Assembly: GCF_000380185.1 (NCBI RefSeq)
Contig: NZ_KB904813.1
Location: 62,001 to 126,000 of the forward strand
Length of the DNA: 64,000 nucleotides
Source of the DNA: Thiofilum flexile DSM 14609
GTDB taxonomy: Bacteria > Pseudomonadota > Gammaproteobacteria > Thiotrichales > Thiotrichaceae
Direction of reading: 5' to 3'
Every line of letters starts with the position of its first letter. Positions within the stretch are counted from its first letter, which is position 1. The notes under the pieces were generated by a model. That model saw only the letters and a program-made list of their open reading frames with translations. It did no database searches and was not told the origin of the DNA. This document shows positions 1-64,000 of the stretch, one piece after another. The position numbers and the translations under genes are program-made.

Positions 1-10
1 CCGTGAGCAG

Positions 11-445
11 ATGGCAGAAGTATTTCCATTTCTAGCAGAGAAGTTTCGTGGTCGTCGAGGTGTGATCAAAGAGCTGACACATACTCAGCCTGACTTCGTG
101 TTTTGGATTTTCCCTGATGGTAGGCTGCACGATGCAAGAGAAGCTCACGCACAGAATGTTCCAAAGGGCTACGCGCATATTCTGAAAGATGAGCCGGACT
201 ATGGCGGCTTCCTGCGTGGTCGTATTGTCACATCATGTGGTAGGCAGCTAGTCGTCGTTTATTGTCGACCCGACGCATTAGCGCTGCCTGGTGAAAAAGT
301 AGTCCAATTTATGAGAGGAATGCGTCAGTTACCCATTCCTTTGGTAAGAGATGCGATTGTCATCAGTGACAATGCAGATCTCTACGGAACAATGGTTGAT
401 ATGGCAGTGCGTGAGTTGGAGTCAGTTCAACCATTAGAGCCTTAG
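11..445 (+). CDS. Hypothetical protein, possibly partial at 5' end
   Basis: I do not recognise this 144-residue protein. It is soluble, with no signal peptide or membrane segment. It has an aromatic patch near residues 29-37 (DFVFWIFPDG) and a beta-rich middle. The reading frame stays open from position 2 up to the ATG at 11, and no convincing ribosome binding site lies between, so the true start may be outside the window. The next gene is convergent on the minus strand. Its reality rests on length and ordinary composition only. Confidence 0.5.
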   Translation: MAEVFPFLAEKFRGRRGVIKELTHTQPDFVFWIFPDGRLHDAREAHAQNVPKGYAHILKDEPDYGGFLRGRIVTSCGRQLVVVYCRPDALALPGEKVVQFMRGMRQLPIPLVRDAIVISDNADLYGTMVDMAVRELESVQPLEP

Positions 446-509
446 AAGTATTCATTTGGAAAGTGATCTACCCCGCCAAAAATGGATAGTCTAAAAAGCG
501 AGGGAGGAT

Positions 510-1010
510 TCAATTAACAAAGGTTGCTTTTACCCGTTTTGAAACGAGCATATAGGGTACCCATACCAGCGTAGTGAGAAGCGAACGCCCTAACTCTCGA
601 ATGGTTTCAGTGTCGAATATAGGTTCATTGGGGAGAACGAGTTTTATAGCCAATGCATCGATAAAAACGAACACCAGACTAAAAAATAGTATACCAATGT
701 ACCATTTCGGAAATGCTATTTTCTTGGAGAAGAATAAAAAAGCGATAAATATCGACACAAGAATCAACCCTCCATTTATTATTATTTCCGCCCATAGAAT
801 AGGTGCCCAGAGCGGATGGTAAGCTCCAGTGCCAGGTGTAGTTAGAGCTTCCCAAGACCCATTAGAGAACATCTCTGAATAAATAGGAAAAGTTTGTGTA
901 GCAATACGCAGCGGTGAAATGATGACTCCTAACCCTACGAGAATAAGCCATCCACTTAAACCTTTAAGTTCTTTTTTTTCTGTCATATCATTTGCCTTAT
1001 TACCTAACAT
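510..1010 (-). CDS. DUF2569 family membrane protein
   Basis: The 166-residue protein has four hydrophobic segments, at about residues 20-42, 70-92, 103-125 and 142-158. The first carries the LKGLSGWLILVGLG pattern and a following SPLR that I associate with the DUF2569 (YdgK-like) family of inner-membrane proteins of unknown function. A second in-frame ATG at codon 9 (MTEKKELKGL) would place the start at 986 and gives a more usual N-terminus. It stands alone between an AT-rich gap and a convergent unknown ORF, so context gives no role. Confidence 0.75.
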   Translation of the reverse strand: MLGNKANDMTEKKELKGLSGWLILVGLGVIISPLRIATQTFPIYSEMFSNGSWEALTTPGTGAYHPLWAPILWAEIIINGGLILVSIFIAFLFFSKKIAFPKWYIGILFFSLVFVFIDALAIKLVLPNEPIFDTETIRELGRSLLTTLVWVPYMLVSKRVKATFVN

Positions 1011-1323
1011 TAAATTACGGCGCTATATTGGAGTGGGAAATATGTCACATACTAACTAATATTGTATCGTTAATATCTGATAAAAGTAACTTCTATTTGT
1101 CATATCCTATATTACCAGATGTTGCTCTGGAAACTCTATGGGTTTTTTAGTATTAACCCTCTAAATAAAGAGGTGATAATGTTAAACTAATATCTGTTTA
1201 TTTTTTATATAAATCAATAATTTGATTGGTATACTAGTTACTGTTTTATTAGTGGGCTAATATCACTCCTCCGCGTCTATTTCAAAGGAGTGATACTATT
1301 CCTAAAACCTCAGATAGGCTCAA
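1011..1323. other. AT-rich intergenic region without a gene
   Basis: These 313 bases are strongly AT-rich and hold no credible ORF. The only clear structure is a perfect 10-bp inverted repeat (1261-1270 with 1286-1295, 15-nt loop). It lies just past the 3' end of the minus-strand lyase-like gene and may be its terminator, although no strong U-tract follows. Confidence 0.6.
1261..1295 (-). terminator. Hairpin downstream of the lyase-like gene
   Basis: TATCACTCCT and AGGAGTGATA form a perfect 10-bp stem with a 15-nt loop, beginning 29 bp beyond the stop codon of the minus-strand gene. The tract after it on the minus strand is only mildly T-rich, so this is a possible terminator rather than a certain one. 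Confidence 0.4.
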
Positions 1324-2286
1324 TTAACGCTTAGGGAAATTGATATTAAATTGTATAGGTTTAACTATCACAGGACGTGGATGAATAAAACGTCGCACCT
1401 GATTAGCTTGGTTACTCGGTAGGCTGGCTTGTTGCACGGGAGAGGCATTTCTTAAATAGGCGGGCATTTGGCGGCTAATACTAAAATCATCAAAATCCGC
1501 CGTACTATTCCAACGCGGTGCCCACTCATGATGAGCGCCACCGTGATAGGTGCCAAAGATAAACGAATCAATTTGCCCATAATTACCATAGCGCCACAAC
1601 ATATCGCGCTTATCGACTAGTGGCTTACCGTTGACCCAGACCTGATACAGCCCATTACGTTGTCCACCCGTATTGAGGCGGATGCGCTGAGTGATCACTT
1701 GCCAAGCATCGGGTTTAATAAAGTTACCTGTTGACCAAAAATGACCCCAGCGATTTTCTTTCGGCATATCGACATAATAGAGATAAGGCACTAATTCTCC
1801 CTCTCTGACCCACATCAGCCGTGCTGTCCAGCCTTTGCCATCAGTGGGGATCACCCCATTGGCATACTTACCCTTGCCACTGGCAAAACCGGGGAGTTTA
1901 CCCCCTAAATTAAAATCAAAATTCCCATTAAAGCGTACCTTATAGGTGAGCCAATACTCATCAGCAGGTGGCAGATGCACCATAAATTGTGCGCCACTGT
2001 GCAAAGGGCCGACCCCATCCTTAGGGTAATTGACTCGCAAAAAAGGATTGGTGGGTTGCTCTTTATCTTGATAGATTTGGGCGCGACTTTTCGTACCATC
2101 CCAAGCCAAAGTGACCCAATCTTCCCAAATCAGGTCGCCTTTATAATAACCGTTTTGATGTTGATTAAAGGATACCGAGAGATCTTGTGTTTGCAGTGGA
2201 CTGAATTTCACATCAGGATTATGACTCACCGCGTGTGTGGTGAGGGGTAGTAGACTCAGTGCCAAACTTACTAATAATTTCTTCAT
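1324..2286 (-). CDS. Secreted polysaccharide lyase 14-like protein
   Basis: This 320-residue protein begins with a clear signal peptide (MKKLLVSLALSLLPLTTHA), so it is exported. The mature part resembles the polysaccharide lyase family 14 beta-jelly-roll fold found in alginate/glucuronan lyases and related secreted proteins. The family-like stretches include YWLTYKVRFNGNFDF, GGKLPGF, the tryptophan-rich WTARLMWVREGELVPYLYY and IDSFIFGTYHGG. A basic, proline-rich tail of about 45 residues follows the domain. It is divergent from a WYL regulator and shares its promoter region, so it may be controlled by it. Substrate and catalytic activity cannot be read from the sequence. Confidence 0.75.
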   Translation of the reverse strand: MKKLLVSLALSLLPLTTHAVSHNPDVKFSPLQTQDLSVSFNQHQNGYYKGDLIWEDWVTLAWDGTKSRAQIYQDKEQPTNPFLRVNYPKDGVGPLHSGAQFMVHLPPADEYWLTYKVRFNGNFDFNLGGKLPGFASGKGKYANGVIPTDGKGWTARLMWVREGELVPYLYYVDMPKENRWGHFWSTGNFIKPDAWQVITQRIRLNTGGQRNGLYQVWVNGKPLVDKRDMLWRYGNYGQIDSFIFGTYHGGAHHEWAPRWNSTADFDDFSISRQMPAYLRNASPVQQASLPSNQANQVRRFIHPRPVIVKPIQFNINFPKR

Positions 2287-2330
2287 ACCTAAAGCCCATT
2301 GTTATTTTATCTAGGTGTATTGTGTGCATC

Positions 2331-2352
2331 GACTAACTACATTAAGTTAGTC
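2331..2352. promoter_or_regulatory. Palindrome between divergent lyase and WYL regulator genes
   Basis: GACTAACT and AGTTAGTC are perfect 8-bp arms separated by 6 nt. They lie in the 88-bp gap between the divergent PL14-like gene and the WYL regulator, 23 bp before the regulator start. The position and symmetry fit an operator for the neighbouring regulator. That link is inferred. Confidence 0.4.
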
Positions 2353-2374
2353 CGATCTAAACGAGGTTCATACT

Positions 2375-3349
2375 ATGGAACGCACAGAGCGAATTGTAAA
2401 ATTACATAATCTATTAATGCAGGCGCGATTACCTATACCCCGTAAAACTTTAGAGGAGCGTTTAGAGTGCTCGGAGAAGTCGGTACGCCGTGCTATAGAG
2501 TTTTTACGCGATCGCTTAGGTGCGCCAATTGAGTATGATGTGAAGCGCAATGGCTATTACTATGTCCCTGATCAGAAAAACTTTTATCAGCTTCCGGGGG
2601 TCTGGCTATCTGAAAAAGAGATTTATGCGCTACTCACCATGCAGCAGTTGATTACGCACTTTGACCCAGAGTTATTGCAAGATGATATTCAACTATTAAA
2701 GGATAGGGTGGACTCGATTTTACGCTATGGGGCAGAAATTAAACCGGATACTAATCTAGCCAATATTATTCATGTCATCCCGCATGGTAAGCGTTTAGGC
2801 CAATATCAATACTTTCAAGTGGTAGCAGGAGCTTGTTTACAGGGGAAACAGCTTCAAGCCACCTATTATTCACGCTCTAGTAATCAGCGTTCTGAGCATC
2901 GTTTATCACCTCAAAAACTGATTTTCTATCGTGATAATTGGTATCTGGCTGCACTGTGTCATGAGTCAGGTGTACTCAAACCGTTTTCCTTGGATCGTTT
3001 GGAACAAGTGGAAAAATTAGAGCAGGCGAGTGAAGCAGTAGCACCTGAAACATTATCGGTAACTTTGTTTGATTCTTTTGGGATCTTTTCCGGCGAGGTT
3101 CAGGCCACGGCAGTCTTAAAAGTGAGTCCAGAGGCGGCGCGTTGGATTGCAGACGAGGTATGGCATCCTAAACAAACAGGGGAGTGGCAGACCGATGGTA
3201 GTTATTTGTTAAAAATACCGTATGGAAATCCCACGGAGTTAGTAGGAGAAATCTTACGCCGAGGAGCGTCTGTGACGGTGTTAGAGCCTGAAGAACTGCG
3301 GAATTTGGTGAAGGAGCGCTTAATAGTAGCGTTAGAACAGTATAGTTGA
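2375..3349 (+). CDS. WYL-domain transcriptional regulator (YafY type)
   Basis: This is a cytoplasmic DNA-binding regulator of 324 residues. Residues 1-60 form a DeoR/HTH_11-type winged helix (RIVKLHNLL, then a recognition helix around SEKSVRRAIEFLR). The WYL domain follows, with its signature WYLAA at about residue 189 and a conserved PFSLDRLEQVEKL further on. WYL domains bind ligands and often control neighbouring genes. A GAGG ribosome site precedes the ATG. The gene is divergent from the PL14-like gene with a palindrome in between, so autoregulation and control of that gene are plausible. Confidence 0.85.
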   Translation: MERTERIVKLHNLLMQARLPIPRKTLEERLECSEKSVRRAIEFLRDRLGAPIEYDVKRNGYYYVPDQKNFYQLPGVWLSEKEIYALLTMQQLITHFDPELLQDDIQLLKDRVDSILRYGAEIKPDTNLANIIHVIPHGKRLGQYQYFQVVAGACLQGKQLQATYYSRSSNQRSEHRLSPQKLIFYRDNWYLAALCHESGVLKPFSLDRLEQVEKLEQASEAVAPETLSVTLFDSFGIFSGEVQATAVLKVSPEAARWIADEVWHPKQTGEWQTDGSYLLKIPYGNPTELVGEILRRGASVTVLEPEELRNLVKERLIVALEQYS

Positions 3350-3485
3350 GAGCAGTTATGTAAGCTTGTCAAAAATGTCTAGCAATTCTGAGGAATAAAT
3401 TATAGCCTTATTCACCAATAAGGGCCGTTTATAAGCAAAACATCGGCTCGCTATAACAATATAAAAATAAGTGCGAGGCTATATG

Positions 3486-4603
3486 ATGAAACAACGAACC
3501 TGGGCGGTTCTTTTTGCTATAGCGGGGGTACAATTAACTGCTTGTAGTCCCTCCCAATCTATTCCTGAAGCAGAGCCGGGCTCATCCCCGCACACTACTA
3601 CTAACCCTAATCGTGTGGTCGATTCCAGTTTTGGATCAGGTTATCATTTTGATAAATCTAAACCCCAAGCACGTCCTGTACCTGTCGCCCGTCCGGCACC
3701 GCGACCACAACCCCAGCCGCGTCCGTATGTTTATCAACAGCCGCAGCCTCACGTACAGCAGCCTCAATATATCCCGCCTCCTCAGGCTGTTTATCAGCCA
3801 CAGCCATATGAGTACCAACCTCAGATGGTAAGTTATACGCCTGCGCCACAAATGCAGCCTAATCGTCCTGTTGAGTTAGGCAATGGCATGCCAGCACTAC
3901 AATGGAGTGAGTTACGCAAAATCGGTGAGCAGATTTTCCAAAATGAGAGCGGTGGGAGTATTGGTAATTTAACCCATTGGAATGATGGTGAAAATTTTGC
4001 TTCCATGGGGATTGGGCACTTTACGTGGTATCCGGCTGGACGTGCTGCACGTTTTGGTAATACCTTCCCTCAATTACTCGACCACTTAGAGCGTAATGGG
4101 GTACAACTGCCGGGCTGGGTGCGCCAAGCACGCCATACCGGAGCACCATGGCGCTCTAAAGCCGAGCTAATGCGGGCAAAAAATACACCACAGGTCAAAG
4201 AATTACAAAATATCCTGTTCCAAACCCGTGAGTTACAGGCGCAATATATTGTGGATCGTACCCGTTTAGCGATGCCTAAACTGGTACGTACCTCACCGGA
4301 ACACTTACGCCCGCTGGTAGCACAAAACCTCAATGCCCTCGCTAATACACCGGGAGGATGGTATGCCATTATTGATTATGTGAACTTCAAAGGTGAAGGT
4401 CTCAATCGTACTGGGGGCTATTACAGGTACTCGAAAATATGCGACCCGCACAACAAGGACAAGATGCGCTCAATGCATTTGCTGATGCTGCAATGCAAGT
4501 GTTACAACGTCGAGTCAGTAATGCGCCCAGTGGTAGCGGTGAAGAGCGTTGGCTAGCTGGCTGGTCACGACGCATCAATACCTATCGCGTACCATTAGTT
4601 TAA
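3486..4603 (+). pseudogene. Frameshifted lipoprotein with lysozyme-like domain
   Basis: The N-terminus is a lipoprotein signal with lipobox LTAC. It is followed by a proline/glutamine-rich linker (about residues 45-125) and a conserved domain (IGEQIFQNESGG, MGIGHFTWYPAGRAARF, DYVNFKGEGLN) that resembles a lysozyme-like family. After the GEGLN codons the frame breaks. The natural continuation (WGLLQVLENMRPAQQG to a C-terminal INTYRVPLV) is in another frame from 4412 and stops at 4601-4603, while the unshifted frame ends at 4556 in unrelated residues. Family members, as I remember them, have about seven more residues here, so a deletion of about 22 bp between two CTG triplets would explain both the loss and the shift. 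ATG 3486, seven bases after GAGG, is the preferred start. The 3' end overlaps the convergent hydrolase gene by 9 bp. Confidence 0.7.
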
Positions 4604-5365
4604 GAACTCTCTCACTAACTGTTCAAATAGGTCGGGCGTTTGCACATGCGGCAAATGCCCAGCGGTTTCGATATAGTCTAAACGAGCTTGGGGTAAAAGT
4701 GTTTGCATTGCAGCCCAAGTGTCCTCCGTCACATAGTCTGATTGACGCCCCGCAATGGTTAAGACAGGTGCTGTGTACTGCGGTATTAATGCAGGAAAAC
4801 CAGTGATTTTTAAATAATTACGGGTAATTTCAGGCAGATTACACAGCCACTTAAAGCTTCCATCCTGTTGGCGAGTTAGATTTTTTAATAAAAAGCCACG
4901 CTCAAACGCACTGCTCACCACCTCACTTAAAGCATCATCCGCCTCTTTACGGCTTTTTAGACTAGGCAGAGGTAAAGCATTCATTGTGTGCAATAAGGGT
5001 TGTAAACGAGGAGGGTAGGTATAGGGGGCTATATCTACCACAATTAGACGCTTAACTAAGTTAGGGTTTTGGGTGGCGAGTACCATACCGGCCTTACCCC
5101 CCATGGAATGCCCTATTAAATCAAAATACTCGATATTCAAAGCCTGTAAGGTAGCTAGAATATCATCCACCATGAGCTGATAGCTCATACCAACCTCATG
5201 TGGTGATTGACCATGATTACGCATATCTAGCGCAATAATAGGCTGAGTATTCGCATAGCGAGTGGCAAAGGTATGCCAATTATCTAAGGAGCCTAATAAA
5301 CCATGCAGCACCACCAGTGGGGTGCTACGCTCGGTTAGTTCGCCATAACTACGATAATTAAGCAT
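4595..5365 (-). CDS. Alpha/beta hydrolase, YbfF-like esterase
   Basis: The 256-residue protein has the alpha/beta-hydrolase plan: an oxyanion strand VVLHGLLGSLDNW near residue 20, the nucleophile elbow GHSMGG near residue 87, and a C-terminal catalytic histidine in ETAGHLPH. The spacing and the text ALDMRNHGQSPH fit the YbfF family of short-chain acyl esterases. There is no signal peptide, so it is cytoplasmic. Its start overlaps the end of the upstream quinone reductase gene by 8 bp, which suggests one transcript. The natural substrate is unknown. Confidence 0.85.
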   Translation of the reverse strand: MLNYRSYGELTERSTPLVVLHGLLGSLDNWHTFATRYANTQPIIALDMRNHGQSPHEVGMSYQLMVDDILATLQALNIEYFDLIGHSMGGKAGMVLATQNPNLVKRLIVVDIAPYTYPPRLQPLLHTMNALPLPSLKSRKEADDALSEVVSSAFERGFLLKNLTRQQDGSFKWLCNLPEITRNYLKITGFPALIPQYTAPVLTIAGRQSDYVTEDTWAAMQTLLPQARLDYIETAGHLPHVQTPDLFEQLVREFLN

Positions 5366-5942
5366 CGAACTCTCTACCTAATTGTTTAACTTGATCCAGA
5401 ATTGCAAGGCGCTCGGCCTCGCTCATCGTTGGTACATTGTAGTAAATAAATTGATCGACTTTAGGAATACCACAATACGATAAGGTTCCATCTGTCATGG
5501 GGCGATGAATCAGGGTTTCAGCATCGATACCTTTAAAATAATCTTGTGAACCGCCTGCTGTAATCAGTACTACCGCTCGTTTATGCTTTAATAAGCCGGT
5601 GACGCCTTCTTGCGAGTAGTCATAAGCGACGCCACGAGTGAGTACATGATCAAACCAACCTTTTAAAATAGCCGGACGCCCAAACCACCAAAGCGGATAA
5701 ATAAAGACTAAACCGTCTGCCCATAATAGGTCGGCTTGTTCTTGTTGAATTTTAGCAGGGATAATACCTGCTTGTAATTCAGCCAAATGTTCAGCACGTA
5801 ATACCGGATCAAAATTCTCCGCATATAAGTCTTTTAGTCTTACCTCATGCCCTGCCTCGATTAAACCCTGTTGGCAATATTCCACCAGGGCATGATTAAA
5901 GCTTTTTGCATTAGGGTGGGTGTAAACAATTAATACACGCAT
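5358..5942 (-). CDS. NAD(P)H:quinone oxidoreductase, flavodoxin-like fold
   Basis: The 194-residue protein matches the flavodoxin_2 family (MdaB/KefF/NQO1-like). It starts with the flavin-phosphate loop VLIVYTHPNAKSFNHAL, has FIYPLWWFGRPAILKGWFDHV around residues 80-100, and TAGGSQDYF later. Such enzymes reduce quinones by two electrons using FAD or FMN and protect against redox cycling. It lies between Hsp33 (24 bp upstream) and the overlapping hydrolase in a small minus-strand group, consistent with a stress-related transcript. The exact acceptor is not determined. Confidence 0.85.
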   Translation of the reverse strand: MRVLIVYTHPNAKSFNHALVEYCQQGLIEAGHEVRLKDLYAENFDPVLRAEHLAELQAGIIPAKIQQEQADLLWADGLVFIYPLWWFGRPAILKGWFDHVLTRGVAYDYSQEGVTGLLKHKRAVVLITAGGSQDYFKGIDAETLIHRPMTDGTLSYCGIPKVDQFIYYNVPTMSEAERLAILDQVKQLGREFDA

Positions 5943-5966
5943 AGGGCATCCTAGGTTTCGTTGTTA

Positions 5967-6836
5967 TTAGTGCAAAGTATTATTGATCGGAGCCACACCT
6001 TTCAGGAAGAGGTGTTTAGCATCGATACTATCTAGCGAATAGAGGGTGTTACAAAATTCACAGGTAATGTCTATTTTGCCCTGTTCTGCCAAAATAGCCT
6101 CTACCTCCTCGTTTCCTAATGTTATTAGCATACGCTCAATTCGATCAACGCTACAGGTGCATTGAAAAAAGACTGGGCTGGCATTAAAGAGGCGCACGTT
6201 TTCCTCATGGAATAAACGATAAAGCATAGGTGCTGCGGCTAAATCCAGTAATTCTTCAGGGGTTAACGTGTCCAATAGCAGGCTAACCCGCTCAAAGTTT
6301 TCGGGGTCTGGTTGGGATTCGGGGATACGTTGTACTAAAATACCGGCACAACGCTGATCATTAGCGCTTAAGTACAAACGTGTGGGTAGTTGTTCGGATT
6401 GCTGAAAGTAATTTTCTAAAGCTTGTGCTAAAGAATCACCTTCTAACGCTATAATACCTTGGTAGCGTTCAGATTCTTTCTCCGCCTCTAGGGTAATAGC
6501 AATATGTCCTTGCCCCATCATAGCGTTGAGTGAGCGGGTGTCTTCTGGAATAGCAGACCAGCGGGCTAGACCGCGCACAGAGCCATTGGCTTGAATTTGT
6601 ACTACCACTAGATGCACAGGGCCATTGCCACGTAGTTGCAGAATAATGGAGCCATTATGTTTAATCGTGGTAGATAATAAAGTAATTGCCGCGAGTGCCT
6701 CACCTAAAAGTGTTTTAATAGCGGGGGGATAATTACTTTTAGTGCTGAGTTGTTGCCACGTTTGCTCTAGAGAAGTCCATGCTCCACGTACATTAGGTGT
6801 TTCTAGTAAAAAGCGGTGTAAAATATCGGTGCTCAT
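5967..6836 (-). CDS. hslO: Hsp33 redox-regulated molecular chaperone
   Basis: At 289 residues this has normal Hsp33 length and architecture: an N-terminal substrate-binding domain and a C-terminal zinc/redox switch. The four switch cysteines are visible as CTC (CxC) near residue 231 and CEFC (CxxC) near residue 264. When oxidised, Hsp33 releases zinc, forms two disulfides and holds unfolding cytoplasmic proteins. It heads the minus-strand group with the quinone reductase and is divergent from mreB across a 239-bp gap. Confidence 0.95.
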   Translation of the reverse strand: MSTDILHRFLLETPNVRGAWTSLEQTWQQLSTKSNYPPAIKTLLGEALAAITLLSTTIKHNGSIILQLRGNGPVHLVVVQIQANGSVRGLARWSAIPEDTRSLNAMMGQGHIAITLEAEKESERYQGIIALEGDSLAQALENYFQQSEQLPTRLYLSANDQRCAGILVQRIPESQPDPENFERVSLLLDTLTPEELLDLAAAPMLYRLFHEENVRLFNASPVFFQCTCSVDRIERMLITLGNEEVEAILAEQGKIDITCEFCNTLYSLDSIDAKHLFLKGVAPINNTLH

Positions 6837-7012
6837 AATAATCCAATCGATGAAAGTTTGATTTAATTCAGCAAGGATTTGCCTGCACTAGTGCAATCTT
6901 GAGGGTATTGAGAACAACTTAACATATCTGTTGGCTTGCTCAAAACTATCTCGGTTGTTACATTTGGCAACTGTTTGCGCTTGGGCAGGTGGGGCTTGTT
7001 TGCAAGGAATAA

Positions 7013-8122
<1,110 letters not shown>

Positions 8123-8217
8123 TAAGCGCATGCTTTGATTAGGCTAGACAACAGGTTGCCGAACTAGCAGCTCGTTGCCCTTAAGATTAATAAAAATATT
8201 ACTCTAGCCACAATGGC

Positions 8218-9165
8218 ATGGAGGCGGACATTAGTAATAGCAATTTTCATTCAGCGCCAGGGCTTTTCATTAAGTTTATTTTGTTGGTTGTACTAGCTCT
8301 TACTTTGATGGCGTTTGATTATCGTAAAGCCGAATCGATGGCGCCTGTGCGAACGTTGTTCTCGATTTTGGCTTATCCATTGCAATGGTCGGTGGATGTG
8401 CCTTTTCGAGTCTATAATGAGACGGCTGCTTTTTTTACGGAGCAAAGCAATCTTACGGTAGAAAACAACGCTTTAAAGGATCAACTACGCCTTTATGAAG
8501 CACGCTATCAAGATATGGTGATTGTCGAGCAACAAAATGAACGCTTACGAGAAGAGCTAAAAGCTAATCCGCGTAAGGGGTTTGAGTTTTCGATGGCTGA
8601 GATTTTATCTTCGTCAGGGGAGCGGGTACGGCGTATTGTGACCCTTAATAAAGGCTCGCGGGACGGCGTCTATGAGAAGCAGGTGGTATTAGCAGGCGGT
8701 AAGGTCTATGGTCAGGTGCTTTCAGTTAGCCCCTTTAGCTCTACCGTGATTCAATTAACCGATCAACGCCATGCTATTCCCGTTCGTAATCAGCGCACCG
8801 GCTTTACCACCTTAGCGTTAGGTACTGGTAAAACGAATACCTTACGTTTAGATAAAGTGGTGATTCAAAGCGAGGATAAGATTCAAGAGGGTGATATTTT
8901 TGTCACTTCGGGGTTAGATGAGTTATTTCCACCGGATTTTCCGGTAGCTAGGGTCATTAAAAATGGTATTAGCTACGATCAAAGTAGTCAGTTCGCCCAG
9001 ATTACCACCGAAAGCTTGGTTGATTTTGAGCAGACGCGCGAGGTATTACTCGTGTGGCCTAAAAATCATCCTAATGAGTCACCCTTAGCAGCGGCTCCAG
9101 CAGACGGGTCTACATCTATACCTCAACACAGCTCATCCACACAATCTGAAAGGAGTGCGCCATGA
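8218..9165 (+). CDS. mreC: Rod shape-determining protein MreC
   Basis: MreC is a bitopic inner-membrane scaffold of the elongasome with a periplasmic beta-sandwich domain. Here residues 16-34 form the membrane segment, residues 75-115 form a coiled coil (ENNALKDQLRLYEARYQDM), and the rest is the periplasmic MreC domain (LNKGSRDGVYEKQVV; GLDELFPPDFPVARV). A Ser/Pro-rich tail of about 30 residues follows. The stop overlaps the mreD start in an ATGA, so the two are probably translationally coupled. Confidence 0.95.
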   Translation: MEADISNSNFHSAPGLFIKFILLVVLALTLMAFDYRKAESMAPVRTLFSILAYPLQWSVDVPFRVYNETAAFFTEQSNLTVENNALKDQLRLYEARYQDMVIVEQQNERLREELKANPRKGFEFSMAEILSSSGERVRRIVTLNKGSRDGVYEKQVVLAGGKVYGQVLSVSPFSSTVIQLTDQRHAIPVRNQRTGFTTLALGTGKTNTLRLDKVVIQSEDKIQEGDIFVTSGLDELFPPDFPVARVIKNGISYDQSSQFAQITTESLVDFEQTREVLLVWPKNHPNESPLAAAPADGSTSIPQHSSSTQSERSAP

Positions 9166-9656
9166 ATGCTATAACACCGCGTTTCTGGGGCGCGGTTTTG
9201 GTATCGATGTTATTAGCTGTCATTTTGAGCGTTGTGCCTTTGCCCGAACCTTTGCAAATGTGGCGTCCAGAATGGGTAGCCTTAGCCCTTATTCATTGGG
9301 CTTTGGTACTAGGGCATCGAGTAGGCTTATGGATGGCGTTTATTATTGGACTATTAATGGATGTTTTGCATAACTCACTCTTAGGGCAGCATGCGTTAGA
9401 GTTAGTGATAGTGGGTTATTTAGCCATTCGCCTAGGGGGGCGCATGACGCCAGAGGCTTATTTTCAGCAGTTTGTTTTAATTTCAGCCGTGCTGGGATTG
9501 TATATGCTGCTAAGTCTGTGGATTCGTGGCGTGACAGGCTATGCCCAAGAGGGCAATACTTGGCAGTATTGGGCACCATTATTAAGTAGTTTATTAATCT
9601 GGCCTTTGTATCAGTGGCTATTGAGCTACTTTTATATTCAGAAAAAAGGGCTTTAG
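9162..9656 (+). CDS. mreD: Rod shape-determining protein MreD
   Basis: The 164-residue protein is almost entirely membrane-embedded, with about five or six hydrophobic segments. It contains the family hallmark of a tryptophan-rich opening (LPEPLQMWRPEWVALALIHWALVLGHRVGLW) and a GLLMDVLHNSLLGQHAL stretch. MreD couples MreC/MreB to peptidoglycan synthesis at the inner membrane. An AAGGAG ribosome site precedes the ATG, which overlaps the mreC stop by 4 bp. A strong terminator follows. Confidence 0.95.
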   Translation: MNAITPRFWGAVLVSMLLAVILSVVPLPEPLQMWRPEWVALALIHWALVLGHRVGLWMAFIIGLLMDVLHNSLLGQHALELVIVGYLAIRLGGRMTPEAYFQQFVLISAVLGLYMLLSLWIRGVTGYAQEGNTWQYWAPLLSSLLIWPLYQWLLSYFYIQKKGL

Positions 9657-9669
9657 CCCACACCTCATC

Positions 9670-9704
9670 AAGGGTGTTTCATGATTAAACACCCTTAGTC
9701 TTTT
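9670..9704 (+). terminator. Rho-independent terminator after mreBCD
   Basis: AAGGGTGTTT and AAACACCCTT form a perfect 10-bp stem (9670-9679 with 9687-9696) with a 7-nt loop, followed by AGTCTTTTA. It lies 14 bp past the mreD stop and closes the mreBCD transcript. Confidence 0.85.
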
Positions 9705-9819
9705 ATCGTGTTGTTTCTTTAACCTAAAATCGCGCCTTCTACGGGGTATATTGTTCCTAGGGCTTGGGTTCTGTTAGCGTTGCCCCCATATTCAGTACAT
9801 TAGATTTTAGGAGTACGAC

Positions 9820-10809
9820 ATGAGCTCACCGAATGCCTGCCAAGAGTTATCTTGTGTGGCAGCCGCTTTGCCGGATGTAGCCAAACAACCAAACTCAGAG
9901 CCACAAGGGACTCTCAATTGGGTAGGGATGAGTGAAATTGAATTGCCTGTATACATTCCTACCCCCACGCAACCTGCCATTCAAGTGCTCGCTCGTGTAC
10001 AGGCCTATGTCAATTTAATCGATCCCTTGAGCAAAGGGATTCATATGTCACGGCTATATTTAGCGCTGGATAATTACCTAGGCATGTCTGAACTAACACC
10101 TGCGCTATTAAAACAGGTAGTAGGGCAATTTGTAGAGTCACATCAAGGTTTAAGTGATGCTGCTTATTTAGAGTGTCGGCTAGATTATTATGAAAAGCGC
10201 CGTTCGTTAGTGACCGATAATCGGGGCTGGAAAAATTACCCAGTACGCATTATAGCCTCCTTGCGCCAAGGTCAATTTGAGCTAGAGCTTGCGGTAGAGG
10301 TTCCTTATTCTTCCACTTGCCCCTGCTCGGCTGCTCTCGCTCGCCAGCTCATTCAAGAAGGTTTCGAGGAGCAATTTGGTACGGCTGAACTGGTCAGCGC
10401 GCGTCAGGTTCATGATTGGTTAGGTACAGTGCAAGGGATTCGTGCCACCCCCCACAGTCAACGTAGTGTGGCTCAGGTGAAAGTGCGCTTAGCCCCTGAT
10501 ACCGAGCAATTACCAATTAGTGCATTGATTGATCAATTAGAAGCGGCACTACAAACGCCTGTACAAGCCGCTGTGAAGCGTGCCGATGAGCAAGAGTTTG
10601 CCCGTTTAAATGCGTCCAACTTAATGTTTTGTGAGGATGCAGCACGACGCTTAAAGGCGAAGCTACAGGATAATACGGCAGTGGTCGATTTTTGGATTCG
10701 GGTCAATCATATGGAAAGCCTTCATGCTCATGATGCGGTGGCGGTCGTGGTTAAAGGTGTTCCGCAGGGTTATCAGGATGATCCACGCGAATATGCTCAA
10801 CGCGCCTAG
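9820..10809 (+). CDS. folE2: GTP cyclohydrolase FolE2 (type IB)
   Basis: FolE2 converts GTP to 7,8-dihydroneopterin triphosphate, the first step of folate (and queuosine) synthesis, and can use metals other than zinc. The 329-residue length is within the family range once an N-terminal extension of about 30 residues is allowed for. The active-site cysteine region VPYSSTCPCSAALARQL is at about residues 165-181. TPHSQRSVAQVKV and the C-terminal NHMESLHAHDAVAV also match. An AGGAG ribosome site precedes the ATG. I see no Zur-like operator in the upstream 115 bp. Flanking hairpins suggest it is a single-gene transcript. Confidence 0.95.
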   Translation: MSSPNACQELSCVAAALPDVAKQPNSEPQGTLNWVGMSEIELPVYIPTPTQPAIQVLARVQAYVNLIDPLSKGIHMSRLYLALDNYLGMSELTPALLKQVVGQFVESHQGLSDAAYLECRLDYYEKRRSLVTDNRGWKNYPVRIIASLRQGQFELELAVEVPYSSTCPCSAALARQLIQEGFEEQFGTAELVSARQVHDWLGTVQGIRATPHSQRSVAQVKVRLAPDTEQLPISALIDQLEAALQTPVQAAVKRADEQEFARLNASNLMFCEDAARRLKAKLQDNTAVVDFWIRVNHMESLHAHDAVAVVVKGVPQGYQDDPREYAQRA

Positions 10810-10840
10810 GTTATTTGCTGTAATGAGCCGCAGCTAGTCG

Positions 10841-10872
10841 CTAGAGTGGGTGAGTGAATTTACCCACTCTAG
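10841..10872 (+). terminator. Hairpin downstream of folE2
   Basis: CTAGAGTGGGT and ACCCACTCTAG make a perfect 11-bp stem with a 10-nt loop starting 32 bp after the folE2 stop. There is no proper U-tract, so termination may be weak or factor-dependent. Confidence 0.55.
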
Positions 10873-10938
10873 GTATAAACTTCCTCTAGAGCTGTTAATT
10901 CGATAGCATCACTCATTTGATTCAATGGAGTTATAGTG

Positions 10939-11520
10939 ATGGCTCGCACTCCTTCTACTATGTTAGCCCTCGGTACAACCGCCCCTGATTTTTCCCTACC
11001 TGAGCCTAAGACCGATAAAATAGTGAGTCGCCACGACTTTCAAGGTCGACCGCTATTGGTGATGTTTATCTGTAATCATTGCCCCTATGTGATCCATATT
11101 CGCTCAGCCTTAGCGCAATTGACCGCTGAATTTCAGGCTCAAGGTGTAGGTGTTGTAGGGATTAATGCCAATGATGCGGAGGCTTATCCCGATGATTCAC
11201 CCGAACAAATGCAACTTGAGGTAGAACAAGTAGGGTATACCTTTCCCTATCTCTATGATGCAACGCAAGCAGTGGCTAAAGCCTATCAAGCGGCTTGTAC
11301 ACCGGATTTCTTTCTCTTCGATGCTGAGCATCGTTTGGTCTATCGCGGGCAATTTGATAATGCGCGTCCCCGCAATGAGGAACCTGTCACAGGTGCCGAT
11401 TTACGCCATGCCCTAGAGGCCGTTGTACAGCAACAACCCGTCACAACCGAGCAAAAAGCATCCTTAGGTTGCAATATTAAGTGGAAAGCCGGTAATGAAC
11501 CGGACTATTTTACTAGGTAA
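10939..11520 (+). CDS. Thioredoxin-like AhpC/TSA-family protein
   Basis: The protein of about 193 residues has the thioredoxin fold of the redoxin/AhpC-TSA group: APDFSLPEP at the start, then FICNHCPYVIHI near residue 48, a CxxC-type site typical of a widespread subfamily of thiol-disulfide proteins. AACTPDFFLFDAEHRLVYRGQFD carries the cis-proline region. There is no signal peptide, so it should be cytoplasmic. I prefer ATG 10939, eight bases after GGAG, over GTG 10936. The flotillin gene begins 5 bp downstream, which suggests cotranscription. The partner protein is unknown. Confidence 0.85.
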   Translation: MARTPSTMLALGTTAPDFSLPEPKTDKIVSRHDFQGRPLLVMFICNHCPYVIHIRSALAQLTAEFQAQGVGVVGINANDAEAYPDDSPEQMQLEVEQVGYTFPYLYDATQAVAKAYQAACTPDFFLFDAEHRLVYRGQFDNARPRNEEPVTGADLRHALEAVVQQQPVTTEQKASLGCNIKWKAGNEPDYFTR

Positions 11521-11525
11521 TACTC

Positions 11526-13070
11526 ATGGATAGTCTGACCTTATTCTTTATCATAGTACTAATGGTACTTTTGCTAGTCGTGGCTGCCATGGCTGCTTTT
11601 TATAAGCGTACTAGCAAAGATTTGTCTTTTGTGCGTACCGGATTTGGCGGTGAAAAAGTGGTGTTAAATGGTGGCGCTTTTGTGCTTCCGGTTATTCATG
11701 AAGCCACCCCGATTAATATGCAAACCATTGCGGTCAAAGTGGAGCGCTCCAATAAAGCGGCCTTAATTACTAAAGATCCGTTGCGCGTAGATGTGATGGC
11801 TGAGTTTCGCCTGAGCGTTCCCCCAGATCCAGATGCTATTTCTAAGGCAGCACGTACTTTGGGAACAATGACTATGTCACCTGAAAAAGTGCAAAAACTA
11901 GTCGAAGAGCAGTGTGTTGCCGCTTTACGTTCAGTCGCCTCTAATATGGAGCTACAGGAGTTACATCTAAAACGTAAAGATTTTGAGCGCAATGTAGAGC
12001 AAGCGGTTAATCAAGAATTTGAAAAAAACGGCTTAGAATTAGAATCAGTATCTTTAGTCCGTCTAGATCAAACCGCACGAGAATATTTTGATCCTAGCAA
12101 TGCGTTTGATGCGCAAGGATTGACTATTCTTGATCAAATTACCTCTGAAAATGAAAAGCGGCGTAATTTTATTTTACGTGAAAAAGAGGTAGAGATTCAG
12201 AAAAAAGACTTAGAAAGTGAAAAGAAAAAATTAGAATTAGATATGCAGGAATTTTTTGCTCAAAAAGAACGTGAAAAAGAAAAAGCCGAGCAAGAAGCTA
12301 AAATTACGCGTGAAATCGAAGAGATTAATTTTGCCAAAACGACTAAGATTGATATGGCAAGACGTGATATGGAGGTCACGCAAGCCCAACTAGATAAAAG
12401 CATAGCAGAGGCATGGATAGAGGCTGATAAGGTAAAGGCGCAAGCGGCTGCGGTAACCGAGGAGATTGGCACCGCCCGCGAAAAAGCCGAGGCAGAACGT
12501 AATCGCATCATTGAAATTATTAGTGCGGAAAAAGAAGCCGAGCGGCAGCGTATTATTGCTCAAGCTAATGCGCTATCAGAAGAGTTAGCAGCGAAAGCAG
12601 CGGAAATTCGTTATGGTATTGAAGCAGCCGGTAAGCGGGCTTTAAATGAGGCGGCTAATTTATTATCGAATGAACAAATTTCTATGCAGCTTAAATTAGA
12701 AATTGTTAAACAACTGCCTAATATCGTGCGTGAAAGTGTACGCCCCTTAGAAAATATTGAGGGTATTAAAATTATGCACCTTGATGGCTTAAATCAGGTG
12801 ATTGGGGGCGGTGGAGCCGGTGGATCAGGTGTGGGGGGAGCTAATCCTAATCCTTCTAGTAGTTTATCAGATCAGGTGGTGGACAGTGCTCTACGCTATC
12901 GAGCGCAATTGCCAATAGTTGAAAGCTTATTAAGTGAGGTGGGTTTGAAGGGTAACAGCCTAAATCAGTTAACGGAAGGGATACGTCAAGAGCTAAGCAC
13001 CAACCAAGACTCAGGTGTGAAACTGCCCCCTAAGAGCCAGTCCACACCTGAAGATCCCACTACGGATTAG
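11526..13070 (+). CDS. Flotillin-like SPFH-domain membrane protein
   Basis: The 514-residue protein has an N-terminal membrane anchor (residues 5-25). An SPFH/band-7 domain follows, to about residue 200 (RTGFGGEKVVLNGGAFVLPVIHE), then a long Glu/Lys/Ala-rich coiled coil (about 205-350), a flotillin-type C-terminus and a Gly-rich linker. It resembles bacterial flotillins (YqiK/FloA-like) that oligomerise at membrane microdomains. It follows the thioredoxin-like gene by 5 bp, and its stop overlaps that of the convergent ubiK by 4 bp. The cargo or role here is not known. Confidence 0.88.
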   Translation: MDSLTLFFIIVLMVLLLVVAAMAAFYKRTSKDLSFVRTGFGGEKVVLNGGAFVLPVIHEATPINMQTIAVKVERSNKAALITKDPLRVDVMAEFRLSVPPDPDAISKAARTLGTMTMSPEKVQKLVEEQCVAALRSVASNMELQELHLKRKDFERNVEQAVNQEFEKNGLELESVSLVRLDQTAREYFDPSNAFDAQGLTILDQITSENEKRRNFILREKEVEIQKKDLESEKKKLELDMQEFFAQKEREKEKAEQEAKITREIEEINFAKTTKIDMARRDMEVTQAQLDKSIAEAWIEADKVKAQAAAVTEEIGTAREKAEAERNRIIEIISAEKEAERQRIIAQANALSEELAAKAAEIRYGIEAAGKRALNEAANLLSNEQISMQLKLEIVKQLPNIVRESVRPLENIEGIKIMHLDGLNQVIGGGGAGGSGVGGANPNPSSSLSDQVVDSALRYRAQLPIVESLLSEVGLKGNSLNQLTEGIRQELSTNQDSGVKLPPKSQSTPEDPTTD

Positions 13071-13366
13071 GTAGGGGCGTTGGAAGTATCGTCCGTAGGA
13101 GTCGATTGAATCTCGTTTTTTGCCATTAAGCGAGATTCTAACTCAGCTACTTGTTGTTCGAGCGCTTCTAATTTTGCGCGAGTCCGTTGTAATACTGCCA
13201 TCTGAATGTCAAACTCTTCACGAGTGACTAGATTCATTTTATGTAATGTGCCTTCTAAAGCTTGTTTAGCTGTTTGTTCAAACTCGTGTTGCATGGTTTT
13301 CAGCGGCTCAGGTAGAGCGCTAGAGAGTCCACGGATGACCGATTCAAACGGATTAAGGCTAGACAT
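13067..13366 (-). CDS. ubiK: Ubiquinone biosynthesis accessory factor UbiK
   Basis: The 99-residue protein fits the UbiK (YqiC/BMFP) family. It has an amphipathic N-terminal helix, the phrase LVTREEFDIQMAVLQRTR near residue 45, and a C-terminal coiled coil (ALEQQVAELESRL). UbiK trimerises and works with UbiJ in the aerobic ubiquinone synthesis complex. An AAGGAG ribosome site lies before the start. Its 3' end overlaps the flotillin stop by 4 bp on the other strand. Confidence 0.9.
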   Translation of the reverse strand: MSSLNPFESVIRGLSSALPEPLKTMQHEFEQTAKQALEGTLHKMNLVTREEFDIQMAVLQRTRAKLEALEQQVAELESRLMAKNEIQSTPTDDTSNAPT

Positions 13367-13390
13367 AACAAACTCCTTAGGCTAGGTATT

Positions 13391-14299
13391 TCATTCAATA
13401 GGTTCGTGAATTTCTCCATCGGATAGTTCGTCTCTGAGAAACTCAATTAAGCGTTTGATTTTAGCAGGTAAGAAGTTACGGCTAGCATAAATCGCATAAG
13501 CATTTAACTCTTCCATTTCATAATCGGCTAAAACAGGTACAATCGCACCAGATTGTAGCGCTTCCTCAGCAATAAAGTCAGGCAATATACCAATCCCGTG
13601 ATGCTCTAAAATAGCAGTTAGGATCATATCACCGTTATTAACTCTAAATTGTCCACGTGGAACAACTTCATACTCAGTTTTATTTTGTTTGAATAACCAA
13701 CGATCTTTACGATTGATTTGATTATACTCTAAACAATTATGTTTACTTAAATCCGCAGGCGTTTGTGGGATACCGTGTTTCTCTAAATATTGTGGTGTAG
13801 CACAACATATCAGTTTAACACTGGCTAAGCGCTGGGCAACTACTGAAGAGTCCGGTAGTTTACCAATACGAATAATTAAATCGTATTCACTATTATGCAC
13901 ATCGATAAAATGATCATCTAAGTGCAGAGTAATATTAATATTGGGGTGTTCTTGTTGGAACTGTACCAATAATTTAGACAGTTTATTAATGCTAAAAGAT
14001 AGGGGCGCATTAATACGGATATCGCCCAATAGGTGCTCACTAGTGGAAATTACATTTTCCTCTAAATGATATAACTCATCTAAAATATGCTTCCCACGCT
14101 GATAATAGATATTACCGGCTTCAGTAAGACTTAAATGGCGAGTATTGCGATTCAGTAGACGGACTCCTAGACGCTCCTCCACGGCACGGATACGTTTACT
14201 GACGGCGGCGACGGTAACGCCTTTCTTTTCGGCGGCGGCGGTTAATGTGCCAGCATCGGCAACCTCAATTAACCAAAATAGATCATCAAATTGACTCAT
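13391..14299 (-). CDS. LysR-family transcriptional regulator
   Basis: This is a standard 302-residue LysR regulator. The N-terminal winged helix-turn-helix (LTAAAEKKGVTVAAVSKRIRAVEERLGVRLLNR, residues 16-48) is followed by the LysR substrate-binding domain (DIRINAPLSFSINKL and onward). The form of the effector domain suits the CrgA/DsdC-like subgroup common in Proteobacteria. It has no divergent partner gene, so its target is not apparent. Its stop is 24 bp from the ubiK start on the same strand. Confidence 0.9.
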   Translation of the reverse strand: MSQFDDLFWLIEVADAGTLTAAAEKKGVTVAAVSKRIRAVEERLGVRLLNRNTRHLSLTEAGNIYYQRGKHILDELYHLEENVISTSEHLLGDIRINAPLSFSINKLSKLLVQFQQEHPNINITLHLDDHFIDVHNSEYDLIIRIGKLPDSSVVAQRLASVKLICCATPQYLEKHGIPQTPADLSKHNCLEYNQINRKDRWLFKQNKTEYEVVPRGQFRVNNGDMILTAILEHHGIGILPDFIAEEALQSGAIVPVLADYEMEELNAYAIYASRNFLPAKIKRLIEFLRDELSDGEIHEPIE

Positions 14300-14595
14300 A
14301 CACTAATTATTTCACTAGGTTGTTAGTAATGGATGGGTGAAAATAGATTTTCAGTCATCAATTGAAAGGGGTTGACACACTCTTGATAATTGGACTGAAA
14401 ACCTTGGCTAAACAGTCAAGTTTAGCCCATATGCTCCTTTAAAATTAAGGAGGGGTTTAGTATGCCATGATACGCGTTAGAACTAAACGCTACTGTAATG
14501 CTATGATTAGATAGTATATGACATACTTCACAAATTAACATGTAAGCGGTAGAAGTGTAGGGTAGTTAGCTTAATAACTAGGCGTTAATTAGGGG
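14300..14595. other. Gene-free spacer with several inverted repeats
   Basis: No credible ORF lies in these 296 bases. They hold consecutive inverted repeats: 14348-14356 with 14393-14401 (9-bp arms, TTTTCAGTC), 14406-14413 with 14420-14427 (8-bp arms, 6-nt loop), and a short CTCCTT/AAGGAG pair at about 14436-14453. The second lies beyond the gspN stop and, read on the minus strand, is followed by AAGGTTTTC. Confidence 0.6.
14406..14427 (-). terminator. Candidate terminator of the gspKLMN transcript
   Basis: GGCTAAAC and GTTTAGCC form a perfect 8-bp stem with a 6-nt loop. On the minus strand it lies about 170 bp beyond gspN and is followed by a short T-run (AAGGTTTTC). The distance from the stop makes the assignment uncertain. 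Confidence 0.35.
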
Positions 14596-15393
14596 CTATT
14601 TCCGTAGAAAAGTAGGTAAAATAACTTCGCCTTCTAATACTTGGCGATAAGTACCATCTGCTTGTGGCATACCAAACAGCATATCTAAATTCTGGCGCAG
14701 ACGAGGATTAGTTTCGGGAGTGGCATGAATGACAGTCTCTACTTGGTAATGTCCATTGGGTGTTAGATTTAATTGGCTACCCGTAATATCAATGCTGGTT
14801 TGTTCTGAGGTGGCAAATCCTTTGATACCGGTTTCATCTCCCGTCAGTGCCATTTTGAAGGCTTTGCCTAAATTCATAGGCACACCGGTTAGTGTTTCAG
14901 GATTATCCCAACGAATTTGGCCTGTAAATTGGGGCAAATTTTGAGGTGACCAAGTGAAATCAAAGGCATTACCACGCAGTTGGCCTGCTAAATTCGGAAT
15001 AATAACGGCATAATCGGGGGCAAGTGATTTTACCACATTAGCCGGCAAATCCCATTCTAAGGTTTGACATTGCACCTGAGTGCGCCAGTTAAATCCACAA
15101 TTGCCCTGAGCATTACCCCCTAAGGTTTGTATTTGCCACTGAAAAGCAAGTTGACCCTGTAATAATAAGCGTGGTTGAAAATCCCAGCTAAATTGCCGAA
15201 TCATTGGGCTATTAGGGGCGGGGAGCTGAATATTATAAGCCTCTCCCTGCCATAATAAACCCTTGACCCCACCGACTTGTAAACCTTCTGGTTTAGGTAG
15301 GTAAGGCCAAATGACGCTAAGGGGGGCTAGCATCACTAGGCTAAGCCCATAACTCAATAAGCCGATCAATAAAAATAGCAGTATTTTTTTCAT
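14596..15393 (-). CDS. gspN: Type II secretion system protein N
   Basis: The 265-residue protein has an N-terminal membrane anchor (residues 4-24). A beta-rich periplasmic domain follows with the GspN signatures GLQVGGVKGLLWQGEAYNI near residue 38 and LAGQLRGNAFDFTWSP in the middle. GspN is an optional component of the type II secretion system, the machine that moves folded periplasmic proteins across the outer membrane. It is last in the minus-strand K-L-M-N series and overlaps gspM by 4 bp. Confidence 0.88.
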   Translation of the reverse strand: MKKILLFLLIGLLSYGLSLVMLAPLSVIWPYLPKPEGLQVGGVKGLLWQGEAYNIQLPAPNSPMIRQFSWDFQPRLLLQGQLAFQWQIQTLGGNAQGNCGFNWRTQVQCQTLEWDLPANVVKSLAPDYAVIIPNLAGQLRGNAFDFTWSPQNLPQFTGQIRWDNPETLTGVPMNLGKAFKMALTGDETGIKGFATSEQTSIDITGSQLNLTPNGHYQVETVIHATPETNPRLRQNLDMLFGMPQADGTYRQVLEGEVILPTFLRK

Positions 15394-15872
15394 CGTTGTA
15401 GGGTGATATTGGCATTAACCAAGCCGTTATCACGAGTAGGGGTTATATTAAATTGTACCGCATAGGCCTGATGATGCAGCTCTAGCGCACCTAATAAAGA
15501 AGCAATCTGATTAAAAGGGGCTTTTTGTAAGCGTAAATTAACAGCTCCTGTGGCGGTTTCACTTTGGCTGAGCAAAATATCAGGCCGATCTAATGCATAG
15601 CGTTTTAATAAAGGCTCTACAACATAAGCCAGCTTTCCATTACTAGCAGATGGGAGAGTGCTAGGTTGAGATTGTGAGGCGATCAGCGGGGCTAATTGTG
15701 CGAGTTGTGCTTGATAGGCCAGTGCATCGGCATGGCTCTGATCTAGCTCTTTTTTATAGTTTAATAAGGGGGTGACGGCGTAAAACCATATTACGGTAGC
15801 AAGTATCAAAAGACTGCCAATAATCACCCATAAACGCTCACGCGGAGCAAGAGTATACCACCATGCTTTCAT
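15390..15872 (-). CDS. gspM: Type II secretion system protein M
   Basis: The 160-residue protein has the GspM layout. A short cytoplasmic start (TLAPRERLW) precedes one transmembrane segment (residues 17-34), a coiled coil and a small ferredoxin-like periplasmic domain. GspM pairs with GspL in the inner-membrane assembly platform. It overlaps both gspL and gspN by 4 bp, indicating translational coupling. The start PRERLW is a family hallmark. Confidence 0.88.
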   Translation of the reverse strand: MKAWWYTLAPRERLWVIIGSLLILATVIWFYAVTPLLNYKKELDQSHADALAYQAQLAQLAPLIASQSQPSTLPSASNGKLAYVVEPLLKRYALDRPDILLSQSETATGAVNLRLQKAPFNQIASLLGALELHHQAYAVQFNITPTRDNGLVNANITLQR

Positions 15873-17098
15873 CCAACAGGCTCCGCTATAAGATTAAATT
15901 CACCCACCACTTTATTCGCATCGCGCTGGTAATTAATATTAACCTCGCGCTTTAAAGCCAGGCTTAGTACTTTTTCTAGCTCTGGAATGACGGCGGTAGA
16001 TTCTGAGGTAAAGCGTATAGTGAGTTTATTTTGATTCCAATTAATGCTTTGTAAAGTAATAGGTTGTTGCGGTAATACTTGAGCTAATATTTTTAATAAA
16101 GGTAAAGCACTCGGTGAGCTATTCGCGGTATTATTGAGCTGGAGTTTTTTTACCTCGGCATTAATTAATGAGCCGAAATTTAAATCGGGATCGATCTCTC
16201 TGGCTTGGGGGAAAAGTGTTTTAAATTGGGCAATATTTTGTACTTGTAGTGCATCAGTTTCGCTTTGTAAATTACGGATTTCCAGCCCTTGTAAGGTGAG
16301 GGCTATCATAGCCGTTACCGCACCAACCCAAGCGACCCCTTGCCATTTTTGCCATATATTAGCGAGTTGCGAGTGTGCTTGTGTTTTAAAACCCTTCATT
16401 ACATTAAGCGGTAAGGCGCTTTGAATATCAGTAGCTTGCAGCAGTTGTGTTTGTGCTATTGCATCATAGGCCAGCACAAGCTGTGGCGTGTCTGGAATAG
16501 GCGGGGTATGCTCTAACACCCGTAGGTGGATGGGCTGTTCTTCCGTACCTTGTGTGAGCCATTGATTGAGCTGTAAAGGCCATGTACTAGCCGAGGTATA
16601 ATAACCAGCAGTCGCCGTTTGTCTTACCCACAGACCCTGCTTACCCAACCACGCGGTTTGATACCCATCCGTAACAGGCAACGCCATGAAATCTGGCAAG
16701 ATAGCGGTGGGCACAATCCCATTATGATGTAAAAAATCCAACCATAATTGCAGGCGAGCATGTTCAATGATCGCGACCTGATATAACCCTTCCTCACTAT
16801 TTAAACTGTAATGGGCATAGTGTTGTTCCTCAGGATCGCTCATGAGTTGCTCTTCTAAGGCAAAGGGCAAAGCTTGGGCAAGCTGGCGTTGATTACGAGT
16901 TTTCAGTGTTACCGTGGTAATCAGTACTTCACGACTAGGAATTAGTACGACAATTTGGCGTGACTGTTTCAACAGTGCCGGTACATGTTCCCATGGAGCA
17001 CTTTGCCAAGACGCATTCTCCTCCTTGTTTAGCAGGGCATAATCTAGCTCTAATGGCTCAGGCGCAGTCAGGCGCAACACTAGCATAATCTTGCTCAT
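15869..17098 (-). CDS. gspL: Type II secretion system protein L
   Basis: The 409-residue protein has an actin-like cytoplasmic domain (about residues 1-235; IVVLIPSREVLITTV, QALPFALEEQLMSDPEEQHYAH). A transmembrane segment lies around residue 255 and a periplasmic ferredoxin-like GspL domain follows. GspL links the secretion ATPase GspE to the assembly platform. Length and layout are normal for GspL. It sits 12 bp after gspK. A second, differently built GspL/PilN-like gene occurs at 54.06 kb. Confidence 0.9.
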   Translation of the reverse strand: MSKIMLVLRLTAPEPLELDYALLNKEENASWQSAPWEHVPALLKQSRQIVVLIPSREVLITTVTLKTRNQRQLAQALPFALEEQLMSDPEEQHYAHYSLNSEEGLYQVAIIEHARLQLWLDFLHHNGIVPTAILPDFMALPVTDGYQTAWLGKQGLWVRQTATAGYYTSASTWPLQLNQWLTQGTEEQPIHLRVLEHTPPIPDTPQLVLAYDAIAQTQLLQATDIQSALPLNVMKGFKTQAHSQLANIWQKWQGVAWVGAVTAMIALTLQGLEIRNLQSETDALQVQNIAQFKTLFPQAREIDPDLNFGSLINAEVKKLQLNNTANSSPSALPLLKILAQVLPQQPITLQSINWNQNKLTIRFTSESTAVIPELEKVLSLALKREVNINYQRDANKVVGEFNLIAEPVG

Positions 17099-17110
17099 GG
17101 CTTTATTAGG

Positions 17111-18220
17111 CTATATAGAGGAGTTAAACAGAGTGGTTTCATCAGCCGCCTTAGTGTGCTCCGTTGTGTACTCAAATCGGCGCATTAAAATATGAATCTC
17201 TCCCGTATCGGTACGTTCTAATAAAGTTACGGTATTAAGACGTACCACACCAATTTTTATAAGCCCACGTAGACGAAAATAATGCGAAGTGACACCAAAA
17301 ACATCAGACCATTGTAGTGAGTTAAATTCTTCACCTTTAGCCGCTTCATTATCTTTAGCAGGTTTGTAGTCAGGGTTAGGAACTATAGATTTAAAGGCTT
17401 CCTTTAAATTAGTACTGTTATTAGCGATAAAACTATTTAGGCTATTTTGATCAAAGGGTTGTGCCTGACGTGTGCTGAGAATAGCCTCTACATCGTCAGG
17501 TACTAAAGCCGCTAATAAGGCCTCTGATGCGGTATTAATATTAATTTTAGTAAAGGTTTCACTAGGTAAGGCTGTCGCTGTGGTGATTTTTAAGAGCTCA
17601 TCTAATTTTTCACGTGTTTCTTCAGGAGCTAGTGAATCAAGGCGCACTAAAAATAATTCACTCGGATCGGTAAAGGGTTGATTGGCCGCAAAATAAGCGG
17701 GGGTACGGGTTAGATAAAAATCAGCCTCAGCACTATTATTATTGCGCGTGGTAGTATCCTTATCCATCCAGTCGGTCACACTAAACCGAAAATAGTCCGG
17801 CAAGCTTTGTGCTTCAAGCAGCTTAGCAAATAAGGTTTGGCCTAAATCGGTGAGCTTATCCTCTTTGTTTAATAAGGTATTGAGATTAAATAAGCCCTGT
17901 AAGTCCTCAATCCTACCAGAAAAGCTACCAATGACGGTCTCACCGTCTTGAATAGGCAGTTCTGGTAAGGGAATAGCCCAAGTATCCGTGAGGCTATCGG
18001 TTTCATTGAGTTTTAAATCGCGCTGTAGCCATAAGCCTGCCATTTGCTCAATACCACTGCTGTATTGATAGGCGCGTTCGAGTTGCTGCATATTATTTTG
18101 AATTTTTACATCATAATGCTGGGTACTAATAACCGCCGCCGCTATCATTACAGCGATAGACATCACTAATAACGCAGTGAGTAAAGCAATTCCCTGTTGA
18201 GTATGCGGCAGCTTAGGCAT
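17111..18220 (-). CDS. gspK: Type II secretion system minor pseudopilin K
   Basis: The 369-residue protein opens with a prepilin-type signal (QQGIALLTALLVMSIAVMIAA) that the prepilin peptidase would cut after the glycine. A large GspK domain follows (IEDLQGLFNLNTLL; FSVTDWMDKD; INTASEALLAALVPDDVEAIL). GspK caps the pseudopilus tip with GspI and GspJ. The GspG-J pseudopilin genes and gspE/F are not adjacent here, since slt and rsgA precede it. Confidence 0.9.
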   Translation of the reverse strand: MPKLPHTQQGIALLTALLVMSIAVMIAAAVISTQHYDVKIQNNMQQLERAYQYSSGIEQMAGLWLQRDLKLNETDSLTDTWAIPLPELPIQDGETVIGSFSGRIEDLQGLFNLNTLLNKEDKLTDLGQTLFAKLLEAQSLPDYFRFSVTDWMDKDTTTRNNNSAEADFYLTRTPAYFAANQPFTDPSELFLVRLDSLAPEETREKLDELLKITTATALPSETFTKININTASEALLAALVPDDVEAILSTRQAQPFDQNSLNSFIANNSTNLKEAFKSIVPNPDYKPAKDNEAAKGEEFNSLQWSDVFGVTSHYFRLRGLIKIGVVRLNTVTLLERTDTGEIHILMRRFEYTTEHTKAADETTLFNSSI

Positions 18221-18229
18221 AGAGGCTCT

Positions 18230-20152
18230 TTAGTCCGTAGCAATAGGTTTTAAATGGCTCGATAAGCTAACACTTTGTCCGGGATGTAATTTAGCATCAT
18301 AGACCGTGGTATAGCTCATAACTGCTTGGACGTATTCGCGCGTCTCTTCAAAGGGTATGCTCTCAATCCATTGATCAGCCGATAAGGTTTGTTGCGGTTG
18401 CCATTTAGGTATGCGTCCAGGGCCTGCATTATAGGCTGCTGTTGCCTGTGCATAGTTACCCCCAAAACGCTTAAACATTTCTTTTAAATAGGCACTGCCT
18501 AACGCTACATTGGTTTCAGGGTGCAGAATGTCTTCATTAGCCGTAAGGGTCAGCCCCAAGCGTTTTCCCACATGTCGAGCAGTCGCGGGCATGAGCTGCA
18601 TTAAGCCGAGGGCATTAACGGAAGATCTGGCGCGTTGATCAAAAGCACTTTCACGCCGCATTACTCCCAAAATCCATGCCGGATTTATTCCTTGGGTTTG
18701 CGAGGAGGTTTGCACTAAATCGGCAAATTGTACTGGAAAACGTACATCTACTGCATTCCAGTCTTTAGTCCGCGAGACTGTCCAAATGGCTAAATTGGGA
18801 TCACCCAATTCATTGGCTAATTGTCCTGCTGCTTGCACGCCTACCTTATCCATGGCTTTAAGCAAGCGAAACCATTCTTTCCGGGCTTTATCACGCTCCC
18901 CTAAGTTGATCCATTCCTGCCAGCGCTCAAAGGCAGCTAGACGCTTAATACCATTGACGCGCTGTGAACGATCAGGGGGCGTTTCTTTGAGGAGAGCATA
19001 ATCCTGATTAATTTGATCGGAGGCTAGAAAACCATAATAGGTAGCATTCGGCGCTAATTCATTAAAGAGCGTACTGGCCTGTGCCGATTGACCCGTAGCA
19101 TAGAGTGCGCGGGCTTTCCAATAACGCCAAGCAGAGTCACTAGCAGGTATCGCTTGCATACTATTAATCGCTTTGAGTACATCCTCCCAAGCCCCTTGGC
19201 GCAAGGCAATACGCACCATCCACTCATTAGCTTCTTGGGTGCGATACTCATCAGGAATGGCGCGTAGTTGAGCTAGAGCGCTATTTTTTTGACGAAAGGC
19301 TTCCCAAAGGCCAAACTCGCTATTCACTTTACCCTGTTGAGCGCCATTAAACTGAAAGGAGGCTTGAGCTTGTGCCCACAGGCTGGTGGCAGTTTTTTCT
19401 TGTTTGGCAACTAAGCGCGTAATGCCATAGGCGATAATATCGCGTAGCTCTACCGAGTCGGTTTGGCTAAAAAGCTTGGGTACTTCTGTAGCGGGATTCC
19501 GGCGTACAGTGGCCCAGCGTTCGACGAGTAGCTGTTTATCAAGAGGTAATAATTTAGCAACTGCTTGGGCAAAGCTGACTTGGTTTTCCTCCATAGCCTT
19601 CTCAATACGTTGCCAAAGCTGGTGCTCTGAAAGTAAGCCATTTTGAGCCATTAGGCTGATCACTTCAGTACAGGGCGCTGGCATACCGCCGGGATTTGCC
19701 TCTATAAGAGTGGTACTAAGCTTCATACTCGCTTCGGTATTCCCCAATTTGCCTAAAGCGAGAGCACGATAACACTGCACCGAGTCATTCGGGTGTTCGG
19801 TCGGGAGTAGTTCTAAAATACCAGCCCAGTCAGCCCCAGCGGCTAATTTATTCGCCCACCGCTCGTATAAATCGTCGCTCATAAGGCTATTAGGATTGCG
19901 CGAGGTGAAAGCGACAATACTGTCACCTGTCACCGTGTTGAGGTTTTGCTTTAAATACTCATATTCTAGCCAAGGGAATAAAGGATAGTTTTTTAGCTGT
20001 TTACTATAGCCATTGACGTCCTCAAAGCGTCCTTGTTGAGCGGCACGGTAGGCGGTCTGAAACAGGGTGCGCTGCTCAGGTGTTGCACTTGCTTGTGCTA
20101 GGGGCAATGACAAAGTGCCACATACCCCTAAGATTAACATTACTATTTTCAT
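18230..20152 (-). CDS. slt: Soluble lytic murein transglycosylase
   Basis: Slt cleaves the MurNAc-GlcNAc bond of peptidoglycan and forms 1,6-anhydro ends in the periplasm. The protein of about 640 residues has a long alpha-superhelical N-terminal part and a C-terminal SLT domain with RRESAFDQRARSSVNALGLM (catalytic Glu in ESAF, GLMQ motif) and a later YNAGPGR. A good signal peptide (MKIVMLILGVCGTLSLPLAQASA) starts at 20152. An upstream in-frame ATG at 20248 overlaps the rsgA stop (ATGA) but would add 32 atypical residues. It lies 9 bp before gspK. Confidence 0.92.
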   Translation of the reverse strand: MKIVMLILGVCGTLSLPLAQASATPEQRTLFQTAYRAAQQGRFEDVNGYSKQLKNYPLFPWLEYEYLKQNLNTVTGDSIVAFTSRNPNSLMSDDLYERWANKLAAGADWAGILELLPTEHPNDSVQCYRALALGKLGNTEASMKLSTTLIEANPGGMPAPCTEVISLMAQNGLLSEHQLWQRIEKAMEENQVSFAQAVAKLLPLDKQLLVERWATVRRNPATEVPKLFSQTDSVELRDIIAYGITRLVAKQEKTATSLWAQAQASFQFNGAQQGKVNSEFGLWEAFRQKNSALAQLRAIPDEYRTQEANEWMVRIALRQGAWEDVLKAINSMQAIPASDSAWRYWKARALYATGQSAQASTLFNELAPNATYYGFLASDQINQDYALLKETPPDRSQRVNGIKRLAAFERWQEWINLGERDKARKEWFRLLKAMDKVGVQAAGQLANELGDPNLAIWTVSRTKDWNAVDVRFPVQFADLVQTSSQTQGINPAWILGVMRRESAFDQRARSSVNALGLMQLMPATARHVGKRLGLTLTANEDILHPETNVALGSAYLKEMFKRFGGNYAQATAAYNAGPGRIPKWQPQQTLSADQWIESIPFEETREYVQAVMSYTTVYDAKLHPGQSVSLSSHLKPIATD

Positions 20153-20244
20153 CACATTCAAACTTAAGCCAGCCAATAAGCCCATCCGCCGCAGTATTAA
20201 TATAATTGGAGGGCAAGCGGTATCGGGGTCAGGTGTGTAGCATG

Positions 20245-21138
20245 TCATAAACCCGCTAATAGATTCAAATAGCGTTCATAGCGGTGTGGAGGTAATTGTT
20301 GGGTAGCTAGTGCGGTTTTAATCGCACATTGCGGTTCATGAGTATGGCTACAGTTATTAAAGCGACACTGGCCTTGATAGGGTTGAAACTCGCGATAGCC
20401 TTGGCGCAGTTGCTCTGGTGTCACGGCTCCGAGGCCAAAGTCTCTCACCCCCGGAGAGTCAATTAAAAAGCCACGTTTCGGTAGGGTATACAGCATCGCA
20501 TTCGTGGTGGTATGTCTACCCTCGCCAGTGTTGGCAATTTCGCCCACCCGAATGTCTTGAGTAGGCAAGAGTTTAGCCGCAAGAGAGGATTTTCCTACCC
20601 CAGATTGCCCGACCACAATCGCTGTTTTATCCCCAATCGCTTCGCGTATAGCAGTGATACCTACACCCTCTGTGGCTTGGGCATAGAGTAGGGGATAGCC
20701 AATGCTTTCGTATTCAGCCAAACAAGCTAGATCGTCTGCCGTGGCGTAATCAGTCGCTAAGTCAGCCTTGTTCATGACAATTAACGCCTGTGCAGGTAGC
20801 AGTTCGGTAGCAATGAGATAGCGATCTAACATATCCCATAGAGGGCTAGGTCGCCAGCTAATGACAATAATTACTAAATCAATATTAGCGGCAATATTTT
20901 TAGGTTTGCCACGAAAGTCGGGGCGAGTCAGCACATTGCTGCGCGGCAGAATCTCGGTGATGGTCGCATTGCCTTGACTATGTTCTTCCCATGTTACGTA
21001 ATCACCACACGTAATATGCTCTAGCTTACGCTTAGGAGTGCAACGAATGGTCTCATTGGCTGGAGTCGTAATTAAGACATCCGCACCAAAGCGGGTAATC
21101 ACACGGGCTGTCATAGAATCATTCATAGGCAAGATCAT
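20245..21138 (-). CDS. rsgA: Ribosome small subunit-dependent GTPase A
   Basis: RsgA is a circularly permuted GTPase that checks late 30S ribosome maturation. The 297-residue protein has an OB fold first, then the permuted G motifs in the expected order: NKAD (about residue 123), GQSGVGKSSL (about residue 185) and DSPG (about residue 228). A zinc knuckle follows with CRFNNCSHTHEPQC. All key residues are present. Its stop overlaps a possible slt start, so the two are probably cotranscribed. Confidence 0.95.
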   Translation of the reverse strand: MILPMNDSMTARVITRFGADVLITTPANETIRCTPKRKLEHITCGDYVTWEEHSQGNATITEILPRSNVLTRPDFRGKPKNIAANIDLVIIVISWRPSPLWDMLDRYLIATELLPAQALIVMNKADLATDYATADDLACLAEYESIGYPLLYAQATEGVGITAIREAIGDKTAIVVGQSGVGKSSLAAKLLPTQDIRVGEIANTGEGRHTTTNAMLYTLPKRGFLIDSPGVRDFGLGAVTPEQLRQGYREFQPYQGQCRFNNCSHTHEPQCAIKTALATQQLPPHRYERYLNLLAGL

Positions 21139-21262
21139 CTAGTGCGAACAAAGCGTTATTGTGCGGGAAAGTGCAAGATAAAGCGAATTAGAAATACCCG
21201 CTTACTTTCATGCGAATACTTATATAATAAGCCCTATTAATCCAAGATAAGCGCATGAAAAG

Positions 21263-22579
21263 ATGAGTATTGTAGATGAAAAATCTATTTTTATTGCTAT
21301 GAAGCAAGAAGGTCCCTTTGCGGTACAAGACCACATTGGTTTTGAGCAGCTTTTTTCCGAGCACAATAGGCGCTGGGCAAAGGCTTTCCGTCAAGATCAG
21401 CCCATTGCTACTAAATATCGGGTGGTACGCGACCAGATTTTTGATTTACTCCAAATTGAAAGTTTTCATGAAGTTCCTAAATTACTAGCAGATACCGAGT
21501 TACGGGCGCGGCGTAGTGAACGTGCTTATCAATTATTAGGGCATTTATTCGGTGTCAGTGGTGATTTACCCGAAATACAGACCCGTATTCATGAGTATAT
21601 GAATACCGCCGATGCGGTGATTGCTCAGTTACGCAGTAAAGTATTAGCGCCTTATAGTTCATATATTGAAATCAGCAATGAAATCGAAACCTTAAAAAAT
21701 CCGGTTGAGCTGCTCTTAATCACCTTTGATGATCGCTATCACAAAAAAATCCGCTTTGAAGCCAAGCGTAAGCTGGTATTGATGGGATTAGCAGGCTCGA
21801 TTGATCAACGCGAACGTGAAACTGATATTGAAAATAAGTTTGCCGTGTTTTTGAATTTTCTTAATCAGCATGTCTGGAGTCCGCAGCTTAAAATTGGTGA
21901 ATTAGAAATTGCCTATTTAGCTAGTCACCATACCGCTACCGATTTTAGTTGCACGCAAGTCTCAGTCATTGATGCAGAAGGTATGCGTAATCTGCCGGAT
22001 CTCGGCGAAAATGAAAAACTAACCCTGATTAAGCGCCGCCTGTTTCAAGTGAATGGGCGTGATATTCCGGTGTATGTTTCGGTACGTAAAAAAGACTCTG
22101 CGGCTAAGGTATTAAAGCTATTACGTAAAAATGAAAAAAATCCAGCGGTGGCTGTCGATGATGAGCTAGGACTCATGGCAGTATTGGATAATGTGAATCA
22201 TGTTAAGCGTTTTGTACGCCATCTAACCCGCGCGGCAGTTAAGGCCGGCTCGATTATGGTGTTAGAGGATATTTCCGATACTTTAGCCGGTAATCCCTAT
22301 AGTGCTACAGCGGTAGGCAGTAGTAATCAGACGCAAATGTTGAAGTTTTTCGCGCGTATGGGTGGGATGCGGGTGGAGTTTATTATCCACACGAATCAGA
22401 GTTATTTGAATTATCGCTATCAACGTGGGACATCGCATGATGAGTATGAGGTGCGGCGCTTATTTGATTCGGGGGTAATGGAGTTTTTGTTTCCCTATGA
22501 GATTTATCAATTAGATATGAAACAAGTACGCGAAAAGCAAATTATCCGTTTTAGAAAAATGATTGAGCAACAAGGATAA
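21263..22579 (+). CDS. Conserved-looking protein of unknown function
   Basis: I cannot name this 438-residue soluble protein. The first part (residues 1-200) is helical and charged. The second half contains patterns that look under selection: DDELGLMAVLDNV near residue 293, LEDISDTLAGNPYSATAVGSS near residue 333, a glycine/methionine stretch RMGGMRVEFIIHTNQSYLNY near residue 370, and HDEYEVRRLFDSGVMEFLFP. The EFIIHT strand followed by a downstream HDEYE is loosely reminiscent of RelA/SpoT nucleotidyltransferases, but this is weak. It is monocistronic, divergent from rsgA and followed by a palindromic repeat. Confidence 0.7.
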   Translation: MSIVDEKSIFIAMKQEGPFAVQDHIGFEQLFSEHNRRWAKAFRQDQPIATKYRVVRDQIFDLLQIESFHEVPKLLADTELRARRSERAYQLLGHLFGVSGDLPEIQTRIHEYMNTADAVIAQLRSKVLAPYSSYIEISNEIETLKNPVELLLITFDDRYHKKIRFEAKRKLVLMGLAGSIDQRERETDIENKFAVFLNFLNQHVWSPQLKIGELEIAYLASHHTATDFSCTQVSVIDAEGMRNLPDLGENEKLTLIKRRLFQVNGRDIPVYVSVRKKDSAAKVLKLLRKNEKNPAVAVDDELGLMAVLDNVNHVKRFVRHLTRAAVKAGSIMVLEDISDTLAGNPYSATAVGSSNQTQMLKFFARMGGMRVEFIIHTNQSYLNYRYQRGTSHDEYEVRRLFDSGVMEFLFPYEIYQLDMKQVREKQIIRFRKMIEQQG

Positions 22580-22611
22580 ATGATTAACTACAACCTCATA
22601 TGACTAGGGCA

Positions 22612-22690
22612 AAGTAAGTGGATCTTTCTGGAGCAGTTTTGGCGGCAAGGATGTATTTACAGCGACTGCGGAAGAAAGATGCACTTACTT
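22612..22690. repeat. Dispersed imperfect palindrome, copy 1
   Basis: 79 bp with about 26-bp imperfect inverted arms, each starting AAGTAAGTG at the outer end. The core has GGCGGCAAGGATG followed by TATTTACAGCG. It matches copies at 24992-25093 and 27449-27493. Compared with copy 2 it lacks about 23 bp lying between two CAAGGATG direct repeats. It sits between the 438-residue unknown gene and the convergent cytochrome c gene. Confidence 0.8.
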
Positions 22691-22737
22691 TTGTTGAAGT
22701 TATGATTTGATAGTGCAAATACCCATTATCTACTACA

Positions 22738-23067
22738 TCACTGGCTAGTCGTGGCAGGAGGTGTAGCTGTCGCGGCATTCGAGGTGGGGAATTTATAATA
22801 GGTTTGATTGAGGTAGTTCACGACCGCTAGGATTTCATCATCAAACCAATTAGTACTGAGGTTAGCATCACATTGACGTACTTTTTGCTCTAGTTGTTGT
22901 AAGTTTTTTACTTTGCGTGCGGGGCTAGTGAATACTTCTGCCCCATGACACTCTAAACAGCGCGATTGACTAAACAGACGCTGCCCTAAGGCAGCATCAT
23001 TATTGGCTAATAGAGTGGCACTATGGAGCATTAGAAGGATGCTGAGTACGCCAAGTGATGGTTTCAT
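22738..23067 (-). CDS. Small periplasmic c-type cytochrome
   Basis: The 109-residue protein has a signal peptide (MKPSLGVLSILLMLHSATLLA) and one haem-binding motif, CLECH, near residue 38. The helical segment FDDEILAVVNYLNQTYYKF ends the compact class I-like fold. A methionine ligand is not obvious in the usual place. It starts 2 bp after the M48 protease gene, so the two are probably cotranscribed. Its electron partner is unknown. Confidence 0.85.
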   Translation of the reverse strand: MKPSLGVLSILLMLHSATLLANNDAALGQRLFSQSRCLECHGAEVFTSPARKVKNLQQLEQKVRQCDANLSTNWFDDEILAVVNYLNQTYYKFPTSNAATATPPATTSQ

Positions 23068-23069
23068 GT

Positions 23070-24350
23070 TTATGTTACCCCAAGGTTGTGTTGTTGTAAG
23101 TGCGCGATGCGGATCGACGCCGGTGGATGCGAATCATAAAAAGCCGAGTGCAAGGGATCGGGTGTTAAAGTACTCGCATTTTCTCTGTACAGACTCACTA
23201 AAGCCCCAATGAGTTCCGTAGCACTTGATTGTTCAGCCGCAAATGCATCCGCTTCAAACTCATGTTTACGTGACCACCACGACATAATCGGGCCAATAAA
23301 AAAGGTAAACACGGGACTGGCTACCATAAAGAGCACAATTGCCATATAGGTAGAGGCTTGACTCACGCCAAGGCCTTGATAAAACCAGTTTTGTTTCATT
23401 AGCCAAGCCAATACCGCGAAGCTCACAAAGGTCATTGTTATGGAGACCAACATGCCTTTGATAATGTGTTTACGCTTAAAATGCCCCAGCTCGTGAGCGA
23501 GCACCGCCTCAACTTCTGCAGGGGTTAAATGCTCTAAGAGGGTGTCAAAGAAGACAATGCGTTTATTCTTACCAAACCCCGTGAAATAAGCATTCCCATG
23601 TGCCGAGCGCTTAGAGCCATCCATGACAAAAATACCATTGCTATTAAAGCCCGTGCGTGCCAGTAGCGCATTAATCCGTTCTGCCACCTCGCCATTATCA
23701 AGAGGTGCGAATTTATTAAATAAGGGGGCGATAAATTTAGGATAGGCCCACATCATGATTAAGGAAAACGCTGTTAATACTCCCCACGCATACAGCCACC
23801 AATAATCCCCCATGGACTCCATGAGCCATAGAATCAACATGATTAACGGTACACCTAACGCCAGTGTTAAAGCTGTGCCTTTAGCTACATCAATAAAGAA
23901 GGTTTTAAGGTCGGTTTTATTAAAGCCAAAGCGCTCTTCTAATACAAAAGTACGGTATAAACTCGCGGGTAGGTCAATGAGGCTACCGATTACTAACATA
24001 CTGAGAATCACCGCCACCCCCGTATAGAGTGGACTCCAATTCAGTGAGCGCCACGCTTGATCTAACCACTCTAAGCCACCCCCTAAGGTCCAAGCTAATA
24101 ACACCACTAGACCAATCATTAACTCAATACGCCCAAAGCGTCCTTTTGCTAATGTATAATCAGCGGCTTTTTGATGTTGTTCGAGGGTAATTTTATCCGT
24201 AAAAGGAGCCGGTACACGCTCACGATGTTGGCTCACATAATTGGACTGGCGCAGGGATAGCCACAGTTGTACCCCCATATAAGCCAGCAAGAAGATAAGA
24301 AATAAGACGGTAAAGGTTTGCATAAATTTTTCTGTTACTATTTCAACCAT
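23070..24350 (-). CDS. M48-family zinc metallopeptidase (Ste24-like)
   Basis: The 426-residue membrane protease has the CAAX prenyl protease 1/Ste24 arrangement: several N-terminal membrane segments, the zinc motif HELGH in VEAVLAHELGHFKRKH near residue 280, further membrane segments, and a distal glutamate in SRKHEFEADAFA. Bacterial members act on inner-membrane or periplasmic proteins, and substrates are mostly unknown. Codon 10 (MQTFTVLF, start 24323) is an alternative start that puts the first membrane segment at the N-terminus. It is divergent from orn across 68 bp. Confidence 0.9.
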   Translation of the reverse strand: MVEIVTEKFMQTFTVLFLIFLLAYMGVQLWLSLRQSNYVSQHRERVPAPFTDKITLEQHQKAADYTLAKGRFGRIELMIGLVVLLAWTLGGGLEWLDQAWRSLNWSPLYTGVAVILSMLVIGSLIDLPASLYRTFVLEERFGFNKTDLKTFFIDVAKGTALTLALGVPLIMLILWLMESMGDYWWLYAWGVLTAFSLIMMWAYPKFIAPLFNKFAPLDNGEVAERINALLARTGFNSNGIFVMDGSKRSAHGNAYFTGFGKNKRIVFFDTLLEHLTPAEVEAVLAHELGHFKRKHIIKGMLVSITMTFVSFAVLAWLMKQNWFYQGLGVSQASTYMAIVLFMVASPVFTFFIGPIMSWWSRKHEFEADAFAAEQSSATELIGALVSLYRENASTLTPDPLHSAFYDSHPPASIRIAHLQQHNLGVT

Positions 24351-24418
24351 GAAAGGGTATGGATTTACTGCATCATGCCCGCTACGTCAATTTAAACTCG
24401 ATTGAGACTGGATGATAT

Positions 24419-24964
24419 ATGAGCTTTAGTGATACTAACTTAATTTGGATTGATTTGGAGATGACCGGACTCGATACGTTTAATGACTATATTATTGAAA
24501 TAGCTACCATCGTGACGAATAAAGACTTAGCTATTCTTGCTGAGGGGCCGGTGTTTGCGATTCACCAGTCTAATACGGTCTTAGAGGCCATGGATGAGTG
24601 GAACCAAAACCAACACGGTCAATCCGGCCTGATTCAGCGCGTAAAGCATAGTAAAACCAATGAAGCCGAAGCAGAGCGCCTAACGCTAGAGTTTTTGAGT
24701 CAGTATGTGCCTGCAGGGGTATCGCCTATGTGTGGCAATAGTATTTGTCAGGATCGGCGCTTTTTAGCCCGCTGCATGCCGCAATTAGAACGCTTTTTCC
24801 ATTATCGTAATTTAGATGTGAGTACCCTAAAAGAGCTAGGTAAACGTTGGAATCCAGCGAGCCTAGAGGGCTTTACTAAAGAGTCAACTCATCTAGCCTT
24901 GGATGATGTACGTGACTCTATTGCTGAATTAAAACACTACCGCCAAAGTATGATGAAGATTTAA
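24419..24964 (+). CDS. orn: Oligoribonuclease
   Basis: Orn degrades dinucleotides, including pGpG from cyclic-di-GMP turnover. The 181-residue protein shows the DEDDh exonuclease motifs: [10 protein letters not shown] near residue 11, the second motif in [13 protein letters not shown] near residue 103, and [14 protein letters not shown] with the catalytic His and Asp near residue 160. Length is typical. It stands alone between the divergent M48 gene and a palindromic repeat. Confidence 0.95.
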
Positions 24965-24991
24965 TAAATAAATGACTCAGTACTTGAGCCA

Positions 24992-25093
24992 AAGTAATCG
25001 AGCATTTCCTCCGCAGTCGCTGTGAATACATCCTTGTACGCTACAAGGCGGCATCCTTGCCGCCAAGACTGCTCCAGAAATACCCGATTACTT
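24992..25093. repeat. Dispersed imperfect palindrome, copy 2 (full length)
   Basis: 102 bp with imperfect inverted arms beginning AAGTAATCG and ending CGATTACTT. Near the centre are a GGCGGCATCCTTGCCGCC stem and CATCCTTG direct repeats. It appears to be the most complete of the three copies in this window. It lies between the 3' ends of orn and of the convergent exonuclease gene. Confidence 0.8.
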
Positions 25094-25105
25094 ATGTAGT
25101 AGCCG

Positions 25106-26011
25106 CTAAACTTGTTGCCATAGTGCTAACTGTTCCTCGCTGAGTTCGAGTTTTTCCCCTAAGCGCTGTAGCTCGTGCAAATCATGAGCTTGGCGCGTTA
25201 AATCATGGGGTATATCCGGTACAGCGCAGTAGATTTTGGTCAGTTGCTTATTAATTTTAAGCTGGTCTTGATGTTCATTAATACGCTCTTGTAGGGTTTT
25301 GGCATAGCGTAAATGTTTGATTTGTGATAATTCGGGTAGGCGCAACAAGAGCACTTCAATAGAGGTAAAGTGATGCAGAATTTTGGCAGCACTAGTTAAA
25401 CCAATACCATTAATACCCACAATATTATCTGCTATATCTCCGGCTAGGGCTAACTGGTCGGGGATTTGTTTAGGCCAGACGCCCGTTATTTTTTTGATTT
25501 TGCCCTCAGTCAAAGCCGGACGTCTGCCATAGTCCCACCAAGTATCCTTATCACGTACGAGCTGCATTAAGTCCTTATCGCCACTAATAATATGGCAAGG
25601 GATTGGTGGAGCTTGCTGAGTGAGCCAAGTGCCAATAATATCGTCAGCTTCAAACTGATGACTAGAGCATTGAACAAAGCCCAAAGCCGCTAAAAATTCA
25701 CGGCAGAGTTGAATATGTTCCTTTAAATCCTCTGGCATAGGTTTACGATGTGCTTTATAAGCGGGGTATAATGAGCGTCTAAAGCTTTGGGTTTGGGATG
25801 CATCAAAAGCAAAGCCGATCTGAGTCGGTTTTGCCTCTAGCAAAAAACCATATAGCCAACGTAAAAAACCGCGTACTGTATTAATAGGTTGCCCTTGGGC
25901 ATTGACTAGAGTAGGTTCTTTAGTATGCCAAGCGCGGTAAATATAAATACTGGTATCAATCAGCCAGACGAGCCGCGATGTAGTAAGCGAAGAGGTAGGA
26001 GGTTTTAGCAT
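25106..26011 (-). CDS. 5'-3' exonuclease (Pol I N-terminal domain type)
   Basis: The 301-residue protein is a stand-alone 5'-3' exonuclease related to the N-terminal domain of DNA polymerase I and to Xni/ExoIX. It begins with LVWLIDTSIYIYRAW, has FAFDASQTQSFRRSLYPAYKAHRKPMP near residue 63, FEADDIIGTW near residue 120, ISGDKDLMQLV near residue 142, and a helix-hairpin-helix NIVGINGIGLTSAAKIL near residue 193. The conserved acidic residues for metal binding are visible. It likely acts on flap or branched DNA. It overlaps, head to head, a possible 59-codon ORF. Confidence 0.9.
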   Translation of the reverse strand: MLKPPTSSLTTSRLVWLIDTSIYIYRAWHTKEPTLVNAQGQPINTVRGFLRWLYGFLLEAKPTQIGFAFDASQTQSFRRSLYPAYKAHRKPMPEDLKEHIQLCREFLAALGFVQCSSHQFEADDIIGTWLTQQAPPIPCHIISGDKDLMQLVRDKDTWWDYGRRPALTEGKIKKITGVWPKQIPDQLALAGDIADNIVGINGIGLTSAAKILHHFTSIEVLLLRLPELSQIKHLRYAKTLQERINEHQDQLKINKQLTKIYCAVPDIPHDLTRQAHDLHELQRLGEKLELSEEQLALWQQV

Positions 26012-26189
26012 GCTGCTGAGTATAACAAAACCGCCAGCACAAGTCTGGCGGGATAATTATAGTAGTCTACAACCTTTTAAGCCTTTGGCATGGGAGCATC
26101 CGCTGTTGGTGTTATGGCTGAGCTTATTGTTATATTCCGGCGATAGACCTTACTTTACGGGCATTGGGAATATTAGCAGTGCATTGTAA
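26010..26189 (+). CDS. Possible 59-residue small ORF
   Basis: An ATG at 26010 lies eight bases after a perfect AGGAGG and opens 59 codons with one hydrophobic stretch (PLLVLWLSLLLYSG, about residues 31-44). The start overlaps the start of the minus-strand exonuclease, and the AGGAGG is also the reverse complement of that gene's Pro codons, so it may be chance. I recognise no family. Confidence 0.2.
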   Translation: MLLSITKPPAQVWRDNYSSLQPFKPLAWEHPLLVLWLSLLLYSGDRPYFTGIGNISSAL

Positions 26190-26439
26190 GGGGTTAATTG
26201 GTTGTCGCAGCTAGGCTGCAGGTGTTTACAACGCATTGCCTAACCTAAGTTATAGTTTCCTCAACGCCTGATTGCGGGATTTATCACAGATTAGGCTATT
26301 ATTTTCTGACAAACGGTTATTTTTGATGCCTTTGTTATCCAGTACAACTAGAGTAGACTGAAAGGATCTAATGAATCATCTGCGTCACAGATGTACGGGC
26401 AATTCAAGACCATCCTTAAAAGATATGGAGGGATGCTGT
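26190..26439. other. Intergenic region before the YfeY-like lipoprotein
   Basis: No gene or recognisable RNA is visible in these 250 bases. They should contain the promoter of the lipoprotein gene. I could not assign -35 and -10 elements with confidence. Confidence 0.5.
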
Positions 26440-27084
26440 ATGAAAAAGTATGTAAAAGGATGGCTGCTACCCCTAGTAGTGAGTGCCTTAAGTATGGGGG
26501 GGTTAGCAGGCTGTAATGATAGTGATGCCTCATTGCATCAATCTCAACCCACCACACCGCTACACTATCTATCCCAAGATGGGGTAGGGCCAATTAATGC
26601 GGCAACCCCTTTTAATTTGCGTTTGATTGGTGATGCGTTTCAGGGCTTAAATGTCACCGAAGAAACCCATTTTATTGAGGGTGATAAATATCCTGTTATT
26701 ACCATTAAGCAGCGCTCTAAGCCTTTGTTGACGATTAATCCTGATCATGAGCAGCATAAGGTGTTTTCAGTGATGGTACATGATAACTACATCGGTAATC
26801 GCCTCGCGCATAAGATCGGGACTAAGTTTGTTGATATCTATCCTGCTGACAAAGTAGAAGAGTGTGTGGCGGGCATGGATGAGTTAGCGGGTAAGGTATT
26901 ATGTCGAGCACCTAATTCCGCCAATATTTTGTATTTATTTAATGGCAAATGGGAGGGGGCTAGTAATACCGTTCCCCCGTTACCCGTATTGGCTAATTGG
27001 CAAATTGAGTCCTTTATTTGGAAGCCGCCGCTACAAACGGCTAGTACGCCTCCTCAGTCGACTTTTCCAGATCCGGCGAATTAA
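26440..27084 (+). CDS. YfeY-like (DUF1131) lipoprotein
   Basis: The start at 26440 is chosen because GGAGGGA lies seven bases upstream and the lipoprotein signal begins there (MKKYVKGWLLPLVVSALSMG, lipobox LAGC). An upstream in-frame ATG at 26371 would spoil the signal. The mature domain has GVGPINAATPFNLRLIG, a central beta-rich part, and VLCRAPNSANILYLFNGKWEG followed by LANWQIESFIW. This closely follows the pattern I recall for E. coli YfeY, an RpoE-regulated lipoprotein of unknown role. A short Pro/Thr tail ends it. Confidence 0.75.
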   Translation: MKKYVKGWLLPLVVSALSMGGLAGCNDSDASLHQSQPTTPLHYLSQDGVGPINAATPFNLRLIGDAFQGLNVTEETHFIEGDKYPVITIKQRSKPLLTINPDHEQHKVFSVMVHDNYIGNRLAHKIGTKFVDIYPADKVEECVAGMDELAGKVLCRAPNSANILYLFNGKWEGASNTVPPLPVLANWQIESFIWKPPLQTASTPPQSTFPDPAN

Positions 27085-27096
27085 TGAAAGTTAGGT

Positions 27097-27444
27097 GTGC
27101 AGTTGCTACACGTGCTCTTTATTTGTAGCCAAAATAAACTACGTAGCCCAACAGCAGAACATCTCTTTGCTGATTGGGCTGGGGTAGAAACTAGCTCCGC
27201 CGGATTGAATAAGAGCGCTGAAATACCTGTCTCTCCTGATTTATTGGAGTGGGCTGATTTGATTTTCGTTATGGAAAAAGCCCAACGTAAAAAGCTATCA
27301 GAACGCTTTAAGCCCTATTTGCATAATAAAAAGATTGTCTGCTTAGATATTCCAGATGAATATGACTATATGGATGAGGAGTTGGTTAAACTCCTACACC
27401 ATAAAGTCCCACCCTTTTTACCAGCTCCGTTATTAGGTCACTGA
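27097..27444 (+). CDS. Low-molecular-weight phosphatase-like protein
   Basis: The 115-residue protein starts with GTG and opens with VLFICSQNKLRSPTAEHLF, which holds the C(X)5R phosphate loop (CSQNKLR) of low-molecular-weight protein tyrosine phosphatases. WADLIFVMEKAQRKKL matches the D/E-rich helix that follows in this family. The usual general-acid DP motif is present only as DIPDEYDYMD. At about 115 residues it belongs to the short subfamily often annotated as LMW-PTP-like. It begins 12 bp after the lipoprotein gene. Its substrate is unknown. Confidence 0.8.
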   Translation: MQLLHVLFICSQNKLRSPTAEHLFADWAGVETSSAGLNKSAEIPVSPDLLEWADLIFVMEKAQRKKLSERFKPYLHNKKIVCLDIPDEYDYMDEELVKLLHHKVPPFLPAPLLGH

Positions 27445-27448
27445 GTAA

Positions 27449-27493
27449 AAGTAAGCGAGCATTTCTTCCGCAGCCGCTGTAAATACATCCTTG
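27449..27493. repeat. Dispersed palindrome, copy 3 (half copy)
   Basis: 45 bp matching the left half of copy 2: AAGTAAGCGAGCATTTC, CCGCAG, then AATACATCCTTG. The second arm is missing, and the sequence runs directly into the 3' end of the molybdopterin oxidoreductase gene at 27496. Confidence 0.75.
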
Positions 27494-27495
27494 AG

Positions 27496-29565
27496 TTAGG
27501 CAACTTTGACCTCAACTAGGCAATCGTAAAAGGTAGGCCCATTGCCTAAATCCGTGAGCGCTTGGCTAGTGACTTCATTGCAATTTTTCCCGTCTCGACT
27601 CATACCCTTCCACCAAGTGGAAGGAGCAACTACTAAACCAGCCCGTACCTTATCCGTAATGACGGCCTTAGCCTGAAAGTTACCGCGATCATTAAAGATA
27701 GCCACCAAACTACCCGTACTAATCCCCCGTGCGGCGGCATCAATCGGGTGAATTTCTAAGGTAGGCTCAGGCGTGGTTTTGCGTAGGCTTTCAATATTCA
27801 CAAAGGTGCTATTGAGAAAATGCCGCTCAGGAGGCGAGATCATCGCTAAGGGGTAGCGTGCAGCTAATTCGGGATTACTAGCTACCGATTCATAGGGGGG
27901 TATAAAGTCGGGCAACGGGTCTAAGCCTTGCGCGGCTAAGGTGCTGGATAAAAACTCACATTTACCCGATGCGGTAGGAAATTGTCCTTGAGCAAAGGGG
28001 ATAGAGTCCGTATTTAAACGCTGCCAACCCTGTGCTTTTAGGGACTCGAAACTAATACCTTGCATATGCGGATGCGACCAGTCAAAGGCTTGGCTGGCTA
28101 TGGTTTCATCATCTTCGTGGAAGCATGCTTCACTAAAGTCCATCTGTTTGGCTAATAAACGGAAAATTTCACTATTAGGTTTGCACTCCCCTAGCGGCTG
28201 AATCGTTGGATGGTTGAAGAGTACATATTGGTGTCCATAGGATTTGTGAATATCCACATGCTCTAATTGCGTGGTGGCGGGCAATACAATATCCGCATAT
28301 TTAGCCGTGTCCGTCATGAAGTGTTCGAGCACGACGGTAAATAAATCCTCGCGTGCAAAGCCTTGTGCGACCTTACCGCCTTCAGGGGCTATGGCGACCG
28401 GATTGCTGTTATAGACTATAACGGCTTCAATTTTGGGACCAAATTCGGGTGTGGTTTCGTGTAATAGAGCATCCCCAATCGTGCTCATATTGATAGTGCG
28501 AGGGGTATTAGGTAATAGCTCTGGATGCTCTAGAGCGGCCTTATTCACCGGGAAAAAGCCTGAGCTAGAAAGCAGTAAACCACCCCCTTGATGTTTCCAC
28601 GCCCCTAATAGGCTGGGTAAACAGGCCAGTGCTCGCATAGTATTACCCCCGCCTCGCACCCGTTGTAGGCCGTAGCTGGCACGAATGGCTATCGGTTGCT
28701 GGTCAATAATCGCAGTGTGCCCGATTAAGGCGGCGAGGTTTTCGAGAGTTTCCACCGAAATACCGCAGGTCTGCGCCACATAGTCTGGGGTAAAACGCTG
28801 GGCACGCTCGCTAAGTTCCTTAAAACCTAAGGTATGGTTTTGAATATACTCATGGTCGAGCAAATCATCACGTATCCAAATATGGACTAGACCCAAGGCT
28901 AACGCAGCATCTGTACCCACATTCAGCGCGATATGTTGATCACACTTTTCTGCACTTAAGGAGCGATAGGGATCAATAGCAATTAGGATGGAGCCATTGC
29001 GCTTCGCTGCTTGAGCTTTACGCCAAAAATGGATGCTAGAGGTAATCGGGTTAATACCCCACAGAATCAGCACCTTCGCTTGATCAATAGTATCCCCGTC
29101 TAAACCCACCCCTAAACCATAGGTTGCTTTTAATCCCGCTCCACCGGCTGCGGCACAAATAGTCCGATCAAGTTGTGAAGCACCTAGTTTATTAAAAAAG
29201 CGTGCTGCCATGCCTTCGCTTTGCACAAAGCCCATCGTTCCGCCATAGCTATAGGGCAGAATTGCTTCAGGGTCACGTGCGGCAATCGTTTGTAAACGCG
29301 AAGCAATGGTAGTGAGGGCTTCATCCCAGCTAATAGGGGTAAATTGTCCGCTGCCTTTGGCACCGATACGTTTCAGTGGAGTGACTAAGCGCTCAGGGTG
29401 ATAAGTACGCTCTAAATAACGCGCTACCTTGGTACACAAGACCCCAGCAGTAGGAGGATGATCGGGATTGCCCTCTACTTTGACCGCTCGCCCCTTTTCG
29501 ACGCTAATCAACATAGAGCAAGTATCAGGGCAGTCGTGAGGGCAGGCCGCGTGAATGATGGACAT
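27496..29565 (-). CDS. Molybdopterin-dependent oxidoreductase
   Basis: This is a 689-residue catalytic subunit of the DMSO-reductase superfamily. It begins with an Fe-S motif, CPHDCPDTCSM, completed by GVLCTKVARY near residue 43. WDEALTTIASRL and TICAAAGGAGLKATYG follow, then the molybdopterin-binding and dinucleotide-binding domains (IVLPATTQLEHVD; a C-terminal beta-barrel with VRAGLVVAPSTWWKG). There is no Tat signal, so it is probably cytoplasmic. The Mo ligand and substrate cannot be told. It resembles unclassified formate-dehydrogenase-like members. It is divergent from mobB, which makes the cofactor. Confidence 0.88.
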   Translation of the reverse strand: MSIIHAACPHDCPDTCSMLISVEKGRAVKVEGNPDHPPTAGVLCTKVARYLERTYHPERLVTPLKRIGAKGSGQFTPISWDEALTTIASRLQTIAARDPEAILPYSYGGTMGFVQSEGMAARFFNKLGASQLDRTICAAAGGAGLKATYGLGVGLDGDTIDQAKVLILWGINPITSSIHFWRKAQAAKRNGSILIAIDPYRSLSAEKCDQHIALNVGTDAALALGLVHIWIRDDLLDHEYIQNHTLGFKELSERAQRFTPDYVAQTCGISVETLENLAALIGHTAIIDQQPIAIRASYGLQRVRGGGNTMRALACLPSLLGAWKHQGGGLLLSSSGFFPVNKAALEHPELLPNTPRTINMSTIGDALLHETTPEFGPKIEAVIVYNSNPVAIAPEGGKVAQGFAREDLFTVVLEHFMTDTAKYADIVLPATTQLEHVDIHKSYGHQYVLFNHPTIQPLGECKPNSEIFRLLAKQMDFSEACFHEDDETIASQAFDWSHPHMQGISFESLKAQGWQRLNTDSIPFAQGQFPTASGKCEFLSSTLAAQGLDPLPDFIPPYESVASNPELAARYPLAMISPPERHFLNSTFVNIESLRKTTPEPTLEIHPIDAAARGISTGSLVAIFNDRGNFQAKAVITDKVRAGLVVAPSTWWKGMSRDGKNCNEVTSQALTDLGNGPTFYDCLVEVKVA

Positions 29566-29687
29566 AAAAAAATCTCCAAACTGAAATCGCTAACTTAGAC
29601 TATTCATGAGTTTTGCAGATTGCTCTATTCTATTAGGTTTGACAATATGGATAGTTCAAAATGATTTGCTCAGGAGAATAGCAGCGC

Positions 29688-30257
29688 GTGACTCTATCCA
29701 TTTCTAATTATTTTTGCCCCGTTGTAGGCTTTTGTGCTTATAGTGGTACAGGTAAAACAACATTATTGACTCAATTAATTCCTTTAATTAAAGCCAAAGG
29801 GATTCGGGTAGCCATTATTAAACATGCTCATCATCAATTAGAGTTAGATCAGCCGGGTAAAGATAGCTATCGCATGCGTGAAGCCGGAGCCGATCAGGTG
29901 CTGTTGATGTCGGCTAAGGTGTGTGCTTTGACGTGGCAGGGCGATACCGCACCGGAGGAGGCTTCTCTCACACGAGCTTTGAGTATGCTAACCCCGCATA
30001 GTGTGGATTTGGTGATTGTAGAGGGCTTTAAACACGAGTCTTATCCCAAAATTGAAATTCATCGTCCTGCTTTGGGTAATCCCTTATTACATTTGACCGA
30101 TCCCGATATGATTGCAGTAGTTAGTGATGAAATGATAGAGAGTATTTTGCCAGTGTTGGATTTAAATCAACCAGAGCAAATAGTCGAGTTTGTGATGGAT
30201 TATTTTGGGCTAGCGGAAAAGGCGAGTTCTAACTGGGTGAGTAAGAGTAATAAATGA
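29688..30257 (+). CDS. mobB: Molybdopterin-guanine dinucleotide biosynthesis adapter MobB
   Basis: MobB is a P-loop GTP-binding protein that assists MobA in making the guanine dinucleotide form of the molybdenum cofactor. The 189-residue protein has GFCAYSGTGKTTLL (Walker A) near residue 14, AIIKHAHHQLELDQPGKDSYRM near residue 43, and VDLVIVEGFKHE near residue 105. It starts with GTG 11 bases after AGGAG. It overlaps moaD by 4 bp and is divergent from the molybdenum enzyme gene. Confidence 0.93.
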   Translation: MTLSISNYFCPVVGFCAYSGTGKTTLLTQLIPLIKAKGIRVAIIKHAHHQLELDQPGKDSYRMREAGADQVLLMSAKVCALTWQGDTAPEEASLTRALSMLTPHSVDLVIVEGFKHESYPKIEIHRPALGNPLLHLTDPDMIAVVSDEMIESILPVLDLNQPEQIVEFVMDYFGLAEKASSNWVSKSNK

Positions 30258-30487
30258 GTATTAAAGTATTGTTTTTTGGTAGCTTAAAAGAGCAAATTAA
30301 TAAAGCACAAGTGCTGGTTGATTATGTCGAGCCTTTAACGGCTGCACAATTGTGGCAACAGGTGACAGGCAAAGAGGCCATCCCTAATACTGTGCGGGTG
30401 GCGGTCAATCAATCCTATAGTGATGCCTCGACTATCCTGCATGAAGGGGATGAAGTTGCTTTTTTCCCACCCGTAACAGGTGGCTAA
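30254..30487 (+). CDS. moaD: Molybdopterin synthase sulfur-carrier subunit MoaD
   Basis: The 77-residue ubiquitin-like protein ends in the double glycine (PPVTGG) that is thiocarboxylated to donate sulfur to precursor Z. The start KVLFFGSLKEQI is typical. It overlaps mobB by 4 bp and is followed at once by moaE, its partner subunit. Confidence 0.95.
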   Translation: MSIKVLFFGSLKEQINKAQVLVDYVEPLTAAQLWQQVTGKEAIPNTVRVAVNQSYSDASTILHEGDEVAFFPPVTGG

Positions 30488-30488
30488 G

Positions 30489-30932
30489 ATGATCCAGATT
30501 AAGCTCCATCCCCACGCCTTTGACCCCTTGCAATCGATTCAAACCTTTCAACAGCAAGCTGAATTTCGTGCGGCTGCATATGGCGCGAATGCAATTTTCA
30601 TAGGTACCATGCGCGATTTTAATCAGGGCGATGATATCGTAGCGATGCATTTGGAGCATTATGCGGGTATGACGGAGCGCCAATTGCAGGATTTAACCGA
30701 GCAGGTCTTAACGCAATATCCCGTTGATCATGTGTTGATTGAGCATCGGGTGGGAGATATTGTCCCAGCCGATGCAATTGTGGTGGTAGCGGTATGGTCA
30801 GCCCATCGCAAACTCGCTTTTGCAGCGTGTCGGGAACTCATGGAGGCGTTAAAACGTGATGCCCCGTTTTGGAAACATGAAGTACTCGCGGATGGTTCTA
30901 GGCGTTGGGTGGAGCATAATACCGCCGGTTAG
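30489..30932 (+). CDS. moaE: Molybdopterin synthase catalytic subunit MoaE
   Basis: MoaE joins MoaD to convert cyclic pyranopterin monophosphate into molybdopterin. The protein of about 147 residues shows FIGTMRDFNQGDDIVAMHLEHY, HRVGDIVPADAIVVVAVWSAHR and the C-terminal APFWKHEV with its conserved lysine. ATG 30489 is one base past the moaD stop. GTG 30480 would also be possible. Its stop overlaps the stop of the convergent TRIC-type gene by 4 bp. Confidence 0.95.
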   Translation: MIQIKLHPHAFDPLQSIQTFQQQAEFRAAAYGANAIFIGTMRDFNQGDDIVAMHLEHYAGMTERQLQDLTEQVLTQYPVDHVLIEHRVGDIVPADAIVVVAVWSAHRKLAFAACRELMEALKRDAPFWKHEVLADGSRRWVEHNTAG

Positions 30933-31537
30933 TGCTTGATATGTAAAACCGGCACTTGCCATTTGAAATACATGGCAGCTAGCCGCAAGGTAATAATGGT
31001 GATTACCCCAATATAAGCGGCGTATTCGGCATGTAGCCCTAATTGCTTTGTACCCCAATAAGCCACAATTCCTAAAATGGCAGCACTGGCATAAAAATCT
31101 TGATTTAAAATGAAAGGTACTTCATTCACTAATACATCGCGTATCATACCGCCAAATATACCGGTAATAACGCCAATTACCGTCATAATAACGGGGGTAT
31201 TTCCAAATGATTCCGCAATACGTGCGCCTAAAATGGCATAAATAGCTAGTGCAATCGCATCAGCAATTTCTAGCACATATTTAGGCATAGGGCGGTAACG
31301 TAGATACAGTACCGTACTCAAGGAGCAAATCAGGATAACTAACATATAATCCGAACTACGCATCCAATACACCGGATTGCGATCTAATAATAAATCACGC
31401 ACTGTGCCACCGCCTACTGAGGCAATCATGGCAATAATAATCACCCCCACGAGGTCTAAACTGCGACGCCCAGCCGCTAAAGCCCCGCCAATCGCTCCAA
31501 CACCCGTACCCATTAAATCCAGCCAATAGGGCAGCAT
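30929..31537 (-). CDS. TRIC/YadS-type cation channel family protein
   Basis: The 202-residue protein has about seven hydrophobic segments in two related halves. Each half carries the family pattern, GGGTVRDLLLDRNPVYW near residue 43 and GGMIRDVLVNEVPF near residue 128. This is the UPF0126/trimeric intracellular cation channel family of the inner membrane. Bacterial members conduct monovalent cations, though their cellular role is unclear. It stands alone on the minus strand. Confidence 0.88.
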   Translation of the reverse strand: MLPYWLDLMGTGVGAIGGALAAGRRSLDLVGVIIIAMIASVGGGTVRDLLLDRNPVYWMRSSDYMLVILICSLSTVLYLRYRPMPKYVLEIADAIALAIYAILGARIAESFGNTPVIMTVIGVITGIFGGMIRDVLVNEVPFILNQDFYASAAILGIVAYWGTKQLGLHAEYAAYIGVITIITLRLAAMYFKWQVPVLHIKH

Positions 31538-31614
31538 AAAATTTTTTCCTCTAAGACTTATTCAGTTATCTCAAAAGGGCTATGCTAGCGTGCTTTAGTG
31601 AAGGTGAATAGGGT

Positions 31615-32796
31615 ATGGTCGAGATAAATAGTCGGGAGTTTTGGTTAGCTACTTGGGCTTTGTGTCTAGGCTCCGTATTAGTATTTGCTAATCTACATAT
31701 GACCCAGCCGCTGTTGCCATTATTAGCTCAAGAATTTCAATTAACAGAATTGCAGGTGAGCTGGAGTTTGACTATTGCCCTATTAATGTTAGGGGTATCG
31801 CTATTAATCTATGGCCCACTTTCAGATGCTTTAGGACGTAAACCTTTAATGGTTTTGTCCTTATTAGGGGCGGTTATTAGTACGTTTGCTATCTCACAAG
31901 CCTCAAGCTATGGCATGTTAGTTTTTTGGCGCGGCGTGCAGGGGTTTTGTTTAGGGGGCATACCCGCGATTGCGATTGCTTATATGGGCGATGAGTTTAG
32001 TCGTAAGGCAGTTGCTTTTGCTGTAGGGTTTTATATTAGTGCGAATAGTATTGGTGGCGTTTCAGGGCGTCTTATTAGTGGTTTTGTGGGCGAGCATTAT
32101 GGTTGGGCCATGACTTTTATAGTCATGGGCGTATTGGGTTTGGTTTTTCTCCTACTTTTTAGTGTGTTACTCCCAAAGTCTAAGCAATTTGTTGCTAAGC
32201 CATTGCACTTAAAGCAAATTATTAATGATATTATTTTCCACTTAAAAAATCCTGTTTTACTAATAGCCTTTTTAATTGCAGGAGGTAATTTTATGATGTT
32301 TATTCATCAATATAGTTATATTACCTTCGTATTAGCTGAGGAGCCTTATCAATTATCCACGCATCAGTTAGGTATGTTGTTTTTAACTTATTTAACAGGC
32401 TCAATAGCCGCTGCTCTATCAGGTCATATCAGTAAATATATACCGGCTGCTTTAGGGATGGCTTTAGGTATTTTACTATTAATGTTGGGTTCGTTATTAA
32501 CATTAGTACCGCAGCTATGGGTTATTATTGTTGCTTTTATGATGAATAGCTTTGGGTTTTTTCTAACACACTCTTTAGCGAGTAGTTGGGTCAGTCATCA
32601 TGCAACACGAGCGCGGGCGAGTGCTTCTTCATTATATTTGGTATTTTATTATATGGGAGCCAGTTTAGGCGGTTTAGTGTTGAGTCCGTTTTGGAATCAG
32701 GCGGGATGGCTAGGAATTGTACTTTGTTCACTTGTGGTATATAGCCTAACTTTGTGGGGTAGCGTGTGGCTTTATCGCACAAAAGCGTCAGTTTAG
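31615..32796 (+). CDS. MFS efflux transporter, YnfM/Bcr-like
   Basis: The 393-residue protein has 12 hydrophobic segments. Early motifs belong to the major facilitator drug-efflux group: NLHMTQPLLPLLAQEFQL near residue 26, and GPLSDALGRKPLMV as motif A near residue 67. The first part closely follows the arrangement of YnfM-like exporters. The substrate is not predictable. No regulator gene adjoins it. TRIC is divergent 77 bp upstream. Confidence 0.85.
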   Translation: MVEINSREFWLATWALCLGSVLVFANLHMTQPLLPLLAQEFQLTELQVSWSLTIALLMLGVSLLIYGPLSDALGRKPLMVLSLLGAVISTFAISQASSYGMLVFWRGVQGFCLGGIPAIAIAYMGDEFSRKAVAFAVGFYISANSIGGVSGRLISGFVGEHYGWAMTFIVMGVLGLVFLLLFSVLLPKSKQFVAKPLHLKQIINDIIFHLKNPVLLIAFLIAGGNFMMFIHQYSYITFVLAEEPYQLSTHQLGMLFLTYLTGSIAAALSGHISKYIPAALGMALGILLLMLGSLLTLVPQLWVIIVAFMMNSFGFFLTHSLASSWVSHHATRARASASSLYLVFYYMGASLGGLVLSPFWNQAGWLGIVLCSLVVYSLTLWGSVWLYRTKASV

Positions 32797-32820
32797 AATT
32801 AATATGCTACCATTTGTCGG

Positions 32821-32940
32821 GGTGATTATTTTTTATTATTGACACTTATTTTTTACTTATAAATAATTAAGGGGAGCTTAAGGGAAGCGGTTAGGTAAAA
32901 AGGAATTTTTAACGAAGCTCAGAGTGTCCAAATAATCACC
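32821..32940. repeat. Inverted repeat bracketing a promoter region
   Basis: GGTGATTATT at 32821-32830 and AATAATCACC at 32931-32940 are perfect 10-bp inverted copies 100 bp apart. They flank the putative promoter and leader of the Pro-Thr repeat protein. They could be paired operator sites or the base of a leader structure. Confidence 0.45.
32839..32867 (+). promoter_or_regulatory. Putative sigma-70 promoter of the Pro-Thr repeat protein
   Basis: TTGACA at 32839-32844 is followed after 17 bases by AATAAT at 32862-32867, a 5-of-6 match to TATAAT. It lies 92 bp before the ATG at 32960, in an AT-rich stretch. Confidence 0.5.
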
Positions 32941-32959
32941 ATAATAATGGCTCGACATA

Positions 32960-34084
32960 ATGAAAACCGCAATATTTTATAGCCCCGCTTTTATTAAAAG
33001 CAGTCTCTGTGCTTTAGCTTTAGCAAGTGCGACTCAAACTGTATCCGCAGAAGTTAAATTCCGTGTTGCCTTTCAGGAGGATACGCAACGGTATGTTGTT
33101 TATATGGCACCTTTATCACTACCCGTGCCAGATCAAAGTATTTCCTCACAGGTGACGATTGCAGTACCTCATTTATTAGATAATCAGCGTTTTAATGTTT
33201 CTGGTATTACTAGTCTAGTAGATGGCATTGCATGGAATAATCATTCACGTATAGATGCCCCTGTAGAAAGCCCTTATAGCGATTTTATTTCGTTCGGTTT
33301 TAGTTTCTTATCTAGTACGTTGCCTAATTTTAACTGGGTGTTAGGCCAAGAGGTTCCTGTATTTGCCTTTAGTAATAGTAATGGCGGCTGCGTGAGCAAT
33401 GTACGTTTATTAGAGAGTAGCGAAGCATTTGCTCAATTCCCTAATTCAGCAGGCACTAATCCGGGTAATGAATTCACTAATCTAGGTTGGCTAGTTGGAT
33501 ATACTGGAAACTATGGTTCTAGTGTGGATTGTGACAATTTGGGCGGAGAGGTAGTGATTCCAACACCTGTACCGGCACCAGTGCCAACGCCAGTACCGAC
33601 ACCCGTACCAACTCCTGTACCAACTCCGACACCCGTACCAACCCCAGTGCCAACGCCAGTACCAACCCCGGTTCCGACACCAGTGCCAACACCCGTACCG
33701 ACACCAGTGCCAACACCCGTACCGACGCCAGTGCCAACACCTGTACCGACACCAGTGCCAACTCCGACACCCGTACCGACACCAGTGCCAACTCCGACAC
33801 CCGTACCGACACCAGTGCCAACGCCAGTACCAACACCCGTGCCAACCCCAACGCCTAATCCTTGGGTTAGACCCTTGCCACCTGTGTTTAACTTTTTGCC
33901 TGAAAAAGCACGTAAGGCGATTACACGAGTACACCCTAGAACATGTAATCCTAAAGAAGTGGCTGAGATTAGAAAGAAAATAGCGGAAATTGATAAGCAG
34001 TTAGCAAAAAGAAGACTATCTCCTTCTGATAGAACTTCACTTTTGTCAACCAAGATATCCCTACTAGGACAGATCTGCTTCTAA
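32960..34084 (+). CDS. Secreted protein with Pro-Thr-Pro-Val repeat
   Basis: The 374-residue protein has a signal peptide (about residues 1-30) and an N-terminal beta-rich domain (31-197; [29 protein letters not shown]). A tandem Pro-Thr-Pro-Val tract of about 100 residues (200-299) follows. The C-terminal domain has two cysteines bracketing a charged helical hairpin ([20 protein letters not shown] to ICF). The tract should form an extended, rigid polyproline linker between two folded parts. I do not recognise the N-terminal domain with certainty. The downstream gene is convergent and encodes a secreted Kazal-like protein. Confidence 0.8.
33560..33858 (+). repeat. Minisatellite encoding the Pro-Thr-Pro-Val linker
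   Basis: About 300 bp of imperfect tandem 12- and 24-bp units, such as CCGACACCAGTG and CCAACACCCGTA, all in frame with the coding sequence. Unit variants (GTTCCG, CCTGTA, ACTCCG) differ mainly at third positions, so the protein repeat is better conserved than the DNA. Copy number changes would stay in frame. Confidence 0.9.
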
Positions 34085-34113
34085 CACGCATTCGCTAGGT
34101 TGAGTCTTAAATT

Positions 34114-34150
34114 ACACTACGGTGAGAGCATTACGCTCTTGCCGAGGTGT
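34114..34150. terminator. Bidirectional terminator-like hairpin
   Basis: An interrupted stem joins ACACTACGG to CCGAGGTGT, with AGAGC/GCTCT at the tip. It fills the gap between the convergent Pro-Thr repeat gene and the Kazal-like gene, and T- and A-rich flanks suit termination from both sides. Confidence 0.5.
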
Positions 34151-34444
34151 TTAATACTTTAAGTCTTTTTGGCATTTCCCCCTTTCATACGCTTTCACCT
34201 CTGGATTTTTGCAGGCCAGACAGGCATTGCGAAAGGTTTTAGAAGGTTTATTACGTGCGAAAATACCACAAACGGGTGAAAAATTATGTTCACAGATAAG
34301 CGGGCGTGGTAATTCGCAAGCTACGATTCTAATTTGAATTTTAGCGGCGGTTTGCATTGTTAGAGAGGTTGCTGATGCGTGTAATGGCATGATAAGCAAC
34401 ACGGTTATCGTTAATAGAGATCTGATATTAAATAATATTCTCAT
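34151..34444 (-). CDS. Secreted Kazal-like small protein
   Basis: The 97-residue protein has a signal peptide (about residues 1-25) and a C-terminal cysteine-rich module. CEHNFSPVCG, KTFRNACLAC and YERGKC give the spacing of a bacterial Kazal-type serine protease inhibitor domain (C, PVCG, TY/F-N-C, C, G-C). Kazal domains bind serine proteases in a substrate-like loop. In bacteria the targets are mostly unknown. The cysteine before the motif (ACELPRP) may complete a disulfide. It is convergent with the Pro-Thr repeat protein. Confidence 0.7.
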   Translation of the reverse strand: MRILFNIRSLLTITVLLIMPLHASATSLTMQTAAKIQIRIVACELPRPLICEHNFSPVCGIFARNKPSKTFRNACLACKNPEVKAYERGKCQKDLKY

Positions 34445-34539
34445 TTGAGAAGTCTCCTTTGTCTATTATGTTTATTGCAGGAGTTGAGTAGAACACGTAC
34501 TCTTAATTAGTGTATGTCACTGACTTGCTGGAATTACAT

Positions 34540-35199
34540 ATGAATTTAGAACAAGCTCGCACAAATATGATAGAGCAGCAGCTTAGACCGTGGGGTGTTC
34601 TCAATCAAACCATACTCAATATATTAAATGATATTCCACGGGAAAAATTTGTTCCTCATCAATGGAAGGATCTCGCTTTTGCTGAAGTAGCGGTTCCTAT
34701 TGGGCATGGGCAAGTCATGATGACACCCGGAATTGAGGCGCGAATGCTACAAGCATTGGATATTAAAACCAATGACCTTTGTTTAGAGATCGGCACCGGA
34801 ACCGGGTTCATCACCGCCTGTATGGCACAGTTAGGGCGTGAAGTGGATTCTATTGAGTTATTTAGCGATTTTACCCGTAAGGCCAAGACTCACCTACATG
34901 ATTTAGGTATCCATAATGTAAACTTGTCCGTGGGTAATATCTTACAGGATTGGCAAAAGTTCCAAACGCCTCAATATGATGTTATTGCTGTCACCGCCTC
35001 ATTGCCCAAAACGTTACCAGAACTGGAGCAGCAATTAGTGATTGGTGGACGTATGTTTGTGGTCATTGGTGCTCATTATCCGATGCAAGCTTGGTTAATT
35101 ACCCGTGAAGATCAAGATGAGTTTGAGCGTCGTCCACTGTTTGAGACTGAGCTACCACCACTGAGTGGTATGAATACTGAGGCGGTGTTTGAGTTTTGA
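34540..35199 (+). CDS. pcm: Protein-L-isoaspartate O-methyltransferase
   Basis: PCM methylates L-isoaspartyl residues with S-adenosylmethionine to start repair of aged proteins. ATG 34540 (MNLEQARTNMIEQQLRPWGV) is preferred over an ORF start at 34510. The SAM loop LEIGTGTGFITACMAQL lies near residue 77, and the conserved substrate segment VPIGHGQVMMTP near residue 50. The C-terminal part (LPPLSG) fits the variant often found next to tolC in Gammaproteobacteria. Its stop is 234 bp before tolC, with rhodanese remains between. Confidence 0.88.
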   Translation: MNLEQARTNMIEQQLRPWGVLNQTILNILNDIPREKFVPHQWKDLAFAEVAVPIGHGQVMMTPGIEARMLQALDIKTNDLCLEIGTGTGFITACMAQLGREVDSIELFSDFTRKAKTHLHDLGIHNVNLSVGNILQDWQKFQTPQYDVIAVTASLPKTLPELEQQLVIGGRMFVVIGAHYPMQAWLITREDQDEFERRPLFETELPPLSGMNTEAVFEF

Positions 35200-35244
35200 G
35201 CATACCGCTGAGATTACCTCATGGAATAATTTTCGCTATGCGCG

Positions 35245-35350
35245 GTGAAAACAGTGTGCTGTATAGTAGAGCGAGGCGAATTTGAGGCGATCAATTTAAT
35301 GGGAGGCATTGATCAATGGAGCAGAAGAGCTATTGATCCCATAATGCCAT
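35245..35350 (+). pseudogene. Decayed rhodanese-domain gene fragment
   Basis: The frame from 35245 reads GEFEAINLMGGIDQWSRRAIDP, which matches the C-terminal end of single-domain rhodaneses (GF..V.NL.GGI.AWS...DP..P). The active-site cysteine loop is missing or scrambled, no complete ORF precedes it, and stops interrupt the frames upstream. A small rhodanese gene commonly sits between pcm and tolC in related bacteria, as I recall, so this is probably the remnant of that gene. About 80 bp of the spacer after it look non-coding. Confidence 0.6.
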
Positions 35351-35433
35351 TAATACTAAATACTCTAGTAGGTAGCTCATCCTTTACAATGTTATTAAAC
35401 CGAGCTAACCGCAAGATACGGTACTTTATTTAA

Positions 35434-37008
35434 ATGAAAAAACTCACTCTGTCCGCATGGATGTGCGTGGCGCTTGGTAGTGTTAGTCTGTCTGCTCAAG
35501 CAGAGAACTTACTCCAGGTCTATCAACAAGCTAAAACCTTTGATGCTCAGCTAAAAGCGCAGGAAACAGGTTATCTAGCTACCCTAGAAAACCGCGTTCA
35601 AGCCAAAGCCAGTAAAAAGCCACAAATAACTTTAAGTGGTAGTTCCGGCTATAGTCGCTCGGATATATTTTATGATGCCTCGGTTTTATCCGATACCGCG
35701 CATAATAATACTTTTAGTACTTCGTATACCTTAAGCCTGACCAAGTCGCTGTATAATAAAACGATTGAGGCCACCATTGCTCAGGCGGATGTGGGTATTG
35801 CCCAAGCCTATGCCAGTCTAGAAAATCAACGCCAGAGTTTATTATTAAATGTTGCTCGGCGTTATTTTAATTTTCTCTTAGCTCAAGATACGGTCGACTA
35901 TGCGGCCTCACAAAAACAAAGTACCGAGCGCCAGTTAAAGCAAACCAAAGCCTTTTTCGAGGCGGGACGCTCACCGATTACCGATGTACGTGAAGCACAA
36001 GCTAAATATGATTTAACGGTATCGCAGGAAGTCAGTGCTCAACAACAATTACTAGTAGCGCGTGAGGCTCTCAGGGTTGTCACAGGTAAAAACTATAAAA
36101 CCCTGAATGCCCCCCAGCCGAATATTAAGCTGGTGATGCCTCAGCCTAATAATGTAGATACGTGGATAACTGCTTCGGTTAAAAATAATAAAACCTTATT
36201 AGTCAGCCAAAAAGCGATAGAGGTGGCGCGTGCTAGTATTGAGGTTGCACGGGCTGCTAAAAAACCAGTAGTGAGTCTATACGCCAATCATACGGGGAGT
36301 ATGAGTTCAGGGAGTAGTGCGTTAGATCCAATATCAACCGGATTCAGTGCCGGTGTCCAAGCCTCTATCCCGCTATATACAGGTGGGGAAACGGCCTCTA
36401 AAGTACGCCAAGCACAATTACTCTTTAAACAAGCGCAGCAAAACTATCAATACCAAGCACGTTTGGTAGAGGAAGAGGTGCGCTCAGCCTTTTTAAGTGT
36501 GCAATCTAGCATTGCCCAAGCGAATGCCAATCGCCAATCTTTGCTCTCAGCCGAAACAGCCGCACGGGCAACTCAAGTAGGTTTTCAGGTGGGTACACGT
36601 ACTGCGGTGGATATGGTAGCGGCCTTGACAGCAACCTTTAGTGCGCGGCGTGATTATGCCAGTGCGCGGTATAACTATCTGTTAAATATGGTAAATTTAA
36701 AGATGTCCTCTGGTGTATTGGCTGAGCAAGATTTAGCACAACTGAGTCGGCTACTCACGCAATCCCCCAGCTTACAACGCGCGGCTTTAGATCGGCAAAC
36801 CAAGGAATTATTAAAGCCCGTGGATTTAGATCTTTTGGGGGCTGGTCGTAATACTGCTACCCCACGCTCTAATACCCCAGCGCCTAGAGACTCCCTTTCA
36901 TTGCCAGCGGCACCCGCGCTGACTCCTTTACCTACTATTGAACTCCCACCCTTACCGAGCTTATCCACTCCTAGTGTGCCACTATCAGGTTCGGTCGTCA
37001 TACGCTAG
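35434..37008 (+). CDS. tolC: TolC-family outer membrane efflux protein
   Basis: TolC-like proteins form trimeric outer-membrane channels for efflux pumps and type I secretion. The 524-residue protein has a signal peptide (cut near AQAEN). Two long helical repeats carry the family's NLLQVYQQAKTFDAQLKA start, SLTKSLYNKTIEATIAQADV near residue 107, and GVQASIPLYTGGETASKVRQA near residue 310. A Pro-rich tail of about 50 residues, ending in SVVIR, is longer than usual. No membrane-fusion or RND gene adjoins it, so it is likely a shared channel. Confidence 0.92.
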   Translation: MKKLTLSAWMCVALGSVSLSAQAENLLQVYQQAKTFDAQLKAQETGYLATLENRVQAKASKKPQITLSGSSGYSRSDIFYDASVLSDTAHNNTFSTSYTLSLTKSLYNKTIEATIAQADVGIAQAYASLENQRQSLLLNVARRYFNFLLAQDTVDYAASQKQSTERQLKQTKAFFEAGRSPITDVREAQAKYDLTVSQEVSAQQQLLVAREALRVVTGKNYKTLNAPQPNIKLVMPQPNNVDTWITASVKNNKTLLVSQKAIEVARASIEVARAAKKPVVSLYANHTGSMSSGSSALDPISTGFSAGVQASIPLYTGGETASKVRQAQLLFKQAQQNYQYQARLVEEEVRSAFLSVQSSIAQANANRQSLLSAETAARATQVGFQVGTRTAVDMVAALTATFSARRDYASARYNYLLNMVNLKMSSGVLAEQDLAQLSRLLTQSPSLQRAALDRQTKELLKPVDLDLLGAGRNTATPRSNTPAPRDSLSLPAAPALTPLPTIELPPLPSLSTPSVPLSGSVVIR

Positions 37009-37363
37009 GCGCTGGGTAGTTAATACCTAAGCTAGCCAATTTATTTCACTAAAAGTCTACAGTTTTCTTGCCTCCAGCGAGGTAAGCTGTAGGCTTTTAG
37101 GGGGCGTTTTAGATGCCTACGCACCTTTAGTGCGCCATAGTAGGGCAATGCTGGGGGGTATTACCTGATATTTTAATATATTTCATCGTTGGTATGGGAT
37201 TTGCTTTGGTTAGGGGCAAATGCTCATTTCTCCTCCGTACTGAGAATCTTGTGGTAAGATGCAAAGACCGCTTTGAGGGCAGATACCACATGAATGATTT
37301 AACTCATTGGGGTTGAGCACTTTTACGGTTTCAACGCTTAAATTAGGATGAGAGATAAAATTT
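37009..37363. other. Intergenic region between tolC and aapJ
   Basis: No gene is visible in these 355 bases. They contain a large hairpin just after tolC (37051-37098). About 75-115 bp before aapJ there is a nested stem (37251-37256 with 37284-37289, and CAAAG/CTTTG inside). The aap promoter should lie here, but I could not place it confidently. Confidence 0.6.
37051..37098 (+). terminator. Terminator-like hairpin after tolC
   Basis: AAAAGTCTACAG pairs with CTGTAGGCTTTT (one G-U pair), and an inner CTTGCCTC pairs with GAGGTAAG. It lies 42 bp past the tolC stop and ends in CTTTTA. Confidence 0.6.
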
Positions 37364-38386
37364 ATGAAAACTACTAAATTATTAGCTATTGCTAGCACCG
37401 TGGTTGTTGCAGTCTCCATGATGGCTAGCGCTCATGCAGGTGGTACTCTTGATGGTGTGAAGAAAAAGGGCTTCATCCAATGTGGTATCAATAGTGGGGT
37501 TCCTGGCTTTTCTATCGCTAATGACAAAGGCGAATGGTCAGGTTTAGATGTTGATTTCTGTAAAGCTGTTGCTGCTGCTGTCTTTGGTGACACCACTAAA
37601 GTTAAATATACTTCTCTAACTGCAAAAGAACGTTTCACCGCACTGCAATCTGGTGAGATTGATTTACTCTCTCGTAATACTACTTGGACTTTAACCCGTG
37701 ATAGCAATCTAGGTATCAGCTTTACCGGCGTGAATTATTATGATGGTCAAGGTTTCTTGGTTAATAATGGTGTTAAAAGTGCTAAAGAATTAGATGGTGC
37801 CTCTGTGTGTATTCAAGCCGGTACTACGACTGAGCTGAATCTGTCTGACTACTTCCGTGCTAATAATATGAAGTACGAGCCGATCACCTATGACAAGGTT
37901 GAAGAGACCATTAAAGGGTTTGAAGAAGGCCGTTGCGACGTATTAACCTCTGATCAATCTCAACTCTATGCCTTACGTTTGCAATTAAAAGAGCCAGAGA
38001 AAGCTGAGGTACTACCTGAAGTGATTTCTAAAGAACCATTAGGCCCTTCAGTACGCCAAGGGGATGAAGACTGGTTCAAAATTGTACGCTGGACTTTATT
38101 CGCTATGGTTGAAGCCGAAGAGTTAGGTTTAACCTCAGCCAATATCGACGAGAAAAAATCCAGTGCAGATCCTTCTGTGAAGCGTTTCGTGGGCGCTGAA
38201 GAGGGTGTCGGTGGTCAAGGCCTAAAACTTGGCAATGAGTGGGCTTATAATATTGTCAAACAAGTAGGCAATTATGGTGAGTCTTTCGAGCGTAATGTAG
38301 GCAGTGGTTCACCACTGAAAATCGAGCGCGGTCTGAATGCACTTTGGAGCAAAGGCGGCTTGCAATACGCTGCTCCTATTCGTTAA
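37364..38386 (+). CDS. aapJ: General L-amino acid ABC transporter, binding protein AapJ
   Basis: This is the periplasmic substrate-binding protein of the Aap general amino-acid importer. The 340 residues begin with a signal peptide (cut near SAHAGG). The SBP_bac_3 fold follows: GFIQCGINSGVPGFSIANDKG, LDVDFCKAVAAAVFGD, LLSRNTTWTLTRD, and a C-terminal EGVGGQGLKLGNEWAYNIVKQ typical of AapJ/BztA. It is first in the aapJQMP operon, and a hairpin separates it from aapQ, as is common where a binding protein is made in excess. Confidence 0.95.
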   Translation: MKTTKLLAIASTVVVAVSMMASAHAGGTLDGVKKKGFIQCGINSGVPGFSIANDKGEWSGLDVDFCKAVAAAVFGDTTKVKYTSLTAKERFTALQSGEIDLLSRNTTWTLTRDSNLGISFTGVNYYDGQGFLVNNGVKSAKELDGASVCIQAGTTTELNLSDYFRANNMKYEPITYDKVEETIKGFEEGRCDVLTSDQSQLYALRLQLKEPEKAEVLPEVISKEPLGPSVRQGDEDWFKIVRWTLFAMVEAEELGLTSANIDEKKSSADPSVKRFVGAEEGVGGQGLKLGNEWAYNIVKQVGNYGESFERNVGSGSPLKIERGLNALWSKGGLQYAAPIR

Positions 38387-38417
38387 TCCATCCGTATTAT
38401 CTTAAGTAGCTCCCTGT

Positions 38418-38435
38418 GCCTGTGTTGACACAGGC
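38418..38435 (+). promoter_or_regulatory. Intercistronic hairpin between aapJ and aapQ
   Basis: GCCTGTG and CACAGGC make a perfect 7-bp stem with a TTGA tetraloop, 31 bp after the aapJ stop, without a clear U-run. Such stems often protect the binding-protein mRNA 3' end or partly attenuate the downstream genes. Confidence 0.6.
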
Positions 38436-38474
38436 GGGGAGTTCTTGTTCAACTTCAAAACAAGAGCACACGGT

Positions 38475-39662
38475 ATGGCAAATGCAACACCACAAGCTGC
38501 TCCTAGCAAGCCCTCGCTTTGGAACGATCCACAAAAACGTGGAATTCTAATTCAAGTACTTGTATTAGCAGCAATCTTCGCTTTTTTTGGCTTTATTTTC
38601 TATAACACCTTATCTAATTATGCTCAACGCGGCATCTCAACCGGTTTCGGTTTCCTCAATAATACCGCCGGTTTTGGTATCTCCCAAACCTTAATTCCCT
38701 ATCAAGAATCTGACAATTATTGGCAAGTCTTTAAAGTAGGCTTACTCAATACCTTATTAGTTGCCGGTTTGGGTATTGTTACAGCGACTATTTTAGGTTT
38801 TATCGTAGGGGTCGCTCGTTTATCTAAAAACTGGTTATTATCTACGAGTGCCGCCGTTTACATTGAAACCTTTCGTAATATTCCCGTATTACTGCAAATC
38901 GTATTTTTATATGCCTTATTATTAAAAATACTGCCCTCAGCAAAAGAGAGTTATTCTTTTGCTGAGGCTGTATTTGTTAATAAACGTGGTTTTTATGTAC
39001 CAGAGCCTATTCCTCAAGCAGGATTTGATTGGACTATTTGGGCTTTCGTTTTAGCAGTCGCTTTAGTTATTGTACTACGTTGGATAGCTCGTAAAGTACA
39101 GGAAAAAACCGGACAACAATGGCCTATGTTTTGGATAGGGGTTGCTTTAATTATTGGAGCACCGTTAGTGACCTATTTTATGACAGGTCGGCCTTTAGAG
39201 TGGTCATTACCTGTACTAAAAGGTTTTAACTTCCAAGGGGGTATTCGTGTTATTCCAGAATTAGTCGTATTATGGATAGCACTTTCAGTTTATACGGCTG
39301 CATTTATTGCTGAGATTGTACGTTCAGGTATTCAATCAGTCAGTCATGGACAAACAGAAGCGGCTAATGCGCTAGGCTTAAGGCATAATCAAACACTTAA
39401 ATTAGTGGTTATTCCTCAAGCTATGCGTGTGATTATTCCTCAGCTTACTAGTCAATATTTGAATCTCACCAAAAACACCTCCCTAGCAACGGCTATTGCC
39501 TATCCTGATTTAGTCGCTGTATTTGCAGGGACAACATTGAATCAATCCGGTCAAGCTATTGAAATTATCTTCATGACAATGATGTTTTATCTCAGTGTCA
39601 GTTTATTGATTTCTTTATTTATGAATTGGTACAACAATAAAATGGCCTTGGTGGAGCGTTAA
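38475..39662 (+). CDS. aapQ: Amino acid ABC transporter permease AapQ
   Basis: AapQ is one of the two membrane subunits of the Aap importer. It has a long N-terminal extension typical of AapQ/BztB, about eight membrane segments, and the HisM-type permease domain with the EAA loop SHGQTEAANALGLRHNQTL near the C-terminus. ATG 38475 (MANATPQA) is preferred. A TTG at 38445 would extend it by ten residues. It ends 3 bp before aapM. Confidence 0.93.
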   Translation: MANATPQAAPSKPSLWNDPQKRGILIQVLVLAAIFAFFGFIFYNTLSNYAQRGISTGFGFLNNTAGFGISQTLIPYQESDNYWQVFKVGLLNTLLVAGLGIVTATILGFIVGVARLSKNWLLSTSAAVYIETFRNIPVLLQIVFLYALLLKILPSAKESYSFAEAVFVNKRGFYVPEPIPQAGFDWTIWAFVLAVALVIVLRWIARKVQEKTGQQWPMFWIGVALIIGAPLVTYFMTGRPLEWSLPVLKGFNFQGGIRVIPELVVLWIALSVYTAAFIAEIVRSGIQSVSHGQTEAANALGLRHNQTLKLVVIPQAMRVIIPQLTSQYLNLTKNTSLATAIAYPDLVAVFAGTTLNQSGQAIEIIFMTMMFYLSVSLLISLFMNWYNNKMALVER

Positions 39663-39665
39663 ATT

Positions 39666-40769
39666 ATGGCAATTATCACAGAAAAAGCACTGCCTAGCTT
39701 ACCCCCTCCGGCTCACACCGTAGGCTTTAAGGCATGGGCCAAGCAAAACTTATTTGCGACCCCGACTAATAGTGTCATCACTGTATTAATGGTGTTGTTT
39801 ATTCTCTGGGCTTTGATTCCTGTCGTTCAATGGGCTTTTATTGATGCCGATTGGGCAGGTACAAAACGAACGGATTGTACCAGTGGAGGCGCTTGTTGGG
39901 CGTTTACCCTAGTACGTTTTAACCAGTTTATCTATGGTTTTTACCCTGAAGCCGAGCAATGGCGTGTTAATGTCGCTGCACTAATTTTAGCGGTAGGTCT
40001 AGGTTTATTAATGTATAAAAAGACTCCGGCTAAAGCGTATATTGGCTTATTCATGGTAATTATCTACCCTGTGATTGCCTTTATATTACTACGCGGCGGT
40101 TTCTTTGATTTGCCCGTGGTCGAAACTAGCAAATGGGGTGGTTTAACTTTAACGTTAGTTTTATCTATTGTAGGTATTGTTGCCTCCTTACCATTAGGTA
40201 TTTTACTAGCTTTAGGCCGACGCTCAGAACTGCCTATTATCCGCTCTTTATGTATTGCCTTTATTGAGCTATGGCGCGGAGTACCTTTAATAACGGTCTT
40301 ATTTATGGCTTCAGTCATGTTGCCTTTATTTTTACCCGAAGGCACTAGCTTTGATAAATTATTACGGGCTTTGATTGGTATTACACTATTTGAGGCGGCT
40401 TATTTAGCGGAGGTAGTGCGTAGTGGTTTACAAGCCATACCTAAAGGCCAATATGAAGCAGGTAAAGCGCTAGGTTTGAGCTATTGGCAAAGTACGGGAT
40501 TAGTTATTTTACCGCAAGCGTTAAAATTAGTAATTCCGGGTATTGTGAATACTTTTATCTCCTTATTTAAAGATACTTCTTTAGTAATGATTATTGGCTT
40601 GTTTGATTTGCTGAATATTGTGCAAATTGCTGCGGCTGACCCTATTTGGTTAGGCTCGCAAGTAGAGGGCTTTGTATTTGCAGCGATTGTGTACTGGATG
40701 TTCTGTTTTGGAATGTCACGGTACAGCCAATATTTAGAACGACAACTCAATACCGGTCATAAGCGCTAA
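39666..40769 (+). CDS. aapM: Amino acid ABC transporter permease AapM
   Basis: This is the second membrane subunit, 367 residues. The first third holds extra membrane segments seen only in the Aap/Bzt group. The permease core follows with [31 protein letters not shown] near residue 157 and the EAA loop [19 protein letters not shown] near residue 258, which contacts AapP. It lies between aapQ (3 bp) and aapP (14 bp) in one operon. Confidence 0.93.
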
Positions 40770-40783
40770 GAAGGAGTGCAATC

Positions 40784-41527
40784 ATGGAAAATAATGTGGC
40801 GATACAACTCATCGGTGTCAATAAATGGTACGGTGAGTTCCACGTTTTAAGAGATGTAAATTTAAATGTAGAACGTGGCGAACGTATTGTTATTTGTGGA
40901 CCTTCAGGGTCGGGCAAGTCGACAATGATTCGCTGTATTAATCGTTTAGAAGAGCATCAACAAGGACAAATTATTGTTGATAATGTTGAGCTCACGAATG
41001 ATTTAAAAAACATCGACCAAATTCGGCGTGAAGTGGGTATGGTGTTCCAGCATTTTAATTTATTCCCTCATTTAACTGTATTAGAAAACTGTTGTTTAGC
41101 ACCGATGTGGGTACGTAAAGTACCGCGTAAAGAAGCCGAGCGGGTGGCAATGGAATACTTGGAAAAAGTTAAAATCCCGCATCAAGCTAAAAAGTATCCG
41201 GGGCAATTATCCGGTGGTCAACAACAGCGGGTGGCGATTGCGCGTAGTTTATGTATGAATCCGCGCATTATGCTATTCGATGAGCCGACCTCTGCATTAG
41301 ACCCTGAAATGATTAAAGAAGTACTCGATACCATGATTGAGCTTGCCGAAAGTGGTATGACCATGTTGTGCGTAACGCATGAAATGGGATTTGCTAAAAC
41401 AGTAGCAGATCGGGTCATTTTCATGGACGGTGGTCAGGTAATTGAGATGAATACGCCGGATGAGTTCTTTAATCATCCACAACATGAGCGTACTCAGTTA
41501 TTCCTCAGTCAGATTTTGGCGCATTAA
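40784..41527 (+). CDS. aapP: Amino acid ABC transporter ATP-binding protein AapP
   Basis: The 247-residue ATPase energises the Aap importer. It has Walker [10 protein letters not shown] near residue 43, the Q-loop [16 protein letters not shown], the signature [15 protein letters not shown] near residue 144, Walker [15 protein letters not shown] near residue 165, and the switch His in CVTHEM. An AAGGAG ribosome site precedes the ATG. It ends the operon and is followed by a hairpin. Confidence 0.95.
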
Positions 41528-41546
41528 GTTCTAACTATCGTCTCCT

Positions 41547-41576
41547 CCTAATCCTGAGCATATTTTTAGGATTAGG
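41547..41576 (+). terminator. Hairpin after the aap operon
   Basis: CCTAATCCT and AGGATTAGG form a perfect 9-bp stem with a 12-nt loop, 19 bp after the aapP stop. The tail is GGG then TTATT, so the U-tract is poor. Confidence 0.5.
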
Positions 41577-41680
41577 GGGTTATTCAATAGAGCATCACTC
41601 ATCAATTAAAGTCTTGGTCAGTACTAGACCTAGCACATGCTTTATACTACCGACATCATTGTGTAATTAGGATATTTTCT

Positions 41681-42361
41681 ATGATGCTCGATATTTCTAC
41701 CCTACATCCCTCATGGCAGCAGGTTTTAAGCGCAGAATGGCAAAAACCGTATATGCAGACGCTAGATACCTTTTTGCAAGCGGAGGAGGAGCGTACTACT
41801 GTATTGCCACCTAAGGCAGATCGATTTAATGCACTTGCTGCAACGGGGCTAGATAATATTAAGGTCGTCATTTTAGGGCAAGACCCATATCCCACGGCAG
41901 GACATGCCCATGGCTTATCGTTTTCGGTATTGCCTTCGGTTAAACCGTTGCCACGTTCATTAGTGAATATTTATAAAGAGCTAGAGAGTGATGTAGGCAT
42001 TCATAATAAACACACCGGCTATTTGCAGCCTTGGGCGGAGCAGGGTGTGTTACTGCTCAATACGGTACTCACCGTTGAGGTAGGTAAGGCAGGGAGTCAT
42101 CAGAAAAAAGGCTGGGAGCAGTTTACTGATGCGGTGATTCAGGCGGTTAATGCCCAAGCTCAACCCGTCGTGTTTTTGCTCTGGGGTGCTCATGCCCAAA
42201 AGAAAGCGGCTATGATTGATGTGACTAGACACTTGATTTTAAAATCAGCTCACCCATCCCCCCTTTCTGCGTCCCAAGGTTTTTTTGGTAGTCGCCCTTT
42301 TTCACAAATCAATACTTGGCTTACCGCACAAGGGCGTGATGCGATAAACTGGCAGCTTTAA
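41681..42361 (+). CDS. ung: Uracil-DNA glycosylase, family 1
   Basis: Ung removes uracil from DNA as the first step of base-excision repair. The 226-residue protein has the water-activating motif GQDPYPTAGHAHGLSFSV near residue 66, LLLNTVLTVEVGKAGSH near residue 125, and the leucine loop AHPSPLSA near residue 187, all intact. Length is standard. The adjacent ATG at codon 2 is an equal start. It is 24 bp upstream of the NRDE gene. Confidence 0.96.
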   Translation: MMLDISTLHPSWQQVLSAEWQKPYMQTLDTFLQAEEERTTVLPPKADRFNALAATGLDNIKVVILGQDPYPTAGHAHGLSFSVLPSVKPLPRSLVNIYKELESDVGIHNKHTGYLQPWAEQGVLLLNTVLTVEVGKAGSHQKKGWEQFTDAVIQAVNAQAQPVVFLLWGAHAQKKAAMIDVTRHLILKSAHPSPLSASQGFFGSRPFSQINTWLTAQGRDAINWQL

Positions 42362-42385
42362 GCGTGAGCAGGAGGAGTCTAGTCT

Positions 42386-43162
42386 ATGTGTGTATTGTTT
42401 ATCGCGTGGAAAGCGCATCCAGATTACCCTCTGATTATTGCAGCGAATCGAGATGAATATTTTGAGCGCAATACGGCTTCCTTAGCTCCTTGGACAGATC
42501 AACCCATTATCGCCGGGCGTGATTTAGCCGCTGGGGGAACCTGGTTAGGCTTAACTACTAAAGGGCATATTGCAGGACTGACCAATATTCGCCGCCCCGA
42601 TCTCACACAGCTACATAAACGCAGTCGGGGTGAATTAGTGGTGAACTATTTATTGGCTACGGAGGATTTTCCTAGTTGGCTAATAGATCATGCACAAGAC
42701 TATAACCCCTTTAATTTATTATTTGGCTCAGCACAGCAATTGTGGACATTCGATAGTGTTCGTTCAAAAATTGCACCAATGCCCCCCGGATTTCACAGTA
42801 TCAGTAATGGTGCTCTGGATGATATTTGGCCTAAAATGGCACGCGGTACACAAGCCTTACAAGCCTATATTCAAGCACATGCACAACTAGAGCCAGAGCC
42901 TTTGCTGGCCTTATTACAGGATTCAACACCCGCACCCTATGAGCGCTTACCCCAGACAGGCATACCGCTGAAGTATGAGCACCGGTTATCCTCTATCTTT
43001 ATTCCAGCCGCTAATTTTCCTCAGGGACAATATGGCACACGCTCTAGTAGTGTGTTGCTCTACTCCCCTACGCATTACCAGTTTATTGAGCAAAGTTATA
43101 ATGAGCACGGCAACGTGATACATTATGAACACTTGCGTGGCTTAATCAGTTCTATAATTTAG
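42386..43162 (+). CDS. NRDE family protein (TANGO2-like)
   Basis: The 258-residue protein begins MCVLFIAWKAHPDYPLIIAA, directly followed by NRDEYFER, the motif that names the NRDE family (TANGO2 in animals). The N-terminal cysteine and GGTWLGLTTKG near residue 50 resemble an N-terminal-nucleophile hydrolase core. The biochemical role in bacteria is not established. AGGAGGAG lies upstream of the ATG. It sits 24 bp after ung and 33 bp before the patatin gene, in a likely transcript. Confidence 0.9.
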   Translation: MCVLFIAWKAHPDYPLIIAANRDEYFERNTASLAPWTDQPIIAGRDLAAGGTWLGLTTKGHIAGLTNIRRPDLTQLHKRSRGELVVNYLLATEDFPSWLIDHAQDYNPFNLLFGSAQQLWTFDSVRSKIAPMPPGFHSISNGALDDIWPKMARGTQALQAYIQAHAQLEPEPLLALLQDSTPAPYERLPQTGIPLKYEHRLSSIFIPAANFPQGQYGTRSSSVLLYSPTHYQFIEQSYNEHGNVIHYEHLRGLISSII

Positions 43163-43195
43163 CTATTTCCTTTAAACCCCAATAGGTATTGCTGT

Positions 43196-45376
43196 ATGAA
43201 ACGGTGGATTATTGTAGTGTCATCACTAACCCTAGCTTTTACCCTACAAAATGCAGAGGCACGTCCTAAAATTGGCTTAGTCTTAGGCGGTGGCGGTGCA
43301 GCAGGTCTTTCTCATATTGGGGTGATTAAGGTATTAGAAGAGCAGGGTATTCCCATTGATGTCATTTCAGGTAATAGCATGGGGGCTATTGTCGGTGGTT
43401 TATATGCATCGGGTATGAGTGTGAGTGAGTTAGAAAAAACCGCACGTACTCTCGATTGGTTTAAATTATTTAATGACACGGGCGTTTACAGCGATCAAAA
43501 TTATCAACAAAAACAAATGAGTGGTGGGTTTTTTAGTGCTGTGAGTATGGGGGTATCTAAACGCGGTATTAAACTACCTTCAGGTTTGATCAGTGGGCAA
43601 AATCTCATGTTTGAATTACGGCGCTTATTATCGCCCGTGGCCCATATTAATCAATTTGATAAATTACCGATTCCATTTAGAGCAGTAGCAACCGATATTC
43701 GCACCGGCGAGGCGGTAGTATTAAAACAAGGTAATCTAGCGACAGCCATTCGAGCGAGTATGTCGATTCCGGGGTTATTTAGTCCCGTCGAGTTAAATGG
43801 GCGACTATTAGTAGATGGCTTAGTCTCGAATAATGTACCTGTGGATATTGCGCGACAAATGGGGGCAGATATTGTGATTGTATCCCGTATTCCACAAGGA
43901 AAAGAGCGCAGTTTGGATTCTGCTTTAGATATTAGCTTACAAACGATGGATTTATTGGTCTATAAAGCTAGTGAAGATCAATTAAAAAGCCTTACTAAAA
44001 AAGATATTCTAATTCAGCCACCGATTGGTGATATTGGTAGCTTAGATTTCCAACTGGTGGGAGACGCGATTCCAGCGGGGATAAAGGGAGCACAGGCGCA
44101 ATTAGCCGCCTTAAAACAGTTGATGAGTTCAATAGGGCAAGCACCTAAAGCAAAAATCAGTAAACCTCAAATCCCTAAAGAAGGTTTACGACTGGCCAGT
44201 ATTCAGATTAAAAATGATTCGGTATTAAAAACCTCGATTTTACAGCGAGCCTTAAACCTACAAGCAGGTAGTGCAATCACTAATGATCAATTACAAGCGG
44301 CTTTAAATCGGGTGTATCGTTTGGGGCAGTTTTCTTTAGTCGATTATGACCTAGACCTTAAAGAGAATGGGCAATATGACCTAACCGTATTAGCGCAAAA
44401 ATCTGATCAAGGCAATCGACGCTTAAATTTTGGTTTCTCTCTCAGTGATGACTTTGATGGAGATACGGGGTATCAAGCGGGTGTGCGCTTTGTGAATAAA
44501 GGACTCACTCGTAAGGGGACAGAGTTACGCAGTCGCGCAGTCATCGGCGATCAGATTCTAGGTGATGTTGAGATTTTTCATCCCTTTCAAGATAAATGGG
44601 ATAGCTTTATTAATCCTAAGATTGCGTATCAAGAGGGTGATATTAAATTATTAGAAGATGGTCAACAGGTAGCAGAAATACGTGCTAAAACACACAGTGC
44701 GCGAATTGATATTGGACGTGCCTTAGGGAAAAATGGTGAGGCGCGTGTTGGACTATTTTATGAGAATTTAAAACCTGATGTTAAAACAGGTAGCATAGAT
44801 TTAGGTACAGATTCACTTAAATCAGCCGGATTAGAGTTTAATTATGCCTTTGATAGTTTTGATCAGATTGATTTTCCTACCTTTGGTAAGCGCATTAATG
44901 CCAATTTAAGAGTAGGTCTAACAGCATTAAATAGTGATAGCGCTTTTAATCGCTTAACAGTGGACGCTGAAAAAGTTTGGAAGATTTCAGAAAAAGGACG
45001 CATACTGGCAAATGGACGAGTAACTTCGACCTCTAATAATGAAAATGTATTAGCCGAACTACAAGATACATTGCAAACAGGGCGTTTGGCCTTATCGGAT
45101 AATACTAAATTAGAGGGTAATTATACTTTAGAGGGTACTGTTGGGTATTTAAGAGAAGTGAAAGAAATACCTCGTATCGCTAAAGTACATGTGGGTGCTA
45201 GTATTGGTTTAGGGCAGGTGTGGCAAAAACGTGATGATGTGGATTTAGGTGATTTAGATCCTTCTGCTACACTCTATGTGGGTACAACAACACCACTAGG
45301 GCCTGCCTTTTTGGGTATCCGTAAAATGAAAGGCTATGATAATCAAGCTTATTTTAATTTTGGACGTAGTTTTTGA
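43196..45376 (+). CDS. Patatin-like phospholipase with outer-membrane barrel
   Basis: The 726-residue exported protein begins with a signal peptide. The patatin domain follows: the oxyanion loop LVLGGGGAAGLSHIGVI near residue 28, the nucleophile GNSMG near residue 61, and the Asp of the dyad in DGLVSNN near residue 204. Then come a POTRA-like region (about 330-410) and a BamA/Omp85-type barrel that ends in phenylalanine (YFNFGRSF). Such patatin-barrel fusions (RssA/PlpD-type) are lipases or esterases presented by their own barrel. An in-frame ORF tail follows its stop. Confidence 0.9.
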   Translation: MKRWIIVVSSLTLAFTLQNAEARPKIGLVLGGGGAAGLSHIGVIKVLEEQGIPIDVISGNSMGAIVGGLYASGMSVSELEKTARTLDWFKLFNDTGVYSDQNYQQKQMSGGFFSAVSMGVSKRGIKLPSGLISGQNLMFELRRLLSPVAHINQFDKLPIPFRAVATDIRTGEAVVLKQGNLATAIRASMSIPGLFSPVELNGRLLVDGLVSNNVPVDIARQMGADIVIVSRIPQGKERSLDSALDISLQTMDLLVYKASEDQLKSLTKKDILIQPPIGDIGSLDFQLVGDAIPAGIKGAQAQLAALKQLMSSIGQAPKAKISKPQIPKEGLRLASIQIKNDSVLKTSILQRALNLQAGSAITNDQLQAALNRVYRLGQFSLVDYDLDLKENGQYDLTVLAQKSDQGNRRLNFGFSLSDDFDGDTGYQAGVRFVNKGLTRKGTELRSRAVIGDQILGDVEIFHPFQDKWDSFINPKIAYQEGDIKLLEDGQQVAEIRAKTHSARIDIGRALGKNGEARVGLFYENLKPDVKTGSIDLGTDSLKSAGLEFNYAFDSFDQIDFPTFGKRINANLRVGLTALNSDSAFNRLTVDAEKVWKISEKGRILANGRVTSTSNNENVLAELQDTLQTGRLALSDNTKLEGNYTLEGTVGYLREVKEIPRIAKVHVGASIGLGQVWQKRDDVDLGDLDPSATLYVGTTTPLGPAFLGIRKMKGYDNQAYFNFGRSF

Positions 45377-45484
45377 GGTTTAAACTTAAGGTTTAATCAA
45401 GCTATTATTCATTATGTTGCACCTGTGGGTGAAAAAGAGCAGTATGTGCAACGTGCTTTAGCCAATATTAGCCCTTATTTATAG
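45377..45484 (+). other. In-frame open tail without a start, possible gene remnant
   Basis: Directly after the patatin stop the same frame stays open for 35 codons to a TAG at 45482-45484. The text (IHYVAPVGEKEQYVQRALANI) reads like real protein and not noise, but has no start codon. It may be the decayed 3' end of a gene once upstream of tatD. I could not identify a family. Confidence 0.25.
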
Positions 45485-45503
45485 TTTTATAAAAATATAA
45501 GTC

Positions 45504-46310
45504 ATGTCAAAAAAACCAGCTATTCCCGTGTTTGATTATCCTATTATTGAAACACACTGCCACCTTGATTACCTTGAGGGAGACGTACTCGAAGCGGCCT
45601 TACAAGCTGCCCAAGCGGTCAAGGTCGAGCGTATTATTACGATTGGGGTATCGCCTGATAATTTAGCTAAAGTACTTGATTTAGCACAGCGTTACCCGCA
45701 GGTGTGGGGCACACAGGGTATACACCCCCATGATGCTAAGGAGTATACGGCTGAGGTTGAGCAACAGATTCGTACCAATGCTCAGCATGCTAAAATCCTG
45801 GCGATTGGTGAAATTGGTCTAGATTATCACTATGACTATTCCGATCGTACTAAGCAGCGCGAAGCCTTTGAGAGCCAATTACAAATTGCGATTGATTTAA
45901 ATTTGCCAGTAGTGATTCATACCCGTGAAGCGGATGAAGATACAGCAGCGATTTTAAAGAATTTTATTCCACAGATGAAAAAGCGTGGAGTAATTCATAG
46001 TTTTACTTCAGGTAAAGCCTTAGCCGAGTACTGTTTAAGTGAGGGTTTTTGTTTAGGTTTTAATGGGATTAGTACCTTTAAACCAGCAGACAATGTGCGA
46101 GAAATTATTGCTTTAACGCCTCAGGATAAAATTCTATTTGAAACGGATGCACCGTATTTAACGCCAGTACCCTATCGTGGGCAAACCAATGAGCCTAAGT
46201 ATTTGCCGTTTATTGTCGAAAAAGTGGCTGCTGTTAAAGGCATAGCAATCGATGAGCTATTGCCACAGGTATGGAAAAATAGCATTGAGGTATTTTGGGA
46301 AGCAGCCTAA
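45504..46310 (+). CDS. tatD: TatD-family metal-dependent DNase
   Basis: The 268-residue TIM-barrel hydrolase has the metal-binding motifs ETHCHLDYL (HxH) at the start, IGEIGLDYHYD near residue 99, VVIHTREADEDT near residue 135, and a terminal ETDAPYL near residue 212. TatD-type enzymes act as 3'-5' exonucleases or deoxyribonucleases. The gene abuts the end of the convergent DUF779 gene. Confidence 0.9.
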   Translation: MSKKPAIPVFDYPIIETHCHLDYLEGDVLEAALQAAQAVKVERIITIGVSPDNLAKVLDLAQRYPQVWGTQGIHPHDAKEYTAEVEQQIRTNAQHAKILAIGEIGLDYHYDYSDRTKQREAFESQLQIAIDLNLPVVIHTREADEDTAAILKNFIPQMKKRGVIHSFTSGKALAEYCLSEGFCLGFNGISTFKPADNVREIIALTPQDKILFETDAPYLTPVPYRGQTNEPKYLPFIVEKVAAVKGIAIDELLPQVWKNSIEVFWEAA

Positions 46311-46709
46311 TTAGTGCTGCACACCCTTTTGTACCGGATGTTGGGCTAAATATTCCGCTTCACTATCGCTAAATAACCGCGAGCGGATGAGGAATCGAAC
46401 GCCTTCGGGGCCTTCGAGGGAAAATCCAGCGCCACGCCCCTTCACGACATCAAGGGTTAGGTGGGTGTGTTGCCAATATTCAAATTGTGCAGCGCTCATA
46501 TAGAACGGTTGTGCTTCCACCCAGCCGAGTAATACATCAGCGTCACCAATCATAAACTCATCGCGCTCATAACACATCGGAGCGCTACCATCACAACAGC
46601 CCCCTGATTGATGAAAGAGCAGGTCGCCATGTTGGGCTTGGAGTTTATGAATTAATGCGGTAGCAGCGGCGGTACATTCAACCCGTAAAGGTATGTTCGT
46701 TTCAGCCAT
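46311..46709 (-). CDS. DUF779 protein next to aldehyde dehydrogenase
   Basis: The start at 46709 (MAETNIPLRVECTAAA) is chosen because AGGAGG lies seven bases upstream. An in-frame start 33 bp further up lacks one. The protein of about 132 residues contains FHQSGGCCDGSAPMCYERDEF, with a cysteine pair likely to bind metal or be redox-active, and ALDH-associated text such as YWQHTHLTLDVVKGRGAGFSLE. DUF779 genes are regularly found next to NAD-dependent aldehyde dehydrogenases, as here 60 bp downstream. Its function is unknown. Confidence 0.9.
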   Translation of the reverse strand: MAETNIPLRVECTAAATALIHKLQAQHGDLLFHQSGGCCDGSAPMCYERDEFMIGDADVLLGWVEAQPFYMSAAQFEYWQHTHLTLDVVKGRGAGFSLEGPEGVRFLIRSRLFSDSEAEYLAQHPVQKGVQH

Positions 46710-46769
46710 TTTAACCCTCCTGAGTCTGCCAACTTTAAGCAAGGCTCAAAGTTGGCAGTATGTGTTTAG

Positions 46770-48290
46770 CTAGAAGAAACCTAGTTTATTAGGGTTGTAA
46801 CTCACTAATAAGTTTTTAGTTTGTTGATAGTGATCCAGCATCATTTTGTGGTTTTCACGCCCAATACCGGATTGCTTATAGCCACCGAAAGCGGCATGAG
46901 CGGGGTATAAGTGATAGCAATTGGTCCAGACCCGACCGGCTTTAATACCCCGTCCCATGCGGAAAGCGGTATTCATATCTCGACTCCAAACACCCGCACC
47001 TAGGCCGTATAAGGTATCATTTGCTAGTGCTAAAGCATCAGCTTGGTCTTTAAACGTGGTGACAGAGACAACAGGGCCAAAGATTTCTTCTTGGAAGATA
47101 CGCATTTTATTGTGGCCTTTGAATACCGTTGGCTGCACGTAATAACCTTCGGCTAATTCACCCGCTTGTATATTGCGTTGACCACCAATGAGTAATTCTG
47201 CCCCTTCTTGTTGACCAATATCGATATAGGACAGGATTTTTTCTAATTGATCATTAGAAGCTTGTGCCCCAAGCATAGTATTAGTATCTAATGGATTGCC
47301 CTGAGTAATAGCTGCGACTCGCTGCAGTGCTCTTTCCATAAATTGATCATAGAAAGACTCTTGAATCAGGGCGCGTGACGGGCAAGTACAGACTTCGCCT
47401 TGGTTTAAGGCAAAGAGCACAAAACCCTCTATAGCTTTATCAAAGAAGGCATCATCTTGTGCGGCAACATCTGCAAAGAAGACATTGGGTGATTTGCCCC
47501 CTAGCTCTAGCGTGACCGGAATAATGTTTTGAGATGCATATTGCATAATCAAGCGTCCGGTCGTGGTTTCACCTGTGAAGGCTACTTTGGCAATACGTGG
47601 ATTAGTGGCTAAGGGTTTACCCGCTTCAATCCCAAAGCCATTGATAGTATTCAGCACTCCAGCAGGCAGTAAGTCTGCAATTAACTCCATCACTATTAAA
47701 ATACTAGTGGGGGTTTGTTCAGCGGGTTTAAGGACTACGCAATTACCAGCAGCGAGGGCAGGGGCTAATTTCCACGCAGCCATGAGAATAGGGAAATTCC
47801 ACGGAATGATTTGCCCGACAACACCTAAAGGCTCATGGAAGTGATAAGCGATAGTATCATGGTCAATTTCACTAATACCGCCTTCTTGGGCACGGATACA
47901 GCCTGCAAAGTAACGGAAGTGATCAATGGCTAGGGGTATATCTGCCGCTAAGGTTTCACGTACAGGCTTACCATTGTCCCACGTTTCTGCCACGGCTAGC
48001 TTTTCTAAATTTTGCTCTAAACGGTCGGCAATTTTATTAAGAATATTTGCGCGTTCAGTAGTACTAGTAGCCCCCCAGCGCTCAGCGGCAGCATGGGCAG
48101 CATCTAATGCTAATTCAATATCTTCAGCAGTGGAGCGGGCGACTTGGCAGAAAGGTTTGCCCGTAACAGGGCTAATATTGTCGAAGTATTGACCTTTAAC
48201 AGGGGCTACCCATTCGCCTCCAATAAAATTGTCATAGCGAGCTTTGAAGTGAATAACCGCACCGTCGGTATTGGGATTAGTATAAAGCAT
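46770..48290 (-). CDS. NAD-dependent aldehyde dehydrogenase
   Basis: The 506-residue enzyme is a class I/II aldehyde dehydrogenase of the AldB/ExaC type, which oxidises acetaldehyde and similar short aldehydes to acids. It has [29 protein letters not shown] near residue 165, the general-base motif LELGGKSP near residue 265, and the catalytic cysteine in [11 protein letters not shown] near residue 305. It is followed by the DUF779 gene. No alcohol dehydrogenase gene is adjacent. Confidence 0.93.
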
Positions 48291-48369
48291 GATGTTCTCC
48301 TCCTAGGTTATGGGTGTATAACTTAACTCTCCTTCAAGCATCATAAAGCCTTAAGGGGTTAGAGGGAAT

Positions 48370-49755
48370 CTAAAAAGATTCCCCGCTACGCGCCCGAATG
48401 ACATCAAAAGGCTCATCAATGAGTAATACACCATTTTTAAACACCGGACGGAGGAGATTTTCTTGTTCCTTTAGCTCTTCAAGGCGAATGGTTTTGATTC
48501 CCTCTGCAGTGCGAACGACCGCTAAGCGCCCACGTTTAGAGTTTTTACCCGGATCGGTAATGGGTTGCTTATACACATCCTGCCATTGCCCCTGAATACG
48601 AATAGCCGAGGCTTTCATGGCAAAGCTTAGGGTATCGCGGTTCACTTTTTGCAGTAGTCCCGCTCCCATACCAAACGCGACATTTTCCGTGGAAAATCCG
48701 GCAGCCTTAATCGACTCTAAAATACCGCCAATGGAGTCTATGTCGATACCATCACCTTGTATCACCCGCACCGCAGGATTCAGTACCTTAAAACCTTTTT
48801 GATTAATAGTGCCACCAAAACTAGCATATAAGCGTTCGAGTACCGCAGGCACAACCGTAGCAGGATCGCCAGAGTCAGGACGAATCACCACCGTACCACC
48901 ACTCTCTAATACCTGTTCACGTAATTGTTGACCCCAAATATCACTTACCGCATGGTAAATATCATAGGAGTCTGATACCACGGCGACTAATTTTCCGGGT
49001 TTAGCAAATTGCTGCACCATATTGGCATAGGCATCTGCTTCGTGCTCACGTCCCCAACTGGTAATCGTGGAGTGTTCGGCGGCGGGAATAGAAAAGCCTG
49101 CCATCTCTGCACCATAGTATTTACGGGCAGCAAGCAGGGCAGAGACGGTATCCGTACCTTGGAAATTGACCAGATGCGCCAGTCCCCCTAATGCCGCAGA
49201 TTCTAGGGAGGAGGTTCCGCGAGAGCCAAAATCATGCAGTTTAAAAGGTAGTTCTGGGGCTGGATTATCACAGGTCTGATTGAGATAGTTGGCAATAATT
49301 TGTTTTACTTGCCATGATACCGTTGCCACTGTAGTGGGATACCAGATAGCACGAAGCAGAGCCGTTTCTAGGTAGGTGGTGAGCCAAAATAATTGCGGGT
49401 CAGTATTATGGACTTGTACCAGTGCATTTTTGGTGGGTACGACTACACCTTCGGGTAAGGCACTGATTTCAATAGGTAAGTAGCCATTATAATGATTAAC
49501 AATATAATCCCAGCCGGCACGGTTAAAGGGTTCGCCATGAGCGAGTAAAAGTGCCTCAGCTTCATCAATGTCTGAGCGTGTAATCGGTTGCAATAGATAG
49601 TGTTTAATAAAAGCTTGTAAGCCAAAAAATAGCGCTTGTTTAAACTGACCGCCACGGGCTTCGACATAGGCTGAAATGATTTCAGAGCCAGTAGGGTATT
49701 GTAAAAAGTGGCTGGCTTTATAACTATCAGTGTTAAGAATGAGATTGTTGAACAT
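48370..49755 (-). CDS. nadV: Nicotinamide phosphoribosyltransferase (NAMPT type)
   Basis: NadV condenses nicotinamide with PRPP to give NMN, a one-step salvage route to NAD. The 461-residue protein starts LILNTDSYKASHFLQYPTGSE and has the NAMPT core: FKLHDFGSRGTSSLESAALGG near residue 198, IPAAEHSTITSWGREHEADAY near residue 240, and VIRPDSGDPATVVPAVLE near residue 303. GGAGG precedes the ATG. It is 72 bp downstream of an NMN adenylyltransferase gene, so the pair completes the nicotinamide-to-NAD path. Confidence 0.93.
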   Translation of the reverse strand: MFNNLILNTDSYKASHFLQYPTGSEIISAYVEARGGQFKQALFFGLQAFIKHYLLQPITRSDIDEAEALLLAHGEPFNRAGWDYIVNHYNGYLPIEISALPEGVVVPTKNALVQVHNTDPQLFWLTTYLETALLRAIWYPTTVATVSWQVKQIIANYLNQTCDNPAPELPFKLHDFGSRGTSSLESAALGGLAHLVNFQGTDTVSALLAARKYYGAEMAGFSIPAAEHSTITSWGREHEADAYANMVQQFAKPGKLVAVVSDSYDIYHAVSDIWGQQLREQVLESGGTVVIRPDSGDPATVVPAVLERLYASFGGTINQKGFKVLNPAVRVIQGDGIDIDSIGGILESIKAAGFSTENVAFGMGAGLLQKVNRDTLSFAMKASAIRIQGQWQDVYKQPITDPGKNSKRGRLAVVRTAEGIKTIRLEELKEQENLLRPVFKNGVLLIDEPFDVIRARSGESF

Positions 49756-49827
49756 GGAAATCCTCCGGTTCAGGGGTTAAATAAGCTACCGTCTATCAGT
49801 AGCACGTGTATAAGGCGCGAGTAAGGT

Positions 49828-50880
49828 CTAGCCCACTAACGCCGTAATAATATGATAATGGTCTTCAAAGAACTGTTCAGGGTTCAAGGTACTTAAGGGT
49901 ACCCATTTTGCCGCTTGTGCATCATCACTACCCTTTACTTTAGGCAAACCTTGGGCATCGGGCTTTAATTCAATGAGATAGGCATGGGTAATGGTACGTC
50001 CGCGTGCCGAGCGGTCGGGGTGATCAAAGACTTGGGTTTTAATAATCGAGCCTTGTAAAACGGGCGCAGGGATTTTTATCCGAGTTTCTTCACGTAATTC
50101 ACGAATGACCGCATCGCGTAAGGTTTCATCTTGCCCCACAAAGCCTCCCGGCAAAGCCCACAACCCCTTACCCGGACGTGCTCGGCGTTGAATGAGTAAT
50201 ACATGCCCGGCCTGAATCACTACCGCATCCACGGTGACAAAGGTGGGAGGATAGGGAACATTTGCCCAGCCTTGTTGATATTGACGAATAAATTTCCACT
50301 CCTCGGCGACTTGCTCATAATCTTCAGTGGTTTTAAATTGAGCGAGTTGTTGTTGCACGGAGGGGGGTAGTTGTTCGCTAATAATACCGGCTAAAAAATA
50401 TTGTTCACGCAAAGGTGTTGCCGATAAGCCATTGTAATAAGAAGGTACGCTGACTGAATCCCATTGTGGGAACAAGGATAGATAATAGGAGGTTTCATCC
50501 TTGCTATGCCCAATCAACCCAATATGCGGGGGGCTATGAGGATGTTTAGTATCGATAACACTCTGTACCGCTTGCTGTATACGGGCAATCCAGTTTTGAT
50601 CGTTATACATATCATCCATAATGGGGAGGATATTAAGACGGTTTTGAATAGGCTCAGGAAAAGCGCCACGAATGAACTGTTCGCGCTCCTGAAAACTCCA
50701 CGGATTACGAATACTACGCGGTTGCTGACTAGAGCCAACTAATACAATGACCTGTTTAGCTTGCTCTAGTGCGGTACTAATAATTTGTTTATGCCCTAGA
50801 TGAAAGGGTTGAAACCGCCCAATGAACACCAAAAAATCAAAGGTCGGTGTGAGGTCAGTAGAGGTTGGGGTATCTAGCAT
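49828..50880 (-). CDS. Bifunctional NMN adenylyltransferase/Nudix hydrolase
   Basis: The start at 50880 (MLDTPTSTDL) has AAGGAG about ten bases upstream. The protein of about 350 residues joins an N-terminal NMN adenylyltransferase (FIGRFQPFHLGHKQII with the HxGH motif, and GSSQQPRSIRNPWSFQEREQ) to a C-terminal Nudix hydrolase (GGFVGQDETLRDAVIRELRE then ETRI). This is the NadM-Nudix fusion of the NadV/NadM salvage pathway, where NMN is turned into NAD. The Nudix half often acts on ADP-ribose. It precedes nadV. Confidence 0.93.
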   Translation of the reverse strand: MLDTPTSTDLTPTFDFLVFIGRFQPFHLGHKQIISTALEQAKQVIVLVGSSQQPRSIRNPWSFQEREQFIRGAFPEPIQNRLNILPIMDDMYNDQNWIARIQQAVQSVIDTKHPHSPPHIGLIGHSKDETSYYLSLFPQWDSVSVPSYYNGLSATPLREQYFLAGIISEQLPPSVQQQLAQFKTTEDYEQVAEEWKFIRQYQQGWANVPYPPTFVTVDAVVIQAGHVLLIQRRARPGKGLWALPGGFVGQDETLRDAVIRELREETRIKIPAPVLQGSIIKTQVFDHPDRSARGRTITHAYLIELKPDAQGLPKVKGSDDAQAAKWVPLSTLNPEQFFEDHYHIITALVG

Positions 50881-51034
50881 CTTCAGTAAACTCCTTACTG
50901 AGGTAATGATATAGTTTGGTCTATCCAAACACTAGGTTCAGTACAACAAGCAGACTCGCGCTTGTCAAGAGCTGAAGCTGAGATGAATTGAAAAATAGGA
51001 TAAAAGGTCGTGTTAACAGGTGAGTAGTAAAATA

Positions 51035-51970
51035 ATGCAGCAAAAAACTCGACTATCGGGCAAATCATTTTTACATCCCCGCCATTGGCTGACATGGTTG
51101 GGGTTAGGTGGGTTATGGCTGGTGGTGCAGTTACCTTGGTCGGTACAAATGGGGCTAGGTAAGTATCTAGGTTTACTCATGTATTACCTATTAAGTCAAC
51201 GTCGGCATGTTTGCCAAGTCAATATTCAATTGGCTTTTCCTGAGCTAAACGCAGCCCAACAAGAAAATCTGGTTAAAAAACATTTTGTTTCTTTAGGGCG
51301 TGGGCTATTAGAAACCGCTTTGAGTTGGTGGGGGGATGGTGAGCGCTTAAACCAGCAAACAGTAATCAAGGGGTTGGAGCATTTGCAGCAAGCACAACAA
51401 CAAGGTGGGGTTATTTTGCTCAGTGCTCATTTTACTAGCTTAGAGCTAGGTGGTCGTCTATTAGCAAAATTTATTAACCTGCATGTCGTTTATCGCCCGC
51501 ATCAAAATCCAGTTATTGAGTGGCGCGTGGCAAGATTACGCCAAAAACGTTATGGAAAGGCGATTCCACGCGATGATATTCGGGAGATGCTGCGCAGTTT
51601 GCAACAGGGACAAGTGGTATGGTATGCCCAAGATCAGAACTTTGGTCATAAAAATAGTGTATTTGCTCCGTTTTTTAGTATACCGGCGGCTACGAATACT
51701 GCTACAAGTCGTATCAGTCGTTTAGGTAAAGCCAGCGTAGTACCCTTCTTCACCGTGCGCACTGAGACAGGTTATCAATTACAGTTTTATCCAGCGTTGG
51801 AAAATTTTCCCAGCGAGGATGTTTTGAATGATACCATTCAGATCAATCAGGTGATTGAGAGCCAAGTACGATGTTATCCAGAACAATATTTATGGACACA
51901 TCGGCGCTATAAGGATCGACCTGAGGGGGGTAACCGTTATGAGTTGCCCGTAAAAACAATGACTGAGTAG
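51035..51970 (+). CDS. LpxL/HtrB-like lipid A acyltransferase
   Basis: The protein of about 311 residues is a late lipid A acyltransferase adding laurate or myristate to Kdo2-lipid IVA at the inner membrane. It has a membrane segment near residues 25-45, the HX4E catalytic pair in SAHFTSLELGGRLL near residue 130, VYRPHQNPVIEWRVARLR near residue 158 and WYAQDQNFGHKNSVFAPFF near residue 205. ATG 51035 is assumed. GTG 51020 is also possible. slyD follows 42 bp later. A second, related gene begins at the window end. Confidence 0.88.
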   Translation: MQQKTRLSGKSFLHPRHWLTWLGLGGLWLVVQLPWSVQMGLGKYLGLLMYYLLSQRRHVCQVNIQLAFPELNAAQQENLVKKHFVSLGRGLLETALSWWGDGERLNQQTVIKGLEHLQQAQQQGGVILLSAHFTSLELGGRLLAKFINLHVVYRPHQNPVIEWRVARLRQKRYGKAIPRDDIREMLRSLQQGQVVWYAQDQNFGHKNSVFAPFFSIPAATNTATSRISRLGKASVVPFFTVRTETGYQLQFYPALENFPSEDVLNDTIQINQVIESQVRCYPEQYLWTHRRYKDRPEGGNRYELPVKTMTE

Positions 51971-52012
51971 GTAATAACTGAGTGATTGTTGGTTTTAATT
52001 AAAGGATTTGAG

Positions 52013-52501
52013 ATGTCAATTACCCAAAATAAAGTAGTGTCCATGAGCTATGTACTGACTGATAAGCAAGGGCAGGTTTTAGACCAAGCTGATAAACAGC
52101 AGCCCTTTATGTATCTGCACGGTCATCAGAATATTATTCCTACTTTAGAAGCGGCTTTAGTAGATAAAAAGGTGGGTGATACCCTAAAAGTGAGTATTCC
52201 TGCCGCTCAAGCTTATGGTGAACATAGCGCAGAGTTAGTTCAACCCGTGCCCCGTGAAGCGTTTGCGGGTGTGCCAGATGAGCATTTAGTTGTAGGGTCA
52301 CATTTACAGGCACAAACCGATGAGGGTGTGCGTGTTGTGACGATTGCCGCTGTGGATGATCAAAATATTACAATTGATGGTAATCATCCTATGGCTGGAT
52401 TAGATTTAAATTTTGATGTAACCGTAGTGGGTATTCGTGATGCTTCTCCAGAGGAGATTGCACATGGTCATGTTCATACCCCTGGTATGCACGCTCACTA
52501 A
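52013..52501 (+). CDS. slyD: FKBP-type peptidyl-prolyl isomerase SlyD
   Basis: The start at 52013 follows AAAGGA by about six bases. A longer reading from 51986 looks spurious. The protein of about 162 residues has the SlyD fold: VVSMSYVLTDKQGQVLDQ, FMYLHGHQNIIPTLEAAL (flap and active site), the insert-in-flap chaperone domain (VVGSHLQAQTDEG), and a short His-rich tail (HGHVHTPGMHAH) for nickel binding. The tail is shorter than in E. coli. Confidence 0.93.
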   Translation: MSITQNKVVSMSYVLTDKQGQVLDQADKQQPFMYLHGHQNIIPTLEAALVDKKVGDTLKVSIPAAQAYGEHSAELVQPVPREAFAGVPDEHLVVGSHLQAQTDEGVRVVTIAAVDDQNITIDGNHPMAGLDLNFDVTVVGIRDASPEEIAHGHVHTPGMHAH

Positions 52502-52513
52502 TTCGCTAAACAG

Positions 52514-52540
52514 TACTCTCTAATCCAGACTTAGAGAGTA
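52514..52540 (+). terminator. Hairpin after slyD
   Basis: TACTCTCTAA and TTAGAGAGTA form a perfect 10-bp stem with a 7-nt loop, 13 bp past the slyD stop. A weak T-rich stretch follows later (GGTTTTTAT). Confidence 0.5.
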
Positions 52541-52661
52541 TCTGAAGTCATGGTTTTTATTTAAAGCAATGCTAGGCAGTCGTTACCGTTGCCCTTAGCA
52601 TGTGTAGTGTTTTTGTTTTGATGTTTTGTGACTCATTTTGATTTGCCAAGGACTATACCCC

Positions 52662-53099
52662 ATGATGAAAATTAACACTTTATTCACACGTTTAGCATTA
52701 GCTACTTTAAGTTTACCAGTTGCAGGCCAAGCGCTAGCTGAAGATTGCAGCACTTCATTCTATTGTTATGGAAATAGTGTAGGGTTTACCGCTATCAATG
52801 TAGTAGTAGCGGATGAAGGGGGGACTACTCCCATTAATGTGGTTCCTACTCCACGCCCAGTCGCTAACCCTACACCTAGCAATGTCCCCAATCGCCCCTT
52901 AACAACCCCAGTAAGACCCAATTATAATCGTAATAATACCGGCTGCATGGCGCAATATAATGCAGAACTAGCCAAGGCCGCTAAATTAGATGCACTAGCC
53001 CGCGCTCAAGCTCAACGGGGTCAGGAAGGACAAGCTCAACGTTTATTTAGAACAGCAGCACAGATCCGTGCTAATGCTACCCGTATGAATTGCCGCTAA
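52662..53099 (+). CDS. Small secreted Cys-containing protein
   Basis: ATG 52662 (or 52665) follows AAGGA. The protein of about 145 residues has a signal peptide (cut near ALAED) and a cysteine pair near the mature start (DCSTSFYCYG). A Pro/Thr/Asn-rich linker follows, and then a C-terminal helical segment bracketed by two cysteines (GCMAQYNAEL to MNCR). The layout resembles the end of the Pro-Thr repeat protein at 32.96 kb. I do not recognise a family. A terminator follows. Confidence 0.7.
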   Translation: MMKINTLFTRLALATLSLPVAGQALAEDCSTSFYCYGNSVGFTAINVVVADEGGTTPINVVPTPRPVANPTPSNVPNRPLTTPVRPNYNRNNTGCMAQYNAELAKAAKLDALARAQAQRGQEGQAQRLFRTAAQIRANATRMNCR

Positions 53100-53144
53100 A
53101 CGATAGCAATCCTTGGTGAGAGGATTAGAAGATTAATACAGTTT

Positions 53145-53184
53145 AAAAACCCGCCGCCTATGGATAGGTGTGCGGGTTTTTCAT
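53145..53184. terminator. Bidirectional terminator
   Basis: AAAAACCCGC and GCGGGTTTTT form a perfect 10-bp stem (53145-53154 with 53172-53181), with a CCTAT/ATAGG inner stem. It is flanked by A- and T-runs and sits between the convergent secreted-protein gene and the membrane-protein gene. Confidence 0.85.
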
Positions 53185-53837
53185 TATGAGCGTCGGGTGG
53201 GGGGAGGATTATCTAATAGATCCGCTAACGGGGTAGGTTCGTCTAAATGGCGGGGAGTAATAGGTTTAACCGTGGTGGTATCGTCATTGGCTGCAATCAG
53301 TGGTGCATCTAGTGATGACGGTGCAGTCGCTGTTTTTGCTAGAGTCGCATCAGTCGCTGTTGAGGGTTGCTCATTAATATAAGGAGCATTAGGACGTGAT
53401 GCAGCAGGAGGTACTTTAAATTCAGCCATATCTTTTACCGGGGCTTCGGTATCAGAACCAAAAATCACCCCAATACAGATAATAATTAAACTACCATACC
53501 ACAACCAAAAGCCTAAACCTTGCCCAATGATATTGGTATTCTCATTTTCGCCGGGCATCACTACAAACCAAAACGCTTGAGTCGCCACCAAAACCGCTGC
53601 TGCTGCAACTAAAGTCGCGCGAATGGGATACTTATACATCCATAATACAGCTAGAAAAATTAATAAATTAGCAAACCAGCCGAACTGAAAGGTAATGATA
53701 CCTAACCAGCCAGATATGAGTACCCAATAGCCCATTAAGGTATTGGTATCCGTATAGAAAGCGGGAAACCAGAGTGAGCTGACCCAGCACAAGCCGCCTA
53801 AAAATAGTATTACTGCAGACAAGGGGTTATCATCCAT
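53184..53837 (-). CDS. Membrane protein of unknown function
   Basis: The 217-residue protein has about five hydrophobic segments (near residues 8-25, 35-50, 55-68, 75-95, 110-130). A cytoplasmic or periplasmic tail follows, rich in Pro/Ala/Thr, with acidic residues and a positively charged end (PPPTRRS). I do not recognise the family. It is divergent from the second secretion cluster and convergent with the small Cys protein. The gap to the next gene is 224 bp. Confidence 0.75.
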   Translation of the reverse strand: MDDNPLSAVILFLGGLCWVSSLWFPAFYTDTNTLMGYWVLISGWLGIITFQFGWFANLLIFLAVLWMYKYPIRATLVAAAAVLVATQAFWFVVMPGENENTNIIGQGLGFWLWYGSLIIICIGVIFGSDTEAPVKDMAEFKVPPAASRPNAPYINEQPSTATDATLAKTATAPSSLDAPLIAANDDTTTVKPITPRHLDEPTPLADLLDNPPPTRRS

Positions 53838-53914
53838 TTAAAGTCAATTACGATACCTATGGCTCTCATGGCATGCGAGGGGTATGCCTATGATGCCTAC
53901 ATAATAGTCTAAGT

Positions 53915-53957
53915 TTGACATTCACTTAAAATTAAAGGAAGTGAATTTATTTATAAT
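53915..53957 (+). promoter_or_regulatory. Possible promoter region of the second secretion cluster
   Basis: A perfect TATAAT lies at 53952-53957, and a TTGACA at 53915-53920 is too far from it to pair. Between them TTCACTT and AAGTGAA (53921-53927 with 53939-53945) form a 7-bp inverted repeat that could be an operator. The gene starts 104 bp later. Confidence 0.35.
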
Positions 53958-54061
53958 CCGATAATGGTAATTGATCTTCACTTTATCGTATAGGGTTCGA
54001 CATTCGTCGGCTAATTCGCTACGATGGGGCTATTAATATGCTGTATAAATAATAATAAAAT

Positions 54062-55105
54062 ATGACGCTAACTAGCAATTTTAACTATATTATGCAGTGG
54101 TGGGGTAGCGGGCTGTTGAAAGGTTTGCCTTCTTCACTACGGCGTTTGGTGCGCAGCGAGCGACCTCGAGTCGTGCTGCAACTCCATCATCAAATGCTAG
54201 AGGCATTCTGGAAGCCCGATCAAAAGCTCATTCCTTTGGGTTCTTATTCACTGCGTACGCCTATTGATCTGTTTAGTAAACCGCCTAAAACGATTAAGGG
54301 CAAAAAATATCTGATTGAAGTACAGCTCAATCCGAAAAATGGCCTATTGCTAGAGCAGCGCTTTCCAGAGGCCATTCAAGAAAATCTACGCCAAGTTATT
54401 GGCTATCAACTGGATCGTATTAGTCCCTTTTCTCCAGAACGTGCTTATTACTCGGCAGAGCTGCTGAATCATGATCGCAAAGCTAAGGAAATCAATGTCA
54501 ATGTACAGGTAATACCTAAGCAAACAGCGGATCAAGTGATTGAGCAATTAAAAGAGTTAGGGGTTCCAGAGGTTCATCTCTTATCGGTTGTGGGTAGCCC
54601 ATCTTCTGCGCCTATTGGTCAAACGACTACGACGGACTTAAGTCAAAGCTGGTCTTGGATTCCATTAGGTTTTATGGTGACCGCATTAGTGGCTTCTTTG
54701 GCTGCGCCAATTGCCTATAAATATCGGCGTGCGGAACAAATCGATGCTGCATTGGCTCAGGTTCGCCAACACTCAGCCGCTCAATTACAAATTCGTGAGC
54801 AACTCACGGCAGCAGAGGATGCTATGCATTTCTTGACCGAAAGACGTCGCACCTCGCCCGTGGCTTTGGACGTAGCTGAGCACTTATCAAAAATTTTACC
54901 TGCAAATACGTGGTTGGATCGTTTGACGTTGAATGGCACCGAGCTTTCTATTCGTGGCGAGTCATCGGCTGCCTTGGATTTGATTGATCTATTGGAAGGA
55001 TCACCTATGTTATCCGAAGTGAAATTTAAATCCCCGGTAACCCGTACTAAGGACAGTAATAACGATAAATTCCAGATTCAAGCCAAGGTGGAGGTCAAGT
55101 CATGA
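54062..55105 (+). CDS. GspL/PilN-like secretion assembly protein
   Basis: The 347-residue protein resembles GspL/PilN-type inner-membrane assembly proteins. An N-terminal cytoplasmic part (about residues 30-190; QVIGYQLDRISPFSPERAYY is typical of the actin-like end) leads into one membrane segment near residues 200-220. A coiled coil and a PilN-like ferredoxin domain follow (LSKILPANTWLDRLTLNGTELSI). It is shorter than the GspL at 15.87 kb. It heads a four-to-five gene operon ending in a secretin, overlapping the next gene by 4 bp. Confidence 0.82.
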   Translation: MTLTSNFNYIMQWWGSGLLKGLPSSLRRLVRSERPRVVLQLHHQMLEAFWKPDQKLIPLGSYSLRTPIDLFSKPPKTIKGKKYLIEVQLNPKNGLLLEQRFPEAIQENLRQVIGYQLDRISPFSPERAYYSAELLNHDRKAKEINVNVQVIPKQTADQVIEQLKELGVPEVHLLSVVGSPSSAPIGQTTTTDLSQSWSWIPLGFMVTALVASLAAPIAYKYRRAEQIDAALAQVRQHSAAQLQIREQLTAAEDAMHFLTERRRTSPVALDVAEHLSKILPANTWLDRLTLNGTELSIRGESSAALDLIDLLEGSPMLSEVKFKSPVTRTKDSNNDKFQIQAKVEVKS

Positions 55106-55692
55106 ATGATTTACTCATGAAGCACCAAAGCTTATTGGCATGGAGTTTATTGATTCTATTAGTATTGTGCTTATTGGTGTTTGGTGTCTTACCGGCTTGG
55201 AGCTATTCCAATCAGCTTAGTGACCGTATTGAAACCGGTTATCGGCAGTTAGCAAAAATGCGCCAGATCGCCAATACCACGCCAGAGTTTATGGCAGAGT
55301 ATGAGCGTGTTAAGAGCCAAGGTTTAGATAAACTCTTTTATCCAGAAGGGATGACGTCTGCCCAAGTAGCTAAAGAGTTACAGCAACAAGTCAGCGGCGT
55401 TATTACCCGTGGTAATGGACGTATCTTAAGCTCGGAAGTAGTGGAGGATAATAAATCTGAGGAGGAAGCTTCAACGGGTTATCAAAAGGTGACGGTACGC
55501 GCTACTTTTCAAGGCTCAATGCCCCTAGTGCGTCAAGTACTCCATCAGGCTTATCAAGCACGTCCCCTGATTTTTGTGGATAGCTTAGAACTATATCCCT
55601 TAGACAAAGATAAAACGGCTGATTCGAGCCAAAGCCAATTGGCTAAAGCAGACGTATTAATTACGACCTATTGGCGAGGGGGAAGTAAATGA
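55102..55692 (+). CDS. GspM-like secretion assembly protein
   Basis: The 196-residue protein has the GspM/PilO arrangement: a membrane segment (residues 12-32), a coiled coil and a small periplasmic ferredoxin-like domain (YQKVTVRATFQGSMPLVRQVLHQAY). It likely pairs with the preceding GspL-like protein in an inner-membrane platform. It overlaps both neighbours by 4 bp. It is distinct in sequence from the GspM at 15.39 kb. Confidence 0.8.
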   Translation: MNDLLMKHQSLLAWSLLILLVLCLLVFGVLPAWSYSNQLSDRIETGYRQLAKMRQIANTTPEFMAEYERVKSQGLDKLFYPEGMTSAQVAKELQQQVSGVITRGNGRILSSEVVEDNKSEEEASTGYQKVTVRATFQGSMPLVRQVLHQAYQARPLIFVDSLELYPLDKDKTADSSQSQLAKADVLITTYWRGGSK

Positions 55693-56522
55693 AAAAGTGG
55701 ATTAGTCCGCCGATTCAGTGGTTGTTTTGGCTAACTGGCTTAGGCGTTATCGGGTTAGCCGCGTGGAACTTATATACCCTTTGGGCGATGACTGAAGAAA
55801 GCCAAGCTAAGTCAACGGTCAGTGTTAGCTTACCGGATCTGAGTTTATTAAATGCGCCAGGTGTTGCAACCTATCAGGATTTTATTGATAAACCCCTCTT
55901 TTGGTCGAGTCGTAAAGTACCTGCGCCGCCAGTAGTAGTGGCTGCTGCTGCACCTCCGCCTGAGCCAGTAGAGCCGCCTATTGATAAAACCTTACCGGAT
56001 GGACGCTTGGTAGGTGTGATTGATTTAGGTAAAAAGTCCTATGGCATTATGCGCACCAGCACTTCAGAAAACCACTCCCTACATGTAGGGGATAAGTGGG
56101 GGAATTGGGTCGTTACCAAAGTCAAAAAAGACAAATTGACCTTAAAACTGGGTGATGAGAACCAAGATTTATTGTTAATAGCAGATTTTAATGCACCCAA
56201 GCAAAATCCAGCCATGTTAGCGAAGAAGGCACAAGATCAACAGCAACAAGCCCAAGCCGAAACATTAGCGCGTTTAAAAGCGCTTCAGGCCGCTGCCGCC
56301 CAAAATATCTTAACAGCAGCGGCGGAGCCAAAAGCAGGCATGCCTAATGAAGCTTTTCCGTCTACAGAACAGGCTCCGCCTATTTTATCAGTGAAGGATG
56401 CTTTAGAAGCACGTAAGCGCCTAATGGAATCACGCTGGGGCAGTACCGCTAGTGGTGGCAGGCCAAGTGCTAATCCATCGCGCAGTGCTCTACCTAATCC
56501 AGCCGATAGTGCTCTTAATTAA
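55689..56522 (+). CDS. GspC-like periplasmic linker protein
   Basis: The 277-residue protein has one N-terminal membrane segment (residues 11-32), a Pro/Ala linker (about 78-100) and a small beta domain (LPDGRLVGVIDLGKKSYGIM; LHVGDKWGNWVVTKV) resembling the homology region of GspC that contacts the secretin. A long Ala/Gln-rich tail replaces the usual PDZ domain. Its position between GspM- and GspD-like genes supports the GspC assignment. Confidence 0.7.
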   Translation: MKKWISPPIQWLFWLTGLGVIGLAAWNLYTLWAMTEESQAKSTVSVSLPDLSLLNAPGVATYQDFIDKPLFWSSRKVPAPPVVVAAAAPPPEPVEPPIDKTLPDGRLVGVIDLGKKSYGIMRTSTSENHSLHVGDKWGNWVVTKVKKDKLTLKLGDENQDLLLIADFNAPKQNPAMLAKKAQDQQQQAQAETLARLKALQAAAAQNILTAAAEPKAGMPNEAFPSTEQAPPILSVKDALEARKRLMESRWGSTASGGRPSANPSRSALPNPADSALN

Positions 56523-56604
56523 GCTAGGGTAAGTGCAATTACTGCTTTAATAAAAAATAAAACCATTGACCTACAAAAATAATAAAAATAATGGGGTTAG
56601 CTTT

Positions 56605-58869
56605 GTGAACTATAAAATTATCACAATAGGGCTAGTGAGTGTGTCGGTATTAATGTCGGCCTGTTCTTCGATCCGTAACAGCCCAGGGTATCGTAGTAGC
56701 CATATGGTTACTGAGGAAGGTTTTCAACGCAGTGGTGCCGTGCGAGAAGTGGATGGACGCATGCTAGGTATGGGAGAAGGTATGCATATGCCAGCTAAGC
56801 GCTCTAATTATGCTCCTACTAGACCCAATCAGTATGCCAATGCACCGACAACTAGACCTCAGGCCAAGCCGGGTTCTCAGCAGCAAGATACAGAGCTGAT
56901 TTTAGGACAGCAGAATTATTATCATGAGCCAGCAGATAATAGTAATACTAGTAGTGTAAAAGGCAAAATGCGCCGCAAATCAGGCGACGGGATAGCCCTG
57001 AACTTTGAACGCGCCAGTATTCGTGAGGTAGTGAAAGTCGTCTTAGGTGATTTATTAAAACTGACTTATACCATGGAGCCGGGGGTTGAGGGTGAGGTTA
57101 CGATTAGCTCTAGTGAGCCTATACCTCAAGCGAGCCTCATCCCCACACTGGAGTCTTTATTAGCGACTCAGGGTGCCGTTTTATATAAAGATGGACCTAG
57201 TGGTTATCGTGTAGCGGCTCGTGCCAATATGAAAGGGCGGGGGTTTAAACCCAGTTTTGGTAAGTTAAAACCGGGCTATAGTATTCAAGTGGTTCCGCTG
57301 CGCTATATTCCAGCAGTGGAAATGCAGAAGATTCTAGAGCCATTAGCGAATCCAGATGCTTTTGTCCGCGTGGATAGTAGTCGTAATTTATTAATGCTAG
57401 CTGGTACGGGTTCGGAGCTGGCTAATCTGATGTCGACGATTAGTACCTTTGATGTGGATGTATTACAAGGTATGTCAGTAGGCATTTTCCGCATTAAGAA
57501 TGTGGAGGCCGGTATCGTTGCGAAAAGCATGGATACCCTCTTTGGGGAGGGAGGCAGTAGCTCTATGGCGGGGATGATTAAGATCGTACCCCTTGAGCAT
57601 ATGAATAGCTTAATGATTATCTCCGCAAGTCCCGACTATTTACGCGATATGCAAAGTTGGGTGAATCGTTTTGACCGTACCAGTCCTACCGCAGGACAAC
57701 AGCTTTATGTGTATCGGGTACAAAATGGTAGTGCTGAAAACTTGGCTGAAATGCTCAATCAGATTTTTTCGGGTAAGAGCAGTAGTAAAAAGAAAAGTGC
57801 TGTCTCTAGTCTAGCACCAGGTCTAGAGCCTGCCACCGTAGGGGGCGCGATACCACCGGCTAATGGTGCTGCACCTAGCCCTGATAATCCAACCGCCGTC
57901 GCGGTCGCCGTCGCAGGCAAGCCAGCGGTAACAGCAGATGGCGGTGTGGTGATTGATAATACGGATGATGCGCGGATTGTGGCAGATAAGACCAATAACT
58001 CTTTAATGATTATGGCGACTGAGTCGACTTATCAGCAAATTATTGAGGCGGTTAAACGTATTGATGTAATGCCGATGCAGGTACAAGTCGAGGCTTCCAT
58101 TATGGAAGTGAGCTTGTCAGATAATTTACAGTTTGGTCTACAGTGGTACTTTAAAAATAGTAACCTACTAGGACAAGTGGGTGAGGGATTAGTCTCGTTA
58201 GGTGGGATTGCAGGTGGAGCAGGATTCTCGTATTCCTTAAGCGACCCTACAGGCTCTTTAAAGAATATTATTAACATGTTGGCTAAGCAGTCACGAGTGA
58301 GAGTATTGTCCTCGCCTTCGATTTTAGTGTTAGATAATCAGCCGGCTGAAATCCGTGTGGGTAATCAGCAACCGATTGAGACTAAAACCAGTAGCAGTGG
58401 TACGACTGGCACGGATACCTATACCTATCAGTATAAAGATACGGGGGTTTCACTCAAGGTAACACCTCAGGTCAATAACAATGGTCTGGTGAAAATGGAA
58501 ATCCAACAGGATGTGACGGATCTAGGTGAGCGAGATAGCGTTAATAATCAGCCTACCTTTATGCAGCGCAGTATTAAGAGTTCCATTGTGGTGCAAAGTG
58601 GCGAAACCATCGTCTTAGGTGGCCTGATTCGTGAGAATAAAACGGATAGTAAGCAAAGCGTACCTATTCTGTCGGATATGCCGATTGTAGGTAAGTTATT
58701 TAGCTCAGAGGGTGGAACCTCTACTCGTACCGAGTTACTGGTATTGATTACGCCTACCGCTATTAGGGATCAATCCGGGTTGACTAAAACAGGTGAGGAA
58801 ATGCGTGAGCGGATGCAGCGTCTCATGGCGAATGACCGTTTCCTACAGCAATTAAAAGGACAACGTTAA
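56605..58869 (+). CDS. gspD: Secretin, GspD-like outer membrane pore
   Basis: The GTG at 56605 gives a lipoprotein signal (NYKIITIGLVSVSVLMSAC), so the pore is probably lipidated. A reading from 56566 lacks a sensible start. The protein of about 754 residues has an unstructured linker, N-domains (FERASIREVVKVVLGDLLKL; VVPLRYIPAVEMQKILEPLA; VYRVQNGSAENLAEMLNQIF) and a C-terminal secretin core (VLSSPSILVLDNQPAEIRVG; SGETIVLGGLIRENK; TELLVLITPTAI). A Ser/Lys- and Ala-rich insert lies near residues 400-445. It forms the outer-membrane channel for this cluster. Confidence 0.9.
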   Translation: MNYKIITIGLVSVSVLMSACSSIRNSPGYRSSHMVTEEGFQRSGAVREVDGRMLGMGEGMHMPAKRSNYAPTRPNQYANAPTTRPQAKPGSQQQDTELILGQQNYYHEPADNSNTSSVKGKMRRKSGDGIALNFERASIREVVKVVLGDLLKLTYTMEPGVEGEVTISSSEPIPQASLIPTLESLLATQGAVLYKDGPSGYRVAARANMKGRGFKPSFGKLKPGYSIQVVPLRYIPAVEMQKILEPLANPDAFVRVDSSRNLLMLAGTGSELANLMSTISTFDVDVLQGMSVGIFRIKNVEAGIVAKSMDTLFGEGGSSSMAGMIKIVPLEHMNSLMIISASPDYLRDMQSWVNRFDRTSPTAGQQLYVYRVQNGSAENLAEMLNQIFSGKSSSKKKSAVSSLAPGLEPATVGGAIPPANGAAPSPDNPTAVAVAVAGKPAVTADGGVVIDNTDDARIVADKTNNSLMIMATESTYQQIIEAVKRIDVMPMQVQVEASIMEVSLSDNLQFGLQWYFKNSNLLGQVGEGLVSLGGIAGGAGFSYSLSDPTGSLKNIINMLAKQSRVRVLSSPSILVLDNQPAEIRVGNQQPIETKTSSSGTTGTDTYTYQYKDTGVSLKVTPQVNNNGLVKMEIQQDVTDLGERDSVNNQPTFMQRSIKSSIVVQSGETIVLGGLIRENKTDSKQSVPILSDMPIVGKLFSSEGGTSTRTELLVLITPTAIRDQSGLTKTGEEMRERMQRLMANDRFLQQLKGQR

Positions 58870-58872
58870 ATC

Positions 58873-59268
58873 ATGAAACAGTGGTGGATAGTATTAGTAG
58901 GATTAGGGTTGTTAGTGGCGTGCTCTGCTGAGCCACCGGAGCCTTTAGTCAAAGAATTGGCGCAACAACGTTGGACTGCACTGTTGCAGTCCAATCCAAC
59001 CAAAGCCTACCAGTACTACACCAAAGCTTTTCAGGACACTACCCCCTTAAAGCAGTTTGAGAACTCGATACGTGGGGTAGGGCTTTGGAGGTCAGCACAA
59101 GTAATGGATGCCCAGTGCAAAGATTCACAATGCCAAGTGAATGTTAAGGTGACCGTGGCGATGAAGATGCGCGGTCTACCAGAGCCGATAGAGACGAGTG
59201 AAGTAATACAAGAAACATGGATGAAGGATACCGCTTGGAAGTCAGAGTGGCGTTACGTAAAAAATTAG
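58873..59268 (+). CDS. Small lipoprotein after the secretin
   Basis: The 131-residue protein has a lipoprotein signal (MKQWWIVLVGLGLLVACSAE, lipobox LVAC). A compact alpha+beta domain (YQYYTKAFQDTTPLKQFENSI) with one cysteine pair (CKDSQC) follows. It starts 3 bp after gspD, so it belongs to the same transcript. It may act as a secretin partner (pilotin-like), but no such family is recognisable. Confidence 0.75.
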   Translation: MKQWWIVLVGLGLLVACSAEPPEPLVKELAQQRWTALLQSNPTKAYQYYTKAFQDTTPLKQFENSIRGVGLWRSAQVMDAQCKDSQCQVNVKVTVAMKMRGLPEPIETSEVIQETWMKDTAWKSEWRYVKN

Positions 59269-59373
59269 GATATTTATCTGGCATAATGTTGTATTATCTA
59301 TAGATTAATAAATTAGATTAAGTCAGACACTCCAACAATAAATTATAAAGATAAGTTTTTAGGAGGCACTCAG

Positions 59374-60882
59374 GTGTTTAAACAAAAAAAGCTCGCTTTT
59401 GGGGTGGCAGCAGGATTTCTGGTTGCCGCAGGAATTTTTACTGCTGTCCAAGCGGTGTATGTCAACTCTGATGGAACAGGACAAGTGTTATTGTTCCCTT
59501 ACTTTAATGCTAATCCAGGGTATGTCACTAATATTAACCTAGTTAACTCTACTAATGAGACCAAGGCAGTCAAGATTCGTTTCCGCGAAGGCAAAAATAG
59601 TAATGATATTCTCAATTTTAATATCTATATGTCACCGGAAGATGTCTGGACAGGTACGATTCGTAAAGATGCCAATAGCGATGCGGGTGCATTTACCACA
59701 CTAGATCGTACTTGTACTATGCCTGTGCAACATGCCGCCGATTGCTCAAGTCCGAATAAAGATCGCTGTGAGGTGATGAAAACCTTCGATGGTAAAAATA
59801 TTGTCTATGAAAACAAAGATACCCGTGAAGGTTATGTTGAAGTGATTGAAATGGGGGTTGTGACCGATCCTAAAATTCAAGAGGCAGTCAAACATGTGAA
59901 TGGTAAACCTGCTAATTGTCAGGCTGTTTCTGATGCTTGGTTAACAACAGGTGCCTTTGCTTCGGGAACAGGTGCGGCTGCGGTAGGTTTAAAAGCGCCT
60001 ACGGGTGGTTTATTTGGTTCTTCTGCTGTCTTGAATATTGCAGAGGGTGCGGCGTTTGCGATTGATCCGGTGGCGATTGATAATTACAGCACTCAGGCTC
60101 AACACTACCGTCCCGATCTTTATGAAGAGTATTTATTACCCTCTTTAGCGTCCGGCAATGTGACACAAAGCACGATTACCGTTCCTAAATCAAGTGGTGA
60201 GTCTGATCTGGTCGTCACCAATTGGAAGCAACAAAGTCAAGATCCTTGTACGGTAGAGGGCACATCCTGTGGTACTAACCCGTACCCCATGGCGCATGTG
60301 TTGGCAGTGCCTTATATCATGAACGAATACTTCCTTGATCCTACCGATGGCTATGATGGTCATACCGACTGGGTTGTAACTTTCCCGATGAAAAAACATG
60401 GTATCCATCAGGCTAGTACCGATGTTGTAGCAAAAATTGATGGTCTCTACGACCGTGAGGAAGCGCGTGCTTGGGGCTTGAATGCTACTCAAGATAAATA
60501 CTTTGGTTTCGTAACCGACGCGAAAGCCGGTACTTTTGGCCCAGAGGCTAGCTTAACTCGTGAAGTGAATGTCTTGAGCTTTGTGAGTACCGATCCTTCA
60601 TATGATTTGAATCGCACCGTGTTCTCAAGTCCAGCCTTAAAAGCAGTCAGTGCAGGGCCATTCGTACATGGTTGGGCGCGGATTACCTTCCCGAATTATA
60701 CCTTAGGTGGAGCCTTTACCTCATCGAATGCGTATGGTGCTAATCCGTATAATTATAAAGCAGATCACTTTATTTATAATGGTGTGCCAACCTTAGGTTT
60801 CGCGGCTATTGAGGGCAATGTAAGCGAAAATGCTCATGCTCGCTTTGGTGATGCGATACCGCATAAAACACGTCGCTATTAA
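59374..60882 (+). CDS. Exported surface-type protein of unknown function
   Basis: The gene starts with GTG after a strong AGGAGG. The 502-residue protein has a signal peptide (VAAGFLVAAGIFTAVQAVYV) and a mature N-terminus GTGQVLLFPYFNANPGYVTN with NLVNSTNETKAVKIRFREGKN, which looks like a beta-sandwich. Six cysteines occur in pairs (RTCTMPVQHAADC; CEVMK; NCQAV; DPCTVEGTSC). I have seen similar exported proteins in Gammaproteobacteria but cannot name a function. It lies 105 bp after the secretin operon, making it a candidate substrate. Confidence 0.75.
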   Translation: MFKQKKLAFGVAAGFLVAAGIFTAVQAVYVNSDGTGQVLLFPYFNANPGYVTNINLVNSTNETKAVKIRFREGKNSNDILNFNIYMSPEDVWTGTIRKDANSDAGAFTTLDRTCTMPVQHAADCSSPNKDRCEVMKTFDGKNIVYENKDTREGYVEVIEMGVVTDPKIQEAVKHVNGKPANCQAVSDAWLTTGAFASGTGAAAVGLKAPTGGLFGSSAVLNIAEGAAFAIDPVAIDNYSTQAQHYRPDLYEEYLLPSLASGNVTQSTITVPKSSGESDLVVTNWKQQSQDPCTVEGTSCGTNPYPMAHVLAVPYIMNEYFLDPTDGYDGHTDWVVTFPMKKHGIHQASTDVVAKIDGLYDREEARAWGLNATQDKYFGFVTDAKAGTFGPEASLTREVNVLSFVSTDPSYDLNRTVFSSPALKAVSAGPFVHGWARITFPNYTLGGAFTSSNAYGANPYNYKADHFIYNGVPTLGFAAIEGNVSENAHARFGDAIPHKTRRY

Positions 60883-60898
60883 GTTTATTCATTCAAGG

Positions 60899-60928
60899 GA
60901 CGGATTAAGTAGGGGTACTTAGTCCGTC
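60899..60928 (+). terminator. Hairpin after the exported-protein gene
   Basis: GACGGATTAAGT pairs with ACTTAGTCCGTC (11 Watson-Crick pairs and one G-U) around a 6-nt loop, 16 bp after the stop. There is no strong T-run. It separates this gene from the parvulin-like gene 24 bp later. Confidence 0.55.
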
Positions 60929-60952
60929 TAGCTATTATGAGGCTGTTGAAAA

Positions 60953-61816
60953 ATGTCATTATCATTGAGATCCTTATTACAGGGAGTCGTATTAGGTTTA
61001 ATGGTGCCCTGTCTGGTACAAGCAGAAGATGCTTGGATCATGAAAACCCCCGAATGGGAGTTATCTAAAGCGCAATATGAAAGCGCACTCACCGTCAAGG
61101 GAACCGACCCTAAAACCCTCACAACACCTGCACAACGTCGTCCTATATTACAAGATTTATATATCCGCGAATCCTTATTGCAACAGGCACTCAAACAAGG
61201 TTTAGATAAAAAACCTCAGATTGAGCAGCAGCTAGAGGAGATGCGTAAAGATTTATTGGCTCGTAGTGCGCTTGAAGCTCACATTGATCAAAATGCCCCC
61301 GACTTTACCCAACGAGCACAAGAGCTTTATCAAGCCCGCTTAGCTACCGTTTATACTTTCCCGCTACGCCTAAAGTTACAGTTAATCCAAATCAATACCC
61401 CCTCGCCAGAGAGCCAAACTAAGACTAAACAACAACTAGAAACGCTGCGCCAAGATTTACAGCACAAGAAACTAACCTTTGAGCAAGCAGTGGAGCAATA
61501 TAGTCAGGCCGCAGACAAAGCACTGACACAGGCGGGCGAGTGGTATAAGGCCGATCAACTCCCAAGTGTAGTATTTGATGCTGGCGTCCAGCTTAAAGAT
61601 AGTGAGCCACTGAGTACCGTACTCAATGCGGATAAGGCTATGTATCTAGTTAAATATTTAGAGCGGCGCGAACCAGAGGTTCTCAGTTTTGATCAAGTCA
61701 AAGATGAGCTAATCGCCAGTCTTAAGACCGAATATCGGCTGGGGCAGCAACAAGTATTACTGCAACAATTACGCCAACAATTTGAACAAAATGCTCAGCT
61801 CAATGATGCCCCTTAG
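60953..61816 (+). CDS. SurA/PpiC-like peptidyl-prolyl isomerase
   Basis: The 287-residue protein has a signal peptide (cut near VQAED), helical N- and C-terminal parts (IRESLLQQALKQGLDKKPQIEQQLEEM) and a central parvulin-like domain (LKLQLIQINTPSPE, then LTFEQAVEQYSQAADKALTQAGEW). This is the layout of SurA/PpiC-type periplasmic foldases. The parvulin domain looks divergent, so isomerase activity is uncertain. It precedes the polysaccharide exporter genes by an overlap. Confidence 0.75.
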   Translation: MSLSLRSLLQGVVLGLMVPCLVQAEDAWIMKTPEWELSKAQYESALTVKGTDPKTLTTPAQRRPILQDLYIRESLLQQALKQGLDKKPQIEQQLEEMRKDLLARSALEAHIDQNAPDFTQRAQELYQARLATVYTFPLRLKLQLIQINTPSPESQTKTKQQLETLRQDLQHKKLTFEQAVEQYSQAADKALTQAGEWYKADQLPSVVFDAGVQLKDSEPLSTVLNADKAMYLVKYLERREPEVLSFDQVKDELIASLKTEYRLGQQQVLLQQLRQQFEQNAQLNDAP

Positions 61817-62600
61817 CGGGACTAAGGAACGAAAGCAGTGGAGCACTTTATTTGGGCAATTAGTCTATCTAGATCTACGCACACGTTATTTTAATTCGCG
61901 TTTAGGGCTAGCCATTCTCATTGCTCAACCTTTGGCATTATTAGTGGTTTATAGCTGGATCTTTGGTGATTTAATGCAATTAAAGCATCAAGGAGGGCAA
62001 GACGGGCATTACTTTAGTGAGTATTTATTGGCAGGTTTAATTGCCTTTAATACCCTCGCCGAGGTATTCACTCGTGCTCCTAATCTACTATTAGAGCGGC
62101 GTGAATTATTATTGAATACCGCTTTACCTGCGGTGCTGGTTCCTTGGGTGCTGGTGGCTAGTTCATTATTATTGGAAGGGATTAGTATTGCTTTACTCAT
62201 TATCTGGATGAGTATTCAAGGACTGAATCCATTGTGGGCGTTAGGGTGTTATTTGCCTTGGTTAGTGATTCGCCTATTATGGAGCAGTGCGGGCGCGGCC
62301 TTATTAAGTGTATTGGGGGTCGTGCTCACGGATTTACGCCAAGTATTAAGTGCAATATTAGGTATTTTATTATTAATTACCCCCATCTTTTATCGTCTAG
62401 AACAAATACCTAGTCATTGGCAAACGGCATTATTGTGGAATCCCTTCACCTATTTAATTCAAGGCTATCAAACCGCTTTAGTGCAAGGTGAGTTTAAGGT
62501 ATTGGCTTGGCTGCCGGTGCTATTGGCTTCACTAGTCGTTTGGTATCTGAGTGTTAGTATGGCACGACGCTTATTACCTAAAATACGCTATGTGCTATGA
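61803..62600 (+). CDS. ABC-2 polysaccharide export permease (Wzm-like)
   Basis: The protein of about 265 residues has six hydrophobic segments and the ABC-2 pattern of polysaccharide exporters: YLDLRTRYFNSRLGLAILIAQP at the start, IFGDLMQLKHQGGQDGHYFSEYLLAGL, and ITPIFYRLEQIPSHWQTALLWNPFTYLIQGY near the end. Starts at 61791, 61803 or 61806 all overlap the previous gene. The ATPase gene overlaps its end by 4 bp. It likely exports an O-antigen or capsule-type glycan. Confidence 0.85.
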   Translation: MMPLSGTKERKQWSTLFGQLVYLDLRTRYFNSRLGLAILIAQPLALLVVYSWIFGDLMQLKHQGGQDGHYFSEYLLAGLIAFNTLAEVFTRAPNLLLERRELLLNTALPAVLVPWVLVASSLLLEGISIALLIIWMSIQGLNPLWALGCYLPWLVIRLLWSSAGAALLSVLGVVLTDLRQVLSAILGILLLITPIFYRLEQIPSHWQTALLWNPFTYLIQGYQTALVQGEFKVLAWLPVLLASLVVWYLSVSMARRLLPKIRYVL

Positions 62601-63784
62601 AAGCCCTTCAATTACAGCAGATTTCAGTAGGCTATCCACAGTATCCTCGCCCCCTTGATTTGCTTTGGGAGTGGCTAACAGGTACTCAACGCCATACCAC
62701 CCATTATGCTTTGCAAGATATTAGTTTTGAGCTAGAGCAGGGCAGTACTTTGGGTATTGTAGGGGATAATGGCGCGGGTAAAAGTACTCTATTGCGCGTG
62801 CTTGCAGGTACTTTACAGCCTACCGCTGGAGTTTGCTTGGCTACAGATCAGCGTGCAGCCTTACTAGAGTTAGGGGCGAGTTTTCAGTCGCAATTATCGG
62901 GCTTAGATAATATTCGTCTAGGCTTAGCCTTGCGGGGCTTGAGTCATGCGCAGATTAATGAATATCTTCCCACCGTGATTGAGTTTGCTGAATTACAACC
63001 TTGGATCGAGCAACCCCTCAAAACCTACTCTAGTGGCATGGTGATGCGCTTAGGTTTTGCCTTAGCTACCGTTTTGTCACCCCAGCTCTTGATTGTCGAT
63101 GAAGCGCTCTCTGTAGGTGATCAGCACTTTCAAAAGAAATCCTTGCAGCGTATTAAGACTATTGTGGCAGAGGGGGCGAGTTTAGTGTTTTGCTCCCATA
63201 ATTTGTATCAAGTACGGGAATTATGCCAGCAAGCTATTTGGTTAGAGCAGGGAAGGGTTCGTCAGTTTGGTAAAGCGCAAGCCGTAGTCGATGCCTATCA
63301 AACCGCTTGCCGCGAACGTGAAGTCATAACCCCAGCCGTCATCAGCCCTCAAGCCAATAATCACCTTCAATCTCAGCCCTTTATTCAATCAGCTCAATTA
63401 CTCACAACGGAAAATAAGGTCTTTAATACTGGCGCTAAATTTGGTGTGGAGGTATTAATAAATCTCAATAGGTATCCGGTGCAGGAGGTACATTTAGGGA
63501 TTGTGATTCGGCGCAATGATGAGATTCAATGCTATGGCATGAGTACTTTGCACGAGGGAATTGCTTTGCAGGGGCATGACTATGCCAAGGTTCATTATGT
63601 AATAGATGAGTTACCCCTATTAGCCGGTGATTATTGTTTAGAACTATGGCTGATTGATCAAACCGGATTGCATGTCTATGACTCGCGCGAGCGCTGCTGT
63701 CATTTCCAGGTACAACAAAGCTCCCAGCGTCAAGGGATCGGGGTCTGTCAATTGCCGCATCGTTGGAAGGTATACGGTCTATGA
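62597..63784 (+). CDS. Polysaccharide export ATPase with Wzt C-terminal domain
   Basis: The 395-residue protein pairs with the Wzm-like permease. It has Walker A GDNGAGKSTLLRVLAG near residue 56, LSGLDNIRLGLALRG, signature TYSSGMVMRLGFALA near residue 143, Walker B LLIVDEALSVGD near residue 165, and HNLYQVRELC. The C-terminal 150 residues (VEVLINLNRYPVQEVHLGIVIRRNDE) form a Wzt_C-type beta-sandwich, which in O-antigen exporters binds the terminal sugar cap. It overlaps the next gene by 4 bp. Confidence 0.9.
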   Translation: MKALQLQQISVGYPQYPRPLDLLWEWLTGTQRHTTHYALQDISFELEQGSTLGIVGDNGAGKSTLLRVLAGTLQPTAGVCLATDQRAALLELGASFQSQLSGLDNIRLGLALRGLSHAQINEYLPTVIEFAELQPWIEQPLKTYSSGMVMRLGFALATVLSPQLLIVDEALSVGDQHFQKKSLQRIKTIVAEGASLVFCSHNLYQVRELCQQAIWLEQGRVRQFGKAQAVVDAYQTACREREVITPAVISPQANNHLQSQPFIQSAQLLTTENKVFNTGAKFGVEVLINLNRYPVQEVHLGIVIRRNDEIQCYGMSTLHEGIALQGHDYAKVHYVIDELPLLAGDYCLELWLIDQTGLHVYDSRERCCHFQVQQSSQRQGIGVCQLPHRWKVYGL

Positions 63785-64000
63785 TGCGCTTCAATGCGAT
63801 TAAGCCAGACTGGTTTTCATGGCGTTATCAGGTGCAATATCCACTGCTTGCCCAATTACCCCTATCCTATAGTTACCGCCTCGCTCAATATTCTAGTCGG
63901 TATTGGCAAGCCCGGCATTTGGGCGGTTTAGCTATCGTGAAAGAGCAAATGCAGCTTACCTTTCCACATGCCTCGGAGACTCAAATTCAACAATGGCTCT
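63781..64000 (+). CDS. LPLAT-like acyltransferase, truncated by window end
   Basis: The 73 visible codons run off the window without a stop. The text (PLSYSYRLAQYSSRYWQAR; IVKEQMQLTFPHASETQIQQ) resembles the N-terminus of LpxL/lysophospholipid-acyltransferase proteins, which often has a FP..S..Q motif. The start at 63781 overlaps the Wzt-like stop by 4 bp (ATGA), and 63784 is equally possible. The catalytic HX4D/E motif is beyond the window, so the family call is tentative. Confidence 0.45.
   Translation, partial: MMRFNAIKPDWFSWRYQVQYPLLAQLPLSYSYRLAQYSSRYWQARHLGGLAIVKEQMQLTFPHASETQIQQWL

Follow-up and report, generated by a model that had tools for sequence, protein, structure and literature searches.

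The gene row at positions 54062 to 60882 of the window (the whole stretch of 64,000 nucleotides analysed here) raises the question of what a short run of type II secretion system (T2SS) genes serves when no ATPase, pseudopilin or prepilin peptidase gene adjoins it. The gene listing of the window and profile searches bear out this absence, which had led the first-pass annotation to call the set partial. We find it highly likely that these genes are the L-M-C-D half of a split but complete Xps-type T2SS, accompanied by the NpdA-family S-layer protein that is probably the main cargo of the system. The features are listed below, with system A denoting the classical T2SS of the genome and system B the Xps-type one; family counts refer to 78 npdA-family loci.

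14596 to 18220, minus strand: gspK-L-M-N of the separate classical system A, not of system B (T2SSN, T2SSM, GspL TIGR01709, GspK NF037980)
51020 to 51970, plus strand: lipid A acyltransferase of the LpxL/M type, a recurrent neighbour (PF03279, 2.4e-75; family in 21/78 loci)
54062 to 55105, plus strand: gspL/XpsL-like platform protein of system B with a PilN domain (PF05137, 7.5e-14; same family in 27 npdA-family loci)
55102 to 55692, plus strand: gspM/XpsM of system B (NF040576 XpsM, 104.9 bits, cut-off 60)
55689 to 56522, plus strand: GspC/XpsN-like inner-membrane protein of system B, a weak assignment (NF041515, 1.6e-4, below cut-off; placement between M and D conserved among relatives)
56566 to 58869, plus strand: lipidated GspD secretin of system B (TIGR02517, 488.7 bits; lipobox LMSA|C; likelier start GTG 56605)
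58873 to 59268, plus strand: small npdA-associated lipoprotein with a predicted NTF2-like fold (lipobox LLVA|C; AF2 pLDDT 88.8; family in 43/78 loci)
59374 to 60882, plus strand: probable npdA-family S-layer protein, 502 aa, Sec-type signal peptide, probable T2SS substrate (family membership, context, codon bias, AF2 pLDDT 87.6)
60898 to 60929, plus strand: strong hairpin, 14-pair stem, no T-run (fold of the region −23.4 kcal/mol, z = −3.8, 0/200 shuffles as good)
60953 to 61816, plus strand: PpiC-type peptidyl-prolyl isomerase (PPIase), a conserved neighbour (PF00639, 1.3e-4; family in 36/78 loci)
61782 to 62600, plus strand: wzm, polysaccharide ABC-2 exporter permease (PF01061, 9.6e-13; family in 28/78 loci)
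62597 to 63784, plus strand: wzt, exporter ATPase with a polysaccharide-binding C-terminal domain (PF00005, Wzt_C PF14524; family in 34/78 loci)

All six genes that the first-pass annotation had described in the cluster (L, M, C-like, D, lipoprotein and a 502-residue exported protein) are in place, with profile matches for L, M and D, the last well above the TIGR02517 cut-off of 351 bits. Its account of an operon joined by 3- to 4-bp overlaps holds for L/M and M/C, which overlap by 4 bp, but the D and lipoprotein genes are separated by 3 bp, and C and D by a wider gap. This C-D gap measures 43 bp if gspD begins at the listed TTG and ∼82 bp if it begins at the GTG at 56605, which is the likelier start since it matches the start position in relatives. 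The exported-protein gene does follow after 105 bp and is preceded by an AGGAGG ribosome site. We call the third protein GspC-like only weakly, from its position and architecture: it scores 21.6 bits with NF041515 (cut-off 150), and an HR-like segment aligns with E. coli GspC by hhalign at an E value of only 0.13.

The same-strand gene row extends past 60882 into the PPIase, wzm and wzt genes. Beyond the window, reading of the sequences (with no family profile) points to another acyltransferase-like gene and to glycosyltransferase-like genes. The hairpin directly after the exported-protein gene may mark a transcript end or act as a stabiliser, and possibly separates expression of the S-layer gene from that of the downstream genes; promoter and terminator scans gave hits at chance level only.

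Genome-wide searches recovered the parts that the cluster lacks. A T2SSE profile search returned three full-length GspE/PilB-type ATPases (contigs C6, C35 and C1) and four shorter matches in the PilT range, and secretins are encoded on C6, in the window (C67) and, as a PilQ-like protein, on C24. GspG genes lie on C35 and C9 and a GspC gene on C11. The genome thus has two GspE/F pairs besides PilB/C, two GspD proteins besides PilQ and two GspG proteins. Its only Peptidase_A24 gene is on C1, close to PilB/PilC, and the prepilin peptidase is therefore shared by both systems. System A comprises C (C11), D-E-F (C6), G-H-I-J (C9) and the K-L-M-N block of the window; its D, E, F, G, H, I and J proteins score above the classical NCBIfam cut-offs, and its C matches below the cut-off. 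System B comprises E-F-G-H-I-J-K, which sit together on C35, and the L-M-C-D genes at 54062 to 58869.

We class system B as Xps-type because its M, H and I proteins fit Xps models rather than classical ones. H scores 89.5 bits with NF047827 (XpsH) against 44.3 with GspH, and I scores 65.1 bits with NF047828 (XpsI) against 34.2 with GspI, although both Xps scores fall below the strict cut-offs of their own models. Secretin, ATPase, F, pseudopilins G to K, L, M and a C-like protein (the weak member) are thus all present in the genome, which has two complete, dispersed T2SSs. The annotated set is therefore not partial when the whole genome is considered, whereas the proposed duplication of the L- and M-type platform proteins stands, the K-L-M-N block at 14.6 to 18.2 kb being real and part of system A. 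The suggestion of a dispersed system proved half right: the cluster is dispersed, but it is not the other half of that block, which belongs with the classical C, D-E-F and G-H-I-J genes. The proposed search for E, F, G, H, I, J and a second gspD found each of them in two systems; since every gene from D to M is present twice, a single dispersed system is ruled out.

Two features of these systems stand apart from the question of completeness. The GspD of system A (G000:C6, L011:5024-8191) is unusually long at 1,055 aa, with several near-repeated N-domain segments (repeated 'IPLRFANAEEMAQTLQ...' units). The N terminus of the system B GspE (G000:C35, L012:9965-11686) matches an MshE-related c-di-GMP-binding motif (NF053729, 36.3 bits, cut-off 38), and the same profile search gave no NF053729 match for the GspE of system A. 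From this below-cut-off motif, S-layer export might be regulated by c-di-GMP.

Three observations place the window half and the C35 half in one system. In Sedimenticola, Wenzhouxiangella and others, the genes form one contiguous run, E/F-G-H-I-J-K-L-M-(C)-D-lipoprotein-NpdA. In trees of D, E, F and K (with some long branches, and only quick trees for E and K), system B groups with npdA-linked clusters and system A with the T2SS of E. coli K-12. Finally, gspM and gspK of system B and a close NpdA occur all together in 25 of 63 genomes of the order and are all absent from 35; the three partial cases are G035, which has no close NpdA, and G040 and G046, which have M only and are both incomplete genomes. 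As this order-level co-occurrence comes from one clade, it represents few independent events. The two halves share a contig in 11 genomes, where 57 kb to 2.6 Mb separate them in linear coordinates, which indicates that the split is a feature of the clade.

What the system carries is suggested by the 502-residue protein. It has no match in Pfam or NCBIfam and no credible match in a PDB sequence search or in fold searches of PDB and viral libraries; its AF2 model is confident (pLDDT 87.6, pTM 0.89). Close relatives (∼54 to 62% identity) occur in Thiothrix and Thiolinea, and the wider family spans gamma and beta lineages. PMC10765051 reports that deletion of NpdA, which has 12 gsp genes upstream and a mature size of 52.4 kDa, abolishes the S-layer of Paracidovorax citrulli, and its tables include among the carriers Thiothrix species, Thiofilum flexile, Wenzhouxiangella limi, Thauera butanivorans and Gilvimarinus agarilyticus. 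We recovered full-length relatives of the 502-residue protein in seven species named as carriers there, including Thiothrix species, W. limi, T. butanivorans and G. agarilyticus. Like NpdA, the protein has a signal-like N terminus and gsp genes upstream, and its mature mass is 51.5 kDa when cut after residue 27. It probably belongs to the NpdA S-layer family, an assignment based on shared named species, neighbourhood and size. The codon bias of the gene (rank 8 of 105, near the ribosomal mean) mildly fits high expression.

In Marinicella, Alcanivoracaceae and related genomes, between two and five npdA-family stretches stand in tandem (L090, L092, L103, L104, L107, L110 and L111). In genus g8, one npdA-family gene (G054:C4:3591541-3594523) matches in pieces with an internal stop, and in the other genomes of that genus the gene is intact or has long insertions, up to 716 aa.

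NpdA and the Xps-type T2SS are also associated at the level of the class. In a class survey of 370 genomes, 16 had an NpdA-family match, 64 an XpsM match and 12 both (Fisher's test, 3e-7), and XpsM was present in five of the six genomes with strong NpdA matches outside the organism's own family (P = 6e-4). We also picked 13 genomes whose fetched npdA-family locus held no XpsM-type gene, and 12 of them had XpsM over the cut-off somewhere, compared with 35/370 in the class sample. The nominal P value of 4e-11 is too good, because the 13 genomes were picked by hand, include related groups (four Thiodiazotropha-like and three Marinicella) and include one, Gilvimarinus, in which T2SS genes turned out to lie near npdA. 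The effect is clear in direction, if not in size: where npdA is unlinked to a T2SS, the genome mostly still has an Xps-type one. One genome, G431, carries an NpdA-family protein with no XpsM match. Remote relatives (26 to 32% identity) are also present in members of the order that lack system B; the wider superfamily is therefore not tied to this system in every case.

How specifically system B serves NpdA is where the main alternative arises. System B could be a general second T2SS for many enzymes, with NpdA as just one substrate among several and its gene a chance neighbour. Xps-type systems without NpdA are indeed common (52 of the 64 XpsM genomes in the class survey), but the reverse dependence is strong, with XpsM in 12 of 16 NpdA genomes. 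The gene order D-lipoprotein-NpdA recurs across gamma and beta lineages, and the classical system A is present for general secretion. We regard a general role as rather unlikely and, judging from the recurring gene order and the co-occurrence, take the exported protein as the probable dedicated substrate, in line with the dedicated secretion branch that the first-pass annotation had considered. Far less credible is the suggestion that the cluster, having lost a pseudopilus and an ATPase of its own, relies on those of system A. The absence of E-K genes beside L-M-C-D would fit such borrowing, but we reject it because the complete Xps-type E-F-G-H-I-J-K set exists on C35, leaving only the prepilin peptidase shared, and in relatives this set is found where the window half occurs.

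The exported product could also be something other than a crystalline S-layer, such as a filament sheath or another surface structure. The nearest relatives come from filamentous sulfur bacteria (Thiothrix, Thiolinea), several of which are sheathed. The accessible portions of the NpdA literature show no S-layer image of Thiothrix or Thiofilum. Against a sheath, NpdA family members are S-layer proteins wherever deletion or purification has been carried out, and 15 of 16 further carriers showed an NpdA-like S-layer (PMC10765051). We therefore consider a sheath or similar structure improbable and retain the S-layer reading.

Xanthomonas Xps genes are contiguous and serve secreted enzymes; system B resembles that T2SS in the fit of its M, H and I proteins to the XpsM, XpsH and XpsI models and in its lipidated secretin. 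The NpdA/gsp loci of Delftia acidovorans Cs1-4 and P. citrulli (PMC3110197, PMC10765051) are like the present locus in the Sec-type signal, the ∼52-kDa mature size and the T2SS directly upstream, but the T2SS studied here is split, with E-K on another contig. The accessible portions of these papers do not discuss lipoprotein, PPIase or Wzm/Wzt neighbours, and the main text makes no mention of Wzt. The Sps cluster of Aeromonas hydrophila AH-1, considered dedicated to S-layer export, runs SpsE-M, Orf2, SpsD, VapA, Wzm, Wzt (PMC4413209). It is thus like system B and its neighbours in the order of E to M, a small Orf2, D, the S-layer protein, Wzm and Wzt, a likeness of gene order, but it is contiguous and inserted in the O11 LPS/O-antigen cluster (PMC4413209), whereas system B is split. 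In Pseudoalteromonas tunicata, the gene for the differently named S-layer protein Slr4 also lies directly downstream of a T2SS cluster, a likeness to the npdA locus in gene position (PMC7821379). The pairing of a T2SS with an S-layer is thus already described in relatives, and the locus is well explained as a known type.

The recurrent neighbours add to this picture. Counts among the 78 npdA-family loci (lipoprotein 43, PPIase 36, Wzt 34, Wzm 28) are not independent, because contig ends cut many of the loci and 15 come from close relatives of Thiothrix. The lipoprotein adjoins npdA also in loci of Methylococcales and Thiodiazotropha where T2SS genes are not adjacent, which indicates that it tracks npdA rather than the T2SS. 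A pilotin (GspS/AspS) role for the lipoprotein is disfavoured: its predicted fold is NTF2-like, no pilotin was among the listed fold matches, and the system B secretin has its own lipid anchor.

Our best reading, drawn from gene content, homology, linkage and co-occurrence, is that the locus would be a dedicated S-layer export system coupled to an LPS anchor. With its signal-like N terminus, NpdA would enter the periplasm by the Sec route, and system B, which has an ATPase, a pseudopilus and a lipidated secretin of its own and shares the prepilin peptidase, would carry it across the outer membrane. There it would assemble as a surface lattice, as its family and the P. citrulli deletion suggest. 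Gram-negative S-layers that have been studied in detail bind LPS (PMC8559796), and in vitro assembly of the Delftia S-layer protein required LPS (PMC3110197). The layer would probably be held by the LPS O-polysaccharide exported through the adjoining Wzm/Wzt, with the lipoprotein and PPIase as likely periplasmic or outer-membrane helpers in NpdA folding, hand-over or anchoring. We entertain, without favouring it, the wider possibility that the dedicated Xps-type T2SS, NTF2-fold lipoprotein, PPIase and ABC-exported O-polysaccharide form a widespread module inherited and built together, in which S-layer and LPS anchor would be one unit and the lipoprotein an NpdA-specific hand-over or anchor factor.

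For the NpdA proteins, a family without a solved structure, these results close an apparent gap in the Thiothrix literature: Thiothrix was reported without gspEFGHIJK beside npdA (PMC10765051), and these genes are present, far from npdA. With a lipoprotein, a PPIase and a polysaccharide exporter conserved next to npdA, S-layer export and LPS anchoring become testable together.
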